From an uncultured Granulosicoccaceae bacterium (GTDB lineage Bacteria > Pseudomonadota > Gammaproteobacteria > Granulosicoccales > Granulosicoccaceae), in contig CALFCF010000056.1 in assembly GCA_937951345.1 (NCBI GenBank), positions 1-64,000 of the forward strand: 64,000 bases of DNA. Direction: 5' to 3'. Shown here in pieces: positions 1-64,000 of the stretch. Position 1 is the stretch's first letter; the number at the start of each line of letters is the position of its first letter. Below the pieces are notes generated by a model. That model was given only the letters and a program-made list of their open reading frames with translations. It searched no databases and had not been told where the DNA came from. Both the position numbers and the translations under genes were made by a program.

Positions 1-148
1 TCGCTCGATTCAGCGAAATTCGTAGAAATCTACGGGTTGAGCTCAATCGAGTGAGCTGCGACGGCAGACGGGCACTGGGGTGAATAGAAAACAGTGTGCG
101 AATACCCACAGCGACGCTAACACTGCTTTTCTAAATGGAAATTGCTTA
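1..148. repeat. R2-family element, partial copy, cut by window edge and by R1
   Basis: This stretch matches 58947-59094 almost base for base, sharing for example the blocks AAATCTACGGGTTGAGCTCA and GAATACCCACAGCGACGCTA. The match stops at GCTTA near 148, exactly where an R1 element begins. In the complete copy at 58891-59137 the sequence instead continues into its terminal inverted repeat. Its left end lies outside the window. Reading on the minus strand it keeps the hydrophobic reading frame seen in the other R2 copies (residues KQFPFRKAVLASLWVFAHCF), but it then loses frame because a C is missing near 80. Confidence 0.85.
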
Positions 149-291
149 GGGAATCTCTGATTTATTAGGCGAGGCAGGCAGGGCAAGACGAAATTTGGCG
201 AAAAAGCGGAGTGTATATGCGAATACATAAGCATTTTGAGCCGAATTTCAACGCAGCACTGGCAACGCAGGCAATAAATCAGGGGTTCCCT
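148..291. repeat. R1-family inverted-repeat element, copy 1
   Basis: A 144-base element bounded by AGGGAATCTCTGATTTATT and its imperfect complement AATAAATCAGGGGTTCCCT. The body is nearly identical to copies at 24965-25107 and 49517-49658. The two halves are imperfect complements of each other over most of their length, so a transcript would fold as one long hairpin with a loop around GTATATGCGAATACAT. There is no transposase frame, so this is a non-autonomous MITE-like or REP-like repeat. It lies inside the R2 copy described at 1-148. Confidence 0.9.
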
Positions 292-414
292 AAATTTTGC
301 TGGCCGGGATCGTGTGGCTACCAGAGTGCCTGAAGTAAAGTAAGGCACTTGGAGTAAAAGCAGCCGCCTTGAGCACCACGTTGAGCACAACGGCTGGATT
401 AAAGCGCCTTTGGA
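292..414. other. Non-coding stretch downstream of rpsT
   Basis: No gene is supported here. The stretch holds short direct repeats (TTGAGCAC twice at about 370-390; AAAGCGCC twice at about 401-424) and two small dyads, CAGCCG/CGGCTG and AGTGCC/GGCACT. Either dyad could end the rpsT transcript, which runs leftward, but neither has a run of T after it on that strand. A minus-strand open frame at 43-390 crosses both repeats and is not a gene. Confidence 0.5.
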
Positions 415-675
415 CTAAAGCGCCTGAATACGGCTATTAAACCGACTCTTGTATCGGGCGGCCTTGTTCTTGTGGATCAAACCTTTACGGGCCATATGAT
501 CGAGCACAGGGACCGCTTCGCGATAAGCTGTTTCGGCCGAAGATTTGTCGCCGGCATCAAGCGCCGCGAATACCTGCTTGACGCGAGTACGCATCATGGA
601 GCGCTGGCTGGCATTGCTCGCACGCCTTTTCGCTGACTGCCGAATGCGTTTTCTAGCCTGTGGTGAATTGGCCAA
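415..675 (-). CDS. rpsT: 30S ribosomal protein S20 (bS20)
   Basis: An 86-residue, strongly basic protein of the usual S20 length. It binds 16S rRNA in the small ribosomal subunit. The N-terminus has the family pattern of an Ala/Ser/Arg-rich helix (residues 6-24, ARKRIRQSAKRRASNASQR). The C-terminal signature KGLIHKNKAARYKSR is at 64-78. The gene is divergent from murJ, the same arrangement as in many Gammaproteobacteria. A consensus sigma-70 promoter sits about 110 bases upstream (783-811), leaving a leader of about 100 nt that could carry autoregulation, as known for S20 in enterics; that last point is inference. Confidence 0.97.
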   Translation of the reverse strand: MANSPQARKRIRQSAKRRASNASQRSMMRTRVKQVFAALDAGDKSSAETAYREAVPVLDHMARKGLIHKNKAARYKSRFNSRIQAL

Positions 676-782
676 TCTGCTAACCCTCTTTAATGGCTTG
701 TTACGATCTCTTTCGCCCCGGCGACCGGTTTGACAGCTCCACGCACCTATTATCTCGGTGGAATTGCGAAAGAAAGCCGCGC

Positions 783-811
783 ATTATGATATGCTACAAC
801 CTGGTTGTCAA
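783..811 (-). promoter_or_regulatory. Sigma-70 promoter of rpsT
   Basis: On the minus strand the sequence reads TTGACA, a spacer of exactly 17 bases, then CATAAT: a perfect -35 box and a 5-of-6 -10 box. Transcription would start near 776 and run into rpsT, whose ATG is at 675. No comparable promoter was recognised for murJ on the other strand. Confidence 0.75.
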
Positions 812-913
812 ACCATGTATACAAGTATCCGGCTGTCCGTAACGCAACACCTCACACCAGTATCGTCAGCGTCGATTTTACCCACGTGATGTCAATCTGC
901 GGATCTCAATCCG

Positions 914-2551
914 GTGTCACCGCCTAACTCAGCTGACAAGCCAGGCAGCCCAACTCACCGCGTCGATCAAACGCAGGGCTTGCTCCGTTCCGGTTCAATC
1001 GTCAGCCTGATGACGCTGCTCTCTCGCATCCTAGGGTTTGTTCGCGATCAGGTCATTGCGATTTTTTTTGGCGCTGGTGTAGTCACCGATGTCTTTCTGG
1101 TCGCCTGGAAAATTCCAAACTTCCTGCGCAAATTGTTTGCGGAGGGCGCCTTTGCGCAGGGCTTTATTCCCGTTTTCACTGAATATAAGGAGACAGGGGA
1201 TCACGAGCAACTCAAAACCCTGGCCGCCCATGTATCCGGCGCGTTACTGGTCATACTGCTTATCGTTACCACGCTTGGTGTCATGCTGGCACCGATGCTG
1301 GTGTTCCTGTTTGCACCCGGTTTCAACGATTCGGCAGCGCAGTTTGAGCTTGCCAGCGATATGTTACGCATCACGTTCCCTTACCTGCTTTGTGTGTCAC
1401 TGCTGGCGTACTCAGGCAGCATCCTGAATACCTTCGGAAAATTTGCGATACCGTCGATAACGCCTATTCTGCTGAACGTCTGCATGGTTCTGGCAGCAAT
1501 GTATCTCGCCCCGCATCTGTCTGAACCGATTGTTGCCCTGGCCTGGGGTGTTCTGATTGCAGGCATTGTACAACTGGCTTTTCAACTTCCGTTCTTGGCC
1601 CGCATCGGTTTGATACCACGGCCTGTGTTAAGTCTCAAAAGTTGGCGTCACCCTGGTGTAAAGCGCATTCTGAAATTGATGGGGCCGGTGATATTCGGCT
1701 CATCAGTGGCCCAAATAAACATTCTGCTTGATACAATTATTGCCTCATTTCTGGCTGTCGGCAGTTTGAGCTGGCTTTACTATTCAGAGCGCCTGATGCA
1801 ATTCCCTCTGGGTATCCTGGGGGTAGCACTGGCAACTGTTATATTGCCGCGATTGTCAATTGGCGCAACTCGTAACGCTCACGGTGACTTCTCACGCACC
1901 CTCGACTGGGCAGTCAAACTCACGTTGTTGATCGGGATACCAGCCGCATTCGGCCTGCTTTGGCTGGCCGCCCCGCTGATCGCAACGCTGTTTGAGTACG
2001 GCAGCTTCACTGCTACTGATACACATATGACCAGTCTCAGTTTGATGGCCTATGCGCTGGGTGTCCCGGCCTTCATACTGACCAAGGTGCTACTACCTGG
2101 ATTTTTCTCACGCCAGGATACGCGCACGCCAGTACGCATCGGCGTTATCGCCCTTGTCAGCAATATGCTCTACAACCTTTTGCTGGTGCTGCCGATGGTC
2201 TGGTTTGACTTTTTTGCGCCTCACACGGGCCTTGCCATCGCATCAGCACTGTCTGCATGGCAGCAGACTTACATGCTTTACTCACGCTTGAAAAAAGATA
2301 ACATCTACCGCTTCTCGGTCGACCTTAAAGCCTTCGCAATACGTGTACTACCGGCGACACTGGTTATGTCTGTGGCGATTCTGACGACCCTTGCTTTGCT
2401 TCAACCAGATGCCGGATGGAGTGAGATGACTGCAATACAGCGGACACTGGGGTTACTCGGTATAATCACGATTGCTGTCGTCAGCTATGCATCAATGTTA
2501 TTGGCGCTAGGTGTCAGGCCGCGAGAATTCCGTTCAAGCGCCTACGAATAG
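914..2551 (+). CDS. murJ: Lipid II flippase MurJ (MviN family)
   Basis: 545 residues, built almost wholly of hydrophobic segments, consistent with the 14-helix MOP-superfamily fold. MurJ moves lipid-linked peptidoglycan precursor (lipid II) across the inner membrane. The family signature around residues 34-53 is clear (LLSRILGFVRDQVIAIFFG). A second family region follows at about 55-75 (DVFLVAWKIPNFLRKLFAEG). The start shown is a GTG; most homologues begin about 20 residues later, near LLRSGSIVS, so a shorter protein is possible. It is the first gene of a plus-strand run with ribF, ileS, lspA and ispH. Confidence 0.96.
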   Translation: MSPPNSADKPGSPTHRVDQTQGLLRSGSIVSLMTLLSRILGFVRDQVIAIFFGAGVVTDVFLVAWKIPNFLRKLFAEGAFAQGFIPVFTEYKETGDHEQLKTLAAHVSGALLVILLIVTTLGVMLAPMLVFLFAPGFNDSAAQFELASDMLRITFPYLLCVSLLAYSGSILNTFGKFAIPSITPILLNVCMVLAAMYLAPHLSEPIVALAWGVLIAGIVQLAFQLPFLARIGLIPRPVLSLKSWRHPGVKRILKLMGPVIFGSSVAQINILLDTIIASFLAVGSLSWLYYSERLMQFPLGILGVALATVILPRLSIGATRNAHGDFSRTLDWAVKLTLLIGIPAAFGLLWLAAPLIATLFEYGSFTATDTHMTSLSLMAYALGVPAFILTKVLLPGFFSRQDTRTPVRIGVIALVSNMLYNLLLVLPMVWFDFFAPHTGLAIASALSAWQQTYMLYSRLKKDNIYRFSVDLKAFAIRVLPATLVMSVAILTTLALLQPDAGWSEMTAIQRTLGLLGIITIAVVSYASMLLALGVRPREFRSSAYE

Positions 2552-2692
2552 AAACTGGCTAACTGCTGCGAGCAACCCAGCTGACGTAACTGAATAACTA
2601 AACCTGATAGCGATCGACAAATCACTTAGCAAAACCCTGTCAGACAGCAACTGCTCAGTGACAAACTCCCAAGACCGGATGCGAATAGCCGA

Positions 2693-3694
2693 GTGCAACT
2701 CATCAGAGGTATAAATAACCTGCCTGCTGGCATTGATGGCACTGTCGTCACAATCGGTAATTTCGACGGTGTGCATCGAGGTCACCGTGCAATATTCGAG
2801 CAAGTCACCGCGCAAGCCAGTCAACGGAATTTGCAATCAGTTGTTATGAGCTTCCAGCCGCTGCCGCATGATTTTTTTCAGCCAGGCACGGTACAACGCT
2901 TGAGCACATTACGGGATAAAGTCGAAGCCATCGGCAACTGTGGTATCAACACACTGCTTTTTCTTCGCTTCAATCGAGAACTCGCCAATCTACCCGCAGA
3001 AACATTCATACACGAGTATCTGATAAAACGGTTGCGGGTTCGTCATCTGATTGTCGGCGATGATTTTCGTTTCGGTCATGCCCGGAAAGGCGATTTTGCA
3101 ATGCTGCAAAGAGCCGGGCACGAGCACGGGTTTTCAGTCAGCAACACACCAACCGTTACACTGACAACTGGCGCAGACACAGGGCGCTCAGTCAATTCGG
3201 CTGCTACGCACGAGCATGGCGACAAACAACGCATATCAAGCAGTGCCGTACGCCTTGCACTATCAGATAATAACTGCGAACTGGCCGCACGCTTTCTGGG
3301 GCATGTCTATCAAATTACCGGCAGCGTGGTGCGTGGACAACAGCTAGGTCGGACGATCGGTTTCCCGACAGCCAATGTCTGCCTTAAAACCATGAAGCCG
3401 GCTTTGCGCGGTGTGTTCGCAGTAACGGCAAGTCTCCATGGCGACCCGGCGGCAAAGCCGTATCACGGAGTTGCTAATCTGGGCCAACGTCCAACCGTAG
3501 ACGGCACGCGTCTGCTACTGGAGGTCAACATACTGGATGCTAATCCTGATCTGTATGGCGAAAAGCTTTGCGTACACTTTCACACGCACCTGCGCGGCGA
3601 GCAAAAATTCAATTCGCTCGATGAACTCAAGCAGGCCATTTCCAAAGATGCTGACAATGCCAGGGCCTACTTCGATCTTGAACCTCCCAACTGA
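2693..3694 (+). CDS. ribF: Bifunctional riboflavin kinase / FMN adenylyltransferase
   Basis: 333 residues. It phosphorylates riboflavin to FMN and then adenylylates FMN to FAD. The N-terminal FAD synthetase half has the nucleotidyltransferase motif GNFDGVHRGH at 22-31. The C-terminal riboflavin kinase half has GQQLGRTIGFPTANV from residue 215, with the PTAN Mg/ATP motif at 225-228. The linker before ISSSAVR carries about 15 extra residues. The start is GTG. Gene order murJ-ribF-ileS-lspA-ispH is conserved in Gammaproteobacteria. FAD and FMN made here would serve the Rnf complex and several flavoenzymes in this window. Confidence 0.96.
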   Translation: MQLIRGINNLPAGIDGTVVTIGNFDGVHRGHRAIFEQVTAQASQRNLQSVVMSFQPLPHDFFQPGTVQRLSTLRDKVEAIGNCGINTLLFLRFNRELANLPAETFIHEYLIKRLRVRHLIVGDDFRFGHARKGDFAMLQRAGHEHGFSVSNTPTVTLTTGADTGRSVNSAATHEHGDKQRISSSAVRLALSDNNCELAARFLGHVYQITGSVVRGQQLGRTIGFPTANVCLKTMKPALRGVFAVTASLHGDPAAKPYHGVANLGQRPTVDGTRLLLEVNILDANPDLYGEKLCVHFHTHLRGEQKFNSLDELKQAISKDADNARAYFDLEPPN

Positions 3695-3722
3695 AAACCT
3701 AACCGGTAAAATCCGCCACGCA

Positions 3723-3749
3723 AACCCACCACGCAGACTGTGGTTGGGT
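3723..3749 (+). other. Hairpin between ribF and ileS
   Basis: ACCCACCAC (3724-3732) pairs with GTGGTTGGGT (3740-3749), leaving one bulged T and a 7-base loop. No T-run follows, so it is not a canonical terminator. It could be a processing or attenuating structure in the ileS leader. Confidence 0.35.
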
Positions 3750-3823
3750 AACGGCTCGGATATACGCTAAAGTACAGCTGTAGCCCGCTAATTAATCTGA
3801 CAGAGACACAATACCTGCCCGCC

Positions 3824-6688
3824 GTGACTACCACCGACGCCGAAAAGAAAATTGATTACAAGCAGACGCTGAATCTGCCAAAAACGGATTTCCCTATGCG
3901 CGGCAATCTGGCCAAGCGCGAGCCGGAAATGCTAAAGCGGTGGGAGGAAATGAACGTCTATGCCAAAGTCAGGGAAGCTTCAGCCGGGCGCGAAAAATTT
4001 GTGCTACATGACGGCCCACCTTATGCCAACGGTGACATTCATATTGGGCACGTTGTTAACAAGGTCATGAAAGACATGATCGTCAAGAGCAAGCAGCTGG
4101 CTGGTTTTGATTCCCCCTACATTCCAGGCTGGGATTGCCACGGACTCCCGATTGAAAACAAAGTTGAAAGCCTTGTAGGTAAACCAGGAGACAAGATTGA
4201 CGAGGGTGGATTCAGAGCAAAATGTCGCGAGTACGCGGGTGAACAAATAGAAAACCAGAGAACCGAATTCAAGCGACTAGGTGTCTTTGGCGAATGGGAC
4301 GACCCCTACTTAACGATGGCCTTCCGTAACGAGGCCGACACCATAAGAGCTTTGGGGAAAATAATTGAAGCCGGGCACATTTACAAAGGTGTTAAACCTG
4401 TGCACTGGAGCTGGGGTGCACATTCAGCAGTGGCTGAGGCTGAAGTCGACTATGAAGACAAGACATCCACAGCGATTGACGTGCGATTCAGGCCGGTAGA
4501 TGTAAACGCGTTTTTTGCGGTCTTTGATAATCTTGATGAATCGATCAAAGACTTGCCTGTTGCTGTTGTTATCTGGACTACAACCCCCTGGACAATTCCC
4601 GGCAATCTGGCCGTCGCTTTGCACCCGGAACTTGAGTACTCGCTAGTTAAAGCGGATTCAGGTAACGGTGCCGAACTGCTGCTACTGGCATCAGAGCTGG
4701 TTGACACCTGCATGCAGCGTTACGCTTGCGACAACTATCAGGTTATAGCAGTACAAAAGGGCGCCTCGTTCGAGAATTTGCGTTTGCACCACCCATTGTA
4801 CGAGCGCGACTCACTCATGGTACTCGGCAACTATGTGACTACTGAGAGCGGTACCGGTTGTGTACACACTGCACCCGATCATGGCGTTGATGATTTCTAC
4901 ACCGGACAACGCTACGGGCTTGACCTGTTAAGTCCAGTGGACGAACACGGCGTGTACTCCGATAAAGTTGAATTATTCGGTCGCACCCACGTAATGAAAG
5001 TCGACAAGCAAATGCTGGCTGCCTTGCAGGAAAAAGCGGCATTGGTGCATGCCGAGAAATACCAGCACAGTTACCCCTATTGCTGGCGTACCAAGACTCC
5101 AATAATCTACCGCGCAACACCCCAGTGGTTTGTCAGTATGGATAACCATAAGCTGCGCGAGACTGCACTTGAAGAAATCAGTAAAGTTAAATGGGTACCT
5201 GACTGGGGACAGGCGCGCATCGAAGGGATGATTGCAAATCGCCCTGACTGGTGTATTTCGCGGCAACGCTACTGGGGTATTCCCATCCCGCTTTTCTACC
5301 ACAAAGATACAGGTGATCTTCACCCTGAAACAAGCTCTGTTATCGAACAGGTTGCACAGCTCGTTGAAAAAGGCGGCATACAGGCATGGTTCGATACACC
5401 GTCGGAAGAACTACTTGGCGACGACGTTACTTCTTATGTTCGCGTCAACGACGTGCTTGATGTCTGGTTTGACTCGGGCACTACATTTCTACACGTACTG
5501 CAACGTCGCGACAGTCAGGTATACCCGGCTGATATGTATCTTGAAGGTTCTGATCAGCACCGCGGGTGGTTTCATTCTTCACTACTTGCAAGTGTTGCAA
5601 TCAATCGCAAAGCGCCTTATCGCCAGGTACTGACACACGGATTCACCGTGGATCAACAGGGGCGCAAAATGTCGAAATCGCTCGGTAACGTCATTGCACC
5701 TCAGGAGGTTATGAAAACGCTAGGCGCGGACATTATCAGGCTTTGGGTATGCTCAGCTGATTATCGCGGCGAGATGTCTGTTTCAAAAGAAATTCTTGAC
5801 CGCATGGCTGACTCCTATCGACGCATACGGAACACAGCGCGGTATTTGTTGAGCGCAATGCACGACTTTGATCCTGCCGAGCACAGCGTGGCAGCAGATG
5901 AGCTACTGGCACTTGACCACTGGGCAATTCACTGTGCCCAGAGAGCTCAACAATCTATCGAGAAGTCGTTCGATGAATATAATTTTCATGCGGTTTATCA
6001 AACCATACATAATTTCTGCTCCGTTGATATGAGTAGTTTTTATCTTGATATTGTCAAAGACCGACAGTACACCACCCCAACTGATAGTCTGGCACGAAGA
6101 TCTGCGCAAACAGCCATGTATCACATTACCGAAGCCATGGTGCGTTGGATCGCCCCCATACTCAGCTTCACCAGTGATGAAATATGGCAGCACATACCCG
6201 GCAAAAGAAATGAGACAGTATTTACTGAATTGTTCTACGACGGTTTTGAACGCTTTAAATCGACCGGTAAAAACAAGATCAGCGCAGAAGACTGGGATCA
6301 AATACGTGAAGTTCGAAGCGCAGTCTCGCGCGAACTTGAGAAACTACGGATTGATGGTGAGATTGGTGGTGCGTTGGATGCAAGTGTAAAAGTCTATGCC
6401 AGTGACTCACTACTACAAACACTTCAAAAACTGGATGATGAATTGCGCTTTGTACTCATCACATCTGATGCCGACGTACAGCCAATTGCCAACAAACCTG
6501 ATGGTACCGAAGCTCAGACAATCAATCAGGAGACATTGACGGTAGTTGCAGGAGCCGCCAACGGTGAGAAGTGCACACGGTGCTGGCACCGTCGCGAAGA
6601 TGTAGGCTCCATAGACCAACACCCGGAACTCTGCTCGCGTTGCGTAGAGAATGTTGATGGTGCCGGCGAACTCCGGCACTACGCCTGA
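3824..6688 (+). CDS. ileS: Isoleucyl-tRNA synthetase
   Basis: 954 residues, class I aminoacyl-tRNA synthetase charging tRNA-Ile. The HIGH signature is at 73-76 in [11 protein letters not shown], and KMSKS is at 615-619. The editing (CP1) domain lies between them. The C-terminal zinc site is intact: C917, C920, C937 and C940. The start is GTG. It is followed by lspA after 15 bases, so the two genes are almost certainly co-transcribed, as in Escherichia coli. Confidence 0.98.
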
Positions 6689-6703
6689 ACCCGGTACTTA
6701 CCT

Positions 6704-7198
6704 ATGCCTGTTTACCTGCGTTACACCATCAGCACACTCGTCGTGGTGTTCGATCAAATCACTAAAATTATTGCAGATCGTTCGATCGAGCTCTATCAAC
6801 AGATCGAAGTGCTGCCAATACTGAACTGGACGCTTCATTACAACGAAGGTGCTGCGTTTAGCTTCCTTAGCAGTGCCGGCGGCTGGCAACGTTATCTACT
6901 CACCGGCATCAGCGCTGTGGTCAGTATCGTTCTGGTCATTTGGCTGGCTCGGCTGCTGACATCAGAGCGCGTTATGATATGGGCACTTGCGTTAATTCTC
7001 GGTGGTGCTGTCGGCAATCTTATTGACCGGGTTCTATACGGACATGTGATCGATTTTATTCAGGTGCATTGGAACCAGTCGTACTTTCCATCATTTAACA
7101 TTGCGGACAGCGCGATAACCGTGGGTACAATACTTCTATTGTGGGCAACCTTTACAGAAGGGCGTGAAGATCAAGAAGAAGATCGCTCTGACGCGTGA
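6704..7198 (+). CDS. lspA: Lipoprotein signal peptidase II
   Basis: 164 residues with four predicted membrane helices. It cleaves the signal peptide from diacylglyceryl-modified prolipoproteins at the inner membrane. The catalytic aspartates are D117 (in GHVIDF) and D135 (in FNIADS), spaced as in characterised enzymes. GNLIDR at 104-109 is also conserved. It follows ileS by 15 bases. Its substrates would include the lipoproteins encoded at 9810 and 63670. The peptidyl-prolyl isomerase gene fkpB, often found between lspA and ispH, is absent. Confidence 0.96.
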   Translation: MPVYLRYTISTLVVVFDQITKIIADRSIELYQQIEVLPILNWTLHYNEGAAFSFLSSAGGWQRYLLTGISAVVSIVLVIWLARLLTSERVMIWALALILGGAVGNLIDRVLYGHVIDFIQVHWNQSYFPSFNIADSAITVGTILLLWATFTEGREDQEEDRSDA

Positions 7199-7320
7199 TT
7201 AGAATACAAAAAATATGACCTTCGAAATCATAACGCAACGAAATCACTCACAAGCACCGACAATATCGAATCTCAAACACAAGTAAAACGAAACAAAAAC
7301 GTTTACAACCGGAACCAACC

Positions 7321-8289
7321 ATGGAAGTTCTATTAGCCAACCCGCGCGGATTTTGTGCAGGCGTTGACCGTGCGATTGAAATTGTCGAGCAAGCGCTTGA
7401 ACGATTTGGCGCACCCATCTACGTAAGACACGAAGTTGTACACAATAAGTATGTAGTTGACGGCCTGCGCGACAAAGGCGCCATTTTCGTTGAGGAGCTT
7501 AACGAAGTGCCTGACGACGCTACGGTGATATTCAGCGCACATGGTGTTTCACGGCAGGTTGAAGACGAAGCCCGATCACGTGGACTAACTGTTTTCGATG
7601 CTACCTGCCCACTGGTTACAAAAGTACATATGGAAGTTGTACGGTACGCCAAACTAGGCAAAGAGGTGATCCTGATAGGGCATGCTGGCCACCCGGAAGT
7701 CGAAGGCACGATGGGACGCTACGATACAAGCTTCGGTGGGCGAATATTGCTGGTTGAAACACCTGACGATATTACGTCACTGGTAGTACATCGACCTGAA
7801 GAACTAGCTTTTGTGTCACAAACAACATTATCCGTAGACGACACGTCGGCTGTCATTGATGCACTGAAACTAAAATTTCCGTCGATTGTTGCTCCGCGCA
7901 AAGACGACATTTGCTACGCAACTCAAAATCGCCAGGACGCCGTAAAAGCACTGTGTCAGAAGGCTGATCTTTTGCTGGTTGTCGGTGCTACAAACAGTTC
8001 AAATTCCAATCGCTTGCGCGAACTTGGCGAACGTGCAGGCGTTGAATCTCACCTGATTGCTGATTCCACAGAAATTGATAGCGATTGGCTTGCAGGTAAA
8101 ACCCGGATCGCCGTTACAGCGGGTGCGTCAGCTCCTGAAATCCTGGTACAGCAGGTAGTGGAACGACTGAAACAAGCCGGGGCGACCACAGCGGCAGAGG
8201 AATCCGGAATAGAAGAAACAATCTCGTTTTCACTACCGCGCGAACTACGTCGCGACAGAGAACGCAGTCAAAACACGTTGGGCGATTAA
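7321..8289 (+). CDS. ispH: 4-hydroxy-3-methylbut-2-enyl diphosphate reductase
   Basis: 322 residues, the last enzyme of the non-mevalonate isoprenoid pathway, reducing HMBPP to IPP and DMAPP with a [4Fe-4S] cluster. The three cluster cysteines are present: C12 ([11 protein letters not shown]), C96 (DATCPLVTK) and C198 (DDICYATQN). The substrate-binding histidines H41 and H74 are also present. It lies 122 bases after lspA. A perfect 30-bp palindrome follows it at 8318-8347. Confidence 0.97.
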
Positions 8290-8317
8290 TTGCCAGTTGC
8301 TAATTACCGGGCAATCC

Positions 8318-8347
8318 AGCCTGCTCTATTCATGAATAGAGCAGGCT
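8318..8347. repeat. Perfect 30-bp palindrome made of fused R2 ends
   Basis: AGCCTGCTCTATTCA is followed with no loop by its exact complement TGAATAGAGCAGGCT. These are the two terminal inverted repeats of the 247-bp R2 element (58891-58910 and 59118-59137) joined together with the whole interior missing. It sits between the convergent ends of ispH and the HDOD gene, so it may also terminate transcription from both sides, although no T-run follows. Confidence 0.85.
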
Positions 8348-8380
8348 AGAACTGATTGATCCCAACATCATGCAACCGTT

Positions 8381-9664
8381 CTAACTTGCTTCACGCAAAT
8401 CTGCGCCGTCTTGTGGTTTCTTTGTAAGCGCCCGTTTAATCAGTTCCTCAGGCGATGTAAGGTCAATACCTGCCTGATGTAGTCGGCGCGCGAGCAGCAG
8501 ATTGTTGGCACTGGGGATCGAGCTTTGCTCTGCATCCGGAGATGCTCCGTTTATTGCCAGTAGCGATGCTGTATGAACATCAGCCAGACTGATTTCGCCA
8601 GGGTGATTTCGATACCAGTCACGCGCTGTCATTGAACTGTCAACAAAACCTGCCGGAAAATTCCAGGCCTTCAGAATCCACTGACTGACAATGACCCGCA
8701 GTGTCTCAATACAGGAACGAAATTCCGCTTCATCGGTAATTTGATCAGACAACTTGTTAGCACTGGTGATAATGGCTAATTCACCAATGTCCGATACCAG
8801 CGAATTCAACGCAGCCTCTTCAGGCTGGATATGGTTCATATCAGCAGAAATCTCAACAGAAACTCGCGTTGCCATAAGCGATCGCTTGATAAACTTACGA
8901 AATCGATCCTCTATGATTGGATTGCTGCAGATGATCGTGTTTTCTTTTAGCTGTGCAGTAATTGCCTGAATGGTAGCTTCAACACCCAGACGGGAAATAG
9001 CACCACGCACTGTTTGCACAACCTGATCAGATCCTTCTGTTCGCTGTGATGCGCGAACGATACTCATAGCAAGACCCGGATCCGACTGAATGATATCAGC
9101 AAGTTCAGGGATACCCGCTTTATTGGCAATAGCTTTAAGGATTCGGGTCGAACTTTCACTGAATGATGCAAGCGCAAGCTTTTTCTCAACCATAACCTGA
9201 CGAATATCATCAAAAATCAGATTGTCGAGATCCGATAAGTGAACGTCATTAACAGTAACAGCGTTTTTCTGTTGCTCAGACAACAGAATGTCCATCTGCT
9301 CACGACCAAAACGGGCAATTCTTGCCAATCCCGGCGACTTAATACTCTGGTAAGCAGCTTTGTCTACGAATAACGGCTGTAACGCGTCGGCGGAACCCGC
9401 ACTCAGCGTGCCTACTTCGTCTTTACCGCTGTAAAGGTAAACCGAACCCTCAACCAGAAACATCAGGTAGCGATGCGAGTTCTCCGGCTTTAGCTGATCG
9501 TTACGTTGCATGTGCGCAACGGTCGCCGTTTTGCAGAGCGCCGCACGATTATCCGCGTTGAGCTCGTTCACAGGCGAGGCTTTCGACGCAATGGCAGTAA
9601 TGAGAGCTAGCTCTTCGTTACTTACCGCATTTTTTTCCTGTTTCTGATTGGCTTTACTGAACAC
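8381..9664 (-). CDS. HDOD-domain protein with N-terminal cyclic-nucleotide-binding-like domain
   Basis: 427 residues, probably a signalling protein. Residues about 25-125 look like a cupin-type cNMP-binding fold (HRYLMFLVEGSVYLYSG near 64-80). Residues about 150-345 are an HDOD domain, a relative of HD phosphohydrolases that usually lacks catalysis; the typical opening IPELADIIQSDPGLAMSIVR is present. The C-terminal 60 residues may be disordered or helical. No output domain such as GGDEF or EAL is fused. What ligand it binds cannot be told. It is separated by 145 bases from the next minus-strand gene. Confidence 0.8.
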   Translation of the reverse strand: MFSKANQKQEKNAVSNEELALITAIASKASPVNELNADNRAALCKTATVAHMQRNDQLKPENSHRYLMFLVEGSVYLYSGKDEVGTLSAGSADALQPLFVDKAAYQSIKSPGLARIARFGREQMDILLSEQQKNAVTVNDVHLSDLDNLIFDDIRQVMVEKKLALASFSESSTRILKAIANKAGIPELADIIQSDPGLAMSIVRASQRTEGSDQVVQTVRGAISRLGVEATIQAITAQLKENTIICSNPIIEDRFRKFIKRSLMATRVSVEISADMNHIQPEEAALNSLVSDIGELAIITSANKLSDQITDEAEFRSCIETLRVIVSQWILKAWNFPAGFVDSSMTARDWYRNHPGEISLADVHTASLLAINGASPDAEQSSIPSANNLLLARRLHQAGIDLTSPEELIKRALTKKPQDGADLREAS

Positions 9665-9679
9665 GCTCTATCACCTAGT

Positions 9680-9757
9680 TTGAATCGACAATCACACGAT
9701 GCTACAAAGTGTATCGGCGGAATTTCGCAATCGTGGAGTCACGCCACTCCGTTTTTT
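9680..9757 (+). ncRNA. Possible short plus-strand transcript with promoter and terminator
   Basis: On the plus strand TTGAAT (9680-9685) is followed after 17 bases by TACAAA (9703-9708), a 4-of-6 match at each box. Downstream GGAGT (9735-9739) pairs with ACTCC (9746-9750), and six T follow at 9752-9757. That would give an RNA of about 45 nt running antisense to the leader of the HDOD gene. No plus-strand gene ends here to need this terminator. Speculative. Confidence 0.25.
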
Positions 9758-9809
9758 AACACCCAACCGTAATCGCCAACTATATTGCAGCGATTTGATG
9801 AAGTATTTG

Positions 9810-11798
9810 TCACAATTCGTTAGTGCAGTCCAAGTCACTGCCATAAGGGCTTACCTGATTCGGCAATCCGCTGTTAGTATCCTCGAGCTCCGAAATCTCA
9901 ATCGGCAATCCTGTGATGAAGCTCGCATCCGCCTCAGCACCTAGCGCTCTGGCGCGTGCCGTTACCTCTATCACAGCCCATAGCGAATTACTTTGCGGAT
10001 AGATCACAGCAAAAAAACCGGACCCTGTTGCGTCTGTTGTGATTGAACCGTTTTCCAGGGTGGGCTCATTCACTGAATCTGCAGCAACGACCGCTGGATC
10101 CTGTGGATCGAGTGAACCGTTGTTGTTCACATCCTCACCTGCATCCAGAAAGCGATTGCCATTCAAGTCCTCAGCCACGCAATCAATCCGTTGGCGCTGA
10201 ACCCATCGATCAGCGTTAAACACTGTACCGGTCTGAGCAGCGATGTGTTCCGCGAATGTCAAACCGACATTATTGATCAACTCGAAACCGCCTTTACTGT
10301 AAGACAAAGGTCTTACAGATAACTCAACAGACGCTGACTCCAACGGTATACCGCTACCATCTGCAACCTGCACAACAAACGGCAGACTGTATTGTGTTTC
10401 TCCATTGATTGCGCGTATCAGATCTGTCGTACCGATAGTGACATTCAAAACACGCTCTACAACTGAAATTCTCACATCGTCAGCAATTGCTGTGTTAGCC
10501 ACCTGCGCTACAATTTCGATTGCTTCAAATTCTGTAGCAAGCGCACCGGCCGTATAGGTCACTGTTGCTACCCCATCGCTGTTTGTAACCGCCGAAGCTG
10601 GACTTATCTGCCCGCCACGTAAATCTCCACTGGTAAACAGCACTTCACTGTTTTTAACCGGATTACCGTTAGTGTCGGTAATCAATGCCGTGATTCGACT
10701 GGTATCACCTGTCGGTACACGAGTCGACGACGCATTCAAATTCAATTGAGATGGTGTGGTAGCAACAAATTCAACGTTGCTCTGAAACGCCGGATCACCT
10801 GTTAACTGGGCTTCAACCGACAATGTTGCGGGCCCGGCACTGCCAGATAGAATCAAAACACTGGCCTCACCACTAGCATCGGTTGTGACAATTGAACTAC
10901 CCAGTATTTGACCGGCAGTCAGAGAAAAACGCAGATCTTCACCCACTACCGGCGCACCTTCAGAATGCCATCGGGCAGTAACACTTGTGATTGTGCCAAC
11001 ACCAATTTCCTGGCCTTCGATCAATGAGACAAACTCCAGTGAATCATCAGCCACCGTAATGTCGAGTGTGCTTGTCACGGTCCCATCCAACGCAGTAGCG
11101 GTGATTGTGTCGCTGCCTGATCCACTACCTACTTCGATTTCCAATTGACCGTCAATGTCTGTTGTACCTTGCTGCGGTGTGATGGAATTACCAGCGAGAC
11201 TGACAAAACTGATTTCCTCGTTGGCTATTGGACCGCCGTTACCGTCCGTCATAGTGATGAGTAGACTTGCAGTGGCACCATTGACAAGTAGATCCTGTCC
11301 GGAAATATCTATTGACGAACCACTTGCTGATATCTGCACGCTGCCAACCGTCGCACTTGCAACAGCGGTCACGATTATGTCCTGGTTGGCGTAATCGCGA
11401 CCAAGATTAAGCACAGCACTTGCGACCCCGTTCATGTCTGTCACATCAACAATATCCTGAAGCACACCCGCAGTTGATGAAAATTCAACCGCTTGACCTG
11501 GTTCAGCCCGATTGCTTTCATCCGTAACCAGCACTTGGATATTTGCAACCTCAATACCTCCGGTCGCGAGCGAGTTGGTGTCGCTAATGACATGCACTGT
11601 CAACGCACTGGGCAGTGCTGCCCCAAGCTCAGGGTCCGCGCCATTCAAAACTTCTCCGTTTGCTCCGAATTCCACGGCACTTTCGGTATCGATTGCATCT
11701 GCTGTGGCAACGGGAGCATCCGGGCGTTGCCCACAGGCACTCACCGCGAAAAGCAATACGAGCAACAGGCCATTCAGGTATTTGGTTTTTAACATCAT
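9810..11798 (-). CDS. Surface lipoprotein with invasin-type Ig-like (Big_1) repeats
   Basis: 662 residues. A lipoprotein signal ends in the lipobox AVSAC with the lipidated cysteine at C22. The rest is a string of about five beta-sandwich repeats of about 90 residues with the Big_1 signature: a strand, then a D-x-x-G-x-A turn such as TDMNGVASAVLNLG, TNSDGVATVTYTAG and TDASGEASVLILS. Near the C-terminus there is an acidic calcium-type loop, DLNGNRFLDAGED, followed by NNNGSLDPQD. Such proteins usually extend from the outer membrane for adhesion or matrix contact; the target is unknown. It lies just downstream of a small outer-membrane barrel gene on the same strand (62-base gap). Confidence 0.85.
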   Translation of the reverse strand: MMLKTKYLNGLLLVLLFAVSACGQRPDAPVATADAIDTESAVEFGANGEVLNGADPELGAALPSALTVHVISDTNSLATGGIEVANIQVLVTDESNRAEPGQAVEFSSTAGVLQDIVDVTDMNGVASAVLNLGRDYANQDIIVTAVASATVGSVQISASGSSIDISGQDLLVNGATASLLITMTDGNGGPIANEEISFVSLAGNSITPQQGTTDIDGQLEIEVGSGSGSDTITATALDGTVTSTLDITVADDSLEFVSLIEGQEIGVGTITSVTARWHSEGAPVVGEDLRFSLTAGQILGSSIVTTDASGEASVLILSGSAGPATLSVEAQLTGDPAFQSNVEFVATTPSQLNLNASSTRVPTGDTSRITALITDTNGNPVKNSEVLFTSGDLRGGQISPASAVTNSDGVATVTYTAGALATEFEAIEIVAQVANTAIADDVRISVVERVLNVTIGTTDLIRAINGETQYSLPFVVQVADGSGIPLESASVELSVRPLSYSKGGFELINNVGLTFAEHIAAQTGTVFNADRWVQRQRIDCVAEDLNGNRFLDAGEDVNNNGSLDPQDPAVVAADSVNEPTLENGSITTDATGSGFFAVIYPQSNSLWAVIEVTARARALGAEADASFITGLPIEISELEDTNSGLPNQVSPYGSDLDCTNEL

Positions 11799-11860
11799 GG
11801 AATATCCGCTAATCTCGTCTTATGTGAAGCATGTTTTCAGGACCGATTCGAAAATCTGCA

Positions 11861-12400
11861 TCAATATCCACCAAAGAAATACTGGAAACCAATACTTGCA
11901 TTGGTAAACTCCCCTTCATCAAGACGCAGAAAGTGGAAGTTCAACGACGTACGTCTCGTACCGAACAAGTTCAAACCAATACCCAATGCATCACCGGATT
12001 TGGAAAAATTTACCTGATTAGATGAGTCAAGCAGTGCCTGTCCAAACAGTCCGTAGACGCCAACTCTGCCCAGCTGTACGCCAACCCTTAGCATTGCCGC
12101 GGCGTAGGTGATCTGCGATTCGCTCAACAAACTTTGTGCGTCATCAGATGCCGAGCCGAGCTGCATTTCAACCCCGACCAGATTTGCAAGGCGCAATCCG
12201 AAAGCGCCCGTAAGTGCCCCCATTGAACGATCACCCACTCCGTTTATTTGTACAGTTCCGTCACCTACACCCACACCGTAGTAGAACTGACTGAGATCAC
12301 GATCTTTGAAATAGCCAAACAATTCCGCACTGGCAACACCCGGTATACTGCCCAGAGATACCAAACCAACGAGAATTACCCTCGCCAAAATGTTGCTCAT
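11861..12400 (-). CDS. Small outer-membrane beta-barrel protein
   Basis: 179 residues from the ATG at 12400, chosen because GGAG lies 7 bases upstream and a clean signal peptide follows (cleavage after residue 25, VASA-ELFGYF). An in-frame upstream start at 12472 would bury that signal. The mature part alternates polar and hydrophobic residues in short strands with glycine-rich turns and ends in FQYFFGGY, like OmpA/OmpW-type eight-stranded barrels. I cannot assign a family. It precedes the Ig-repeat lipoprotein and is probably co-transcribed with it. Confidence 0.7.
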   Translation of the reverse strand: MSNILARVILVGLVSLGSIPGVASAELFGYFKDRDLSQFYYGVGVGDGTVQINGVGDRSMGALTGAFGLRLANLVGVEMQLGSASDDAQSLLSESQITYAAAMLRVGVQLGRVGVYGLFGQALLDSSNQVNFSKSGDALGIGLNLFGTRRTSLNFHFLRLDEGEFTNASIGFQYFFGGY

Positions 12401-12673
12401 TAGTTTCTCCACCGTAGCGCCATAAGTTCCGACCAGGCATTTGCAAAAAAGATGATTGATGCAGAACCGCAAAATTCAGGTGCGGTAAGCTGCTTCTCAA
12501 GACTCGTGTCGACCTTTTATGAGAACCACTTTAAACTTTCGAGGCAAAATACTGCCAAGCCGTTAGCGATTTGAACGGAATTGATCGACTTTGTGCTACA
12601 GCACACAGAAAGCGGGAACAAAACAAATACCTCGCCGATCGAGAGTTAAAACAAACGAGAGAAATAATTCAGT

Positions 12674-13096
12674 ATGCTCTGGATAAAATCACTGCATATC
12701 ATCTTCATGGTGACCTGGTTTGCGGGGTTGTTTTACCTGCCACGCATCTTTGTCTATCACGCGATGAGTGAGTCTGCGGAGGAGCAAAAAACCTTTAAAA
12801 CGATGGAGCGCAAATTGATGGTTATGACCCACATAGGCGGTGCATTAACCATTATTTTCGGCTTTTGGTTACTAATCGTCTGGCTGGCGCCGTTTATGGC
12901 GCAAACGTGGATGCAATTGAAACTGCTACTGGTGCTGCTACTGGGGGTTTACCATTTCTGGTGTCAGCAGCTGGTTCGGACTTTTCGCGATGACCTCAAT
13001 AAACGATCACACCGCTGGTACCGGTTATTTAATGAAATACCGGTGCTGTTTTTATTTGTAATCGTGATATTGGTTGTAGTCAAACCCCAGTTTTAA
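12674..13096 (+). CDS. hemJ: Protoporphyrinogen IX oxidase HemJ
   Basis: 140 residues with four membrane helices. HemJ (UPF0093) oxidises protoporphyrinogen IX to protoporphyrin IX in the inner membrane, one step before ferrochelatase (hemH at 44793). The N-terminal family pattern is clear: WIKSLHIIFMVTWFAGLFYL at 3-22 with the conserved H8, then LPRIFVYH at 22-29. The C-terminal region contains the conserved WYRLFNE segment. It stands alone, convergent with rppH. Confidence 0.94.
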   Translation: MLWIKSLHIIFMVTWFAGLFYLPRIFVYHAMSESAEEQKTFKTMERKLMVMTHIGGALTIIFGFWLLIVWLAPFMAQTWMQLKLLLVLLLGVYHFWCQQLVRTFRDDLNKRSHRWYRLFNEIPVLFLFVIVILVVVKPQF

Positions 13097-13182
13097 CTCA
13101 ATTTCGATCAACCAGGGCAAAGCACAAAAGCTGAATTTCGATCAGAACAAGGAAGGCGAATAATATCGGTTATGTCACGGGT

Positions 13183-13659
13183 TCAGCTGGCTGCCAGCAG
13201 CGGTTCCAGTTCGGTGAGTGCGCGCTTGTAAACCTGTCGCTTGAAAAATATGACCTCTTTACTGGGCTTCCAGTAATCCACCCAGCGCCACAAATCGAAT
13301 TCCGGTTTCGGCCCGGCTGCCAGATCGACGTTAGCTTCGTTGCCAGTCATGCGCAGCATATACCATATCTGTTTTTGGCCAACGCAAACGGGTTGCTGGT
13401 TCTTTCTGACATAGCGCTTGGGGAGCTTGTACTTTAACCACTCGCGCGTGCAGCCAAGTACACGTACGTCCTCAGGACCGAGCCCGGTTTCCTCACGCAA
13501 CTCCCGGTACATCGCCTCCTCAGGTGACTCCTGTCTGTCGATACCACCTTGCGGAAACTGCCACGCATCCTGCCCGATGCGTCTGGCCCAGAAAACCTGA
13601 CGGTCGCCATTACTGAGAATAATCCCAACATTAGCTCTGTAACCATCCGCGTCAATCAC
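13183..13659 (-). CDS. rppH: RNA pyrophosphohydrolase (Nudix)
   Basis: 158 residues. RppH removes pyrophosphate from the 5' triphosphate end of mRNA and so triggers decay by RNase E. The Nudix box is complete at residues 38-60, G-x5-E-x7-REUxEExGU with E44, R52, E53, E56 and E57. The N-terminal [13 protein letters not shown] is typical. Length matches the family. It follows dcd on the same strand after 192 bases. Confidence 0.96.
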
Positions 13660-13851
13660 GTAAATATCCTTGTAGTAGTTGTTATGCGGATGATTCTTCC
13701 AAATTTTTGCGCGTACGGCAAATTCATTGGATTACGAAAGTAATCATGCACTATGTTTGGGTTACGACGGAAAAACACACCGCCAATAGCATTACCCCTA
13801 TCCGACCGAAAATATCGCTTGACGCAGGATGCAACTGCTGGCCGCGAATCA

Positions 13852-14421
13852 TCAGGTCTTCGGCAGAGTGACCCCGGTTTGCCCCTGGTACTTACCGCCG
13901 CGATCGGCATAGGAGGTATCGCAGATTTCGTCCGATTCGAAAAACAACATCTGCGCGACACCTTCATTGGCGTAGATTTTCGCCGGTAAAGGAGTTGTGT
14001 TGGAGAATTCCAGAGTGACATGTCCTTGCCACTCAGGTTCGAGCGGTGTGACATTGACAATAATGCCACAACGCGCATAAGTGGATTTACCCAGACAAAT
14101 GGTCAACACATTGCGCGGTATGCGGAAGAATTCCACCGTTCGGGCAAGTGCGAATGAATTCGGCGGAATGATGCACTCGTCCGCCGTCAGATCGACGAAG
14201 CTATCCGGGTCAAACGCTTTCGGATCGACGACCGCCGAATTAATATTCGTAAATATCTTGAATTCATTTGCGCAGCGAACGTCATAACCATAGCTCGATG
14301 TGCCGTAAGAAACGATACGCTGGTCGTTCGCTCCGACGCGTACCTGTCCGGATTCAAACGGTTCGATCAAGCCTTCTTGGTCGGCCATACGCCGAATCCA
14401 CTTATCTGATTTGATAGTCAT
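13852..14421 (-). CDS. dcd: dCTP deaminase
   Basis: 189 residues, the usual length. It deaminates dCTP to dUTP, the main source of dUMP for thymidylate in Gammaproteobacteria. The catalytic glutamate E138 is in GHVTLEFSN, and the conserved block [20 protein letters not shown] spans 112-131. It is downstream of mrp on the same strand, as in enterics and pseudomonads. Confidence 0.97.
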
Positions 14422-14503
14422 GTCGGGTGGATTAATAAGTTTTCAATACAACAGCAGCCAGCGTTTGAAGTTACCACTAGCCGGGTACTATAAATAACAC
14501 CGA

Positions 14504-15598
14504 TTACGTGTTCTGGATGACTATCTTCGGGAAGCTGGCGCTGTAGTCTTTCGCCTGTTTCGACAGACGCGCCGCAGCGTGGCGCGCAATCTCGCGGTAA
14601 ATTGCTGTCGTTGTGCTGTCCGGCTCCGCAACCACCGTTGGCCGACCACTGTCCGCCTGTAATCGAATACCCATTTCCAGAGGCAGACTACCCAGCAGAT
14701 TGATACCAGCCTCCTGTGCCAGTGCAGATCCACCGCCTTCACCGAATATGTGCTCATGATGACCGCACTGACTGCAGACATGCAAGCTCATGTTCTCAAC
14801 GATGCCCAGTATCGGGACATCAACCTTCTCGAACATTTTCAGACCCTTGCGCGCGTCCAGTAACGCGATATCCTGTGGCGTGGTGACAATGATTGCACCA
14901 CTGACCGGGACTTTCTGGGCAAGGGTAAGTTGTGTGTCACCAGTGCCCGGAGGCAGGTCAATAACCAGATAGTCCAGATCGCGCCAGCGCGTCTGATTAA
15001 GCAGCTGCTCAAGCGCCTGAGTCACCATCGGGCCGCGCCAAATCATCGGTGTATCCTCTTCAACAATAAAACCGATAGACATGGTTTGCACACCATAATT
15101 TTCCATCGGTTCAAGGGTATTGCCGTCCGTGGACTCCGGTTGACCCGACACACCCATCATCCGTGGCTGGCTCGGCCCGTAGATATCAGCATCTAGCAAC
15201 CCGACTCGCGCGCCCTCAGCTGACAGCGCCAGCGCCAGATTCACCGATGTTGTTGACTTACCCACCCCACCTTTACCACTGGCTACAGCGATAATGTTCT
15301 TGATGTTATCCAGCCGTTTCACACCCTTTTGCACACTGTGGGCTGTTATGTCGTGAGTCACGTCGAACGTCGCCCCGGTCACATCCGCTTTGTCGGCAAG
15401 GAGCTGCGAGAGCTCATCGATCAACGTCTCGCGGTAGCGCATCGCTGGAAATGGCAGCTCAATCTCGACAGCAACGCCACTGGCATCACATTTGACCGAT
15501 TTGAGCGCTCCGCTTTCTGCCAGCGTGGCATTCATATGTGGTTCAACATAGGCGCCGAGAGCAGCCTCGACAGAACTTTTAAGCGCGTCTGAATCCAT
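14504..15598 (-). CDS. mrp: Iron-sulfur cluster carrier ATPase Mrp/ApbC
   Basis: 364 residues from the ATG at 15598 (MDSDALKSSVEAAL). Mrp/ApbC is a P-loop NTPase that carries and delivers [Fe-S] clusters. An N-terminal MIP18/DUF59-like domain covers residues 1-85. The deviant Walker A GKGGVGKS is at 108-115. The cluster-binding pair C275-x-x-C278 (CSQC) is present. The frame stays open upstream to 15793, overlapping metG, but those extra residues do not resemble the family. The gene is divergent from metG, a very conserved arrangement. Confidence 0.94.
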   Translation of the reverse strand: MDSDALKSSVEAALGAYVEPHMNATLAESGALKSVKCDASGVAVEIELPFPAMRYRETLIDELSQLLADKADVTGATFDVTHDITAHSVQKGVKRLDNIKNIIAVASGKGGVGKSTTSVNLALALSAEGARVGLLDADIYGPSQPRMMGVSGQPESTDGNTLEPMENYGVQTMSIGFIVEEDTPMIWRGPMVTQALEQLLNQTRWRDLDYLVIDLPPGTGDTQLTLAQKVPVSGAIIVTTPQDIALLDARKGLKMFEKVDVPILGIVENMSLHVCSQCGHHEHIFGEGGGSALAQEAGINLLGSLPLEMGIRLQADSGRPTVVAEPDSTTTAIYREIARHAAARLSKQAKDYSASFPKIVIQNT

Positions 15599-15772
15599 GG
15601 TGTCTGAGGTTTCCGAATTGGTACCCGACCCTGCCTGAATACAAGCAGTTAGATCTGGCATAAACATATAAGCTAAGATCGCAACTATAACTGAAATACG
15701 TGGCGCGGATGAAACTGGTGCACAGTCCAATGCACCCTCTGCCGGTGCCAATTCACTCTGTAACTGTCGACT

Positions 15773-17815
15773 ATGCCCCAAGACACACCGCAACGAGAAA
15801 TCCTGGTTACCGCAGCACTACCCTATGCCAATGGCCCGCTTCATATCGGGCATATGCTGGAGTATGTCCAGTGCGATGTATGGGTGAGGTTTCAACGCCT
15901 GATTGGCAACACCTGTACCTGGGTGTGGGCCGATGACGCACACGGCACCCCTATCATGCTGCGCGCCGAACACGAAGGCATTTCCCCTCTGGAACTGACC
16001 GAGCGCATCAAGCAAGAGCATGAGCGCGACATTGAAGGCTTCTTGTTATCGCCGGACAATTTCCATACAACACATTCCGACGAAAACCGCGAGCTTGCAG
16101 AAATGGTCTATCGGCGCAATCGCGATGCGGGGTTGATCGTCAAGCGCACCATTGCACAACTCTACGACGCTGAAAAAAACATGTTTCTGCCGGATCGTTA
16201 CGTCAAGGGGATTTGCCCTAACTGCAACACACCGGATCAGTATGGTGACAACTGCGAAAAATGCAGCGCCACCTACGACGCTACCGAACTCAAGGAACCG
16301 TATTCAGTGATGTCGGGCAGCAAACCCGTACTAAGGGATTCGGAGCAGTATTTCTTTGCGTTGTCGAAATATACAGACTGGCTCAGTAACTGGACAACCA
16401 GCGGTACTTTGCAACCCGAAATCGCAAATAAAATACGTGAATGGCTGGATGCCGGTCTGCAAGACTGGGACATATCCCGTAATGCTCCGTACTGGGGGTT
16501 TGAAATCCCTGATGCACCCGGAAAATATTTCTATGTCTGGCTGGATGCACCGATAGGCTACATCGCAAGCCACAAGAATCTGATGGACCAACGCGGCGAA
16601 AACTTTATGGACGCCTGGCAGCAGGATTCGACGGTCGAGCTCTACCACTTTATCGGTAAAGACATTGCGAATTTTCATACGTTGTTCTGGCCAGCCATGC
16701 TCGATGGCGCCGATTTGCGCAAACCCAACGGTGTTTTTTGCCACGGCTTTCTGATGGTCGACGACGCCAAGATGAGTAAGTCGCGCGGAACGTTTGTATC
16801 GTGCGAAACTTATCTCAAGCACCTGGATCCAGAATACTTGCGTTACTATTTCGCCGCAAAGCTCAATAGCGGTGTCGCAGATTTCAACTTGCAGCTTGAT
16901 GATTTTGTACTGCGCGTCAATGCAGATCTGGTCGGCAAGGTTGTCAATATAGCGAGTCGCTGTGCAGGCTTTATCACTAAACAGTTTGACGGCAAGCTTG
17001 CTAACACTTTACCAGACGATGCTGCGCAGACGTATCAAGACATGTTGAACAGCTGGGGTGATATACAAAACCATTACGAGGGCCGTGAATACGGCAAAGC
17101 CATGCGCGAAATTATGCTGTTAGCTGAAAAAGCCAACAGCTACATAGCCGATGCCGAGCCCTGGGTGCGCATCAAGGACGAAAACTCGCGCGATGAGGTA
17201 CAGCAAATCTGCACCGCCGGTATAAATTTTTACCGAATGATTGTTACGTTTCTGGCTCCTGTTCTGCCGAATCTGGCAGATAAAACCGAAACGTTTTTAA
17301 ACGCAGAATTGAATCTGGCTTCATTAGACAATCCATTGCTTGATCACTCGATCGAAAAATACAAACCGATGATGACACGGATAGAAGAAAAGAGTATTCA
17401 ACAAATGATTGACGACAGCAAAGAAGATATCAGCAATTTTTCCAAATCCGCAGTGACGAGCGGGCCTCTGGCCGACGAGCCTGTAAAAGACGAAATCGAA
17501 TACGGAGATTTCGACAAAGTGGATTTCCGTGTGGCGCGTATTGTCGAAGCCAAACAGGTCGAGGGTGCTGACAAATTACTGCAACTCACGCTCGATATTG
17601 GCGGAGAAACACGAAACGTTTTTGCCGGTATCAAATCAGCGTACAACCCTGACGATCTGGAAGGTCGTCTGACAGTTATGGTGGCTAACCTTAAGCCACG
17701 CAAAATGCGCTTTGGTATGTCGGAAGGCATGGTACTGGCAGCAGGCCCCGGGGGTTCGGACTTGTTTATTTTAAATCCGGACGAGGGTGCAGAACCCGGC
17801 ATGCGCGTTAAATAA
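15773..17815 (+). CDS. metG: Methionyl-tRNA synthetase
   Basis: 680 residues, class I synthetase charging tRNA-Met. HIGH is at 24-27 and KMSKS at 333-337. The zinc knuckle cysteines are C148, C151, C161 and C164. A C-terminal EMAP/Trbp111-type tRNA-binding domain (about 578-680) begins at [20 protein letters not shown] and supports dimerisation. The rsxA gene starts 20 bases after the stop, so metG and the Rnf genes may share a transcript. Confidence 0.98.
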
Positions 17816-17835
17816 AAACCGACAGACCTGCATAT

Positions 17836-18423
17836 ATGTCCAATTGGTTTTTACTTATTGTCAGTACCGCGCTTGTTAATAATTTTGTACTGGTACGATT
17901 TCTTGGTCTTTGCCCCTTTATGGGTGTCTCGCGCAGTATAGACACTGCTCTCGGAATGGGTTTTGCGACAACTTTTGTACTGACGCTGGCAGCCGGGCTC
18001 AGTTTTTTACTGAACACACTGATTCTTCAACCGCTGGACGCAGGCTTTCTGCGCATCATCGCGTTTATCGCCCTTATCGCTGCTTTGGTGCAGTTCACCG
18101 AGTTGTGGATACGCATGGCAAGCCCGTTACTTCATCGCCTGCTGGGGTTGTATTTACCGCTGATTACGACAAACTGTGCCGTACTGGGTGTCGCGCTTAT
18201 AACGACGCGTGAACAAACATCACTTGCTGGAGCCGTCGTATCCGGATTCGGTGCGGCACTTGGCTTTACGCTGGTTCTCGTGATGTTCGCCGCACTCAGA
18301 GAGCGTCTCGATACTGCTGACATTCCAAAACCATTAAAGGGAAGCGCTATTGCTTTAGTAACCGCTGGCATCATGTCACTGGCATTCATGGGTTTTGCCG
18401 GCATGGACAAAGGCTTGACCTGA
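17836..18423 (+). CDS. rsxA: Rnf electron-transport complex subunit A
   Basis: 195 residues, six membrane helices. It is an integral subunit of the Rnf complex, which couples electron flow between NADH and ferredoxin to ion movement; in E. coli the same complex (Rsx) keeps SoxR reduced. The family signature [16 protein letters not shown] is at about 20-35. Homologous to RsxE, as is usual. It opens the run rsxA-rsxB-rsxC. Confidence 0.96.
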
Positions 18424-18435
18424 TCAACTATTGTC

Positions 18436-18951
18436 ATGTCCGCCATATTTGCTGCACTCGCTATTGCCTTTCTGACTACACTGGCGGCATGGTTGTTGTC
18501 AATTGCGGCACGACGTCTGCCGGCAGATGAATCTTCATTGGTTGAACAGGTTAATGCACTGCTGCCGCAGACTCAGTGCGCGCAGTGCAATTACCCCGGT
18601 TGTCGCCCCTATGCCGAAGCGATTGTTAATGGCAAAGCCGACATTAATCAGTGCCCCCCCGGCGGTGATAGCGGCATTAAAGCGTTGGCTGATTTACTCG
18701 GAAAACGAGTGATTCCATTGAATGATCAACTTGAACCACACAAAGAACCTCAGATTGCAGTAATTCGCGAGGACGAATGTATTGGTTGCACACTATGCAT
18801 TAGCGCATGTCCAGTAGATGCTATTGTTGGTGCATCAAAAAAGATGCATACCATAATTTCACACCATTGCACCGGGTGCGAACTGTGCCTGCCACCCTGT
18901 CCGGTTGATTGTATTGATCTCGTCCTGTCTGATGCAGCAGTGACGCAGTGA
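18436..18951 (+). CDS. rsxB: Rnf complex ferredoxin subunit B
   Basis: 171 residues. An N-terminal membrane anchor covers residues 3-25. Then comes an Fe-S domain with C48, C51, C56 and C73, and two [4Fe-4S] ferredoxin motifs: C115, C118, C121, C125 and C145, C148, C151, C155. All expected cluster ligands are present. The sequence is slightly shorter than the enterobacterial protein. The stop overlaps the GTG start of rsxC by four bases (GTGA), which points to translational coupling. Confidence 0.96.
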
Positions 18952-20645
18952 AACGACCGGACGCAAAACGCCTGCTGTCAGGACTCGTAACCGAGCACGC
19001 AGGCTTATCAACACATTTGCTGGACAGCAATTACTGGCACCAGATTAACAACCCGATCCTCAATGCGATTGCAGGTCTTGCCGTCGATAAAAATATTTCC
19101 CTCGCTCAACCCACAAGCACAAAGATTGAATCGATCGATCTTCCCGGCACCGTGTATTTACCCTTGCACTACCGCGGCAAAACTCTCACACCGGCAGTTG
19201 AGAAAAATCAGTCTGTTTCCAGAGGCCAGTCACTTGTCTATCCAGCTATCGATGCTGCTGACAACACACCAAAACCGGGATTGAAGTCACCGGTACACGG
19301 CGTTGTCAGCGAGTGTCAACTAGAAATAAAAGTAACAGCAGACGGGCTGCCGCTCAGGTTTATTGCAGTAGACACGGATGACAACCAATCGGTTGATACC
19401 TCTAACTACAAAAGCGACTTTTCGCCCGCCTGGGCGACGGCCAACACCGATCAGCGTCTACAGTTATTGGTTGACCACGGCATTGTTGGCCACGGTGGTG
19501 GTGGGTTTTTGCTTGCCAATAAACTGCGTGCGAATATTCATACGCTGGTGATTAACGCAGTTGAATGTGAGCCATTGATCTCGTGCGATCGCGTCTTGCT
19601 CCACCACAAACCGAATGAAATTTTGCTCGGTATACTTGCATTGATATCACTAACGAACTGCAAGCAGTGTCTGATAGCAACAGAAACTTCGCAGAATGAC
19701 ACATCGATGCCAGATAATTCTCTGGCCGAGGCAGTAGATCTACTGCGCAAGAATCAACCGAACGACGAAATCGATTTGCTGTTCGAGCGAATTAGTTTTC
19801 ATTCAGTCAGGCGGCAGTATCCAGCTGGTGCTGAACGCGTGTTGATTAAATCCTTAACCGGTAAAGTTATCGAAAGCAACAAAACACCAGCTGACTATGG
19901 CATTTGTTGTGTCAACGTAGCTACCTGCCACGCGCTGTATCCAGTGGCCTACCATGACATGCCCCCTGAATATCGTGTCGTCACAGTCAGCGGGGACGCG
20001 GTGGCAAAAGGCAGCGGAGCGATCAGTCGTAACTTCTTGACTCCGATCGGCACGCCAATCAGAAAGCTATTAGAGGCAACCGGTGCACTAAACCAGGATG
20101 ACACATCACGAAAAGTACTCCGTGTTCTGCAAGGCGGACCTTTGTGTGGAACGGAACTGGAATCTCTGGATACACCGGTCACGCAACAGACTCACTGTGT
20201 AATCGCAACATTTTCACCTGCAGTCTCTGCAGCCAATGCGTGCATCCGCTGCACCACTTGTCAGGACGTTTGCCCGGTTAACTTAATGCCGCAGGAATTG
20301 CATCGACTGATCCGGGTTGATGACATAACGGCCGCAGCAGAGATGAATCTGCAGGATTGCCTCTTGTGCGGGTATTGCGACCTCGTCTGCCCGAGCCAGA
20401 TCCCGCTCACGCGGCAGTTCAGGCGTGCAAGACAGTCACTCCACGAGCAAGCGCAAACCAGACAACTGGCATTGCTTGCCGAAGCCCGGTTCGAACAGCG
20501 ACAACAACGGTTGGATAAAAAAGCAAAAGAGAAGGAGCAGCTTCGGGCTGAGCGTCGCAGCAAAGCAACCAGCGACTCAGCTAGAAAGCAGGCTATCGAC
20601 GCGGCACTGAGTCGCGTGCGTGATCGCAAACAGAATTCTGAATAA
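18948..20645 (+). CDS. rsxC: Rnf complex NADH-binding subunit C
   Basis: 565 residues, GTG start inside the end of rsxB. RsxC is the peripheral subunit that takes electrons from NADH through FMN. The glycine-rich nucleotide region is near 180-190 ([14 protein letters not shown]). Two [4Fe-4S] motifs are intact: C432, C435, C438, C442 and C471, C474, C477, C481. After residue 482 comes a short Gln/Lys/Arg-rich helical tail of about 80 residues, much shorter than the Ala-rich repeat tail of the E. coli protein. It is convergent with a thioesterase gene instead of running into rsxD. Confidence 0.95.
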
Positions 20646-20717
20646 TTTATCTTTGGAACCTAAGATTTATCGAGACAGAAAAGCCGCACTAGTTAACAAT
20701 CTCTCGCACCAGCACGA

Positions 20718-21158
20718 TCAAAGCTCGTCAAGATTCTGGAGGACATAATCGGGCAGTTCGGATTTATCCGGAATCGGACGGGGACAACCGTCATCGTCAA
20801 CCGAAACAAATGTAAAAGTAGCTTCGGTGACTTTTTCGCGCACGCCAATGCGGTCGCGACGCACCCAGGCCTCTACACGAATATCAAGAGACGAACGGCC
20901 AACGCGCGTAATGTTCGCATAGACACCGAGTACATCACCCACTTTAACCGGGCGAATAAAGCTCATGGCTTCAATGGCAGCTGTCACCACCCGACCCTGG
21001 GCCCGTTGACCGGCACAGACACCACCGGCGATATCCATCTGCGACAATACCCAGCCACCAAAAATGTCACCTGATGGATTGGTATCACCGGGCATGGCCA
21101 TCGTACGGATTGTCGGGGATTTATCGGGATACTCGCTATCACTGGACATGACATTCAT
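20718..21158 (-). CDS. yciA: Acyl-CoA thioesterase, YciA-type hotdog protein
   Basis: 146 residues with a single hotdog fold. It hydrolyses acyl-CoA thioesters in the cytoplasm. The family hallmarks are PGDTNPSGDIFGGWVLSQMD (residues 23-42, including the catalytic aspartate region) and the hydrophobic strand pattern of VVTAAIEAMSFIRPVKVGDV. It lies antisense between rsxC and rsxD and is divergent from rsxD, sharing a 95-base promoter region that contains a 9-bp inverted repeat. The symbol is by similarity to E. coli YciA; the exact substrate is not known. Confidence 0.88.
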   Translation of the reverse strand: MNVMSSDSEYPDKSPTIRTMAMPGDTNPSGDIFGGWVLSQMDIAGGVCAGQRAQGRVVTAAIEAMSFIRPVKVGDVLGVYANITRVGRSSLDIRVEAWVRRDRIGVREKVTEATFTFVSVDDDGCPRPIPDKSELPDYVLQNLDEL

Positions 21159-21206
21159 ACTTCAGGTCTTAAAGGGCTTTATCAGATTATGGTACAACTA
21201 ACGGAA

Positions 21207-21244
21207 CATACCGAAGAAGTTGACTCAGCGCGACATTCGGTATG
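21207..21244. promoter_or_regulatory. Inverted repeat in the yciA-rsxD divergent promoter
   Basis: CATACCGAA (21207-21215) and its exact complement TTCGGTATG (21236-21244) are separated by 20 bases. The arms lie two helical turns plus a little apart, centre to centre about 29 bases. A plus-strand TTGACT at 21220-21225 lies between them, with TATGAC at 21241-21246 as a possible -10 at a short 15-base spacing. A dimeric regulator binding here could control both genes. No known operator was recognised. Confidence 0.45.
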
Positions 21245-21253
21245 ACATAGCGA

Positions 21254-22294
21254 TTGAACCTCAACCGGTACGCAGTGAACGCAACTTCACATCACCCCAA
21301 CCCAGCTACTGACGTCAATCGTATGATGCGTCAGGTGATGTTTGCGCTCGCCCCGGGTACGTTGGTTTATGCATGGCTGTTCAACACCGCGATTGTCATA
21401 CAAATAGTGCTTTGCTGTTTTAGTTGTGTTCTAACAGAAGCGCTCATTCTAAAACTGAGAAAAAGAGCAGCTCTGCCAATTGTGAAAGATGGCAGTGCGA
21501 TACTCGCAGGCTGGTTGCTAGCACTCGCAATACCTCCCATTGCACCTTGGTGGATAGCCATAACCGGCGGTGCACTGGCGATGTTGTTGGGCAAACATTT
21601 ATACGGCGGGCTTGGATTCAACCCGTTCAACCCTGCCATGGTGGGGTATGCGTTTCTTCTGGTGTCCTTTCCGACCGAGATGACGCAATGGCCAGTGGAC
21701 AATCTTTCTAACGCACTGCCTGCCGCCGGATTTATCGATTCGACTCTCGCTATCTTTGGACAAGGGTCAGGAATGTCAGCTGACTGGGATGCACTGACGC
21801 GGGCAACCCCGCTTGATCGCTTAAAACAATTCAATACCTATACAGATCCGGCAGCTACAGGCACTGATCTTCCGGATGTTTACGGCCTGTTCGGCTTACA
21901 TCTCTGGGAATGGATTAACGTGGCGTGGTTGATGGGTGGTATCTGGTTGCTTTGGCAACGTGTTATTTCCTGGCAACCCCCTGTATTTGTGTTGTCGGGG
22001 TTGTTTCTGTCGCAATTACTAATCTGGTGGCTGCACAACGGCAATGCCCTGAGCCCGTTTGCATCCTTGTTTGCAGGCAGTGCCATGCTGGGTGCATTCT
22101 TTATAGCAACAGATCCGGTAAGTTCTGCGACGACACCCCTGGGTAAAATTATTTTTGCACTGGGTATCGGGGTGCTGACCAGCATAATCCGCCAATACAG
22201 CAGCTACCCTGAGGGAATTGCGTTTGCAGTTTTACTGATGAATTGTATGGCGCCGGTACTTGATCACTTTTGCAAGCGTCAGAGGTATCGGTGA
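21254..22294 (+). CDS. rsxD: Rnf complex membrane subunit D
   Basis: 346 residues from a TTG; a GTG at 21275 is an equally possible start, and neither has a clear ribosome-binding site. RsxD is an integral subunit related to NqrB and carries a covalently bound FMN on a threonine; the likely site is in SATT at 291-294. Family features are the nine or so membrane helices and LYGGLGFNPFNPAMVGYAFL near 116-135. The stop codon overlaps the GTG start of rsxG by four bases. Confidence 0.94.
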   Translation: MNLNRYAVNATSHHPNPATDVNRMMRQVMFALAPGTLVYAWLFNTAIVIQIVLCCFSCVLTEALILKLRKRAALPIVKDGSAILAGWLLALAIPPIAPWWIAITGGALAMLLGKHLYGGLGFNPFNPAMVGYAFLLVSFPTEMTQWPVDNLSNALPAAGFIDSTLAIFGQGSGMSADWDALTRATPLDRLKQFNTYTDPAATGTDLPDVYGLFGLHLWEWINVAWLMGGIWLLWQRVISWQPPVFVLSGLFLSQLLIWWLHNGNALSPFASLFAGSAMLGAFFIATDPVSSATTPLGKIIFALGIGVLTSIIRQYSSYPEGIAFAVLLMNCMAPVLDHFCKRQRYR

Positions 22295-22899
22295 CAGCAG
22301 AACGCACATCATCTGTGTCTACCGTCGCGTGGATCGCGGGTGTTTGCACACTATTGGTCGCCAGTATCTGGCTGCTGGCTGAACCGCGAATAAAACGTGC
22401 CGAAACACAGTATTTTGCGACGCAAATAGCAGCTGTGCTGTCTGACATACATTTTGATAACAGAATCACCAGCGATACGCTGGAGCTTGAATCATTGCAC
22501 GGCCGGGTGACTGTGTACCGTGCCCGCGAAAACGGTATCCCGGTGGCCGCTGTCTATGATGCTGTGACGCTAAGGGGTTATTCCGGTTTGATCAGGGTGC
22601 TGGTTGGCATCGATAGTAACGGTGAAATTACCGGCGTGCGGGTGATCTCGCACCGCGAAACACCCGGCCTTGGTGATAGCATAGAGATCAGCAAATCCGA
22701 CTGGATTACCGGATTCGACAACTTATCACTGAATAGCCTTCTTCCGGCAGACTGGCAGGTTAAGAAAGACGGCGGGCAGTTTGATCAATTCACCGGCGCG
22801 ACAATTACACCCCGAGCAATCGTTAACCTGGTGCATGATATGTTAAAGCTACACAGCGAAAAATCGAATCTTGTATTCAATCACACTGCAAATAACTAA
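22291..22899 (+). CDS. rsxG: Rnf complex FMN-binding subunit G
   Basis: 202 residues from the GTG at 22291, chosen because AGAGG lies 5 bases upstream and because it overlaps the rsxD stop as GTGA, like the rsxB-rsxC junction. A TTG at 22270 would add seven residues. One N-terminal membrane helix anchors a periplasmic FMN-binding domain. The flavinylation motif is TGAT at 168-171, so T171 would carry FMN, placed by the ApbE transferase, which is not encoded in this window. Confidence 0.95.
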   Translation: MTAERTSSVSTVAWIAGVCTLLVASIWLLAEPRIKRAETQYFATQIAAVLSDIHFDNRITSDTLELESLHGRVTVYRARENGIPVAAVYDAVTLRGYSGLIRVLVGIDSNGEITGVRVISHRETPGLGDSIEISKSDWITGFDNLSLNSLLPADWQVKKDGGQFDQFTGATITPRAIVNLVHDMLKLHSEKSNLVFNHTANN

Positions 22900-22909
22900 C
22901 ACGTGTTAG

Positions 22910-23569
22910 ATGGCACACACTCAAATATCAAACACGGAAAACGCGGTAACGAAACCTGGCGAGAATTCGCCTATGGGCGCAGTGAGTGCCGTGAGCACAA
23001 CTGACTTTTCCGCAGACAACATGCCAGCTGCCAAAAGTCTCTGGTGGGATGGATTATGGCGCAACAATGCCGGCGTCGTGCAACTACTCGGTCTTTGTCC
23101 ACTCCTGGCTGTCAGCACCTCTGTTGCCAATGCATTTGTACTGGGTATTGCAACCTTAGCGACTCTGCTTGTATCCAATACACTGGTATCGCTTATCCGT
23201 CATCGACTGGAACCGCAAAATCGTATTCTGATATACGTGCTTATAATTGCAAGCGCCGTCACTGTTGTAGATATTATCCTACAGGCCTTGATGCCAGCCA
23301 TGCATAATACGCTTGGATTATTCATACCGCTAATTGTGACCAATTGCATGATCGTCGGTCGTGCCGAAGTTTTCGCATCGCGCCGCCCGGTGGGCGCCTC
23401 TGTAATAGATGCAATCGCGACTGGCACAGGATTTTTTCTGTTACTTTGTCTTATAGGCTCTATCCGTGAATTTGCGGGATCGACTGGTCTGATAATAGCG
23501 CTGCTACCACCGGGAGCATTCTTTGCACTTGCTCTGATCCTTGTTGTAAAAAACCTGATTGATAGTTAA
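22910..23569 (+). CDS. rsxE: Rnf complex membrane subunit E
   Basis: 219 residues with six membrane helices, homologous to RsxA. The characteristic segment NNAGVVQLLGLCPLLAVST is near residues 52-70. An N-terminal stretch of about 40 residues is Ser/Thr/Ala-rich and longer than usual. The next gene starts directly on the stop codon (23569). Confidence 0.95.
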   Translation: MAHTQISNTENAVTKPGENSPMGAVSAVSTTDFSADNMPAAKSLWWDGLWRNNAGVVQLLGLCPLLAVSTSVANAFVLGIATLATLLVSNTLVSLIRHRLEPQNRILIYVLIIASAVTVVDIILQALMPAMHNTLGLFIPLIVTNCMIVGRAEVFASRRPVGASVIDAIATGTGFFLLLCLIGSIREFAGSTGLIIALLPPGAFFALALILVVKNLIDS

Positions 23570-24021
23570 TGTTTTTGTCATCCAATCCACAGACCGATCG
23601 CCGTCAGCACCGACTGATGTTTCGTGACGCCTGGCGCAAACAGCAAGCGGAACAAACGCTCACTCCGCTCGAAAAACAAATTGTATCCGTCATAACAGAA
23701 CATCCTGAATATCACAATATCGTGTCATCACTGCGCGACGATGAACCGGTTGAATTGCTCGACTTTAGTCAAGCAGCAAGTGTTGACAACCCGTTTCTAC
23801 ATATGGGACTGCATTTGGCACTGCGTGAGCAGGTCGGCACAGACCGCCCGGTCGGCATAAAGCTGATTACACGCCAACTGCTCGCCCGCTATCCCGGTGA
23901 CGGGCATCATGTCGAACACTTGATGATGGAAAAACTCGCCGGTATGTTGTATCAGGCACAATCCAGCAACCAGGCCCCCGATGAGCAGGAATATCTGGAG
24001 TCTTTGAAACATCTGATCTAG
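23569..24021 (+). CDS. DUF1841 family protein
   Basis: 150 residues, a conserved proteobacterial family of unknown function. Recognised by the pattern ITEHPEYHNIV (about 43-53) and NPFLHMGLHLALREQ (about 75-89), followed by DRPVGI and a helical C-terminus. It is soluble and helical with no membrane segment. Its ATG overlaps the rsxE stop by one base, so it is translated with the Rnf genes here; in many Gammaproteobacteria the gene in this position is nth, which is absent. Confidence 0.85.
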   Translation: MFLSSNPQTDRRQHRLMFRDAWRKQQAEQTLTPLEKQIVSVITEHPEYHNIVSSLRDDEPVELLDFSQAASVDNPFLHMGLHLALREQVGTDRPVGIKLITRQLLARYPGDGHHVEHLMMEKLAGMLYQAQSSNQAPDEQEYLESLKHLI

Positions 24022-24104
24022 CCAAAACTCATCATGAAAATGTATATTTCACGAAAAACCCAGATTCACACTGCCAAGAAAAACGTTTCCCAATCATCCA
24101 ACGC

Positions 24105-24965
24105 ATGACCTACACCGTTCTGAAAAAACACAAACAGCAATTTAGCGACAACGGTTTTGTTGTTGTAGATCAATTGATCAACCAGTCACAACTTACCGGG
24201 TTGCACCAGGCATTCGAAGATCTGTTCAACGGCAATTTTGAAACCGGTGTCAGACCCGACGAGGTCAACTGGCAGCAGTCAACCGGTGACCCGACACTCA
24301 CCCGACAGATATGTAATGGCTGGAAGTCGGACCGCCGTATTGCTGAAGTCGTGCTTGATCAATCGCTCGGAAAAGCAATCGCAGAATTTACCGGCTGGTC
24401 CGGTGTGCGCATTATGATCGACAACGTAATCTGGAAACCGGCAGGAACCAAGTCATTGGGATTTCATCAGGACAATGCCTATCTCAGTTGGTTTAACCCG
24501 GGTGAAATTGCAACATGCTGGATCGCGCTTGATGATACAACGGCAAAAGGGGGGACGATCGAATTTGCACGTGGCTCACATAAATGGCTGTTGCGGGAAC
24601 CGAAAGGAGATTTTCATGCACCTGAAGACTATAAACAAACACTAAGTAACGCAGCACAGCTAGCCGGTGTAGACCCTGATGTACACTATGTTGAAGTCAA
24701 AGCCGGTGGCGGATCATTTCATCACGGTAAGACCTGGCATGGCTCGGGACCAAACCAGTCAAGTAACCCGCGGCGCTCGCTGGTGCTGCATGCCATGCCG
24801 GATAAGGTAGAGTTCGTGCCTGATAACTTCGATAAAGGTATCGGCCCTATTTACAGTCGCTACAAGCGCTTAGGTGACAACCAGCTCGATGAAAATTATT
24901 TCCCGGTTTTATGGCGAAAGGATGGCTACAGAACGCCAGCTATTGATGACTTTTTGAAAACCTAA
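24105..24965 (+). CDS. Phytanoyl-CoA dioxygenase (PhyH) family protein
   Basis: 286 residues, a non-heme Fe(II)/2-oxoglutarate-dependent dioxygenase fold. The metal ligands are H121 and D123 (FHQDNAYLSW) and H212 (GKTWHGSGPN). An arginine pair after it (NPRRSL) fits 2-oxoglutarate binding. The substrate cannot be told; family members hydroxylate acyl-CoAs, small amino-acid derivatives or natural products. The last base of its TAA stop is the first base of an R1 repeat. Confidence 0.88.
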   Translation: MTYTVLKKHKQQFSDNGFVVVDQLINQSQLTGLHQAFEDLFNGNFETGVRPDEVNWQQSTGDPTLTRQICNGWKSDRRIAEVVLDQSLGKAIAEFTGWSGVRIMIDNVIWKPAGTKSLGFHQDNAYLSWFNPGEIATCWIALDDTTAKGGTIEFARGSHKWLLREPKGDFHAPEDYKQTLSNAAQLAGVDPDVHYVEVKAGGGSFHHGKTWHGSGPNQSSNPRRSLVLHAMPDKVEFVPDNFDKGIGPIYSRYKRLGDNQLDENYFPVLWRKDGYRTPAIDDFLKT

Positions 24966-25107
24966 GGAACCTCTGATTTATTAGGCGAGGCAGACAGGGC
25001 AAGGCGAAATTTGGCGAAAAAGCGGAGTGTATATGCGAATACATGAGCATTTTGAACCGAATTTCAACACAGCCCTGGCAACGCAGGCGATAAATCAGAG
25101 GTTCCCT
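24965..25107. repeat. R1-family inverted-repeat element, copy 2
   Basis: 143 bases bounded by AGGAACCTCTGATTTATT and ATAAATCAGAGGTTCCCT. The interior matches copy 1 and copy 3 with a few substitutions. TAA is found directly on both outer sides (24963-24965 and 25107-25109), which may be a target duplication. It begins on the stop codon of the dioxygenase gene. Confidence 0.92.
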
Positions 25108-25244
25108 AACCGGTTTTCAGCTTTGCGGTTGGCTACTGCTGTAATTTCCGATTGCCGCAATCCTGATTCCTGCTTCGAGCGCGAATAACAACGGCGAATA
25201 ACAATGGCGAACAACAACAGCAAATGACAACGATTCTGTAATCA

Positions 25245-26810
25245 CTACAAGGGTATTTTCTGCAAAACACCTTTCTCCGGCTTACCCGTTGACGTTCGCG
25301 GCATTTCATCAAGTATTGTTATCACCGCTGGCACCATAAACTTGGCAAGGTGTTCCCGGCAGTGCTGAAGAATATCATCCACTGTACAGGACGCTGCTGG
25401 TTTCAATGTGACAAACGCCCGAATATCCTCTTCCCCGAATTCCGATGGAATCCCTACTGCTGCCGCATCCTCAATGTCGGGATGACACAGCAACCCTTCC
25501 TCGACCTCAAAGCCGGAAACCATTTCGCCACGTACTCTGATTCGTTCTGCCATGCGGCAACGAAAATAAAACAAACCCTCTTCATCCATACAGCCGATAT
25601 CACCGGTATGGAACCAGAGATTGCGTCGACTGGCCAATGTACGCTCGGGCATTCCAAAGTAGCCGTCTGACATAACACCGGCTTCACGCGGTCGAATAAC
25701 CATCTCACCATCCACGCCGGCAGGTACCGGATCATCGTTGGCATCAATAATAGCCACTTCAAAATGTGGAAGTACGACACCACCTTCGTGATCCCACTGC
25801 GGAACCACTACCCATCCGGCATCTGTCGAACCATAACCACCACCTGGAATTAAATGCAGGTTAAAACGCGCTTCAAAATCTTGCTTGGGTACTGGAGCCG
25901 GCGTTGACCAGCATCGTGTGACTTTATGTTGTTTCTCTTCTGGTCGGACAGGTTCGGAATAGAGCAATTGTTGGACAGAGCCCAGACACATAAACCAGGT
26001 AACGTTTTCCCGCGCAACTTCCGGCCAGAATGCCGACAAACTGAAGCCGTCACGCAGTACAACACGCCCACCCAGCATAAACATCGGCAACATATCGTAG
26101 AATGCCGGGCCAATATGCGACAACGGGTAAGGCGTGTAGTTAACGTCCTCACCAGTTAACCGAAAGGGTTCGATCATGTTCTCGGCTGTTCTGACCGCAT
26201 AGCGGTGAGACAACATACAACCTTTGGATACACCAGTTGTTCCGGACGTAAACATAATTACTGCCAGATCAGTGTCGGATGCTGGCGAAACAATGTGATC
26301 ACATCGTTCAGCTAGCAATGCCCCGTATCGCATAACATCGAGATGTGGAAAGCGATGCGGTGCATCATCAAGCTCACCAACAACCACAATCCAGCGCAGA
26401 TGACTTAGCCCATCAATAACATCAAGAATCGGATCAAAATGAACAGCAGACGTGATCAGGGTATCTGTTTCCGTTAAATTCAGCATACGCAGCAATGCCT
26501 GCCCACGGAATGCCCGGTTAACAGAGACTTCAACACGATTTATTTTCTTGAGTGCATAACTCAGTGCAACATACTCGATCGAATTCTCGAGCATTATTGC
26601 AACACAAGAGTTAGATAGATCGTCTGAAGTGCCGACACGCTCTGCTTCAGGCGATATCGCTATCAGGCCATGCGCAAGCCGGTTTATCAGCGCCTCGAGT
26701 TGGCCGTAAGTGATTTGCCTGCCGTCTGGAACTGTTGTTATACAGGTTCTTTCTGAATAGGTAGTCGCACAGCGGTGGAATAGCTCCCCCAGAGTTATTC
26801 GTTGAGACAT
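25245..26810 (-). CDS. AMP-forming acyl-CoA synthetase
   Basis: 521 residues, ANL superfamily. It would activate a carboxylic acid with ATP and transfer it to CoA. The P-loop-like motif TSGTTGVSKG is at 188-197, the A5 motif YGSTDAGW follows in mid-protein, and WFHTGDIG with the hinge region comes later. The C-terminal catalytic lysine is K510 in TSTGKPEK. The overall pattern resembles crotonobetaine/carnitine-CoA ligase and long-chain ligases; the substrate is not predictable by eye. It is read toward the PhyH gene and the two could share a pathway, but this is only a guess from proximity. Confidence 0.88.
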   Translation of the reverse strand: MSQRITLGELFHRCATTYSERTCITTVPDGRQITYGQLEALINRLAHGLIAISPEAERVGTSDDLSNSCVAIMLENSIEYVALSYALKKINRVEVSVNRAFRGQALLRMLNLTETDTLITSAVHFDPILDVIDGLSHLRWIVVVGELDDAPHRFPHLDVMRYGALLAERCDHIVSPASDTDLAVIMFTSGTTGVSKGCMLSHRYAVRTAENMIEPFRLTGEDVNYTPYPLSHIGPAFYDMLPMFMLGGRVVLRDGFSLSAFWPEVARENVTWFMCLGSVQQLLYSEPVRPEEKQHKVTRCWSTPAPVPKQDFEARFNLHLIPGGGYGSTDAGWVVVPQWDHEGGVVLPHFEVAIIDANDDPVPAGVDGEMVIRPREAGVMSDGYFGMPERTLASRRNLWFHTGDIGCMDEEGLFYFRCRMAERIRVRGEMVSGFEVEEGLLCHPDIEDAAAVGIPSEFGEEDIRAFVTLKPAASCTVDDILQHCREHLAKFMVPAVITILDEMPRTSTGKPEKGVLQKIPL

Positions 26811-26863
26811 AAGCCAATTGAGTCAAGTGCTGCCAAATTTCCTGAGTCTGGCAAATTAAACAT

Positions 26864-26890
26864 AAAAAAAAGCGGGCACAAGGCCCGCCT
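26864..26890 (-). terminator. Rho-independent terminator of the peptidoglycan-binding protein gene
   Basis: On the minus strand GCGGGC (26888-26883) pairs with GCCCGC (26877-26872) around a 5-base loop. A run of eight T follows (26871-26864). It lies about 80 bases downstream of the stop at 26967. This is the clearest intrinsic terminator in the window. Confidence 0.92.
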
Positions 26891-26966
26891 TTAAAATAGC
26901 ACTTGGTTTGCTTGTACTACAAACGTTGAGTATCAAGTCCGGTTATTAGGAGGAATATAACCAGTC

Positions 26967-28373
26967 TTATAATTTGATACCCAGCGCTTCTAGTGTTGCA
27001 AAAGTAATACCACCCTGGGCCATATTCTTGGATTTCTGGAACTGCTCAATGGCTTGCAGCGTGCTGCGACCCAGAACACCGTCAATACGTCCGGGGTTGA
27101 AACCGGCGTCAGACAGTGCCTGCTGAATGTCGGTAACTGTACTTTCAGTTGTATTGGTTTCGCACAATACGGGTCGCCATTCTAATCGGGCGTCTGATAC
27201 TTTTACACGCTTGATGTAGTCTTTCTTGATTTCCGGCACCGGCGTCTTTTTGACAGTTGCATCAGCGACCAGCTTCTCAACAGAGACATTCTTGAATACC
27301 GCAGGTACTTCTACCTTGGTGAAAGAACCAGGTGTTTTAACTACCTTTTGTTCGATCGTCGCAAATTTGGCTGGCTCCTCAGTGAAACACACAACATTGC
27401 CTGTGTGCTTACCGTGTAGAGCAGCATCACCAGGAGCACCAGCGACCCATTTCAAACCACCCTGACTAACAAGCTCTGTCTTATCAACTGAATCGTAGGT
27501 TGCAGGTACCGGAGTACGTACTTCACGTGCATCGGTAACCAGAGTTTCCACGTCAAAGTTATCAAATTCGGCTGGCACAACTACCGCAGTAGTCAGAGGC
27601 GGTGCCGAAATGGCTTTGCGTTGAAAGGTTTCGTAGACAGCAGGAATATCGACAAGACACATGATCTCACCTGTGGCATTGTCAATCTTCATGATAGGAC
27701 CTGTACCTTTCTTCCAGACAGATTTCGCTGGCTCGATAAGCACCTTGTCTTCCACTGTTTCGAATACAGCCGGAACTTCAATTAATCGTTTGGATGCGGC
27801 TCGCACCATAACCTGCTTGGCAGCGGAGTTGAAGGTAGCCCCCTGTACAGACAACTCTTCACTCGCGGCCGAGATCATGACCTTTTCCTGCACTGTTTTA
27901 TAAACAGCCGGCTTGTGGTGTTCATAGAAGCACTGACCGGGGTTAACGTTATTCGTATTGATACCGGACGCCCGAAGGTCTGCCAGAGTACCTGAGCTGA
28001 CACCAACAGTTCCATCCAGCCCGTCACGAACCCACTTCTGTTCGGCAGCGGCTGTTTGCACCTTTTTCTCGACGGTTTCATATACCGGTTCAACAACGGA
28101 CAGTTCACTGAATTTGTCTTTGACCAATACACGATCAACAGTCGACGTATATTTGGCAGCGATTATCTCGAGCTCTTCGGTAGCTTCGCGAACGACTACT
28201 TCAACACTTTCAGTCTTGAATACCGGCGGCACGAGGACTTTGGCGTAGCACTCACCGGAACTGGCATCAGGTAATACATCTGCATCCTGATTAGCAGACA
28301 CTGTGCTGACACTCAGTCCTGTATACAAAGTCACAAGGGACGCTACAACACTCACTTTAAATTTGGTCATCAT
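26967..28373 (-). CDS. Secreted protein with four Cys-to-Trp repeat modules and a peptidoglycan-binding domain
   Basis: 468 residues. A signal peptide ends near VSA at 25-27. Four modules follow, each opened by a cysteine and closed by a tryptophan at constant spacing: C42-W114, C148-W220, C239-W309 and C329-W399. Each module holds three beats of the form PAVYxTVxxKV followed by about 12 residues, about twelve beats in all. The C-terminus (about 413-468) is a PG_binding_1 domain (IQQALSDAGFNPGRIDGVLG). A fifth lone cysteine, C404, lies just before that domain. AGGA sits 6 bases before the first ATG. It is divergent from an L,D-transpeptidase gene and has its own terminator. I recognise the beat pattern from other periplasmic proteins but know no function for it. 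Confidence 0.82.
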   Translation of the reverse strand: MMTKFKVSVVASLVTLYTGLSVSTVSANQDADVLPDASSGECYAKVLVPPVFKTESVEVVVREATEELEIIAAKYTSTVDRVLVKDKFSELSVVEPVYETVEKKVQTAAAEQKWVRDGLDGTVGVSSGTLADLRASGINTNNVNPGQCFYEHHKPAVYKTVQEKVMISAASEELSVQGATFNSAAKQVMVRAASKRLIEVPAVFETVEDKVLIEPAKSVWKKGTGPIMKIDNATGEIMCLVDIPAVYETFQRKAISAPPLTTAVVVPAEFDNFDVETLVTDAREVRTPVPATYDSVDKTELVSQGGLKWVAGAPGDAALHGKHTGNVVCFTEEPAKFATIEQKVVKTPGSFTKVEVPAVFKNVSVEKLVADATVKKTPVPEIKKDYIKRVKVSDARLEWRPVLCETNTTESTVTDIQQALSDAGFNPGRIDGVLGRSTLQAIEQFQKSKNMAQGGITFATLEALGIKL

Positions 28374-28726
28374 TTTTTCCTGTCGCGATAACTGTTATCC
28401 GGCCCAAGGTACACCCTGCTCTTACCGGCAACTCGACAGTGCAGTAGAAGTATATTTCTGCCACACCGTACTAATTCAGCTTGTGTGTTGCTGAAATCGT
28501 GCCAGTCCTGCGCACTAACCACATCAACCCTGAAAGTCGGTCAGTTGCCAGTCAATTACTACCGATTTATATCAAAGCGTTATAAATCGTTAGTTTCGAC
28601 ATGTGAAAGGTGAAACCTGCGACGCATTTTTGACCCGACAGTTAAGAGCTCTATTTATCACCCGATGTTAGTTACACAAGCAGATGAACTGCCTCTGTCT
28701 CAGAATGAACTACAGGTTCCGTCGGC
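28374..28726. other. Divergent intergenic region between two cell-wall genes
   Basis: 353 bases without a gene. It must hold promoters for the repeat protein (left) and the L,D-transpeptidase (right). TATACT on the minus strand near 28450 is a reasonable -10 box, but no good -35 lies at the right distance. I see no strong inverted repeat or riboswitch. Confidence 0.4.
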
Positions 28727-30520
28727 ATGGTTGCCAGCACAAAATCCATCTTAGCCCTCGCATTCTTGATGTCGGCTACCAAAGCGGTGATCGCCGCAAA
28801 TCAGGGTGATCAGGACAGCTTCGATCAATCTATGATTCGATTCGCTCCTGGCTATGTGCACTCAGATGCAACGCTAAGCACAGCGCACAGCTCAGATCTG
28901 AATGATTTCAGCAGCTTTGCCAGCGGGACGTCCCTAACGATCAGCGGACATATAAATCGACAAATAAGATGGCAAAACACTGAACCCGGTTTGGGTGGTG
29001 CGCTACCTGAGATAGAGGGCGATGGTCAGTGGATTGCGAACTATATAGCCACTTCAGCAGAGAATCCGCTGTGGTACAGCAGCACAGGTTTAACAGATCA
29101 AGGAAGGGAGCTAATCGACCTGATTGCAAACAGTAGCAATGAAGGCATCAATGCTGAACTGATATCCAGTATCAATATTGATAGCTGGCAATCCGCGCAA
29201 TCCTCTCAGAATCCGGAAACTGCCAACAAATCACTTAACGATGCGTTTATCCGATTCTCGGAAATAATGGGTAGTGGTCTTGTAAATCCACAGATCACAC
29301 AAAAAGAATGGTACAGACCTGCAGACACTATTGATGCGTTACAACTGCGCCGGCAAATACAATCCGGTGTAATGACGGTTGCAGAAGCTATAGACAGCGT
29401 TCGCCCTCAACATAAAATGTACGCAGGCTTACGCTCTATGTTAGAGCAGTTAGAAAAAAGACGTTCGAGTAAACAAGTATTCGTCGACACATCCAAACCT
29501 CTGGAATTTGGCGAACAAGGCGAACATATTGTTCAACTTGGCCAAGCGCTGCAAGATCACGGCGATTTATCCTCCGACACACAAGTGAGCGATGTATTCG
29601 ATGATGGAATACAAACCGCAGTCAAAGCCTTTCAATCACGCCATGGCTTGAAAGCAGACGGTATCGTGACAAACAAAACACTGAAAGCATTGAACACGCC
29701 CATCACTCAAAGAATTGAACAAGTAAAAGCAAATCTTGAACGTTGGCGCTGGTTTCCAGCTGAACTGGAGAACACCAACATTCTGGTGAACATTCCAGAA
29801 TACCGCTTACATATGTCACTCGAAGGAAACGATATTTTTTCAATGGATGTTGTCGTTGGAAAACCACGGCACATGACACCTGTATTCAGCGAGACCATGA
29901 AGTTCATGGAATTCGCGCCTACCTGGACAGTACCGGCCAGTATCACCAATGAAGAACTATTGCCACTGGAAAACAGGAAGCCGGGTTATTTAGCCAGCGA
30001 GGAGATCGATTTCTACAGACGAACCTCCAGTGGCCTGGTCCACGTTCCAAGATCTCAGGTGACAGCTGAAGAGATGTCCATGCGCCCCTTTCCTTACGTT
30101 CTTCGTCAGCGCGCTGGTGATAAAAACGTACTTGGCAAAGTGAAATTCCTAATGCCAAACAAACACGCTATATACCTGCATGATACTCAAGCCAAAAAAC
30201 TGTTTGGAGAGAAACGCAGGGCATTCAGTCATGGCTGCATACGTCTGAGCAATCCAGATTTGATGGCTCATGTGCTTCTACAGGTCAACGGTTACGATCA
30301 ATCTGCCGTAAATGAATTCATGAATCTTGAAGAAACAACCCGTGTGAATCTTGACGAGCCGGTGCCTGTTCATCTGGCCTACTTCACTGCATGGATGGAC
30401 GGCGACGGGGTTATGCAATTCAGAGAAGATATATATCATCAAGACGAACGATTGATAAACGCCTTGCAATCATTGAATAAACCGACTGCATTGACTGCCA
30501 GTAACAGCGGCATTCAATAA
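28727..30520 (+). CDS. L,D-transpeptidase of the YcbB/LdtD type
   Basis: 597 residues. It forms 3-3 crosslinks between meso-diaminopimelate residues in peptidoglycan, in the periplasm. A signal peptide covers about 1-24 (cleavage near VIAA). An LdtD-type scaffold domain follows (NPLWYSSTGLTDQGRELIDL), then a PG_binding_1 domain at about 263-325 (ALQDHGDL and AVKAFQSRHGLKADGIV), then the YkuD catalytic domain. The active-site motif SHGCIRL places the nucleophile at C504, with the upstream histidine in YLHDTQAK. The family's usual length is about 600. It is divergent from the repeat-rich peptidoglycan-binding protein. Confidence 0.94.
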   Translation: MVASTKSILALAFLMSATKAVIAANQGDQDSFDQSMIRFAPGYVHSDATLSTAHSSDLNDFSSFASGTSLTISGHINRQIRWQNTEPGLGGALPEIEGDGQWIANYIATSAENPLWYSSTGLTDQGRELIDLIANSSNEGINAELISSINIDSWQSAQSSQNPETANKSLNDAFIRFSEIMGSGLVNPQITQKEWYRPADTIDALQLRRQIQSGVMTVAEAIDSVRPQHKMYAGLRSMLEQLEKRRSSKQVFVDTSKPLEFGEQGEHIVQLGQALQDHGDLSSDTQVSDVFDDGIQTAVKAFQSRHGLKADGIVTNKTLKALNTPITQRIEQVKANLERWRWFPAELENTNILVNIPEYRLHMSLEGNDIFSMDVVVGKPRHMTPVFSETMKFMEFAPTWTVPASITNEELLPLENRKPGYLASEEIDFYRRTSSGLVHVPRSQVTAEEMSMRPFPYVLRQRAGDKNVLGKVKFLMPNKHAIYLHDTQAKKLFGEKRRAFSHGCIRLSNPDLMAHVLLQVNGYDQSAVNEFMNLEETTRVNLDEPVPVHLAYFTAWMDGDGVMQFREDIYHQDERLINALQSLNKPTALTASNSGIQ

Positions 30521-30645
30521 TCAGAAGTAACTAGCCTGCACACCCAGGCGACCATCCTGCACACGAAATCCATAGATTTAGAGACGGATAAGATAGCTTA
30601 TCGAACAGGCTGCTCTGTGGCGCTGCATTAACTTTGACAGGCTTT

Positions 30646-31515
30646 TTATGCGGTATTTTTGTTCAACAGTCGTTTGGCGTTCTCCCACGCCTGATCCAAC
30701 TGCTGTTCATCAAGTGATGACAGCTCTTTATTCTGCCGGATAAAGTCTTGCTCCATTACATGGAATCGCTTTTTGAATTTGGTGGTAGCTCCACGCAACG
30801 CACGCTCCGGATCGACTCTACAATGTCTGGCAAGGTTTGTTACGGCAAACAGCAAGTCGCCGATCTCGTCCTCAATCGAAAAAGAATCGCCTTGTTCTAT
30901 TGCTTCACGAACCTCGGCCGTTTCTTCATCAACTTTCTCAAGAACCGGAGGAATAGTCTGCCAGTCAAATCCAACACGTGCCGCTCGCTTCTGAATCTTC
31001 GACGCACGGACTAACGCAGACATGCCCACAGGTACACCATCGAGTACAGATGTGCCGATATCTGAATCACCACCTTTCAACTCGCGCTCCTCCCGCTTTA
31101 TGCGCTCCCATGCTTGCTTCATCTCCTGTTGACTGGAGAAAACCGTTTTGTCTTTTCCTGTGCCATCTGTGCCAAACACATGTGGATGCCTGCGGATCAT
31201 TTTCTCAACAATTGATTGAGCCACATCATTAAAATCAAACAGCCCACCTTCTTCGGCTATTCTTGCGTGAAACACTACCTGCAACAGCAAATCACCCAAC
31301 TCATCCTTGATATCATCTATGTCATTGCGTTCTATTGCATCGACCACCTCATAAGCCTCTTCCAGTGTATAAGGTGCAATCGAATCGAATGTTTGCTCAA
31401 CATCCCACGGACACCCGGTCTCAGGATTACGCAAAGCGCACATAATCGCCTGTAAACGTTCTACGCCAGACCCGTCTGACTGCCAATTTTGAATTGAATC
31501 GTTTTCATTACTCAT
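30646..31515 (-). CDS. mazG: Nucleoside triphosphate pyrophosphohydrolase MazG
   Basis: 289 residues from ATG 31515 (MSNENDSIQNW); an in-frame ATG at 31569 would add 18 residues with no family resemblance and overlap the neighbour. MazG hydrolyses NTPs to NMP and pyrophosphate and lowers ppGpp or damaged nucleotides. Two MazG domains are visible. The first has the EEAYEVVDAIE and DELGDLLLQVVFHA metal-binding helices. The second has EETAEVREAIE and DEIGDLLFAVTNLAR. It is divergent from a LysE-type exporter gene. Confidence 0.95.
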   Translation of the reverse strand: MSNENDSIQNWQSDGSGVERLQAIMCALRNPETGCPWDVEQTFDSIAPYTLEEAYEVVDAIERNDIDDIKDELGDLLLQVVFHARIAEEGGLFDFNDVAQSIVEKMIRRHPHVFGTDGTGKDKTVFSSQQEMKQAWERIKREERELKGGDSDIGTSVLDGVPVGMSALVRASKIQKRAARVGFDWQTIPPVLEKVDEETAEVREAIEQGDSFSIEDEIGDLLFAVTNLARHCRVDPERALRGATTKFKKRFHVMEQDFIRQNKELSSLDEQQLDQAWENAKRLLNKNTA

Positions 31516-31626
31516 AATGGCTATTATACATTCGTTGATACTGGCACCCTGAAACACTGATTGACACAATTCTGTGACACCAATTGTACTGATGAATACA
31601 GAGCTCGTGAGAAAAAGCGAGACATT

Positions 31627-32280
31627 ATGCCTTTAGATAATTGGCTGGCATTTGCCATTGCGTCGATCGTTCTTCAGGTAATACCTGGTCCGACAATCCT
31701 TGCCGTTATAAGTTATTCCGTGTCGCATGGCAGGCAAGCCTGTGTTCCACTGGTTGTCGCCGTCGCGCTGGGAGATACTACTGCTGTGGTTGCATCGCTT
31801 GCAGGACTCGGTACGCTGCTGGCAAACAGTACGAGTTGGTTTACGATAATTAAAGTGATTGGTGGAATCTACCTGCTTTATCTGGGTGCGAAGATGATCT
31901 TCGAGAAAGCGAGCAATGTAACCAACAGTGCAAAGGATACGGAAGGTAGGTCTCAGCCCAATAATAGAAACACATCAACATCAGGCGTTTTTCTGAATAC
32001 TTACGTCATCACGGCTTTAAATCCGAAAGGCATCGTTTTCTTTATCGCGTTTCTGCCACAATTTGTCTCTGATGATGCCAACATCTACAGGCAACTTTTC
32101 ATCATGGCAGTTACGTTTGTAATACTGGCCACCATCAATGCCTTTTTATATTCTTTTTTCGCAGCATCAATAAGATCGGCATTGCAATCCGCAAAGATAA
32201 ACCGATGGTTTAATTTTACAGGTGGATCATTACTTTGTGCAGCAGGTCTGTGGACGTTGATTGCCAAACGGCAGCTCTAG
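31627..32280 (+). CDS. LysE/RhtB-family exporter
   Basis: 217 residues from ATG 31627 (MPLDNWLAFAIAS); an upstream in-frame start at 31561 is unlikely because it gives a charged, non-family N-terminus. Six hydrophobic segments. The family signature VLQVIPGPTILAVISYSVSHG begins near residue 16. Members export amino acids such as lysine, threonine or homoserine; the substrate here is unknown. The TAG stop codon is also the first three bases of an R2 repeat. Confidence 0.9.
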   Translation: MPLDNWLAFAIASIVLQVIPGPTILAVISYSVSHGRQACVPLVVAVALGDTTAVVASLAGLGTLLANSTSWFTIIKVIGGIYLLYLGAKMIFEKASNVTNSAKDTEGRSQPNNRNTSTSGVFLNTYVITALNPKGIVFFIAFLPQFVSDDANIYRQLFIMAVTFVILATINAFLYSFFAASIRSALQSAKINRWFNFTGGSLLCAAGLWTLIAKRQL

Positions 32281-32412
32281 CCAGCTCTATTCACGAAGGC
32301 GAAAACAGTGACACTGAAAACTAAGCAATTTCCAGTTAGACAAGCAGTTTTAGCGTCGCTGTGGGTGTTCGCACACTGTTTTCTTTTCGCCACCAGTGCC
32401 CGTCTGCCGTCG
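32278..32412. repeat. R2-family element, partial copy with one end
   Basis: Begins with TAGCCAGCTCTATTCACGAA, the R2 terminal repeat, and follows the complete copy (in reverse orientation) through CTAAGCAATTTCCAGTTAGA to CGTCTGCCGTCGC, where similarity stops. The second inverted repeat is missing. It fills the gap between two convergent genes and begins on the stop codon of the exporter gene. Confidence 0.88.
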
Positions 32413-32436
32413 CGTTGTTCAATCGAAACGTATTGA
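32308..32436 (+). CDS. Possible 42-residue peptide encoded inside an R2 repeat
   Basis: A GTG at 32308 preceded by GAAGG eight to nine bases upstream opens a 42-codon frame. It has a basic start (KTKQFPVRQ), a hydrophobic core (AVLASLWVFAHCFLF) and a polar tail. The same frame is open for 67 codons in the copy at 58891-59137 (minus strand, 59107-58904) and recognisable in the copy at 1-148. It looks like a signal peptide or a small membrane peptide. It may also be a chance frame in a repeat. Confidence 0.25.
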   Translation: MTLKTKQFPVRQAVLASLWVFAHCFLFATSARLPSRCSIETY

Positions 32437-33171
32437 CTAAAAGGTAATGTTCAAGCCAATGTGCATGCCGCGGTCAAGGCGCTGGTCACCGAAATCGTTG
32501 GTTTCGAATGTTAGCCGGCGATAACCAATATAGGCACGTGCCTGACCGATAATCTCAACCTGCAGTCGAGCAGCAAGTTCTGTGTAGCTAAGTGCGTCGC
32601 TGAAGCTCGTTATGCCGGGCGCGTAGAATCCTTCGAATGTAAAATCGATGGGATTGGTATTTGTATTGGCCAGCAGTATCGAAGTCTGAAATCCGAGGGC
32701 CAGTGCGCTTACGGTTTCATCAACGTCCAGATCACCACCGACCAGCTTCATTCCGGCACCTAATTTATATTGGGTACCACCGGAGCGGTTGACGCCACGA
32801 GCCATAATCGTCGCATGAAACAGGTTGTCACCGGCTTCATTGACGAATCCACCCAGCGCTAATTCTGATCCTCGAGGCGCACGCTCTCTGACCCCTCGAA
32901 GCGGCAAATTGGACGTTGGGCTAAACGGATTAAGAATAACAAACAGATTAGCCGTGTCATCGCCAAGCGCCAGATCCAACCCTTCGGCATAAGCTGAATT
33001 ATTCACTCCGACCACCATGACGAGGGCAGTTAGAAATGAGGCGACTTTAAGCCGTGCAACGCTGAAGTTACTTCGCTGCTGTGACCTGACTGGCTCGCAC
33101 CGGCACGATATATCCGGTTGCGGGATACCCGTTTGTTTGACTCTTGAAATAATTTTGTTTGATTGTTTCAT
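32437..33171 (-). CDS. YfaZ-family outer-membrane protein
   Basis: 244 residues from ATG 33171, chosen because GGTGAG lies a few bases upstream; the frame is open to 33267. The N-terminus is odd: about 40 polar residues precede a normal signal h-region (VASFLTALVMVVGV) with cleavage after NSAYA. The C-terminal part matches the YfaZ pattern: FEGFYAPGITSFSDALSYTE, then RAYIGYRRL, then the terminal strand HIGLNITF ending in phenylalanine, typical of outer-membrane barrels. Function of the family is unknown. It lies downstream of hrpA on the same strand and is convergent with the LysE gene. Confidence 0.75.
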   Translation of the reverse strand: MKQSNKIISRVKQTGIPQPDISCRCEPVRSQQRSNFSVARLKVASFLTALVMVVGVNNSAYAEGLDLALGDDTANLFVILNPFSPTSNLPLRGVRERAPRGSELALGGFVNEAGDNLFHATIMARGVNRSGGTQYKLGAGMKLVGGDLDVDETVSALALGFQTSILLANTNTNPIDFTFEGFYAPGITSFSDALSYTELAARLQVEIIGQARAYIGYRRLTFETNDFGDQRLDRGMHIGLNITF

Positions 33172-33277
33172 CGATCTCACCCTGTGCCACCGCTGCGCAA
33201 GCAACCGTACGACACCGAAAACACTACTGCTTATGGATGAGTGTAGGAGCTGCTGAACAGCTTGCAAGGTGCAATGA

Positions 33278-36200
33278 TCAATCGGTAATCAACAGGCTTT
33301 GCAGCTGTTTTTCAATGCGTGCAACTGATACTTTCTCAGCTGTACCGAACTCCTGGGCAAACAGAGAAATTCTGAGTTCTTCAAATAACCAGCGAACTTT
33401 ACGGTAGCGCTCTGCGTGCGTGGCATCATCTTCATTGTGGGCAGGCACGGCTTTGAACTGCTCCCACAAAGGTAACAGCTCAGCGCGACGTTTGCGGTCT
33501 TTATCCGGGGCAAGGTCAATCGCCTCCAGGCGTCGAGCCATTGCGCGGAAGTAGACGGGCAGTCGCCTGAGACGTTCAGCTCCGGTTGCCGCCACAAATC
33601 CCGGGTACAGCAAAAGGTCGATTTGATCTTTCACATCCTGCACCGCTTCGATCCAACTTAATGGCAGATTGCCTTCGACCTGCCGTGAAACCTGTCGGTA
33701 TTGTTCAAAAATCTGGTCAAGAGTTTCACACAAGTTACCGGCGGTTGGCACCAGATTCTGCCGGTTCGCAGTTAGCTGATTCTGGAAATCCTCACGTTGG
33801 CGCGGGAAAGGCATCGAATCAACAAACGTAGCTACGATCGCAGTATTGATGATGTCATCGATCAGTTGCGCCTTGTTACCAAACGGCGTGAATCGGAGCG
33901 TAAGTTTGTCTATGCCCGGAAGCTTACGTGAAAGATACTTTACTTCTTCATGCAGAACTCGCTTATACAGTGCAACAAGTCCACCACGCATTTCACGTTC
34001 AGCGCGTTCAGATGATGCAAAAAGTTTTAGCGAGACAGACTCAGAAGGCGCGCCTGCTGTGTCGTTTGTAACGATGCGTTGCAAGGCCGGATGACCGCGC
34101 ATCTTGATTCCATTGTCTTCAATCTCAACAGATTCAGGCAAATCGCCGAAATTCCAGTCACGAACATCATCCTGTTCAATGCTATTGTCGCGAAAAGTCA
34201 GAAATTGCTCTTCAAGCTGATCGGTGTAATCGTGCTGGAGTAGCTTCAGATTCCGACCTTGACGCAAACGCTTACCATTTTCACCAACGATTCTGAAATT
34301 CATCAGGTTGTGGTCTGCCAGCACGGTTGTGTCCCAGGCAGACAGCGGCACTTCAAAACCAGCGAGTCGTTGCAATGTTTTCGACAAGCTGTGCAATAAA
34401 TCTGAATCCGTGTGGTTTGGGTCGCTCTGGAACGATTCAAGACAGGCTCTGGCAAAGTCCGGTGCCGGCACGAAATTGCGCCGCAGCGACTTTGGCAATG
34501 ACTTAATCAACGCGACGAGCTTTTCTTCGAGCATGCCAGGCACAAGCCAGTCACATCGCCGCGCATCTAATCGGTTAATCAGATTAACCGGCACAACAAC
34601 GGTGACACCATCATCTTGCGCACCCGGAGAAAAGTGATACTCCAAGGGCAAAGTGACATTCCCGAATTCAAGTGATTCAGGAAAATCTGTTAACGAGACA
34701 GTATCTTCCTCTCCAGCGAGAACAAGCTCTCTCGAGTAGTACAATCCACGCGGGTTATCCGCTTCATACTGCTTGCGCCATGTTTCAAAACTACTGGTTG
34801 AATTAACATCGTCAGGCACAATACTGTCATAGAAACGCACGAGCTCTAGCGGATCTACCAACAAATCACGTCGTCTGGATTTATCCTCCAGATCGCCTAT
34901 TTCATCAATCAAATCCAGGTTATGACGTAAAAACCGACCACTGGTTTTTATCAGACCGGGAACCAAACCGTCACGAATAAAAATAGTGCGCGACTCTTCT
35001 GGGTTAATCGTCGAATAATTCACACGTTTTTTTGCATTGACGATCAGGCCGTACAACGTTGCCTGTTCGAAGGCGGCAACATATCCAGTTTTTTTCTGCC
35101 AATGCGGATCTCGATAAGACTTTTGCAACAGATGAGACGCAACCCGCTCGACCCAGAAAGGTTCTATCCCGGCAACCTGACGTCCAAATACGCGTGATGT
35201 CTGGCTGATCTCACCAGCCATGATCCACTTGGGTCCTTTTTTAAACAAACCAGAGCCTGGAAAGATCTGCAACCGCCGATTGCGTGTCCCAAGATACTCA
35301 TGTGTATCTGTTTTAACCGCAACGTTCACCAACAATCCGGTCAACAATGCTGTATGAATCTTATCGCTTAAATCGCGTGCCTGTTTATCGTTGGCATCAT
35401 TCGCCGGTTTATCACTGATGGCCTTTGTATCAGCTGCTTTTTTACCGGCCGAGTTGTTTTTTGAAACGACATATTCCGCACCCTTGCCGTCAATAAACAA
35501 AGACGCCAACTGGCGACGCAATTCCATCCACTCGAACAGGCGAACTGGTGACAAAAAACGCTGACGACACATTTTGCGAAACCGGGAGTTCGTCAATGCC
35601 TTTTTTTGTATTTGCACAAATTCCCACAACGCCAACCAGGTTAGAAAGTCCGACGATTCATGATTAAACTCGGCATGCAACTCATCTGCCTGCTGCCGCT
35701 TCTCCATAGGGCGTTCCCGTGGATCCTGTACAGACAAAGCGGCAACAATGGTCATAACCTCTTCAACGCAACCATTCTCACGGGCGGCCACCAGCATACG
35801 CGCAAGTCTTGGATCGATAGGTAAGCGTGCTATCTGTCTGCCAACCGGTTTTAGTTTTCGCGCTTTATCCAGTGCACCGAGCTCCTGCAATGTGCGATAC
35901 CCGTCGTTTATATATTTGCTTTCAGGTGGATCGATTAACGGAAAATCTTCAAGCTTACCCAGACGCATCGATGCCATCTGCAAAATGACTGAAGCCAGAT
36001 TGGTTCGCTGTATCTCCGGCTCTGTAAAGGCGGGACGTGCTTCGAAATCGTCTTCGTCGTATAAACGGATACAAACACCGGGCGCCTCACGCCCGCAACG
36101 ACCTTTGCGTTGATCGGCTGAAGCACGAGAGATTTTTTCAATAGGTAACTGCTGCATTTTGCTACGAACGCTGTAACGCGAAACTCTCGCCACGCCGGTA

Positions 36201-37351
36201 TCAATTACCGAGCGAATACCCGGTACGGTCAACGAGGTTTCTGCAACATTGGTAGACAAAATGATACGTGGCTGACGATGTGGCTCGAAAATGCGATTTT
36301 GTTCCGCATTGGAAAGTCGCGCGAAAAGCGGCAGCACTTCTGCGCCGCGCAAACCCTGAGAACGCCTGGCATGACTGTTCAGTGCTTCGGCGGTTTCCCT
36401 GATTTCGCGTTCACCGGATAGAAATACCAGTACATCAGCAGCACGCTCTGCAAGAAGAGCTTCACACGCCGAAATAATCGAGCGGCTAGTGGCATCACCA
36501 TCAACATCGTCGCTAACATCCACACCACTGGCATCTTCTTCAATCGGTAGATAACGTAACTCCACGGGGTAGCTTCTACCCTCTGCCTGAATAACCGGCG
36601 CAGCGTTGAAATAACGCGAAAAACTATCCGGATCTATGGTTGCCGAGGTAATGATGACCTTCAGATCCCTACGCCTACCAATAAGGCGCTTCAAACAACC
36701 GAGCAGAAAATCAATGTTCAGAGAACGCTCATGTGCTTCGTCAACAATGATGGTGTCGTATTGATTCAGAAACGGATCATGCTGAATCTCCGCCAGAAGA
36801 ACACCGTCGGTCATCAGCTTGATGTGGGATGTCTTCGCTACTTTGTCAGTGAAGCGAATTTTGAAACCGACTCCCTCTCCAACCGTCGTGTCAAGTTCGC
36901 TGGCAATTCGTGATGCGACGCTGCGCGCTGCAATGCGGCGCGGCTGCGTATGACCGATAAATCCGCCAACCCCGAGCCCGGCTTCGAGACACATTTTCGG
37001 TAGCTGCGTCGTTTTTCCCGAGCCGGTTTCACCACAGACGATCACTACCTGATTAGACTGTATGGTTTCAATAATTTGATCGCGATGAGCGACTATTGGC
37101 AGCTTGTCATCATAGGAAGGTTCAGGCAGTGCCGTACGACGCTGCCGGTAGAGCTCAGCAGAACGGCGGGCGCGCGTTAACCACTTCTTACGTGCTGCAA
37201 TATCTGTCTGCGCCTTGTCGTCAGAGACCTGAGTCGGTGGGGGTTTTTGAAGACGCGTGAGTTCCTGCTGCAACCGGTGGCGGTCGTAACACATGCTGTC
37301 AGCGAGCAGCTCCCGGCAATTTGTTTTATTCCACTCGGGAATGTCAGACAC
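33278..37351 (-). CDS. hrpA: ATP-dependent RNA helicase HrpA (DEAH box)
   Basis: 1357 residues, close to the length of E. coli HrpA. It is linked to mRNA processing and rescue of stalled or collided ribosomes. The Walker A motif GETGSGKT is at 107-114 and the DEAH box at 204-207. Then come the RecA2 motifs (STNVAETSLTVPGIRSVIDTG), the helicase-associated and OB-like domains, and the long C-terminal DUF3418 region. A Lys/Asp/Ala-rich insert (AGKKAADTKAISDKPANDAN) of about 25 residues interrupts the helicase-associated region and may be a linker. Confidence 0.97.
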   Translation of the reverse strand: MSDIPEWNKTNCRELLADSMCYDRHRLQQELTRLQKPPPTQVSDDKAQTDIAARKKWLTRARRSAELYRQRRTALPEPSYDDKLPIVAHRDQIIETIQSNQVVIVCGETGSGKTTQLPKMCLEAGLGVGGFIGHTQPRRIAARSVASRIASELDTTVGEGVGFKIRFTDKVAKTSHIKLMTDGVLLAEIQHDPFLNQYDTIIVDEAHERSLNIDFLLGCLKRLIGRRRDLKVIITSATIDPDSFSRYFNAAPVIQAEGRSYPVELRYLPIEEDASGVDVSDDVDGDATSRSIISACEALLAERAADVLVFLSGEREIRETAEALNSHARRSQGLRGAEVLPLFARLSNAEQNRIFEPHRQPRIILSTNVAETSLTVPGIRSVIDTGVARVSRYSVRSKMQQLPIEKISRASADQRKGRCGREAPGVCIRLYDEDDFEARPAFTEPEIQRTNLASVILQMASMRLGKLEDFPLIDPPESKYINDGYRTLQELGALDKARKLKPVGRQIARLPIDPRLARMLVAARENGCVEEVMTIVAALSVQDPRERPMEKRQQADELHAEFNHESSDFLTWLALWEFVQIQKKALTNSRFRKMCRQRFLSPVRLFEWMELRRQLASLFIDGKGAEYVVSKNNSAGKKAADTKAISDKPANDANDKQARDLSDKIHTALLTGLLVNVAVKTDTHEYLGTRNRRLQIFPGSGLFKKGPKWIMAGEISQTSRVFGRQVAGIEPFWVERVASHLLQKSYRDPHWQKKTGYVAAFEQATLYGLIVNAKKRVNYSTINPEESRTIFIRDGLVPGLIKTSGRFLRHNLDLIDEIGDLEDKSRRRDLLVDPLELVRFYDSIVPDDVNSTSSFETWRKQYEADNPRGLYYSRELVLAGEEDTVSLTDFPESLEFGNVTLPLEYHFSPGAQDDGVTVVVPVNLINRLDARRCDWLVPGMLEEKLVALIKSLPKSLRRNFVPAPDFARACLESFQSDPNHTDSDLLHSLSKTLQRLAGFEVPLSAWDTTVLADHNLMNFRIVGENGKRLRQGRNLKLLQHDYTDQLEEQFLTFRDNSIEQDDVRDWNFGDLPESVEIEDNGIKMRGHPALQRIVTNDTAGAPSESVSLKLFASSERAEREMRGGLVALYKRVLHEEVKYLSRKLPGIDKLTLRFTPFGNKAQLIDDIINTAIVATFVDSMPFPRQREDFQNQLTANRQNLVPTAGNLCETLDQIFEQYRQVSRQVEGNLPLSWIEAVQDVKDQIDLLLYPGFVAATGAERLRRLPVYFRAMARRLEAIDLAPDKDRKRRAELLPLWEQFKAVPAHNEDDATHAERYRKVRWLFEELRISLFAQEFGTAEKVSVARIEKQLQSLLITD

Positions 37352-37679
37352 AGTTCAGCCAGATAACGATTAGCTTACAAGACGAGGTTGGGATCCGAAA
37401 CCACACGACACCCTGACCCCATGGACAGTTTACCGGCTATCGGTATGTTTCGCCCGGCAGGAAATTCCAAACTGGGTGCATAGACTGTTGCACCCGGCTG
37501 GTAAAGGCGATGCAATCCACAAACAGCATCGCCTCGGTGACCTGAAATTTGACAAGCGTCAGGCGGCTGCCAGAGTGGTAGCTCGTCTTTTCAAAGCAAA
37601 TCAATGTATTAACAAGGTACCTGCAACAGTCTATGCAGTCACTTTGGGGGAAGTCAGAGACCAGAGCCAGGCTGGGTGT
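37352..37679. other. Intergenic region with two hairpins between ftsN-like gene and hrpA
   Basis: 328 bases without a supported gene. Two adjacent hairpins stand out. GGGTGCA (37474-37480) pairs with TGCACCC (37489-37495), loop 8. GGCGATGC (37506-37513) pairs with GCATCGCC (37526-37533), loop 12. Read on the minus strand the second is followed by TTTAC, a weak terminator tail. They could end the priA/ftsN-like transcript about 150 bases after its stop. A 93-codon plus-strand frame at 37476 overlaps the ftsN-like gene and is not supported. Confidence 0.5.
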
Positions 37680-38336
37680 CTAGCTGGTTACGCGAACTAT
37701 CTCGTAGCGAATACCACCACGTTTCAAGCGCTTTTTGGCCTCAGTCAGCAAACCTAGCTCAGTAAACGGACCGACGCGGACACGATGGCGAATCTGTCCG
37801 CCGGGTTCTTCGCGCTCTACGACAAACGCCTGAAGTCCAAGTAAAGTAACCTGCGCGCGCATCGATTGCGCTTCATCGTTGCTGCCGAAATTTCCGGCCT
37901 GCAGAAAGTAGGAACGCTTGCCGGCTTCACTGAAATTCGCATCAACGATGCGGTACTGACCACTCAAGTTCTGAGCATTCGGCGGTACCGAGCGGGTTGC
38001 CGGGGGGATATTGCGATTGGTGGAAACTTCCGGTTTGAACGCAGGGGTTTCACGTTCAACCACCTTCACTATAGGTTCAACACCGCTCGAGGCAGATCGG
38101 ACAGGACTGGGTTCTGACTGCGCCGGCAGCAAATCGTAGAAACTGAAACGATCGGCACGCCGTGGCTCGGCTACCGTTTCTCTTGCTTTGAGCCCGGCAA
38201 GCGAATCATCAACAGGCAAGCGCGACAGTAACAGCACAAAGCCGACGACGAAACCCACCAACAAACCCAACACAAGCACAATAAACTTGTGACTGGCCGG
38301 TTCTTTCTTGCTCTTGCTTTCGCTGCTAGACGCCAT
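37680..38336 (-). CDS. FtsN-like SPOR-domain membrane protein
   Basis: 218 residues: a short Ser/Lys-rich cytoplasmic tail, one membrane helix at about 19-40 (IVLVLGLLVGFVVGFVLLLS), a Pro/Glu-rich periplasmic linker, and a C-terminal SPOR domain from about 145 (YFLQAGNFGSNDEAQSMRAQ, ending in RYEIVRV). SPOR domains bind denuded glycan strands at the division septum. Position directly after priA matches ftsN in other Gammaproteobacteria, so it is probably the divisome activator FtsN; several other SPOR proteins look alike. Confidence 0.8.
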   Translation of the reverse strand: MASSSESKSKKEPASHKFIVLVLGLLVGFVVGFVLLLSRLPVDDSLAGLKARETVAEPRRADRFSFYDLLPAQSEPSPVRSASSGVEPIVKVVERETPAFKPEVSTNRNIPPATRSVPPNAQNLSGQYRIVDANFSEAGKRSYFLQAGNFGSNDEAQSMRAQVTLLGLQAFVVEREEPGGQIRHRVRVGPFTELGLLTEAKKRLKRGGIRYEIVRVTS

Positions 38337-38391
38337 TTAATCCGTCGACCACGAGCCAGTGATATCAGGGCAAACATACCCAACCGCTATT

Positions 38392-40677
38392 TTAGTAGAA
38401 ATCCAACGGATCGACATCTATTGACCAGCGTACTTTCTGCGCAGCCTTGCTTTCGTGGAACTGCTCAAGCAAAGCACCCACAGCGTGATTGAGTATTGAG
38501 CGCTTCTCCGATGTCAACAGCAGTTGCGCACGATACCTGCCGGCAATGCGTTCGAGCGGCGCAGGTACGGGACCAAGCCATGCTAGCACGGCTGCGTCTG
38601 TCTGCGACAAGGTTCGACTGTAAAGCCGTAACGCGTGGGCAAGCTGGTTCAGAAATGCACGCGGCTGCGTTGAATCAACCGCTTCCGCCCTCATCAGACA
38701 GACATGTGAATACGGTGGAAGAGCTGCCAATCGCCGTTCCTGCATTAGCGCCCGGGCAAACGCCGGATAACCCTCGTGCACCAGTGTCAGTAACAAGGGA
38801 TTTTCCGGATTACGGGTTTGCAGCAAAACCTGTCCAGGTCTTTCAGCACGCCCGGCTCGACCTGCCACTTGCAACACCAACTGCCCCAACTGTTCCAGCG
38901 AGCGAAAATCGGTACCGTAAAGCCCTCTGTCAGTATCGAGCACACCCACCAGAGTAACGTTCGGAAAGTGATGTCCCTTGGCAAGCATTTGTGTGCCTAT
39001 CAAGATCCTCGCCTCACCCGATGTGGCCGCTTCCAGGTGCTGCTGAAGCGCACCGCGGCGCCGGGTACTGTCACGATCTATCCGTAACGCCGGGACACCG
39101 GGAAACAATTCGGTCACCACGGTTTCGATTCGCTCCGTACCGCAACCCAATAAATCAATATTTTCTGAATTGCAGTGCTCGCAAGCTGTTGGCAAGCGCC
39201 GCTCAGCACCGCAATGATGGCAGCGCAGCAAACCGATTTTCATATGCGCTGTCATGTGCGTGTCACAACGATTGCAATGCGCAGGTTCGCCGCAGTCGTT
39301 GCACATAAGGGTGGGTGCAAAGCCACGCCGGTTAATAAACAACAAAACCTGACCGTCAGCATCCAGATGACCACGCATACTATCTACCAAGCGGTCTGAC
39401 AGTCCTTCATGCAAGCGCCGGCGACGAATATCAAGCAAAGCAATTTGCGGTGGCCGGGCGCCTCCGGCACGTTCGGTTAATGAGAGCTCTGTAAATCGTT
39501 CTGTATCGACGTTATTGAGGCTCTCTAACGATGGTGTTGCCGTTCCCATTACCACCGGCACATCGCGCTCACGCGCGCGCATGACAGCAAGATCCCGCGC
39601 GTTATAGCGGAAGCCCTCCTGCTGCTTCAGAGAGGCATCGTGCTCCTCATCAATGATGACCAGCCCGAGACGCGGCAAAGGGGTAAATACTGCCGAACGG
39701 GTTCCTATCACAACGTCAGCTGTGCCGTTCGCAGCGAGCAGCCAGTTCTGCATTCGTTCGCGATCATTCATCGCAGAATGCAGGCAGATCAGGCATCCGT
39801 TTAGCCGTCGACGAAAGCGCCCGAGAAGCTGCGGCGTCAGGCTGATTTCGGGTACCAGCACCAGTACCTGTCCTTTGCTCTCGAGCACCTTATGTATCAG
39901 GTGCAGATAGACCTCAGTCTTGCCACTGCCGGTGACGCCGTTGAGCAGAAAGCTGCTGTAAGTACCAAGAGTGCTTGCAACACGATCAAACGCGACTTGC
40001 TGTTCGGTGTTCAACGTCTTGCCTGGCTCAAACGCCGTGTTGAGCTGCAGCTCATCAACGTGTTCGACAACGGCAAGACCCTTGTCAACCAGTTGCATCA
40101 TTGGTCGACGCCAGGCACGTGCAGCGCTGGTCAACTCGGCAGCAGGCACAAAGCCGTCAGCCGCCACCAGCATCCGCATTAGCGCCTGCTGCAGCGGTGC
40201 ACGCGACAGGGACGCGATGTCAGTTGCATGCGCCGCGGCCGTAGCACTGAAGACTTCAACCTTCTCGATTTCGGCGGCGGTGCCGTTTCGCAACAGTGCC
40301 GGCAATGCCGTACCGAAAACATCACCGACCGGGTGACGATAGTAGCGACAGCACCAATGCAAAAGCTTGATCAGGTCGGGAGGGATAATGGGTGTCTGAT
40401 CCAGAAGTTTCGTCACACGGCGCAGCTTTTTCGACGGTATGCTGCTCTGCGCCTTGCTGCCGACAACCATGCCAGTGACAGTTCGATTGCCAAACGGCAC
40501 CGTAACACGTTGTCCTGCAAGCGCAGCTTGCGGTGCTGACCAGCGATAATCAAACACACGGTGCAGCGGGCACGGGATGGCTACCTCGACAATCGCATCG
40601 ACCATCGAGTGTTGTCCGGTAACGTGTGTATCGGATACCGAACTCTGCGAGTTTGCAGCTGTAGTCGCTTCTGTCAT
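38392..40677 (-). CDS. priA: Primosomal replication-restart helicase PriA
   Basis: 761 residues. PriA recognises stalled forks and loads the replisome. The N-terminal DNA-binding region begins at VDAIVEVAIPCPLHRVFDY. Walker A GVTGSGKT is at 247-254 and the DEEH box at 343-346. A zinc-binding module with four CxxC pairs follows (CNDC, CNRC, CHHC, CEHC). About 25 residues precede the usual family start, so the true start may be the in-frame ATG at 40605. The 530-base region upstream carries DnaA boxes. Confidence 0.97.
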   Translation of the reverse strand: MTEATTAANSQSSVSDTHVTGQHSMVDAIVEVAIPCPLHRVFDYRWSAPQAALAGQRVTVPFGNRTVTGMVVGSKAQSSIPSKKLRRVTKLLDQTPIIPPDLIKLLHWCCRYYRHPVGDVFGTALPALLRNGTAAEIEKVEVFSATAAAHATDIASLSRAPLQQALMRMLVAADGFVPAAELTSAARAWRRPMMQLVDKGLAVVEHVDELQLNTAFEPGKTLNTEQQVAFDRVASTLGTYSSFLLNGVTGSGKTEVYLHLIHKVLESKGQVLVLVPEISLTPQLLGRFRRRLNGCLICLHSAMNDRERMQNWLLAANGTADVVIGTRSAVFTPLPRLGLVIIDEEHDASLKQQEGFRYNARDLAVMRARERDVPVVMGTATPSLESLNNVDTERFTELSLTERAGGARPPQIALLDIRRRRLHEGLSDRLVDSMRGHLDADGQVLLFINRRGFAPTLMCNDCGEPAHCNRCDTHMTAHMKIGLLRCHHCGAERRLPTACEHCNSENIDLLGCGTERIETVVTELFPGVPALRIDRDSTRRRGALQQHLEAATSGEARILIGTQMLAKGHHFPNVTLVGVLDTDRGLYGTDFRSLEQLGQLVLQVAGRAGRAERPGQVLLQTRNPENPLLLTLVHEGYPAFARALMQERRLAALPPYSHVCLMRAEAVDSTQPRAFLNQLAHALRLYSRTLSQTDAAVLAWLGPVPAPLERIAGRYRAQLLLTSEKRSILNHAVGALLEQFHESKAAQKVRWSIDVDPLDFY

Positions 40678-40816
40678 GTCATCCGGGACAACACAAAAAT
40701 ATCTTCAAACTCTAACCGCAAAACAGCGGACAAACCACGTGAATCAAAGGTACAAACCGACGTGTTACAAAACCGGTGCTGGCTAAACAGAAGTGCAGCC
40801 GCAGAAACGGTCTGCC

Positions 40817-41027
40817 TTATCCACAAAATCTGTGGATAACCTTGTGGATTACACGCGGATGAATACAAGAACTTACTGATTTTCAAAGAAATGACACATT
40901 TGCACAAAAACTGAACAAATCAAATATAATTAGAATTATCAATAAGTTATACTTCTTTATTAGAATAAACACTTCAGGTGTAAACTAAAGATTGCACCAG
41001 TTCATATTTTTATTTGCGTGTGCATAA
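40817..41027. other. DnaA-box cluster with AT-rich core and IHF site (oriC-like)
   Basis: Four matches to the DnaA box TTATNCACA or its near variant flank an AT-rich core: TTATCCACA at 40817-40825 (+), TGTGGATAA at 40831-40839 (minus orientation, perfect), TGTGGATTA at 40843-40851 (minus, one mismatch) and TGTGCATAA at 41019-41027 (minus, perfect for N=G). The core from about 40860 to 41015 is clearly AT-rich. It contains TATCAATAAGTTA at 40937-40949, an exact match to the IHF consensus WATCAANNNNTTR. This is the layout of a bacterial origin or of a DnaA-regulated promoter for priA. No dnaA, dnaN, gidA or mioC gene is next to it and I see no GATC clusters. Confidence 0.55.
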
Positions 41028-41098
41028 ACCCGAATCAGGTAATAAATAGCCCTTCCTGAACAGTCAGGGTATTGACAACAACGGGTTGTTTAATGGTC

Positions 41099-41156
41099 AA
41101 AAAAATCGTTTACAAGGCGCTTGTCTGCACCATTTTACACCTGCATCTCAAGCGCC
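41099..41156 (-). terminator. Inverted repeat plus T-run downstream of pntB
   Basis: GGCGCTTG (41116-41123) and CAAGCGCC (41149-41156) are exact complements 25 bases apart. On the minus strand the stem is followed, after about 10 bases, by a run of seven T (41099-41105). It lies 54 bases after the pntB stop and could end the pnt transcript. The large loop makes it a weak intrinsic terminator. A smaller dyad AACAAC-GG-GTTGTT lies at 41077-41090. Confidence 0.45.
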
Positions 41157-41209
41157 CGTTGCCGCTATGCATTAAAGGTCATTTTTGCCGCTAACACGGT
41201 TACCTGTTT

Positions 41210-42652
41210 TCACTGAATTTCCCGCACTTCCGAGATCAGCGATTGCACCATCTTCTGTGCATCACCATAGAGTAACCGGCAGTTAACAGCGACAAACAAG
41301 CTGTTTTCAATGCCGGAGAAACCTGTGCCCTGACCTCGTTTCACCACAATGACATGGCTGGCCTTGTCGACATCCAGAATGGGCATTCCATAGATCGAGC
41401 TGTCCGCATCATCACGGGCTGCCGGGTTAACAATATCGTTAGCACCAACCACTAAAACCACATCGACAGAAGAAAACTCGGCGTTGATATCGTCGATATC
41501 AACAATCTTCTCATAAGGTACACCGGCTTCGGCTAACAACACATTCATGTGACCGGGCATGCGACCGGCAACCGGATGAATTGCAAAGCTCACCTTCACA
41601 CCTCGGCGTTCCAGCAGTTCGGTGAGTTCCCATAATTTCTGTTGTGCATGTGACAACGCCATGCCGTAGCCTGGAACCACCACCACACGCTCCGCAAAGG
41701 CGAGATCTGCGGCAGCATCGTGAGCGTCAATGCTCAGTGCCTCCTCGCTCACCTGATCCCAGACGGATTTATGTGCAAGTGTTGAATCAGGCGTATCCGC
41801 CCCAGTTTCGACTTGTTTAAAAAAAGCTGAATCACTGAAAAGAATGTTTGCAATGGGTCTGTTCATCGCGCGCGCCATCAAGCTGGTCAACATCCAACCC
41901 GATGCGCCAACAACAACGCCGGCGACCATCATAGCCGGATTCTCGAGTGCAACACCTTCGAGGCCAACAGCCAGCCCAGCCATTGCATTGAATAGTGAAA
42001 TGATCACCGGCATATCCGAACTGCCAACCGGCAACGTAATCAAGATACCACTGATCAAAGCGAACAGAAAAAAGATAAACAACAATGCAGGATGCGAGTT
42101 TGCAGAAAAGCTCAGTATCAGAGCAATCAATAGTGCGATAAGAAGAAGACCAACATTGATTACCTGAAGATTACTGTAGCGCGGCACCCGCTGCAGCGTA
42201 CCTCGCAGCTTCAAGTAAGCGAGCATAGAGCCGGTAAAGGCGATGCTGCCAAGCAAACCACCGATAACGGCGAGGCCCTGCAGAAGATCACCACTCAATC
42301 CGGTTCGAGTCAATTCAATGATGGCAATACACGCTGCTGCACCACCGCCCATAGCGTTGTAAAGCGCTATCATTTGCGGCATGTCATTAATTTGCACGCT
42401 GCGCGCAAAATGCCAGGCCGTACCGGCGCCGAGCAACAAGGCGACAACAATCAAAAGAAAGTTGTCATCGATCGCAGGATGGAAAAACGTCACGATGGTG
42501 GCGAGCAACATACCGAAACCAGCCCAAACGATTCCGCGTCGTGCACGCGCAGGAGTACTCATCGCTTTAAGGCCGAACATAAACATCACGGCAGCGAAGA
42601 AGTACGCCAGATTGATAAACGACATCAATCCGCTGGCAGAGAGATCAATCAT
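41210..42652 (-). CDS. pntB: NAD(P) transhydrogenase subunit beta
   Basis: 480 residues. It holds the second half of the proton channel (about eight membrane helices, residues 1-270) and the NADP(H)-binding domain III at the C-terminus, with the GYGMALSHAQ motif (VVVPGYGMALSHAQQKLWEL) and VLVVGANDIVNPAA. The complex uses the proton gradient to reduce NADP+ with NADH. Its ATG overlaps the pntAB stop as ATGA. Confidence 0.97.
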   Translation of the reverse strand: MIDLSASGLMSFINLAYFFAAVMFMFGLKAMSTPARARRGIVWAGFGMLLATIVTFFHPAIDDNFLLIVVALLLGAGTAWHFARSVQINDMPQMIALYNAMGGGAAACIAIIELTRTGLSGDLLQGLAVIGGLLGSIAFTGSMLAYLKLRGTLQRVPRYSNLQVINVGLLLIALLIALILSFSANSHPALLFIFFLFALISGILITLPVGSSDMPVIISLFNAMAGLAVGLEGVALENPAMMVAGVVVGASGWMLTSLMARAMNRPIANILFSDSAFFKQVETGADTPDSTLAHKSVWDQVSEEALSIDAHDAAADLAFAERVVVVPGYGMALSHAQQKLWELTELLERRGVKVSFAIHPVAGRMPGHMNVLLAEAGVPYEKIVDIDDINAEFSSVDVVLVVGANDIVNPAARDDADSSIYGMPILDVDKASHVIVVKRGQGTGFSGIENSLFVAVNCRLLYGDAQKMVQSLISEVREIQ

Positions 42653-42957
42653 GAGTCTTGTGAGTACTCTTCGTCTTCATCCACATTAGCGCGAAACATC
42701 TCCAACATGCGTTCAGTGACGATGTAACCACCCACCGCATTCGCTGCAGCCATCATCACAGCCAGAAAGCCTGCGACGAGTTGTAGTGTGCTTTCTGCCT
42801 GCCCGAGTACCACCATCGCACCGACAACTACGATGCCGTGTATAAAATTTGAGCCGGACATCAAAGGTGTGTGCAACACCGTCGGGACACGTGATATCAC
42901 TTCATAGCCTGCAAATGCAGCCAGCATCACTACATAAAAAGCGAACAAACTTTCCAC
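42649..42957 (-). CDS. pntAB: NAD(P) transhydrogenase subunit alpha, membrane part (alpha-2)
   Basis: 102 residues with three membrane helices; GTG start. This is the short channel subunit of the three-subunit transhydrogenase, as in Rhodospirillum rubrum, where it is a separate protein instead of the C-terminus of PntA. Family residues include RVPTVLHTPLMSGSNFIHGI near 24-43. The GTG overlaps the pntAA stop TAG by one base. Confidence 0.95.
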   Translation of the reverse strand: MESLFAFYVVMLAAFAGYEVISRVPTVLHTPLMSGSNFIHGIVVVGAMVVLGQAESTLQLVAGFLAVMMAAANAVGGYIVTERMLEMFRANVDEDEEYSQDS

Positions 42958-44294
42958 TAGCTGTTCCCCTGTTTGTCGTTGTTTGGTTCTGATGGCGGTT
43001 CGTCTGTTTCAACCCAATCAGCTGTCGTATCATGCGACGAGTCACTCGACCTCTTGGGTGAGTTGCTGCGCGCCTGTTTGGATTTACCAACTGTCTTCGA
43101 TTCGTTTTCTCGTACCGATGTATCCAGCTCGCCATCAACAATTGCCTCACAACTAATGGCTGTTAGTCCGAGCAACTCTGCAGTCGCTTCATCTATCACA
43201 TGTCCCTTATAAGTGGTTGCCATATCCGCGATGATCGGATCAGCAAAATTCAATGCCAAACCGGTGTCACCGACGATGAATTTGAGCAGATGGAGCATGT
43301 TTCTGGCATACAATTCACTGGAATGAACCGAAGCGGCACCGGCAAGATCAACAGCACCTACGATCCGTTTGTCACCATGCCAAACCGTTTTACCAGCCTC
43401 GGTCAGCTCGCAGTTGCCCCCACTTCGCGCTGCGATATCAATCACAATGGCACCGCGCGGCATACGCTCAACCATATCGGTTGTGATAATTCGCGGCGCA
43501 GCACGGCCGGGTAACGCTGCGGTACAAATAACTGCATGCGCCCGGGATAACACATCGGCGAGTAATTCGTGCTGGGTTTCTTTTTCCTCATCAGTCAACG
43601 CCCGGCCATGGCCACTGGTGCCGTGAACGTCAATGCCAGGTTCGATCATACTGGCCCCCAGCGACTCAACCTGTTCCCGTGCAGCCGGTCGAATATCGTA
43701 AGCTTCGACTCGCGCACCCAGTCGACGAGCTGTAGCAATAGCCTGAAGTCCGGCTGTACCGGCACCAACCACAACTACAGTACTGGGCTTCACTGTACCC
43801 GCCGGTGTGGTGACCATCGGCCACAACCGCGGTGACAGCTCGGCGGCAAGCAATGCTGCTTTGTAACCGGCGATCATGCCTTGCGATGATGTGATGTTCA
43901 TTGCATGTGCCCGCGAAATTCGAGGTATCCGCTCAAGGGCAAGGCTTGTGATTTGACGCTCCAGCAACTGCTGCACCATATCCTGATTTACGTGCGGCAA
44001 TAACGTGGTGGCAAGCAGTGAGTGTTTCGGCAACAACGAGACAGTGTCTGCAGTGGGTGGATTAACCATCAGAACAATGTCGCTGCCGCTAACGGTGGAC
44101 TCGAGGTCATCACAAACGGTTACGTCCCCGTCCCCGTACTCGTCATCAGGATAACCGGCAGCCGCACCGGCACCACGCTGGAACCGAAAGGCAAAATCAC
44201 CCAGACCGGACAGTTTTTCAACAACGTCCGGAACCAGGGCGACACGTCGTTCGCCAGGCATACTTTCTTTAGGAATAGCTACCGTTACGGGCAT
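42957..44294 (-). CDS. pntAA: NAD(P) transhydrogenase subunit alpha, soluble part (alpha-1)
   Basis: 445 residues. Domain I binds NAD(H). The N-terminus VTVAIPKESMPGERRVALVP and the Rossmann motif VVVGAGTAGLQAIATARRLG are typical. The domain ends near residue 385. After that comes a low-complexity tail of about 57 residues (389-445), rich in Ser, Lys, Asp, Glu and Pro, not found in the usual 370-385-residue protein. It would sit just where a fused protein continues into the membrane part, so it may be a flexible tether. Confidence 0.95.
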   Translation of the reverse strand: MPVTVAIPKESMPGERRVALVPDVVEKLSGLGDFAFRFQRGAGAAAGYPDDEYGDGDVTVCDDLESTVSGSDIVLMVNPPTADTVSLLPKHSLLATTLLPHVNQDMVQQLLERQITSLALERIPRISRAHAMNITSSQGMIAGYKAALLAAELSPRLWPMVTTPAGTVKPSTVVVVGAGTAGLQAIATARRLGARVEAYDIRPAAREQVESLGASMIEPGIDVHGTSGHGRALTDEEKETQHELLADVLSRAHAVICTAALPGRAAPRIITTDMVERMPRGAIVIDIAARSGGNCELTEAGKTVWHGDKRIVGAVDLAGAASVHSSELYARNMLHLLKFIVGDTGLALNFADPIIADMATTYKGHVIDEATAELLGLTAISCEAIVDGELDTSVRENESKTVGKSKQARSNSPKRSSDSSHDTTADWVETDEPPSEPNNDKQGNS

Positions 44295-44792
44295 GATTCT
44301 AATGCGCTGACCGTGTCTGTTTGTTGAGTGGTTTAACCGACCCTAATCGGATTTGATTAGCATCTGCAGGCACGAAATACATGTGCGTTGCGATGAAAAA
44401 TCCCCGCGGCCTCGAGCACTCCTGATGCGTGTATGCGGCAATCTGGTGTCAGCGGGACCAACAGCGCCGGACAGGTCCCTATCCCTTTGCAAAATCTGTT
44501 ACAACACACGCGTTACGGTTTTGGCAGCAGGTAATTTTTAAGCAGGCTCAAGGAACAAAACGTAGTAATATTTAACTTCTGCCAACCGGACGTCAGGCAT
44601 GTTACGCCAGTTTCAAAGCAGGCGCCACACTAATGAAACTGTGACAACATGGGCCAAAGTATCAACTGAATCGTATCCAAAAGGTCTTAACGAGCGCCAC
44701 GAGTGAAGGGTGTACGAGTCGTGTTTTGCTCTGTGAGCACACGCCGGCGCCTCGACCGGGTGGTTTTTCATTTTCAGAAAGGCAATTAACCT
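44295..44792. other. Divergent intergenic region between pntAA and hemH
   Basis: 498 bases with no supported gene. CTAATC (44343-44348) and GATTAG (44355-44360) form a 6-bp inverted repeat with a 6-base centre, 50-65 bases upstream of pntAA. This is a possible operator. The hemH side has short GC-rich inverted segments near 44740-44765 but no clear promoter or riboswitch. Confidence 0.4.
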
Positions 44793-45911
44793 GTGAAATA
44801 TATTGGGCATTCTGACTACGACCACGCCAGTCCCGAGCGGATGGGTGTGCTTATGGCTAATCTTGGCACGCCGGACGCGCCACAGACACCCGAAGTCAGG
44901 CGATATTTGCGTCAGTTTCTAAGTGACCCCCGGATTATTGAATTACCGCGCTGGTTATGGAAACCACTACTGCATGGGGTGATTCTGCGCGTACGGCCGC
45001 CGAAAAGTGCGGAAGCCTATCGCACCGTGTGGTCCGAGACTGATGGATCGCCGTTGCTGTCAATTTCCCGCAAACAATGTGCTGCGCTTAGGCAGGCACT
45101 GCAAAACCGCTTTGGTGAAGACGTGGTCGTCGAACTGGGTATGCGCTACGGCTCACCCTCAATTGATGAAGCATTGACAGCTCTTGAACAACAACAAGTC
45201 AGACGACTCATCGTACTACCCATGTATCCGCAATATTCAGGCACCACGACGGCGTCAGTGTTCGATGCGCTGGCGCAGCGACTACAAAAGACACGCTGGT
45301 TACCCGAACTGCGATTTATTAATCAATATGTTGATGAAGACAAGTATATCGACGCACTGGCACAGAGCGTTCGAAATAGCTGGCAGGAACATGGTCAGGG
45401 AGAATTATTGGTTACGTCTTACCACGGCATTCCCAAACGTTATCTCACTAACGGCGACCCCTACCATTGTCAATGTCATAAAACCACACGCAAGTTACGC
45501 GAAAAACTGGCGTTACCGGAAGAACGGGTCAGAGTCGTATTCCAGTCACGCGTGGGCAAGGAACCCTGGCTGAAGCCGTATTGCGATGAAACAATGAAGC
45601 AACTCCCGCTTGACGGGCACAAATCCATTGATGTGATCTGCCCTGGTTTTTCTGCCGATTGCCTTGAAACGATTGAGGAAATAAACGAAGAGAATCGCGA
45701 GTATTTTGAAGAAGCGGGCGGTGAGCGCTACCACTATATTCCCTGCCTCAACGACGACGCAATGATCATCGACTGCCTCGCCGATTTGATTGAACGCCAT
45801 GCTGGTGGATGGCCGGAAGTAGTCAGCAAACGGGACAGTTCTCAGGCTGAATACGAGCAACGCTACCAGCTGGCCGAACAACTAAAAGAGAAGGTTCCCG
45901 CCAATGTTTGA
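44793..45911 (+). CDS. hemH: Ferrochelatase
   Basis: 372 residues. It inserts Fe2+ into protoporphyrin IX to make protoheme, the step after HemJ. Family features: MGVLMANLGTPDAPQTPEV at the N-terminus, the active-site histidine in LVTSYHGIPKRYL, and the glutamate-rich CPGFSADCLETIEEINEE near the C-terminus. The start is GTG. It is somewhat long because of a C-terminal tail of about 20 residues. tRNA-Pro follows on the same strand with its own promoter. Confidence 0.96.
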   Translation: MKYIGHSDYDHASPERMGVLMANLGTPDAPQTPEVRRYLRQFLSDPRIIELPRWLWKPLLHGVILRVRPPKSAEAYRTVWSETDGSPLLSISRKQCAALRQALQNRFGEDVVVELGMRYGSPSIDEALTALEQQQVRRLIVLPMYPQYSGTTTASVFDALAQRLQKTRWLPELRFINQYVDEDKYIDALAQSVRNSWQEHGQGELLVTSYHGIPKRYLTNGDPYHCQCHKTTRKLREKLALPEERVRVVFQSRVGKEPWLKPYCDETMKQLPLDGHKSIDVICPGFSADCLETIEEINEENREYFEEAGGERYHYIPCLNDDAMIIDCLADLIERHAGGWPEVVSKRDSSQAEYEQRYQLAEQLKEKVPANV

Positions 45912-45972
45912 GCAATCAGAGTAAGCCGTGTTACCGGGTGCCGAATACACTGCAGCTCCGTGTACTGTAAAA

Positions 45973-46001
45973 TTGCCAATACGCAACAGAAAGACTAGAA
46001 T
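45973..46001 (+). promoter_or_regulatory. Promoter of tRNA-Pro
   Basis: TTGCCA (45973-45978), a spacer of exactly 17 bases, then TAGAAT (45996-46001). Transcription would start near 46008, only a few bases before the mature 5' end of the tRNA, so the leader is very short. Confidence 0.7.
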
Positions 46002-46010
46002 TCTCGCGTT

Positions 46011-46087
46011 CGGGGTGTAGCTCAGTCTGGTAGAGCACTGTCTTCGGGAGGCAGGGGCCACAGGTTCAAATCCTGTCATCCCGACCA
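46011..46087 (+). tRNA. proK: tRNA-Pro (anticodon CGG)
   Basis: 77 bases folding as a complete cloverleaf. The acceptor arms CGGGGTG and CATCCCG pair with one G-T. The anticodon stem CTGTC/GGCAG closes the loop TTCGGGA, with anticodon CGG at 46045-46047, so it reads CCG codons. The T-arm is ACAGG-TTCAAAT-CCTGT. The discriminator is A, and CCA is encoded. The C1-G72 pair is typical of bacterial tRNA-Pro. An AT hairpin TTTAAAC-attc-GTTTAAA follows at 46102-46119. Confidence 0.95.
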
Positions 46088-46293
46088 ACAACAAATCTCG
46101 CTTTAAACATTCGTTTAAACACCATTCCTGTCAAAACAGTTCGCCACAAATAAGCTGCTGTCCCCAAATCATTTGTCTCGACAGCGGTCTCGACAGCGTC
46201 AGGCAAACGCAAGCGCGCGATAACCAAACAACCAGCAACAACCGGGTAATGTATTCGTGAGGCATGCTCATAAAACCGGTGCAATCTATTGGG

Positions 46294-47355
46294 TCACGAT
46301 CGGGGCACAATCTGAATTTTACGGCCGGATTCAGCCGCTTCAATTACGGCCAGTGTTGCCAGTAACGTTCCGGCCGCATCCTCTGCGCTGACTAACGGTT
46401 CTACTTCTCCGCGCGCAACATCAATAAAATGTGCGCTTTGCGCTTTAAACGCATCAAAGGCGGGATCATCGTCGTTATCAATTTTCAGTTTGTTTGACAT
46501 CATCGGTATATGCCAATGATGCTCAGTTCCTTTGTGCTGCCAGCGCCGCAGGCGTGGAAACTCAAGTGCGGCCAGAGAACCCATAAAGCGTAAGGTATTC
46601 TGTTTTTCGTCAAGCTCAGGATAAGTGCTTTCCGCTACAGCAAACTCCCATGTCCAGGGTGATGGAGTTATGTCTGACAATATAAACGTACCCAGCGCCC
46701 CATTTGCAAAAGTCATTATTATTGCTGTGGTGTCTTCCTTCTCAAAACCACGTGTACGCGAGGATTGCGCTTGCACAGACACCACCTCACCGCAGATAAA
46801 CCTCAGCGTATCAAGATCATGAACCAGGTTGGTCAATAGCGGCCCGGCAGCAACTTTACGCCGCCATGCCGGTTCAAAATACGCATCATGCTTACGTGTC
46901 GTCCATTGACCCGTGACAGCTAATAAATCACCGATCGTGCCCTTGGTAATCAAGCTTCGGGTTTGCTGGACGACCGGATAATAACGCCGGTGATGCCCGA
47001 CCAGTGTAGGAGTTTTATTCAAGCGCAATACATCGAGTAGTTGCCGGACTTCCTGTTCAGTTGCTACCAGTGGTTTTTCTATAAAGAGTGCAACCCCTTG
47101 TTCAGCGACTCGCATCGCCTGCTCTGCATGCAATTCGGTCGGGGTTGCTATGATCAGTGCCTGCGGCGATTTGCTTAACAAAGCATCAAGTGACGAATAG
47201 CAGGGCAAACCAAAGCCAGCCGCACGTTTTGCGCCGTTTTCGCCAGGGTCTGCAACGCCAATAATCTCAACGCGGGGATCAAGCTGCAAGACTTCAATAT
47301 GCTTGCAGCCGATAAAGCCCGCCCCAACTACACCTACTGTTAGCCTGCTACTCAT
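46294..47355 (-). CDS. Gfo/Idh/MocA-family NAD(P)-dependent oxidoreductase
   Basis: 353 residues. The N-terminal Rossmann fold starts VGVVGAGFIGCKHIEVL (residues 7-23) with the GxGxxG motif, and the EKP motif is present in ALFIEKPLVAT. The C-terminal half is the sugar- or polyol-type alpha/beta domain. The substrate is not predictable. The gene is divergent from a trimethylamine-dehydrogenase-like gene with only 65 bases between starts, so the two are likely co-regulated and may share a pathway. Confidence 0.88.
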   Translation of the reverse strand: MSSRLTVGVVGAGFIGCKHIEVLQLDPRVEIIGVADPGENGAKRAAGFGLPCYSSLDALLSKSPQALIIATPTELHAEQAMRVAEQGVALFIEKPLVATEQEVRQLLDVLRLNKTPTLVGHHRRYYPVVQQTRSLITKGTIGDLLAVTGQWTTRKHDAYFEPAWRRKVAAGPLLTNLVHDLDTLRFICGEVVSVQAQSSRTRGFEKEDTTAIIMTFANGALGTFILSDITPSPWTWEFAVAESTYPELDEKQNTLRFMGSLAALEFPRLRRWQHKGTEHHWHIPMMSNKLKIDNDDDPAFDAFKAQSAHFIDVARGEVEPLVSAEDAAGTLLATLAVIEAAESGRKIQIVPRS

Positions 47356-47420
47356 GGTACTTTTATACCACGTCTACTCAATACGTGGCGCTCATCAATC
47401 CCCATGAACTTATTTGGATA

Positions 47421-49517
47421 ATGTCTCACTACGATATCCTTTTTGAACCTCTCCAAATTGGCCCGGTAACAGCACCGAATCGATTTATTCAGGTACCTCA
47501 CTGTAATGGATTAGGGCACATGCGCCCGCGATCTGAAGCCGCCAATCGTGCAATAAAGGCAGAAGGTGGATGGGGTATTGTTTGCACCCAGGAAGTGGAG
47601 ATTCATCCTACGGCAGAAATCTCACCTTATTTTGAAGGCCGGTTATGGGATGAAAGGGATCTTCCAGTGCATCGGCTAATAACCGAATCCATTCATAAAC
47701 ACGGTTCACTCGCTGCAATTGAACTAGTGCATATGGGTCATCATTCGGCAAATAATTTTAGCCGTCTGGCACCCTTATCAGTCAGAAATACTCCGGTCGA
47801 CAGTATTGATCCTGTCAATGCACGTGCCATGACACGACGCGATATTAATGATCTTCGTAAGTGGCATGTTAACGCGGCAAAGTTAGCTGTAGATGCGGGA
47901 TACGACGTTGTCTACGTGTACGCTGCACATAACATGTCAGTGCTGATGCACTTCCTACAAGCTCGTGTAAATAACAGACAAGACGAATACGGTGGTTCAG
48001 TTGCAAACCGGGTTCGTCTGATAAGGGAAATTATCGAAGACGTTGGCGACGCAGTAAGAGGCAAAGCTGCTGTTGCGTTTCGACTTGCAGTTGATGAGCT
48101 AATCGGCCCAAGTGGCATTGAGGCAACCAACGACGGCGCTGAGATTGTATCAGAACTGGCAGAATTACCCGATCTGTGGGATGTAAATGTCAGCGACTGG
48201 AGTAACGATTCCGCAACTGCACGCTTTCAGCCAGAAGAAGGTTATCAATTACCACACACAGAATTCGTAAAATCCCTTACCAGCAAACCTGTAGTGGGTG
48301 TCGGCCGTTTCACGTCACCCGATAAAATGGTATCTCTTATTAAGGGCGGTAAACTTGATTTTATCGGTGCAGCCCGCCCATCTATTGCCGACCCGTTTCT
48401 ACCGAACAAAATTAAATCCGGAGAATTAGAAAAAATTCGTGAATGCATCGGGTGCAATATCTGCGTTAGTTCCGACAACGTTATCGCACCGATCCGGTGT
48501 ACCCAAAACCCGACCTCCGGTGAAGAGTGGCGAAAGAAATGGCATCCGGAAAAGCATACAACAACGAACCAGCCTGAGCATATACTTGTGATTGGTGCCG
48601 GACCGGCAGGACTGGAATGTGCGCTACAACTGACGAATCAAGGTCATCACGTAACACTCGCAGAAAAAGCCACCGAAGCAGGCGGTCGCGCATTGACCGA
48701 AAGTAGACTACCCGGCTTAAGCTCCTATAAACGTGTTGCCGATTATCGAATGGGTTTGCTTAAAACATCACCTTTGGTCAATGTTCATTTACAAAGCGAA
48801 TTAAGCGCAACCGATATTCTGAGCTTCGATATCAATCACATCTGTGTAGCAACAGGATCTTCCTGGTGCAGAGACGGATTTGGACGCCAACATCCTCGAG
48901 GCATAAATACAGCAAACTCGAAGACCACATGGCTGACGCCCGATGACTTGTTGTCTGACAACAAACTCTCAGACGAGGTTGCTCTAAATCAATTACAGGG
49001 AAAACATGTAATGGTCTACGATGATGACCATTACTATATGGGTGGAGTCATTGCCGAGTTACTAATCAATCATGGCTGCAGGGTCATATTAGCCACGCCC
49101 GAACCATTGGTATCAGCGTGGACTGTCAACACACTGGAGCAACACAAAATTCAATCAAAGCTTGTTTCTTTAGGAATCAATATACAAACAAGCAGAACGG
49201 TCGCTGACATCAATGAAGGCGCTGTGGAGCTGTCATGTGTTTATAGCGGCAAATCCATCCATACGCAGATTGATGCGGTTTGCCTGATCACCAGCCGCCA
49301 ACCCAACGATTCGCTTTACCAGGCACTACTAAAGAAACAACAGGAAGCCGGAGTTATTGAACTTAAAACATTGAAATGCATTGGCGACTGCCACGCGCCT
49401 TCAACCATTGCCGCCGCGGTGTACCAAGGACATCGATATGCACGGAACTTCGATGGCGGACGTACTACTGAACAATATTTAGACAGCTTTGAACGGGAAA
49501 TAGTCTCTATCACTTAA
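47421..49517 (+). CDS. Trimethylamine/histamine dehydrogenase-like iron-sulfur flavoprotein
   Basis: 698 residues from ATG 47421 (MSHYDILFEPLQIG), the start that matches the family; the frame is open to 47385. An Old-Yellow-Enzyme-type barrel comes first, with the FMN-linking cysteine C28 (QVPHCNG). The [4Fe-4S] ligands are C342, C345, C348 and C360. Then come FAD- and NAD-type Rossmann domains (ILVIGAGPAGLECALQL). The three aromatic substrate-bowl residues of trimethylamine dehydrogenase are not kept: by alignment in my head the positions read Gln or Glu, Trp and Asp (D352), closer to what I recall for histamine dehydrogenase. So the substrate is probably a charged amine other than trimethylamine. 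Its stop is the start of an R1 repeat. Confidence 0.82.
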   Translation: MSHYDILFEPLQIGPVTAPNRFIQVPHCNGLGHMRPRSEAANRAIKAEGGWGIVCTQEVEIHPTAEISPYFEGRLWDERDLPVHRLITESIHKHGSLAAIELVHMGHHSANNFSRLAPLSVRNTPVDSIDPVNARAMTRRDINDLRKWHVNAAKLAVDAGYDVVYVYAAHNMSVLMHFLQARVNNRQDEYGGSVANRVRLIREIIEDVGDAVRGKAAVAFRLAVDELIGPSGIEATNDGAEIVSELAELPDLWDVNVSDWSNDSATARFQPEEGYQLPHTEFVKSLTSKPVVGVGRFTSPDKMVSLIKGGKLDFIGAARPSIADPFLPNKIKSGELEKIRECIGCNICVSSDNVIAPIRCTQNPTSGEEWRKKWHPEKHTTTNQPEHILVIGAGPAGLECALQLTNQGHHVTLAEKATEAGGRALTESRLPGLSSYKRVADYRMGLLKTSPLVNVHLQSELSATDILSFDINHICVATGSSWCRDGFGRQHPRGINTANSKTTWLTPDDLLSDNKLSDEVALNQLQGKHVMVYDDDHYYMGGVIAELLINHGCRVILATPEPLVSAWTVNTLEQHKIQSKLVSLGINIQTSRTVADINEGAVELSCVYSGKSIHTQIDAVCLITSRQPNDSLYQALLKKQQEAGVIELKTLKCIGDCHAPSTIAAAVYQGHRYARNFDGGRTTEQYLDSFEREIVSIT

Positions 49518-49658
49518 GGAACCTCTGATTTATTAGGCGAGGCAGGCAGGGCAAGGCGAAATTCGGCGAAAAAGCGGAGTGTATAGGCGAATACATGAGC
49601 ATTTTGAGCCGAATTTCAACGCAGCCCTGGCAACGCAGGCAATAAATCAGAGGTTCCT
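49517..49658. repeat. R1-family inverted-repeat element, copy 3
   Basis: 142 bases from AGGAACCTCTGATTTATT to AATAAATCAGAGGTTCCT. TTAA lies on both outer edges (49514-49517 and 49658-49661). The first A is the last base of the TAA stop of the flavoprotein gene. The inside matches copies 1 and 2, including GGCGAAAAAGCGGAGTGTAT. Copy 3 has GTATAGGCG where the others have GTATATGCG. Confidence 0.93.
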
Positions 49659-49740
49659 TAAATCACAACGACTGTTATTGACCCGGCTACAAATGATTTG
49701 CAAGCAAATAAGCCTATATAAGAAGCACAACGCGCTTAAT

Positions 49741-50178
49741 TTACGCTGACGTCAATAAAAATCTTGCCGAAGGATCTACCAGAAGACGCTTACCCATCGC
49801 CTGTCGCCCCAGCAACATCATGTAGTTCATATCAGATCGATCCGTCAGCGTTATATTAATCGGCCATTCGGCACCACCCATTCGAATTCGTGTTCGAATA
49901 ACGTATCGTTCTTCAGTCTCTCCATTCGATGATTTAACGATTCTCACATCGCGAAGCCGCGCTTTACACGACTGCATTTGTTTTATGTTGTAGATATCCG
50001 GATGCAGGTCAAATTTTATCCAGACTTTTCCATCCTCCCGGCTACGTGAAATATTATTGACGTGCAGGGACGATGTTTTAGCTCCTGTATCCACCCTCAC
50101 GTGAAGATCCTGGATATCAAATTCAGGTAGATCACAGCTCTCTATACAACCGACGATCATCTTTTTTGACTTAGTCAT
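49741..50178 (-). CDS. rimB: RimB-type retropepsin-like protease (DUF785)
   Basis: 145 residues. A single retropepsin-like domain with the active-site triad D30-T31-G32 in VRVDTGAKTSSLHV. A second conserved block is MLLGRQAM near the C-terminus. Members are annotated as ATP-dependent zinc proteases and are found beside RimK ligases, where they are thought to act on its products. Only one D-T-G is present, so it must dimerise to form an aspartic active site if it works that way. It starts 24 bases after the rimK stop, so the two are co-transcribed. Confidence 0.85.
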   Translation of the reverse strand: MTKSKKMIVGCIESCDLPEFDIQDLHVRVDTGAKTSSLHVNNISRSREDGKVWIKFDLHPDIYNIKQMQSCKARLRDVRIVKSSNGETEERYVIRTRIRMGGAEWPINITLTDRSDMNYMMLLGRQAMGKRLLVDPSARFLLTSA

Positions 50179-50201
50179 GGCTGACTTGCTTCACGATGAA
50201 A

Positions 50202-51113
50202 TCAGCCTTTACCACGTGTGCGGGTTTTATGCGGTTTCGCATTATCTTCAATAAATTTGTAAATTAGTCCGGCCACATCCTTGCCTGTGGATTTTTCAAT
50301 TCCCTCCAGGCCGGGCGAGGAATTAACTTCCATAACCAATGGTCCGTTAGCTGATTGCAGAAGATCCACTCCGCACACATTAAGCCCCATGACACGGGCA
50401 GCTTTAACTGCAGTTGCACGCTCCTCTTTCGTTAGCTTACATATTTCACCGTGCCCACCTCGATGCAAATTAGACCGGAACTCACCAGGTGCGGCTGTTC
50501 GCTTCATTGCAGCAACCACTTTTTGCCCGACAACAAAACAACGAAGATCAGAGCCTCCTGACTCAGCCACATACTCCTGCACCAGAATATTCGCTTTTAA
50601 TCCCATAAAGGCTTCTACGATATTCTCTGCAGCCTTGTTGGTTTCCGCAAGAACCACACCCAAACCCTGTGTGCCTTCAAGTAACTTAATAACCACGGGC
50701 GCACCACCGACATGCCGAATTAAATCGTGTGTATTTTCAGCCCGGTTTGCAAAACCGGTACGCGGCAATCCCACATCCCGTCTGGACAGCAATTGCAACG
50801 AACGCAATTTGTCTCTGGCACGACTGATGGCAACAGACTCGTTAACACAAAACGAACCCATCATTTCAAACTGACGGACCACCGCTGTTCCGTAAAAAGT
50901 GATTGAAGCACCGATTCGCGGAATCACAGCGTCGTAATAGGGCAATTCCTCGCCATGGTACCTGACGGTCGGGCGACTACGAGTGATATCCATATAACAA
51001 TGCAACGTGTCGATAACATCGACATCATGTCCACGACTATCACCGGCCTCTTTTAGACGGTGGGTAGAATAGAGCGATGCATTTCGGGAGAGGATTGCAA
51101 TTTTCACTGACAC
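50202..51113 (-). CDS. rimK: RimK-type ATP-grasp glutamate ligase
   Basis: 303 residues, the family's usual length. RimK adds glutamate residues to the C-terminus of ribosomal protein S6 and can make poly-alpha-glutamate. The N-terminus [20 protein letters not shown] is typical. The ATP-grasp signatures include [18 protein letters not shown] and the metal-binding end [17 protein letters not shown]. It is the upstream partner of rimB. The third gene of the pseudomonad rimABK cluster, rimA, is not seen here. Confidence 0.93.
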
Positions 51114-51322
51114 AGGCGGCGGCGATTAAACACAAGTGTGTATTATAGGCTGTAAAAGTGTCTGTGATCGATAAAGTGATGAATAAGCCGGGCAGCAAAA
51201 ATGACCTATTGCACTGGCAGGGATCTATCGCACCGGCAGGAATAATACCGGCAGAACTACCGGATTGGCAGGTAAGAATTTTACTAAATGATCATCCAAT
51301 CATTTTTTATTGGAACTGACAG

Positions 51323-52162
51323 TCAGGCAGCATTCGGGAATACTTTAGCATCCGGAAAATGAGTATCTGTCAAACGATTGAGAATGGGCGTTAGTTGAAG
51401 CATCAACGATTTGTTGGTTGCGCGAAATGTTTGCAATACGCAACCTGCCTCATTGATTGTATTGAGCACTTCGTCTTTCACTTGCGGGCATCTTGCATGC
51501 AAATCTTGTCGAAAATCACCAATGCTCCGCCCCTCGACAAAGCAATCAATATTGTCAAACACACGCTTGGATTTTTGAATATGACTGTCCAATAAAGAAT
51601 GCTGAAGTGCTATATCATCGACCAGAGCTTGTGCTCTTTTTGGGTTATCAACCTTCAGATAATGTTCCAGTTTTTCACAGATCTGCATGGCTTCAAAATG
51701 CGACTCCTGTGCCTTGTTTAACTGACGCATACCTTTAGCAGCACCAATCACATTGCTGGAATCAATATCGCCTGCAGCACGAGCAAGCACGCAATACGCG
51801 CGATAACCCGTAGCTTGTCGATAGTCGTCTATCAATTTACGGGTAATTTCCAACTTCCTCTCAGTGCTCTCACGACGCCGTTCATTTAACCTGATCAGGC
51901 GCTTGGCATCTGATTCGTCCTGTGACGATTCCTCCGTGTCTTGCTGCAAACCTATCAGTGTGCAGCTAGCCAGGGCATCGTACATCAGGGGCAAATCTCG
52001 AAAGGCATCGCTAAATGCAGGAGAATTGACACGCAACTGCCACGCCGCCCATTTGGCGATGGCGTGACATTCATCAGCAGTCATATTCTGAACAATATTG
52101 AACTTCGCGCTATCCCAAACGACGTCTTCGCTGAATATTTTTGGAAGAGGCTGACTAGTCAT
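51323..52162 (-). CDS. Hypothetical helical protein
   Basis: 279 residues that I do not recognise. There is no signal peptide or membrane segment. The sequence is almost entirely helix-forming, with charged heptad-like stretches at about 85-115 (AKRLIRLNERRRESTERKLE) and 150-220, suggesting a helical bundle or coiled coil. Six cysteines are scattered, without metal-site spacing. It lies 209 bases upstream of rimK on the same strand and could belong to that transcript. Codon use looks like the neighbours. Confidence 0.65.
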   Translation of the reverse strand: MTSQPLPKIFSEDVVWDSAKFNIVQNMTADECHAIAKWAAWQLRVNSPAFSDAFRDLPLMYDALASCTLIGLQQDTEESSQDESDAKRLIRLNERRRESTERKLEITRKLIDDYRQATGYRAYCVLARAAGDIDSSNVIGAAKGMRQLNKAQESHFEAMQICEKLEHYLKVDNPKRAQALVDDIALQHSLLDSHIQKSKRVFDNIDCFVEGRSIGDFRQDLHARCPQVKDEVLNTINEAGCVLQTFRATNKSLMLQLTPILNRLTDTHFPDAKVFPNAA

Positions 52163-52419
52163 TTTCTACAAGGTTTTGTGTACTTGCTAATACCGCTGGG
52201 ATCTATTTACCATGCGAGCACGTTTACTAATCACTGGCCAGAAAAAGAGAACTCTATTCGTCAGCATCTGGCGGTTTTATAATGCTCGTGTACGAATAAC
52301 GGCCATAAGAAGCAGTAAGTTAACCTTATAAATCAAGGTTTTTCGCAAATCGAACCGGTGTCATATTTTTCTTCCCGTAAGAATACGGCCTACGTCTCAA
52401 TAAGGCGAGTGTACCCAAA

Positions 52420-54015
52420 TTGGCGCAACTGATAATTACAAGCAAACTGCAATCCCTGCAGTATCCGTCACAGCCACTGGGCGAGTACGTCTTTCGCAGC
52501 GCAGAAGGGCGGCATGAAGATTTCGATAAGCGGCTCGCATTTATCGACGGAGACACAGGCGCAAGATGGCTATATAACGACACGATAGGCGCAATTAATC
52601 AGTTCGCCGGAGGGCTTGCGCAACTCGGTGTAAGAAGCGAATCTGTCGTCGCCATTATTGCACCCAACTGCCCGGAATTCGCAATTGCATTCCACGCTGT
52701 GATTCGACTGGGTGCAACGGTAACCACTGTAAACCCACAGTACACAGCCCGTGAAATTCAGGAACAACTTAACGATTGCCAGCCTGTTATAGCGCTAACG
52801 GTTTCGCATACACTCGAGACAGTTGTCGCTGCCGTTGAGAGTAGCAGCGTAAAAAGTATTATTCTTCTCGAAGAAGAATCGGCAGGTAGTCCTGTATCCA
52901 GCGACATAGAAATACCGCTAATGCACTGGCGAAACTGCTTGTCTGAACCCGCACCGCAAGCTCAGTTAGATTCAAAGAAATCAATTGCCGTACTACCCTA
53001 TTCGTCCGGAACCACCGGCAGGCCCAAAGGTGTCATGCTTAGCCATTTCAATCTGCTATCGAATCTCATACAAACGAACGACGGGCAGTCGTACGGGGAC
53101 GATGATGTAGCGCTTGCTGTTCTACCGTTTTTTCACATTTACGGAATGCAGGTATTGATGAATTGCTTACTTGCCGCAGGTGTCCCTATTGTGACTCTGC
53201 GCCGATTTGACATGGAAAAAGTCCTGTCGCTGATTGAAGAACATCGAATTACCCGTTTCTTTGCAGTACCTCCGATTGTATTGGGACTGGCCAAACATCC
53301 TGCAGTAGATGAGTTTGATATCAGCAGCCTCCGTCAGGTGTTCTCCGGAGCTGCACCATTGGGTGGTGAACTGGCGGAAGAGGCGGCAGCACGTATTGGT
53401 TGTCCGGTAGTCCAGGGCTACGGCATGACGGAACTCAGTCCGGTATCTCACTTGACTGTTGGCGAGGACTACAAGTCCGGATCAAGTGGAACTGCAGTAG
53501 CTGATACGGACTGTCGCATTGTTGACGAAAACGGTGTCGATCAGGTTCACGGCGAAACTGGCGAGTTATGGATACGCGGGCCACAGGTGATGGTTGGTTA
53601 TTTAAACAACCCCGAAGCCACCTCAGCCTGCCTTGATGAAGAAGGCTGGCTACACACCGGCGATCTAGCGCTGATCGACAATGACAAACATATGTATATT
53701 GTCGACAGATTAAAGGAGCTCATCAAGTACAAAGGATTCCAGATTGCCCCGGCAGAACTCGAAGCCGCGATAGTCGCATTTCCGGAAGTTGCAGACGTAG
53801 CAGTAATTGGTAAACCGGACGAGGAATCAGGAGAGGTTCCAAAGGCATTTATCGTACTAAAAAAGGGAATGGCGTTGTCATTGGAATCGATCAACGAACG
53901 AATGCTTAAACAGCTTGCAAGTTACAAACAGCTCGTTGAAGCAGACTTCATTGAAACTATACCCAAAAGCCCGAGTGGAAAAATTTTAAGACGTATTCTC
54001 AGACAGAAAAATTAA
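52420..54015 (+). CDS. 4-coumarate-CoA-ligase-like acyl-CoA synthetase
   Basis: 531 residues, ANL superfamily. The motif YSSGTTGRPKG begins at residue 194; A5 is GYGMTELSP; the hinge and TGD motif are GWLHTGDLA; the C-terminal catalytic lysine is K521 in SPSGKILRR. The close match of YSSGTTGRPKGVMLSH and QGYGMTELSP to plant and bacterial 4-coumarate-CoA ligases suggests an aryl or medium-chain acid substrate, but this is uncertain. The start is a TTG without a clear ribosome-binding site. The TAA stop is the first part of a solo R1 end. Confidence 0.86.
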   Translation: MAQLIITSKLQSLQYPSQPLGEYVFRSAEGRHEDFDKRLAFIDGDTGARWLYNDTIGAINQFAGGLAQLGVRSESVVAIIAPNCPEFAIAFHAVIRLGATVTTVNPQYTAREIQEQLNDCQPVIALTVSHTLETVVAAVESSSVKSIILLEEESAGSPVSSDIEIPLMHWRNCLSEPAPQAQLDSKKSIAVLPYSSGTTGRPKGVMLSHFNLLSNLIQTNDGQSYGDDDVALAVLPFFHIYGMQVLMNCLLAAGVPIVTLRRFDMEKVLSLIEEHRITRFFAVPPIVLGLAKHPAVDEFDISSLRQVFSGAAPLGGELAEEAAARIGCPVVQGYGMTELSPVSHLTVGEDYKSGSSGTAVADTDCRIVDENGVDQVHGETGELWIRGPQVMVGYLNNPEATSACLDEEGWLHTGDLALIDNDKHMYIVDRLKELIKYKGFQIAPAELEAAIVAFPEVADVAVIGKPDEESGEVPKAFIVLKKGMALSLESINERMLKQLASYKQLVEADFIETIPKSPSGKILRRILRQKN

Positions 54016-54030
54016 GGAACCTCTGATTTA
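54015..54030. repeat. Solo end of an R1 element
   Basis: AGGAACCTCTGATTTA, identical to the first 16 bases of R1 copies 2 and 3. It begins on the last base of the upstream gene's TAA stop as in those copies, but is followed by unrelated sequence. No matching right end occurs nearby. Confidence 0.8.
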
Positions 54031-54095
54031 CCAACCTGTCGCACACTCCCGCTGATGCCATCGCTTCAACCGGCAATAAAAAAAACAGCAGCAGA

Positions 54096-55352
54096 TCAGA
54101 ACACAGACATGCGACGTGAAACAGTGCCGCCGCAGACAGGCCTTTCGCATCCTGTAGTGTTCGGAAAACTGGTCGGTAAGTGACGTAACACGCGCTCGGC
54201 TAAAAACGCAAAACACTCCGCCTCCATCGAGTCACCGCGCCAACCATAAGTCTCGGCTTCCACTACATCGCAACCGGTGCGGTGACGAATCTCAGCGAGC
54301 AACGTGTGATTCAGCCGCCCACCACCGCAAAGTACTAATTGCGTCGGTTTTGTCGGTAGAAGTGTCAACGCCAGTGCGATAGCACCGGCACAAACAGCAA
54401 CCAGAAAAGCCGCACCATCCTCTACAGACATACCTTGCGTGGCATCATCCAGAACGCCTGAAAAGTCCTGTCGATCAAGTGATTTGGGGAAAGCTGCTGT
54501 GAAAAACGAATGATCGAGTACCCGCTGCAGCTTCTTCTCATTTACTGATCCGCGACTCGCTAGCACACCGTCGCAATCAAATGCGCCTGCGCCACATTGA
54601 CTGACCCAGTCGTTTATCGGTGCATTTGCCGGACCCGTGTCAAATGCTACAAGATTGTCGCGGCCATCCCACCATGTGATATTACCGATACCACCCAGAT
54701 TAACCAGAGCCGGTGGATCATCGACAAGGTTAGATTGTTTTAGTAGCGCTTGGTGGTAAACAGGTACCAACGGGGCACCCTGTCCACCATGTGCCATATC
54801 CATTTGCCGGAACTCACTGACGACCGTTGCTTTTGTTAGCTCCGCCAGTAGCGCGCCATCGCCCAATTGCAGCGTTTTGCCGTGTCGGATCGGCCCGGTA
54901 GAGCTGCAATCTTGTTTTCGAGGCGATTCTGTAATTGCCCCCTTTGCTGACAGACTCTGTGCATTCGCATTCGTACCAACAACAGCATCGACACACCCAG
55001 GATGTGCAGGAGGTCTGTGCAAAACCGTTTGACCGTGAAATCCGACTGATGATACCTGTTCTGCGTCCAGACCCGCTTGCGATAACGTGTGGTTGACTGC
55101 ATCAGCCTGGGCGATTGTAAGGCTGCGCGCTGCCCGTTCAAATGAAGCCGGTTTCCGACCGTTGAAATTCCAGGCACTGGCGTCGTCAATTGCCAGACGA
55201 ATTTCATCACGTACAGTTTCGGGATAATGACAAGTTGCCACGGAGCCGAATTCCAGAATCTCTTCGCCGTTAGTACGCAACAGGGCGACATCAATCTCCC
55301 CATCGAGAACGGTACCAGTCATTAAGCCAACGGACCAGCCCGGCTTTATCAT
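54096..55352 (-). CDS. anmK: Anhydro-N-acetylmuramic acid kinase
   Basis: 418 residues, longer than the usual 370 or so. AnmK phosphorylates and opens 1,6-anhydroMurNAc in peptidoglycan recycling. The N-terminal phosphate-binding loop reads GLMTGTVLDGEIDVALLRT; most gammaproteobacterial enzymes have MSGTSLDG here. The catalytic region PALVNLGGIGNITWW and the end TGCERPVCGG are typical. Extra length is mostly an insert around residues 130-160 (ITESPRKQDCSSTGPIRHGK). Downstream of a MipA/OmpV gene on the same strand. Confidence 0.92.
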   Translation of the reverse strand: MIKPGWSVGLMTGTVLDGEIDVALLRTNGEEILEFGSVATCHYPETVRDEIRLAIDDASAWNFNGRKPASFERAARSLTIAQADAVNHTLSQAGLDAEQVSSVGFHGQTVLHRPPAHPGCVDAVVGTNANAQSLSAKGAITESPRKQDCSSTGPIRHGKTLQLGDGALLAELTKATVVSEFRQMDMAHGGQGAPLVPVYHQALLKQSNLVDDPPALVNLGGIGNITWWDGRDNLVAFDTGPANAPINDWVSQCGAGAFDCDGVLASRGSVNEKKLQRVLDHSFFTAAFPKSLDRQDFSGVLDDATQGMSVEDGAAFLVAVCAGAIALALTLLPTKPTQLVLCGGGRLNHTLLAEIRHRTGCDVVEAETYGWRGDSMEAECFAFLAERVLRHLPTSFPNTTGCERPVCGGTVSRRMSVF

Positions 55353-55423
55353 CTGGCTATCGCGGTGTTCATAGTTGCGAACTCAGCTGTGTGACAATTT
55401 TAGAAACGTGATGATGACAGGAG

Positions 55424-56278
55424 CTACAGGAAATTTAAAAACAAACCTAGTCCGAAAAAAAACTGCTCGTCAGAACCTTCTTCAGAAACAATTGGACTAC
55501 GACGGGCATCACCCAAAACGCGCGACGCCAGAACACGCGAGAAAATACCCCAACGTGGACTAAGTGACAACACGGAATAGGCAGCTACCGCCACATCTCG
55601 CGCACCACTACCGGCGCGAAAAGTCGGTAAGCCCGATCGTTCAGACGCAGCCGGACTGACGCCAAACTGAAAGTTGTTATATTCGCTGTCAGCCGCGATG
55701 GCAGTGACAGTAAAGCCTAATCGCAGAAAAAATTTAGGCGCAAAAAAATACTCTAACTGACTGAGGAGCTGGGTTCCTTCCTGCTTATTACCAACCGCAC
55801 TTCGAACTTGAATGTAACCACTCAATAATCCTTCCGGTAGTTTGGTATAGGGCATTGCAAATCCGAGATAAGCACCTGCCTCGATTGCAGCATCAAATTC
55901 ACTAACCAACTCAACGGCACGGGAGTCAATATTTTTGCGTGGTAACGAGAGATTCAGAACGGGCCCTGCTTCGAGATAGGGGTGATCCCAAAGATCCAGA
56001 CGTCCACCTGTACCCTCAAAAATACCTTTATATCCGGCGAGGTAAAAATTTGATATCACCATTGGCACCGACTGATAATCATCACTTCCGATGTAGTCGG
56101 GAATCCAGGCAGCACCGATTATCAGATTGCCCTTGGAATTTGCCACCGCATCAACTGCCAGACCTTCTGCCAAAACAGGCTGCACAAGCAGGGATTTAGT
56201 CAAAATCAACGCGATCAACAGCACACTACGACAGTAGCGTCGACAGCGACGGCAGGATTGTTGGAATTCACTGACCAC
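55424..56278 (-). CDS. MipA/OmpV-family outer-membrane protein
   Basis: 284 residues. A long basic N-region is followed by a signal peptide (VLLIALILTKSLLVQPVLA, cleavage about residue 37). The family pattern is clear at IGAAWIPDYIGSDDYQSVPM (54-73) and LDLWDHPYLEAGPVLNLSL. It ends in LGLFLNFL with the terminal aromatic-type strand of outer-membrane barrels. MipA links murein hydrolase and synthase in E. coli; here the neighbour is the murein-recycling kinase anmK, 71 bases downstream. Confidence 0.88.
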   Translation of the reverse strand: MVSEFQQSCRRCRRYCRSVLLIALILTKSLLVQPVLAEGLAVDAVANSKGNLIIGAAWIPDYIGSDDYQSVPMVISNFYLAGYKGIFEGTGGRLDLWDHPYLEAGPVLNLSLPRKNIDSRAVELVSEFDAAIEAGAYLGFAMPYTKLPEGLLSGYIQVRSAVGNKQEGTQLLSQLEYFFAPKFFLRLGFTVTAIAADSEYNNFQFGVSPAASERSGLPTFRAGSGARDVAVAAYSVLSLSPRWGIFSRVLASRVLGDARRSPIVSEEGSDEQFFFGLGLFLNFL

Positions 56279-56888
56279 TAAAAAATCGATCCGAGCGACT
56301 TAGGGTGTTGTAGCGTTATCGGCCATTTAAAGGTAGATCAGCAATCAATAGTTTGCAGCGACTAAACCATGCAATCAAACATGCCAAACTGTCGAACGAA
56401 ATAGGAAATATCGGACCCGTAGGGATTGAGCTGACTTCACCGACAAATCATAGATGTACAGTTGAACAGGCGGGTACAGTGACAAAGACTATTTGACACA
56501 AAAAGACACCGTTGTTCGGCAGAAAAAGACCAATTACTCATCAAAAGCCGCAACCGGAACGCATACTGACGTGCCGTACTATTTCTGTCGCGGTACAAAG
56601 CGGAAATTTTACGCCAATATTAAGATGTTACTGTTGGTGGAAACGGTACCTTCCGTTCTGCAGCCACCAATCATACCTGTTGCCAAAGAAACAATTACCG
56701 TTGAAACTTGTGGGAATTAAGGTGCCCGGCAAAAGCGGTATCAGAACATTCGACATTGGCATATTGAGCGATATAGGGTGTAGTAACGCCATGACCGACT
56801 CGCTTCCAACCGACCTGGACCGGGTCAACAGTTTTTTAGTGCCTCGAAACAAGGCACCAACTACGTTCGAAACTACAGAAACGACGAT
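56279..56888. other. Intergenic region between MipA/OmpV and GST genes
   Basis: 610 bases. Plus-strand frames at 56493-56720 and 56512-56892 have no recognisable family, no ribosome-binding site and no coding look, and the second runs into the GST start. I see no repeat or strong hairpin. It probably holds the promoters of the two divergent genes. Confidence 0.4.
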
Positions 56889-57761
56889 ATGAGTGACAGC
56901 GACAAAGAATCTAAACCGGCAAATTATCCGGCTGATTACCAACCCGCACGCGTGTGGACATGGGAAGAGCCAAGCGGCGGCACCTGGGCAAGCATTAACA
57001 AACCGGTATCAGGTGCTACCCATGAAAAGGAACTTCCGGTAGGCAAACACCCACTGCAACTCTACTCGCTGGCTACACCTAACGGCGTGAAAGTCACCGT
57101 TATGCTCGAAGAGCTGTTGGCACTTGGCCATACCGGTGCAGAGTATGATGCCTATTTGATCAAAATAGGAGAAGGCGATCAATTTGGTAGTGGCTTTGTT
57201 GAAGTTAACCCGAATTCCAAAATTCCAGCGCTTATGGATCATTCCGGTACTGAGCCGGTAAGAGTTTTTGAGTCTGCATCAATACTGTTATATCTGGCCG
57301 AGAAGTTCGGCGAATTTATACCAAACGAATCTGTTGCGAGAACACAGTGTATGAATTGGCTGTTCTGGCAAATGGGGAGCGCACCCTATCTTGGAGGCGG
57401 GTTCGGTCATTTCTATGCATATGCACCATTTAAAATCGAATATTGCATCGATCGCTTTACGATGGAAGTCAAACGCCAGCTTGATGTTCTTGATAAACAC
57501 CTGGAACGAAACACTTACATGGCCGGTGACATGTACACCATTGCTGATATCGCAATCTGGCCCTGGTACGGAAACCTGATGTTTAACAATTTGTACGATG
57601 CGTCTGAATTTCTGGACACTGCCAGTTACAAACATGTCAATCGCTGGGCTGAAGCGATAGCAGAACGACCCGCTGTAAAGCGCGGCAGACGGGTAAACAA
57701 GACCTGGGGTGAGGAAAACGAGCAGTTGGCAGAGCGCCACGATGCCAGTGATCTGGACTGA
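56889..57761 (+). CDS. yghU: YghU-type glutathione S-transferase / disulfide-bond reductase
   Basis: 290 residues, very close to E. coli YghU throughout: YQPARVWTWEEPSGG near the start, THEKELPVGKHPLQLYSLAT, then NPNSKIPALMDHSG and ADIAIWPWYGN. YghU is a Nu-class GST that binds two glutathiones and reduces disulfides. The N-terminal extension before the thioredoxin fold is typical of this class. ATG start. Confidence 0.95.
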   Translation: MSDSDKESKPANYPADYQPARVWTWEEPSGGTWASINKPVSGATHEKELPVGKHPLQLYSLATPNGVKVTVMLEELLALGHTGAEYDAYLIKIGEGDQFGSGFVEVNPNSKIPALMDHSGTEPVRVFESASILLYLAEKFGEFIPNESVARTQCMNWLFWQMGSAPYLGGGFGHFYAYAPFKIEYCIDRFTMEVKRQLDVLDKHLERNTYMAGDMYTIADIAIWPWYGNLMFNNLYDASEFLDTASYKHVNRWAEAIAERPAVKRGRRVNKTWGEENEQLAERHDASDLD

Positions 57762-58295
57762 TACAAAAGCTCAAATCGGAACATCATAGCAATCGCACAC
57801 ATACGATTCGGGATGGCGGCATCCGGCTGTGGTGGCCTCGAATCGGGCCAGCCCGCGCTACCCACCTTCACGGACGTTCTGAACGTGGCAGGGGGCAGGT
57901 GGTAGTTTCCGTCAAATTGGGCTATTTATTTGAATCACGTCATACCCGCAACAGAAAATGGCATCAAACAGCGTGATTTCTTGTAGTATCTACGCGGATA
58001 GACTATACGACTTCGTGGTAGTCCTATGTGATTACTCGATCAGCGAAACCGACTGACTTGCCTCGGCCGACTTGCCTGATTACAGTGACAAAAAACGTAA
58101 CCAGGATGGAACCAAGCATTGTTCACGACAATCTATACAAAAAATGTACTAGCATAAGCCGGAACAGTGCAGTAACACAGATGCAAAACAGGTTGTAGCG
58201 TATCCACGAACCTATGAAGCTTACTTAGTTTGCAAGCAAAAAATGCAAGTAATGACAAAAGAGATTGCAACAGGAAACCACACCTGCGCTAAGCC
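57762..58295. other. Intergenic region with small structured segments
   Basis: 534 bases with no supported gene. A GC-rich stretch at about 57810-57900 contains CCACCTTCACG facing CGTGGCAGGGGGCAGGTGG, a possible imperfect stem. A small hairpin lies at about 58002-58024 (GACTATACGA/TCGTGGTAGTC). GACTTGCCT occurs twice near 58050-58075. None matches a known RNA family. Confidence 0.35.
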
Positions 58296-58730
58296 ATGAT
58301 CGTTAGTGATGATTTACATGCACGCACTGATGACAAGAGTGCCGACGAGAATCGGGAAATCGATGCCGGTCAGCCTGTGGTCGATGGAAACAGGATAACT
58401 GCAGTAAGATCACGAGCTCCTTTGCCAGAAAACTCCTCAGCTAGTGGCGGTGTCTTTGCCAACAGCGACAATAACAACGTAACTAGTTCCACTACAGCAC
58501 AACCTCGCTCTTCAGACGAAACAGAAAAATCCACGAGCACATCTGCTGACCCGGTATTCAGCACCGAGAAATCATTTGCCGGCAGCTCACTACCTTCTGA
58601 GTCCGTTGAATACAAACAGCGACGTGATAGACAATATCAACATGGTCTAACCACACTATTGCGAGCAGTCATTCTGTTTGGCGGTTTGCTCGTTGCGTGG
58701 TTATTTTTGAATATTTTTGTCTGGAATTAA
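58296..58730 (+). CDS. Hypothetical tail-anchored protein
   Basis: 144 residues, not recognised. Residues 1-105 are disordered in appearance: rich in Ser, Thr, Asp, Asn and Glu, with no hydrophobic core (NSSASGGVFANSDNNNVTSS). A short basic-polar segment (EYKQRRDRQYQHG) leads into one C-terminal membrane helix, LLRAVILFGGLLVAWLFLNI at about 121-140. The protein would be anchored by its tail with the disordered part in the cytoplasm. It stands alone. It is less secure than its neighbours because the sequence is low in complexity. Confidence 0.5.
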   Translation: MIVSDDLHARTDDKSADENREIDAGQPVVDGNRITAVRSRAPLPENSSASGGVFANSDNNNVTSSTTAQPRSSDETEKSTSTSADPVFSTEKSFAGSSLPSESVEYKQRRDRQYQHGLTTLLRAVILFGGLLVAWLFLNIFVWN

Positions 58731-59338
58731 TTAATCGCACGGTCGGCCTGGTGCCGGAATTCCTAATCCGCTGATGTGATCGCGAAAAGTCAGGTTTTGT
58801 ATTTCTTCACCCACGTATTCTTGTACTTCAGTATTACATCGTTTGCGTACACTCAATATCCAAACGATTTAATTGGCATCGCTCGTTAACTAGCCTGCTC
58901 TATTCATGAAGGGTTCGCCACCAGAGTCAGGCTACCTAAGCAGGTCGCACGATTGAGCGAAATTCGTAGAAATCTACGGGTTGAGCTCAATCGAGTGAGC
59001 TGCGACGGCAGACTGGCACTGGGGGTGAAAAGAAAACAGTGTGCGAATACCCACAGCGACGCTAAAACTGCTTTTCTAACTGGAAATTGCTTAGTTTTCA
59101 TTGTCACTGTTTTCGCCTTCGTGAATAGAGCAGGCTAGCTGTAGCCTTCTGAATCCTTCGGCGCTCAGAATCTTTCGGCATTAACTGGGTATTTTGCAGC
59201 AACTCGGATGCGATCAGGTCTGGTTGGTTTGCTTGTTTGCCGGTCTGCAATAGAGTGTTACATCAAACATGCGCCATTGCGGTTCTACATAGCGGTTCTA
59301 ATAACCCACAAATAGCTAACCATTAACCGCCTACAGAT
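58731..59338. other. Intergenic region around the complete R2 element
   Basis: 608 bases. Apart from the R2 element at 58891-59137 I see no gene, RNA or terminator. Sequence on both sides is unremarkable. Confidence 0.5.
58891..59137. repeat. R2-family element, complete 247-bp copy with terminal inverted repeats
   Basis: Bounded by TAGCCTGCTCTATTCATGAA (58891-58910) and TTCGTGAATAGAGCAGGCTA (59118-59137), which are complementary at 19 of 20 positions. CTAG occurs at both outer edges. The interior has no transposase frame. On the minus strand a 67-codon frame (59107-58904) encodes KQFPVRKAVLASLWVFAHCF. Parts of the element occur at 1-148 and 32278-32412 and its fused ends at 8318-8347. It looks like a non-autonomous mobile element. 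Confidence 0.9.
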
Positions 59339-60982
59339 TTAACCTGAAACCAGCTTTAGCTCAAAGCCCGCGTTCTCCAGCCTGTCTGCTTCGTCCTCGA
59401 TATTAGCTGTTGTCAGCGGATGTTGTTCCAGCCATTCATCATCGACATGAAGTTTGATCTGTTCCGAATCGAAACTGTAACGTGTTATCGCATGCTCAGC
59501 ATCGTTGCGTGAGCGGTTGATCAATACCGACAAACGCAACAAAGCTGTCAGTTTAAGCAAACCTTCGCGTTCTGATTTGGGTAGCTCGTCAAACGGATCA
59601 ATTTCAAATTTGCGCCGGTGAAATCTGACCATTAATGACAACGCCGTCTGCTCTGACTGAGTAAAGCCCATCATGTCAGCATTGCTGAGCAAATAAGCTC
59701 CGTGTTTGTGATATTGCGTGTGCGCAACTGAAAATCCGATTTCATGCACACGTGCGGCCCAGCGCAATAAGTTGGCATCTTCTTCTGAGTCAAGCTGCCA
59801 CGGATTGCTGGCCAGAAAAAACAGTTTCATTGCGAAGTCTTCGACGCGTGTAGCTTGTGCCATGTCAACCTGAAACCGTTTGGCGATATTGTTGATCGTG
59901 TGACTTCGAATATCAGTGTGACGCGACTTGCCGATCATTTCGAAGATCAGCCCCTCGCGCAGCGCCACCTGTGACACGCTCATGTGCTTGACGCCAAGAA
60001 TCTTCATGATGCCCATCAGGATGCAGATGCCGCCGGCAATTACCTGAGCGCGGTCTTTGGAGATACTCTCTAGTTTGAGTTTCTCAATATCACCTGCCTT
60101 GATCATCAGTTTTTGCAACGACTTGAGACTCGACCATGAAATTTCACCGTCGCTTGATTCCAGGTCAAGCTCATGCAGAATTCTGGCGGTTGCTTTGATC
60201 GTGCCCGAGCATCCGAAAACAGTATCCCAGCCGGCCTGGGTAAACGATAGAGCGACAGGCTGAAGCTCCTGTTGTGCTTCAAGTGTTGCTTTGCGAAATT
60301 TCTCGCTTGTGAGCTTGCCTTCACTGAACCAGCGTTTCGTAAAACTGACGCAACCCATGTTTACGCTTTCCATCAACACGGGTGTTGTCCCTGTACCGGT
60401 AATCAATTCCGTACTGCCGCCTCCGATATCCATGACAAGACGTCCGACATTGTGATCGGGTTGCGTGTATGCAACTGATTCAAAAATAAGTCGTGCTTCT
60501 TCCCGTCCCGATATGATCTCGATACGTTTGCCCAGTATGTCGTAGGCTTTGTCAGCAAACTTTGAAGAATTGCGCGCACGCCTTAATGTGTTGGTACCGA
60601 CGACGCGTATGTTTGCACGAGGTATTTCACGAACACGCTCGGCGAATTGTCTGAGTGTATCGAGGGCGAGCTTCTCGGTTTTCGTTGTAATGCGTTTCTT
60701 GGAATCAAGCCCGGCGCCTAGCCTGACGGGCGTGCGCAGACTGTCGATCAGGCGAATCGCTCGACCTTCCGGTCGCGCTACCGCCATGTGGAAACTGTTT
60801 GAGCCCAGATCAATAGCCGCATAGGTCTGATCATCCGCTGCCGGATGAGTGTCTTCAGAAAAAGGTGAGTAGGTTGTGTTGAATGACAACAGGGTGCCTG
60901 ACGGTATCAGCTCTGTAGACACCTTTACCGGTTCAGCATCATCCTGAACGGGCGCGTTAGACACTATGGGTTTTTGCGTCAT
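59339..60982 (-). CDS. ppx: Ppx/GppA family phosphatase (exopolyphosphatase)
   Basis: 547 residues from ATG 60982, which overlaps the prmC stop as ATGA; a GTG at 61012 would extend it by ten residues. It cleaves phosphate from polyphosphate, or pppGpp if GppA-like. The ASKHA fold starts at TYAAIDLGSNSFHMAVARPE. The second phosphate-binding motif is LVMDIGGGSTELI. The C-terminal half is HD-like (WAARVHEIGFSVAHTQYHKH). Residues 1-50 form an extra polar N-terminus. Family members are about 500 residues. Confidence 0.92.
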   Translation of the reverse strand: MTQKPIVSNAPVQDDAEPVKVSTELIPSGTLLSFNTTYSPFSEDTHPAADDQTYAAIDLGSNSFHMAVARPEGRAIRLIDSLRTPVRLGAGLDSKKRITTKTEKLALDTLRQFAERVREIPRANIRVVGTNTLRRARNSSKFADKAYDILGKRIEIISGREEARLIFESVAYTQPDHNVGRLVMDIGGGSTELITGTGTTPVLMESVNMGCVSFTKRWFSEGKLTSEKFRKATLEAQQELQPVALSFTQAGWDTVFGCSGTIKATARILHELDLESSDGEISWSSLKSLQKLMIKAGDIEKLKLESISKDRAQVIAGGICILMGIMKILGVKHMSVSQVALREGLIFEMIGKSRHTDIRSHTINNIAKRFQVDMAQATRVEDFAMKLFFLASNPWQLDSEEDANLLRWAARVHEIGFSVAHTQYHKHGAYLLSNADMMGFTQSEQTALSLMVRFHRRKFEIDPFDELPKSEREGLLKLTALLRLSVLINRSRNDAEHAITRYSFDSEQIKLHVDDEWLEQHPLTTANIEDEADRLENAGFELKLVSG

Positions 60983-61974
60983 GTGTTGTCTGTGGCGGTG
61001 GATGTTATCCACAAACCGGTCGTGACTCGCTCAATACCTGCAAGATCCCGGTGCGTGTTAATGTAATTATAGCCACTGTTTTGCAGCAAGAGACGCACCG
61101 CTTCAGCCTGATCATACCCATGCTCCAGCGCTAACATGCCGTTGTGATAAAGAAACATTCTTGCGCCACTCGCTATTGTTTGCAGAGATTCAAGACCACT
61201 GACACCGCTAACCAGCGCATTGCGGGGTTCGAAGCGAATGGATTCGGTCAAATGAGGATCGTCTTCCGACAGATAGGGAGGGTTACTGATGATCAGATCA
61301 AATAACGGTGTCTGTCCTGTTTGATCTGACGTCAGGGCGCTTTTTGAATCCGCCAGCATCGTATAGATCGCTTCGAACCAATCGCTTTGCAGAAATTTGA
61401 TCCGTAGTTGTTTGTTCAGACTTGCTGAAACTTTATCGGCATTGGCTTGTGCAATGCTCAACGCATCTGAAGACACATCAGTGGCAAGTATGTTGGTTTG
61501 TGGTTGTTCGTTAGCCAGTGCGATTGCGATCGCACCACTGCCAGTGCCAAGCTCTAGTACATCGGCTGCGGGTAGATTGTGCAGGTAGTCTATTGCTGTT
61601 TCCACCAGCAACTCCGTCTCCGGGCGAGGGATCAACACATCGGATGAAACATCGAACGGCAATGACCAGAATTCCTGTTGTCCTGTGAGGTAGGCGAGCG
61701 GTTGTCCGGCAATACGCTCTTCGACAAGGTCGTTGAATGCCTTGATTTCATTCGAAGATAGCGTTGCATCCGGCCATGCATACAACGTGCTACGGCTTCG
61801 ACCGGTAACAAACTGAAGTAACACATCAACTTCCAACTGCGCGGTGCGTACATCACTGTCAGTAGAAGCGTCTGTTGATGCTACCGGTTGATCAACGGGG
61901 TCGAAAACAGAATGTGTCTGTGCTGCCAACAACCTGTGACGGGCGGTGGTTGCAATATCAGAAAGTTTCATCAA
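60979..61974 (-). CDS. prmC: Release factor N5-glutamine methyltransferase
   Basis: 331 residues. PrmC methylates the glutamine of the GGQ motif of release factors, including the product of the adjacent prfA. The SAM-binding motif ELGTGSGAIA is at 141-150 and the catalytic NPPY at 231-234. It is longer than the usual 280 or so because of inserts at about 25-45 and 207-225. It lies 73 bases after prfA on the same strand. Confidence 0.95.
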   Translation of the reverse strand: MMKLSDIATTARHRLLAAQTHSVFDPVDQPVASTDASTDSDVRTAQLEVDVLLQFVTGRSRSTLYAWPDATLSSNEIKAFNDLVEERIAGQPLAYLTGQQEFWSLPFDVSSDVLIPRPETELLVETAIDYLHNLPAADVLELGTGSGAIAIALANEQPQTNILATDVSSDALSIAQANADKVSASLNKQLRIKFLQSDWFEAIYTMLADSKSALTSDQTGQTPLFDLIISNPPYLSEDDPHLTESIRFEPRNALVSGVSGLESLQTIASGARMFLYHNGMLALEHGYDQAEAVRLLLQNSGYNYINTHRDLAGIERVTTGLWITSTATDNT

Positions 61975-62047
61975 CGTTGTCGGTTGAACGGATGAGCCAC
62001 CTAAAGGCGACAGAATAGAACAGCGTGGATAACAGTCAGAATTTCAA

Positions 62048-63127
62048 TTAACCCATCTCTGCGAGTAGTTCTGCCTGATGCTCTGAAATCAACGGGTTGA
62101 CAACCTGGGCGAGTTCACCTGCAACAATTTCATCTAACTTGTACAAGGTCAGATTGATTCTGTGGTCGGTCAATCGGCCCTGGGGAAAGTTGTAGGTCCG
62201 GATGCGCTCTGATCGATCGCCGCTACCGACTTGTAGTCGCCGTGATTCTGACAATTCTGCCTGCTGCGCACTGACCTGATCATTCATCAGACGCGCTTGC
62301 AGCAAAGACATCGCACGGGCGCGATTTTTATGTTGCGAGCGCTCATCCTGACATTCAACCACAATGCCGGTAGGCAGGTGGGTCAGACGTATGGCCGAAT
62401 CTGTTTTGTTAACGTGCTGTCCACCGGCGCCGGATGCGCGAAATGTATCAGTGCGGATGTCAGCCGGATTGATTTCGATTTCTTCAATCTCTTCGACTTC
62501 CGGCAGGATAGCAACGGTTGCCGCCGAGGTGTGAACACGCCCCTGAGATTCTGTTTCCGGCACGCGCTGAACGCGGTGTGCACCGGATTCGAACTTCATT
62601 TTTGAGAACACACCCTGGCCTGAAATTCTACAAACCACTTCTTTGTAACCGCCATGTTCACCCAGGCGTTCTGAGATAATTTCCGTTTGCCAGCGTTGCG
62701 TTTCTGCGAACCGCAGGTACATACGAAGCAGGTCACCGGCGAAGATTGCCGCCTCATCACCACCGGTTCCAGCGCGGATTTCGAGAAACACATTGGCCCG
62801 ATCCCGGGGATCTACCGGTAGCAGCAACAGTTGTAAGTCGTGCTCCAGCGATTCAATCGACGCATTGAGATCAACCAGCTCCTCTTCAGCCATAGCACGC
62901 ACTTCGGCATCCTGATCAGTTGCCATCTCTGCTGCGCTGTCCCGATCATCGACTGCCTGCATATAAGCAGCAAATGCTTTAACCACGGGCTCCAGATGAG
63001 CGTACTCCTTGGACAGATCGCGAAACCGATCTTGATCAGCCATGGTATCCGGCTCACCGAGCAGGGCGGCGATCTCCTCATGGCGCTCGCTTACGCCCTC
63101 AAGTCGTGATTTGATGGAATCTTTCAA
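62048..63127 (-). CDS. prfA: Peptide chain release factor 1
   Basis: 359 residues. RF1 ends translation at UAG and UAA. The GGQ motif is at 235-237 in [10 protein letters not shown]. The stop-codon-reading tripeptide, PAT in most RF1, reads P190-E191-T192 here, keeping the outer two residues. The sequence [20 protein letters not shown] is otherwise standard. In most Gammaproteobacteria hemA lies directly upstream; here it does not. Confidence 0.97.
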
Positions 63128-63669
63128 GTTACCAACGTCGCTCTTGTAATCAACGCATTATAGTAACTGAATGCAACACCGTTCCAGTCCGTAAAGTGTT
63201 TGCGAGTACCGGACCGGTGAAGGATCCAATAGGTGGAGAGGGTGTCATTTATCCTGAAGTGCGCCATGGTGGGCATTACTGGTATGGTTGGCTGCCTGAT
63301 AGCGCATTTTGTGACAGTTTCGAGGCATGGAAGCTGCGTCGCACTACACTTATAGCATTGGCCTGCAACAATGGTCGAATTGTACTGTCTTACGTCAGTA
63401 CAACTCTCAGTGTGAGCGAAGGCAGCTACTGAAATCGTTTGTACAAGCCGACGACGATTGCCTAACCACTCATGCATTAAGTTGCTCAGGTGGTGAGAGC
63501 TTTTAACTGATGCTACAAAAGTGATGCTAAAAGAGCGCGGTAACGCTGAAAACAGCTTGCACATCGCTTAGCGCAACGAGCTGAACAAAGCGCAAGATTG
63601 ACAGCACGCCGGAACGGCATGCTCGATTACGCCTGCAACGCCAGCAGGCTGGATAATAACGGGGTACTC
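63128..63669. other. Intergenic region where hemA is normally found
   Basis: 542 bases between prfA and a divergent TPR gene. Frames at 63196-63432 (+) and 63124-63564 (-) show no family resemblance, and no piece of glutamyl-tRNA reductase is recognisable. Promoters for both neighbours must lie here. GGGGT lies 5-9 bases before the TPR start codon. Confidence 0.45.
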
Positions 63670-64000
63670 ATGCAGCGACAGCAGCAAATCAGAAGTGATC
63701 GTAATCCGGTAGGCCGATTCGTCAGTCGGTCGCTGAATTCCGGGCGACTCCTGCCCTCAACGTTGTTGTTGCTGGCTGTAACCGGTTGCAGTGCGTTGCC
63801 GGTTGCCAATTCCCCAGCCTACGCATCTGACACTGACCATTCTGCACAACAGCGATTGAGCATCTCTGATCAATCACAACTGATGTACGAAATAATGATC
63901 GCCGAACTGGCCGGGCGTCGCGGCTATCTGGATATCGCCACCGAAGGTTACCGCTCAGCTTCGGTTCGCACGAACGACCCGCGTGTTGCAGAACGGGCCA
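63670..64000 (+). CDS. TPR-repeat lipoprotein, 5' part only
   Basis: 110 codons before the window ends; frame stays open. The start ATG at 63670 is preceded by GGGGT. A long basic N-region leads to a hydrophobic stretch ending in LLLAVTGCSAL, a lipobox-like site with the cysteine near residue 40. Then QLMYEIMIAELAGRRGYLDI and TNDPRVAERA match the opening of the TPR protein found between hemA and lolB in pseudomonads. Function is unknown; the family is thought to work at the outer membrane near lipoprotein or LPS genes. Confidence 0.75.
   Translation, partial: MQRQQQIRSDRNPVGRFVSRSLNSGRLLPSTLLLLAVTGCSALPVANSPAYASDTDHSAQQRLSISDQSQLMYEIMIAELAGRRGYLDIATEGYRSASVRTNDPRVAERA

What the first reader, a model, noticed from the sequence alone, without database searches (positions are those of the whole stretch)
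8318..8347. Perfect 30-bp palindrome is the two ends of R2 fused, with no interior
The 15-bp arms are exactly the R2 terminal repeats joined head to head. This could be the footprint left by loss of the element interior, or the minimal mobile form, or the ancestral palindrome from which R2 grew. It lies between convergent genes, where it may double as a bidirectional terminator.
Basis: seen in the sequence. Interest (0 to 1): 0.52.

Follow-up and report, generated by a model that had tools for sequence, protein, structure and literature searches.

The report
Collapsed remnant of a mobile repeat
The perfect 30-base palindrome is most likely what is left of a 241-base non-coding mobile element after the copying machinery skipped its folded interior, one of twelve such remnants found in this bacterial genome; the kind of event is known, but the repeated, predictable collapse is a neat case of how short genomic palindromes can arise.

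Summary
The palindrome is real (window 8318-8347) and far beyond chance. Its arms are the ends of R2, a MITE-like repeat. The element proper is CCTGCTC...GAGCAGG, 241 bp, between 4-bp CTAG-type target duplications, so the arms are AG/CT of the target site plus 13 bp of a 21-bp terminal repeat.

In this genome I found 77 R2 elements with both ends: 60 full-length, 3 with a nested insert, 2 of 120-123 bp, and 12 'stem-only' forms of 26 (x1, this one), 37 (x7), 39 (x2) and 43 bp (x2).

The 26-, 37- and 43-bp forms are exactly what deletion between TGAA, TTCG and TTCGCC direct repeats at the base of R2's folded interior would give; they are three of only four products with 4 bp or more of homology among 410 possible. 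A sister genome with a different terminal repeat carries its own 43-bp form at the same repeat. I therefore read the palindrome as a slippage (nearly-precise-excision-type) scar.

It is not a canonical terminator (no T-tract), there is no sign that the 26-bp form moves, and it is not the ancestor of R2. R2 belongs to a wider hairpin repeat family (17 of 115 genomes searched) with strong covariation and no Rfam match.

The parts
8318..8347 (.). Perfect 30-bp palindrome as reported
   Evidence: unique within 3 mismatches in own genome and 39 relatives
8320..8345 (.). Stem-only R2 remnant proper: 26-bp core CCTGCTCTATTCATGAATAGAGCAGG
   Evidence: element boundary set by 60 full-length copies with CTAG-type flanks
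8316..8319 (.). Left flank CCAG, read as a target duplication with one substitution from CTAG
   Evidence: 37 of 60 full-length copies have CTAG on both sides, 40 of 60 identical 4-bp flanks
8346..8349 (.). Right flank CTAG, target duplication
8333..8336 (.). TGAA, the direct-repeat unit at which the deletion junction lies (one copy left of two in R2)
   Evidence: junction analysis
7321..8289 (+). ispH/LytB gene, upstream convergent neighbour
   Evidence: PF02401
8381..9664 (-). HDOD-domain gene, downstream convergent neighbour
   Evidence: PF08668
58894..59134 (+). Full-length R2 (241-bp core), parent type of the remnant; folds into a three-way junction
58890..58893 (.). CTAG target duplication, left of R2
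59135..59138 (.). CTAG target duplication, right of R2

Best explanation
A full-length 241-bp R2 element sat at a CTAG site in the 91-bp gap between ispH and the HDOD gene. R2's two ends pair into a 21-bp stem, and its interior folds into two further hairpins, so a single strand forms a three-way junction (shown by folding and covariation, not by experiment). The terminal repeat itself contains the self-complementary string TTCATGAA, so the two inverted ends also carry it as a direct repeat (TTCATGAA on the left, TTCGTGAA or TTCATGAA on the right). During replication the nascent strand stopped at the base of the fold, unpaired, and re-annealed to the second copy (inferred). This removed 215 bp, everything between the repeats, and left one TGAA at the centre of a now perfect palindrome. 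The step may have been direct, or through the 43- and 37-bp intermediates seen elsewhere in the genome (43 to 37 by TTCG repeats, 37 to 26 by TGAA repeats). The product has no further such repeats in its stem, so it is a stable end point: a scar with no shown function.
For: Size series: 60 full-length, 3 with a nested insert, 2 of 120-123 bp and 12 stem-only forms (26 x1, 37 x7, 39 x2, 43 x2) among 77 two-ended copies (first pass). Junctions: the 26-, 37- and 43-bp forms match the consensus ends with 0 mismatches, with overlaps TGAA, TTCG and TTCGCC. Only 4 of 410 distinct stem-only products have 4 bp or more of homology, and these three are among them; P = 3.5e-6 for 3 or more of 5 distinct products if homology did not matter. 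Fold of R2: z -12.1 as DNA, -12.9 as RNA; 23 of 92 pairs changed on both sides and kept in 6 sequences. Independent event: sister genome G001, whose repeat reads CCCGCTTTATTCA, has a 43-bp stem-only form at the same TTCGCC repeat, CTAG on both sides. Mechanism known in print: slippage between direct repeats at a hairpin base (PMC4134008, abstract and passages); nearly precise excision of a Tn10-related transposon, cited second-hand in PMC12524634 (passages). Not a fusion made by an assembler: k-mers of 17-25 bases across the centre occur in none of the other own-genome loci fetched.
Against: No genome with a full-length R2 at this exact locus was found, so loss in place is inferred. G001 has the same convergent gene pair without an element, which fits later insertion as well as loss. 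The two 39-bp forms have only 1-2 bp of homology, and one fits poorly (3-4 mismatches). The left target duplication is CCAG, not CTAG. No stem-only form was found among about 54 two-ended relatives in 119 loci of other genomes; those loci were chosen for intact hairpins, so this is weak. The count of junction classes treats the seven 37-bp copies as one class and does not show seven separate events.
Confidence: 0.83

Rival explanations
1. Stem-only forms are themselves mobile: one ancestor collapsed, and the mini-element (26-43 bp, two abutted terminal repeats) was copied to new CTAG sites by the R2 transposase.
For: Seven 37-bp copies at unrelated sites (four identical in all 37 bases on one strand or the other), nearly all with CTAG on both sides.
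Against: The 26-bp form is unique. The 37-bp form is also the product of a 4-bp repeat at the stem's base and can arise from the 43-bp form, so recurrence explains it as well. The sister genome's short form arose in its own lineage. Ends separated by 0-17 bp would have to be cut as a pair, which seems sterically unlikely (inference).
Confidence: 0.12
2. The palindrome is a selected bidirectional transcription terminator or mRNA-end stabiliser between convergent genes.
For: Strong hairpin (-20.4 kcal/mol as RNA). By a crude ORF scan 8 of 12 stem-only forms lie between convergent ORFs and none between divergent ones, against 8 of 22 convergent for full-length copies.
Against: No T-tract on either strand here; at most 5 T in 8 bases at any of the 12 sites, usually 0-3. 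The terminator scan finds nothing at 8318-8347. The excess is not significant (Fisher two-sided P = 0.15). Insertion at gene ends is tolerated anyway.
Confidence: 0.1
3. The palindrome is the ancestral seed, into which the R2 interior was later inserted.
For: A 215-bp insert with a TGAA duplication would look the same at this one junction.
Against: The 26-, 37- and 43-bp forms would each need another insertion, with a different duplication, giving the same R2. R2-like elements with the same layout occur in 17 of 115 genomes, while the palindrome is unique.
Confidence: 0.03
4. Self-templated repair (quasi-palindrome correction or template switch) turned a short form or one R2 end into a perfect palindrome, instead of simple slippage.
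For: TTCATGAA in the left end is self-complementary and could prime a switch. One 123-bp copy has two right ends, which looks like a switch at GAAAACAGTG.
Against: It needs an extra step; deletion explains the 26-, 37- and 43-bp forms with one rule.
Confidence: 0.1

Closest known systems
Nearly precise excision of Tn10 and related transposons (slippage between short direct repeats inside the inverted ends)
   Same: Interior lost, a short palindromic piece of both ends and the target duplication kept; end points in short direct repeats at the base of a fold. Read second-hand in PMC12524634 (passages); the hairpin-slippage model in PMC4134008 (abstract and passages).
   Different: Here the element is a 241-bp non-coding repeat, several nested products occur in one genome, and the event is inferred from sequence only.
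QMITE2 of Coxiella burnetii (MITE with small, REP-like truncated forms)
   Same: Full-size MITE with terminal repeats plus many smaller palindromic remnants in the same genome, often in 3' untranslated regions (PMC5896051 abstract and passages; review PMC10969869 passages).
   Different: Small QMITE2 forms have lost their terminal repeats and duplications; here the ends are kept and the interior is lost.
ERIC/RU-1, Correia/NEMIS and similar bacterial MITEs
   Same: 100-200 bp, terminal repeats, target duplication, transcripts fold into long stem-loops (PMC2229807, passages).
   Different: CTAG target instead of TA; three-way-junction layout; found here mainly in Granulosicoccaceae.
REP elements and RAYT-linked palindromes
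   Same: Short (20-40 bp) extragenic palindromes (start of the abstract of PMC3733652 in the listing).
   Different: Flanked by CTAG target duplications and visibly the ends of a larger element; no GTAG-tagged hairpin seen; RAYT gene not searched.

Membership tests
MITE (parent R2) | Terminal inverted repeats | tested here: met
   21-bp ends AGCCTGCTCTATTCAYGAAGG
MITE (parent R2) | Target-site duplication of fixed length | tested here: met
   40 of 60 full-length copies have identical 4-bp flanks, 37 of them CTAG; identity extends to 5 bp in 1 of 54 copies
MITE (parent R2) | Small, multicopy, no transposase gene | tested here: met
   241 bp; 60 full-length copies, 77 two-ended copies
MITE (parent R2) | Autonomous element with matching ends that supplies the transposase | tested here: inconclusive
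   None found: PF13546 (the family I recalled for IS701) 0 matches in the own genome; no transposase-sized pair of ends recognised among fetched loci. Other transposase families were not searched.
Nearly-precise-excision scar | Product keeps both ends and the target duplication, lacks the interior | tested here: met
   left duplication has one substitution (CCAG)
Nearly-precise-excision scar | End points in short direct repeats within the ends | tested here: met
   TGAA for this locus; TTCG, TTCGCC for 37- and 43-bp forms; the two 39-bp forms only 1-2 bp
Nearly-precise-excision scar | Independent of recombinase and transposase | not testable with these tools
   needs genetics
Intrinsic terminator | G+C-rich hairpin followed by a T run | tested here: not met
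   hairpin present, T run absent on both strands
REP | GTAG-tagged imperfect hairpin with a RAYT partner | tested here: inconclusive
   flank is CCAG/CTAG, not a GTAG tag outside the hairpin; RAYT gene not searched

The most novel reading that the evidence does not exclude
R2 is one branch of an undescribed, structure-conserved mobile repeat family of Gammaproteobacteria (CTAG target, about 240 bp, three-way junction) whose hairpin is kept by compensatory change across three families and so acts as a folded RNA or single strand. Because its terminal repeat is itself part-palindromic, copies decay by a fixed series (241 to 43 to 37 to 26 bp) into stable perfect palindromes, which gives a testable route from a mobile element to solitary REP-like palindromes at gene ends.
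Probability: 0.3. Interest if true: 0.62.

Novelty: new member of a known kind. Interest (0 to 1): 0.4.

Why it matters
Short solitary palindromes in genomes are often unexplained or taken for terminators. Here one genome holds the whole series from the 241-bp parent to the perfect palindrome, and the products are predicted by the direct repeats that a part-palindromic terminal repeat creates. If right, other orphan palindromes could be traced to extinct mobile repeats by the same test. The parent family, with covarying hairpins in 17 of 115 genomes and no Rfam match, deserves its own description.

Tried and rejected
Rejected: palindrome as intrinsic terminator (no T-tract); as ancestor of R2 (incompatible junction classes); as assembler fusion (centre-spanning 17-25-mers in none of the other own-genome loci fetched); R2 as a known Rfam RNA (only miRNA models below threshold).

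Led nowhere: phage and plasmid records (no match); exact R2 end in genome contigs (0, though the window's own and very near genomes may be left out there); one viral contig with CCTGCTCTATTCAYGAA, taken as chance, its other end not looked for; PF13546 in the own genome; L348 as an autonomous element (the ORF between the ends does not look like a transposase to me; no family search was run on it). The assignment of ends of the type CC..GG with a 4-bp duplication to IS1380, IS5 or IS701 is recalled only; passages on IS1380 in PMC4133298 and PMC3281130 did not settle it (IS1247 is listed with a 5-bp duplication). Enrichment of stem-only forms between convergent genes: suggestive, not significant (P 0.15); only the 22 of the 30 full-length loci L001-L030 with long flanks were used there.

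Rows dropped: six opposite-strand matches before the pair count (27 of 33 rows kept); the 63 sites without a partner end (contig ends, truncated copies, duplicates) are outside the 77. One entry of the 54 was misplaced (identity 0.295) and fell out of the recount. No paper on repeats or transposable elements of Granulosicoccus was found (0 papers with all three terms); no wider claim of absence is made. The literature search found no paper that I recognised from its listing as describing this case; its papers were read only where cited.

Full report
What is there. The perfect palindrome lies at window 8318-8347. About 6e-5 perfect 30-bp palindromes would be expected in 64 kb, and the next longest in the window is 16 bp. 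Its arms are the ends of R2 (58892-59136). The genome (G000, 4.49 Mb, 115 contigs) holds the 15-mer 72 times on one strand and 77 on the other, 0 for the reversed control. The 30-bp form itself is unique within 3 mismatches in G000 and in 39 other genomes.

True boundaries. Across 60 full-length copies the element is CCTGCTCTATTCAT...CGTGAATAGAGCAGG, usually 241 bp, between 4-bp flanks that are identical in 40 of 60 copies, CTAG on both sides in 37 of 60. A few copies sit in TTAA-type sites. The 30-bp palindrome is therefore a 26-bp core (8320-8345) between CCAG (8316-8319, one change from CTAG) and CTAG (8346-8349). The ends of R2 pair over 21 bp, not 15.

The size series. I took stretches around the repeat ends listed. 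The lists were cut at 100 places, so a few copies may be missing. Among 77 elements with both ends there are 60 full-length, 3 of 385 bp (the one read in full has a nested 140-bp insert), one of 120, one of 123, and 12 stem-only forms: 26 bp (1), 37 bp (7), 39 bp (2), 43 bp (2). So the locus is the extreme member of a class of twelve.

Junctions. Aligned to the consensus ends, the 43-bp form joins at TTCGCC, the 37-bp form at TTCG and the 26-bp form at TGAA, each without mismatch. Of 410 distinct products that keep 8-30 bp at either end, only four have 4 bp or more of homology, and three of them are the observed classes. The chance of 3 or more of 5 distinct products falling there is 3.5e-6. 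The two 39-bp forms join with 1-2 bp and one of them fits with 3-4 mismatches; they do not follow the rule. The TGAA repeat is really eight bases with one mismatch (TTCATGAA left, TTCGTGAA right in 53 of 60 copies) and eight without mismatch in 2 of 60 right ends. This follows from the terminal repeat containing a self-complementary string: inverted ends then also carry a direct repeat.

Fold. R2 folds as a three-way junction with the ends as a stem of over 20 pairs: -73.6 kcal/mol as DNA, z -12.1; -128.9 as RNA, z -12.9. In six sequences from two genomes (four own copies, two types from G001) 23 of 92 pairs have changes on both sides with the pair kept, the outer stem included. The stem-only forms are this fold with the arms removed at its base, which is where slippage between direct repeats is expected by the published model (PMC4134008, abstract and passages). 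Nearly precise excision of a Tn10-related transposon is the classical case (recalled; second-hand in PMC12524634, passages).

Independent event. In G001 (same genus) the related element has a different outer repeat, CCCGCTTTATTCATGAAGG. One site there (L185) is a 43-bp stem-only form with CTAG on both sides and the same TTCGCC junction. In loci of other genomes (119 loci, 707 kb, chosen around intact hairpins) no stem-only form was found among about 54 two-ended copies.

Neighbourhood. The palindrome lies 28 bp after the ispH stop and 33 bp from the HDOD gene's stop. The sister genome G001 has the same convergent pair without any element in the gap, so insertion postdates that split or the element was lost there. 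By a crude ORF scan, 8 of 12 stem-only forms are between convergent ORFs, against 8 of 22 full-length ones (Fisher P 0.15). The hairpin is strong as RNA (-20.4 kcal/mol), but neither strand has a T-tract and the terminator scan finds nothing there. I do not support a terminator role.

What kind of element. R2 meets the sequence tests of a MITE except that no mobilising transposase was found (and loci inspected). A covariance model of its first hairpin matches 17 of 115 genomes: 15 of family f1 (three genera) and one each of two other families of the class. With 27 sense-strand rows, 90.5% of cells pair and 35 of 47 pairs show changes on both sides. That alignment was fitted to the model, which favours the structure. 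Rfam has no match above threshold. In IMG/VR, two contigs carry elements with similar CTAG-flanked ends and interiors that look unrelated by eye, so the ends may be shared by a wider group.

Verdict. A collapsed R2 copy, most probably by slippage in place. The event type is known; the family is new to me and the nested series is clear. The most novel reading, a structure-conserved mobile repeat that decays by a fixed path into solitary palindromes, is open.

Noticed in passing
window 32278-32400 approx.: One-ended, truncated R2 copy in opposite orientation (CTAG then CCAGCTCTATTCACGAAGGCG...), interior lost after about 130 bp.
   Followed up: partly
L048, L057, L135 (own genome): 385-bp R2 form; in L135 it is R2 with a nested 140-bp repeat (GGAACCTCTGATTTATT...AATAAATCAGAGGTTCC) and a TTAG duplication, a second MITE-like family.
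   Followed up: partly
L051:365-491 (own genome C9): A copy of 123-bp core with two right ends and no left end, joined at GAAAACAGTG; looks like a template switch.
   Followed up: no
L230, L232-L235, L253, L241 and others: R2-like hairpins with strong covariation in genera g1-g3 of Granulosicoccaceae and in two other gammaproteobacterial families; no Rfam family.
   Followed up: partly
L351:803-1042 and L353:1055-1241 (IMG/VR contigs): CTAG-flanked elements with ends CCYGSATTATTCATGA but different interiors, which suggests a shared transposase.
   Followed up: no
L218-L228 (own genome): Several stem-only forms abut stop codons: the TAG of the CTAG target duplication ends the neighbouring ORF.
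   Followed up: partly
window 8381-9664: The HDOD gene next to ispH is convergent in some relatives and in the same direction as ispH in others: its orientation has changed within the family.
   Followed up: no

Follow-up and report, generated by a model that had tools for sequence, protein, structure and literature searches.

The window analysed here, a stretch of 64,000 nucleotides from an uncultured Granulosicoccaceae bacterium, encodes a protein that, judged by its sequence, is secreted and is predicted to bind the cell wall. It is built of twelve 23-residue repeats (beats), arranged in two halves of equal beat number that covary in antiparallel orientation across homologues. The repeats most likely form a single long beta ribbon of two antiparallel strands, and the protein is probably a peptidoglycan-anchored periplasmic spacer in which a giant beta-hairpin presents the loop at its tip. 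The anatomy of the protein is well supported, and its biological role is what we infer.

Repeat rule and domain content

Within each of the four Cys-to-Trp modules of the protein (Table 1) the beats follow each other with a period of exactly 23 residues, beginning at residues 49, 72 and 95, at 155, 178 and 201, at 244, 267 and 290, and at 334, 357 and 380. Scored pairwise with BLOSUM62, the beats average 17.9, compared to -15.2 (sd 1.3) in 3000 shuffles (Z 25), and what a preliminary description of this DNA had counted as about twelve beats are exactly twelve. The same description gave spacings of 72, 72, 70 and 70 residues for C42-W114, C148-W220, C239-W309 and C329-W399, and these are exact in the open reading frame. 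They follow from a simple rule: each stretch starts with a Cys, which is followed by 7 or 5 residues and by n beats of 23 residues, and ends with a Trp that lies 19 residues into the last beat. The distance from the Cys to the first Pro is 7 residues in modules 1 and 2 and 5 residues in modules 3 and 4, and the Trp is in every module found at +19 relative to the first Pro of the last beat, so that 7+46+19=72 and 5+46+19=70 account fully for the spacings; the difference between 72 and 70 is a first strand that is two residues shorter in modules 3 and 4. Apart from the four module Cys there is only C404, a further conserved Cys that had been overlooked, and the protein has no Trp other than those at 114, 220, 309 and 399. 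An alignment of 69 homologues shows no variation at any of the five Cys or four Trp, and the spacing is therefore not due to chance. It is kept in 67 of 68 parsed homologues, where the parser accepted 68-73 residues per module and took only homologues whose Cys-Cys spacing was 106 +/- 3. The peptidoglycan-binding domain that had been read at the end of the chain is confirmed by Pfam as PG_binding_1 (PF01471; E 1.1e-9, 38.7 bits with a gathering score of 23). It is the sole Pfam domain above cut-off in the protein, and is present in 69 of 69 homologues scanned. The window protein has all the marks of a C-[23]n-W family: the 7/5 Cys cap, the 23-residue period, the Trp at +19 and the matched halves.

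Table 1. Features of the repeat protein gene and its neighbour, in window coordinates
Feature	Position	Strand	Basis or remark
Repeat protein gene	26967..28373	(-)	468 aa ORF
Sec-type signal peptide, residues 1 to ~27 (..VSTVSA/NQ), no lipobox	28293..28373	(-)	sequence reading only
Module 1, C42-W114, three 23-residue beats; proposed partner module 4	28032..28250	(-)	
Linker between modules 1 and 2, residues 115-147, predicted helix 127-135	27933..28031	(-)	structure prediction
Module 2, C148-W220, three beats; proposed partner module 3	27714..27932	(-)	
Proposed hairpin tip loop, residues 221-239 (KKGTGPIMKIDNATGEIMC)	27657..27713	(-)	conservation
Module 3, C239-W309, three beats	27447..27659	(-)	
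Linker between modules 3 and 4, residues 310-328	27390..27446	(-)	
Module 4, C329-W399, three beats	27177..27389	(-)	
C404, fifth invariant Cys; putative base disulfide partner of C42	27162..27164	(-)	
PG_binding_1 domain, residues 411-464	26982..27143	(-)	Pfam
Divergent L,D-TRANSPEPTIDASE, LdtD-like (Scaffold + PG_binding_1 + YkuD)	28727..30520	(+)	neighbour in one subfamily

Matched halves

The number n of beats per C-to-W stretch varies across Proteobacteria, with values of 2, 3, 4, 6 and 10. Among 189 distinct reading frames, 113 have the (3+3)/(3+3) arrangement, 53 are 4/4, 6 are 2/2, 5 are 3/3, 2 are 6/6 and one is 10/6, the rest being a few fragments or parse failures; the beat parser scored positions 1-19 only, and the cap Cys and the end Trp (+19) did not enter the score. 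Of the two-half proteins, 66 of 67 have halves with equal beat numbers, the exception being the 10/6 protein, and shifts from one class to another across the family keep the halves equal, though homologues share ancestry and the 180 parsed proteins are thus not independent cases. Wherever a cap Cys exists, it is Cys-7 in the N-terminal half and Cys-5 in the C-terminal half throughout.

The 10/6 protein, the one clear case of unequal halves among two-half proteins, is encoded at a locus (L162, G537:C2:241500-245700) where two nearby family genes lie on one strand, the other one being 4/4. The beats of its long half are near-identical, suggesting a recent expansion. The extreme of the family is a 1632-residue open frame (L234, G004:C220:1-6500) with 51 beats in direct succession and a peptidoglycan domain at the C-terminus.

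Covariation and cysteines

Because the modules contain no indels, 112 long-class sequences can be aligned without gaps. They were used for mean-field direct coupling analysis (about 79 effective sequences; about 79-166 for the covariation overall), in which parallel and antiparallel lines were scored for all module pairs, with the first Pro of each module as the origin for the register r+r'. The antiparallel line at r+r'=63, a value that came from the residue-level signal in the same data and is therefore no independent prediction for the long class, peaks for modules 2 x 3 (score 7.5) and 1 x 4 (7.0). None of the remaining four module pairings exceeds 3.5, and the local hairpin lines within modules are weak (at most 2.9). 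When both duplexes are pooled the score at 63 is 12.0, compared to at most 3.3 for species-shuffled partners and wrong module pairs, and among the top 60 inter-strand pairs 44 have sums of 60-66. For the 4/4 class the register of 86 had been stated beforehand, and the peak of 5.4 found there bears out an independent prediction; in this class the line test is significant, and a beat-level ranking (beat-block permutation test) is not. When two sequence sets without overlap were used, the peak was at 63 in three tests out of four, and in the remaining one it was at 65 with 63 ranking second; in the smaller set, which is biased towards Granulosicoccaceae, the control pair of modules 2 and 4 also has a weak peak at 63 (3.0). 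Antiparallel coupling of modules 1-4 and 2-3 at one register explains why the halves are matched. At register 63, positions 1-2 of a beat (Pro-Ala) lie opposite positions 15-16 (x-Ala), so that the predicted strand breaks coincide.

Two-half proteins usually have three cysteines, namely the N-cap, the C-cap located at the tip, and another that follows the last Trp. In three cases (L159, L196, L165) the tip Cys is lost and the N-cap and terminal Cys are retained, and several members that have no terminal Cys carry an additional one immediately ahead of the N-cap. This pattern of loss and gain, seen in few lineages, suggests a bond between the N-cap and the terminal Cys, which would be C42-C404 in the window protein. 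Disulfides in the repeat protein are plausible, and since five cap Cys is an odd number, at least one must lie outside any intrachain bond. An odd number (five here, three in two-half proteins) would also suit a strand-swapped dimer, where the N-terminal half of one chain pairs with the C-terminal half of another to give a double fibre bearing peptidoglycan domains at either end, leaving free Cys for interchain bonds, and covariation reads the same for pairing within and between chains. However, the 18-residue gap from W220 to C239 is enough to close a hairpin within one chain, and the length of the loop is nearly fixed, with a segment of 24 residues from the Trp to the first beat in 108 of 113 proteins. 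We consider such a dimer unlikely.

A probable wall-anchored hairpin

In the single-chain hairpin that we favour, the C-terminal PG_binding_1 domain would anchor the secreted spacer to peptidoglycan, the N-terminal half (modules 1 and 2, six beats) would run outward, and the C-terminal half (modules 3 and 4, six beats) would run back. Residues would oppose each other at a fixed register, and indels and unequal beat numbers would therefore be selected against. The ends of each ribbon would be capped by a Cys of one strand beside a Trp of the other, the Pro-Ala kinks at beat positions 1-2 would face the x-Ala kinks at positions 15-16, and besides C42-C404 a disulfide may perhaps also join C148 and C329. 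Both termini would be found at the wall-anchored base, with the conserved loop W220-C239 exposed at the far tip, where it probably serves as a partner-binding site, and the reach would be set by the number of beats. A straight ribbon would measure about 24 nm per three-beat duplex (72 x 0.33 nm), which is long for the periplasm, so that bending, or an orientation along the wall, would be required. The 10/6 protein and the one with 51 beats in a row fit this model poorly. The conservation of the tip loop is 0.86, compared to 0.60-0.63 for the modules, which places it among the two most conserved segments, though the probes of the genome scan were placed around W220-C239 and conservation there is partly selected; the loop is also present in the 4/4 class, which was found by whole profiles. 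In the preliminary description, the protein was seen as a wall-anchored scaffold of four separate modules. The idea of a wall-anchored scaffold is supported by the PG_binding_1 domain and by repeats that act as a single elongated beta structure; the separateness of the modules is not, given the covariation of modules 1-4 and 2-3.

This reading of the covariation predicts paired residues, bonded Cys and a displayed loop. It also implies that repeat copy number changes in both halves together, which would be an unusual constraint on repeat evolution. More tentatively, and with slightly less than even confidence, we propose that the family represents a new repeat architecture: a length-variable antiparallel two-stranded ribbon, made from one chain whose halves must match in their number of 23-residue repeats, that gives a reach anchored in the cell wall or a membrane and presents a conserved tip loop across Proteobacteria.

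Distribution of the family

A scan of species-level genomes found at least 284 loci encoding the repeat (80 kept), mostly in Gammaproteobacteria, and profile searches reached further Gammaproteobacteria as well as other proteobacterial classes. The wider members include small proteins without a peptidoglycan domain. Several paralogues per genome are frequent; in the window genome the family has three members, of which two have four modules and one is a two-half protein with a lipobox. A C48-type paralogue (L139 and others) has its own conserved neighbourhood in 14 loci, where a gene resembling membrane metal-dependent hydrolases lies immediately downstream, on the other strand. Members were also seen in contigs titled Halobacteria archaeon, Deltaproteobacteria and Desulfobacula (L044, L037 and L092), where mis-binning or a wider spread is possible. 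A search of plasmids and phages did not find the window protein; one unannotated plasmid from Methylobacterium bullatum carries a relative of the wider members.

In the window protein and its homologues, Pfam and NCBIfam found the peptidoglycan domain only, with no model for the beats, and in the wider members nothing that covers the repeats. A sequence search of the PDB gave no match to the repeats, and a literature search with beat peptides no relevant one. A match of the beats to a characterised domain would have contradicted the preliminary description, and none was found in the domain databases. By these sequence searches, the repeat family is widespread yet uncatalogued, being covered by no curated family model.

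Using a simple regular expression, a lipobox-like N-terminus was found in 84 of 180 parsed homologues (about half), 78 of which have a peptidoglycan domain too. Many of these lipoproteins are likely to tether the outer membrane to peptidoglycan. For the window protein this role is improbable: the signal peptide, in this protein as in its close relatives, is of the ordinary kind and lacks a lipobox, no Cys precedes C42, and in a hairpin both anchors would share the same end.

The L,D-transpeptidase neighbour

The divergent L,D-transpeptidase (Ldt) gene had been proposed to form a wall-remodelling pair with the repeat gene. The two are neighbours in nine loci of the window's subfamily (the window, L016 and L123-L129), even where Ldt identity falls to 37-55%, and insertions are located on the other side of the repeat gene, never between the two. 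This is in keeping with a dedicated partner that would recruit or position the LdtD-like enzyme for 3-3 cross-linking. However, the whole block of relA, mazG, Ldt, DUF1841 and rnf genes is syntenic (the names relA, mazG and rnf, as opposed to Ldt and DUF1841, were assigned by us from sequence). Eight genomes (L143-L150) have the same gene order with the Ldt at the same site but lack the repeat gene. In L130 the repeat gene and mazG are kept and other genes take the place of the Ldt, and in L015 the repeat gene is found elsewhere, without an adjacent Ldt. Elsewhere in the family, 55 loci are flanked by 2.5 kb or more on each side, and none of them had an Ldt in a search that used the three Ldts of the window genome as queries, so that very distant ones could be missed. 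A search for conserved neighbours found lineage-specific synteny only and no partner common to the whole family, and the co-occurrence or adjacency across the family that would mark an obligate partner was not seen. The linkage is limited to one subfamily and is thus a lineage-level arrangement, not a property of the family. The idea of a wall-remodelling pair is mostly not supported; the two genes are possibly co-regulated, and a dedicated partnership is unlikely.

Elsewhere in the window, positions 15773-24021 hold an Rnf-type gene cluster followed by DUF1841, which are conserved beside the Ldt locus in relatives. Genes for a PhyH dioxygenase and an AMP-binding enzyme (24105-26810) lie between DUF1841 and the repeat gene, a spot that holds little or nothing in most relatives.

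Structure prediction

The full-length AlphaFold prediction has alternating 7- and 12-residue strands with two residues between them, plus the peptidoglycan domain; the mean pLDDT is 77.8, with values up to 95 in strands and low values in parts of the linkers, and the pTM is only 0.47. A single module predicted alone, from an alignment mixing the four module types, had no strands (pTM 0.16). The lack of strands would be expected if a module needs its partner half to fold, but a technical cause is possible. An arrangement of four independent small beta domains, one after another, in which duplication history alone accounts for repeat number and spacing, would agree with confident local strands inside modules and low pLDDT in parts of the linkers, but this reading is improbable, given the antiparallel covariation of modules 1-4 and 2-3, the matching beat numbers of the halves, the weak hairpin lines within modules and the lone module that does not fold in silico. 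In fold searches, the peptidoglycan domain matched that of SltB3 (Z 9.1 over 63 residues), and searches of PDB and viral folds gave no significant match for the repeats. Fold matches to the repeats had very large rmsd and were discarded as meaningless.

Comparison with known systems

The C-terminal domain resembles those of other PG_binding_1 proteins, such as SltB3, CtpB and the N-terminal domain of SleB (fold Z at most 9.1). These proteins carry enzymes, whereas the remainder of the window protein consists of repeats without a Pfam or NCBIfam model. The His-Xaa-Ser repeat protein HxsA (TIGR03979) gave a partial NCBIfam match at residues 405-467, which is the peptidoglycan domain; membership was rejected at 36 bits, compared to a cut-off of 121.65. 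The likeness to LdtD/YcbB (PMC6428754) concerns the neighbouring Ldt and not the repeat protein: the Scaffold domain is present, and the score against NF007891 is 243.6 bits, under the cut-off of 425.

Further parallels are SasG and Aap with their G5-E repeats (PMC4458895) and the periscope proteins (PMC8201768), which are wall-anchored and elongated, have a length that depends on repeat number, and present a distal site. Pfam found no G5 match in the window protein at E values up to 10, and the likeness is one of analogy only. Those are found on the surface of Gram-positive bacteria and have their domains lined up one after another, whereas the chain of the window protein would fold back on itself, with both ends at the base and with matched halves.
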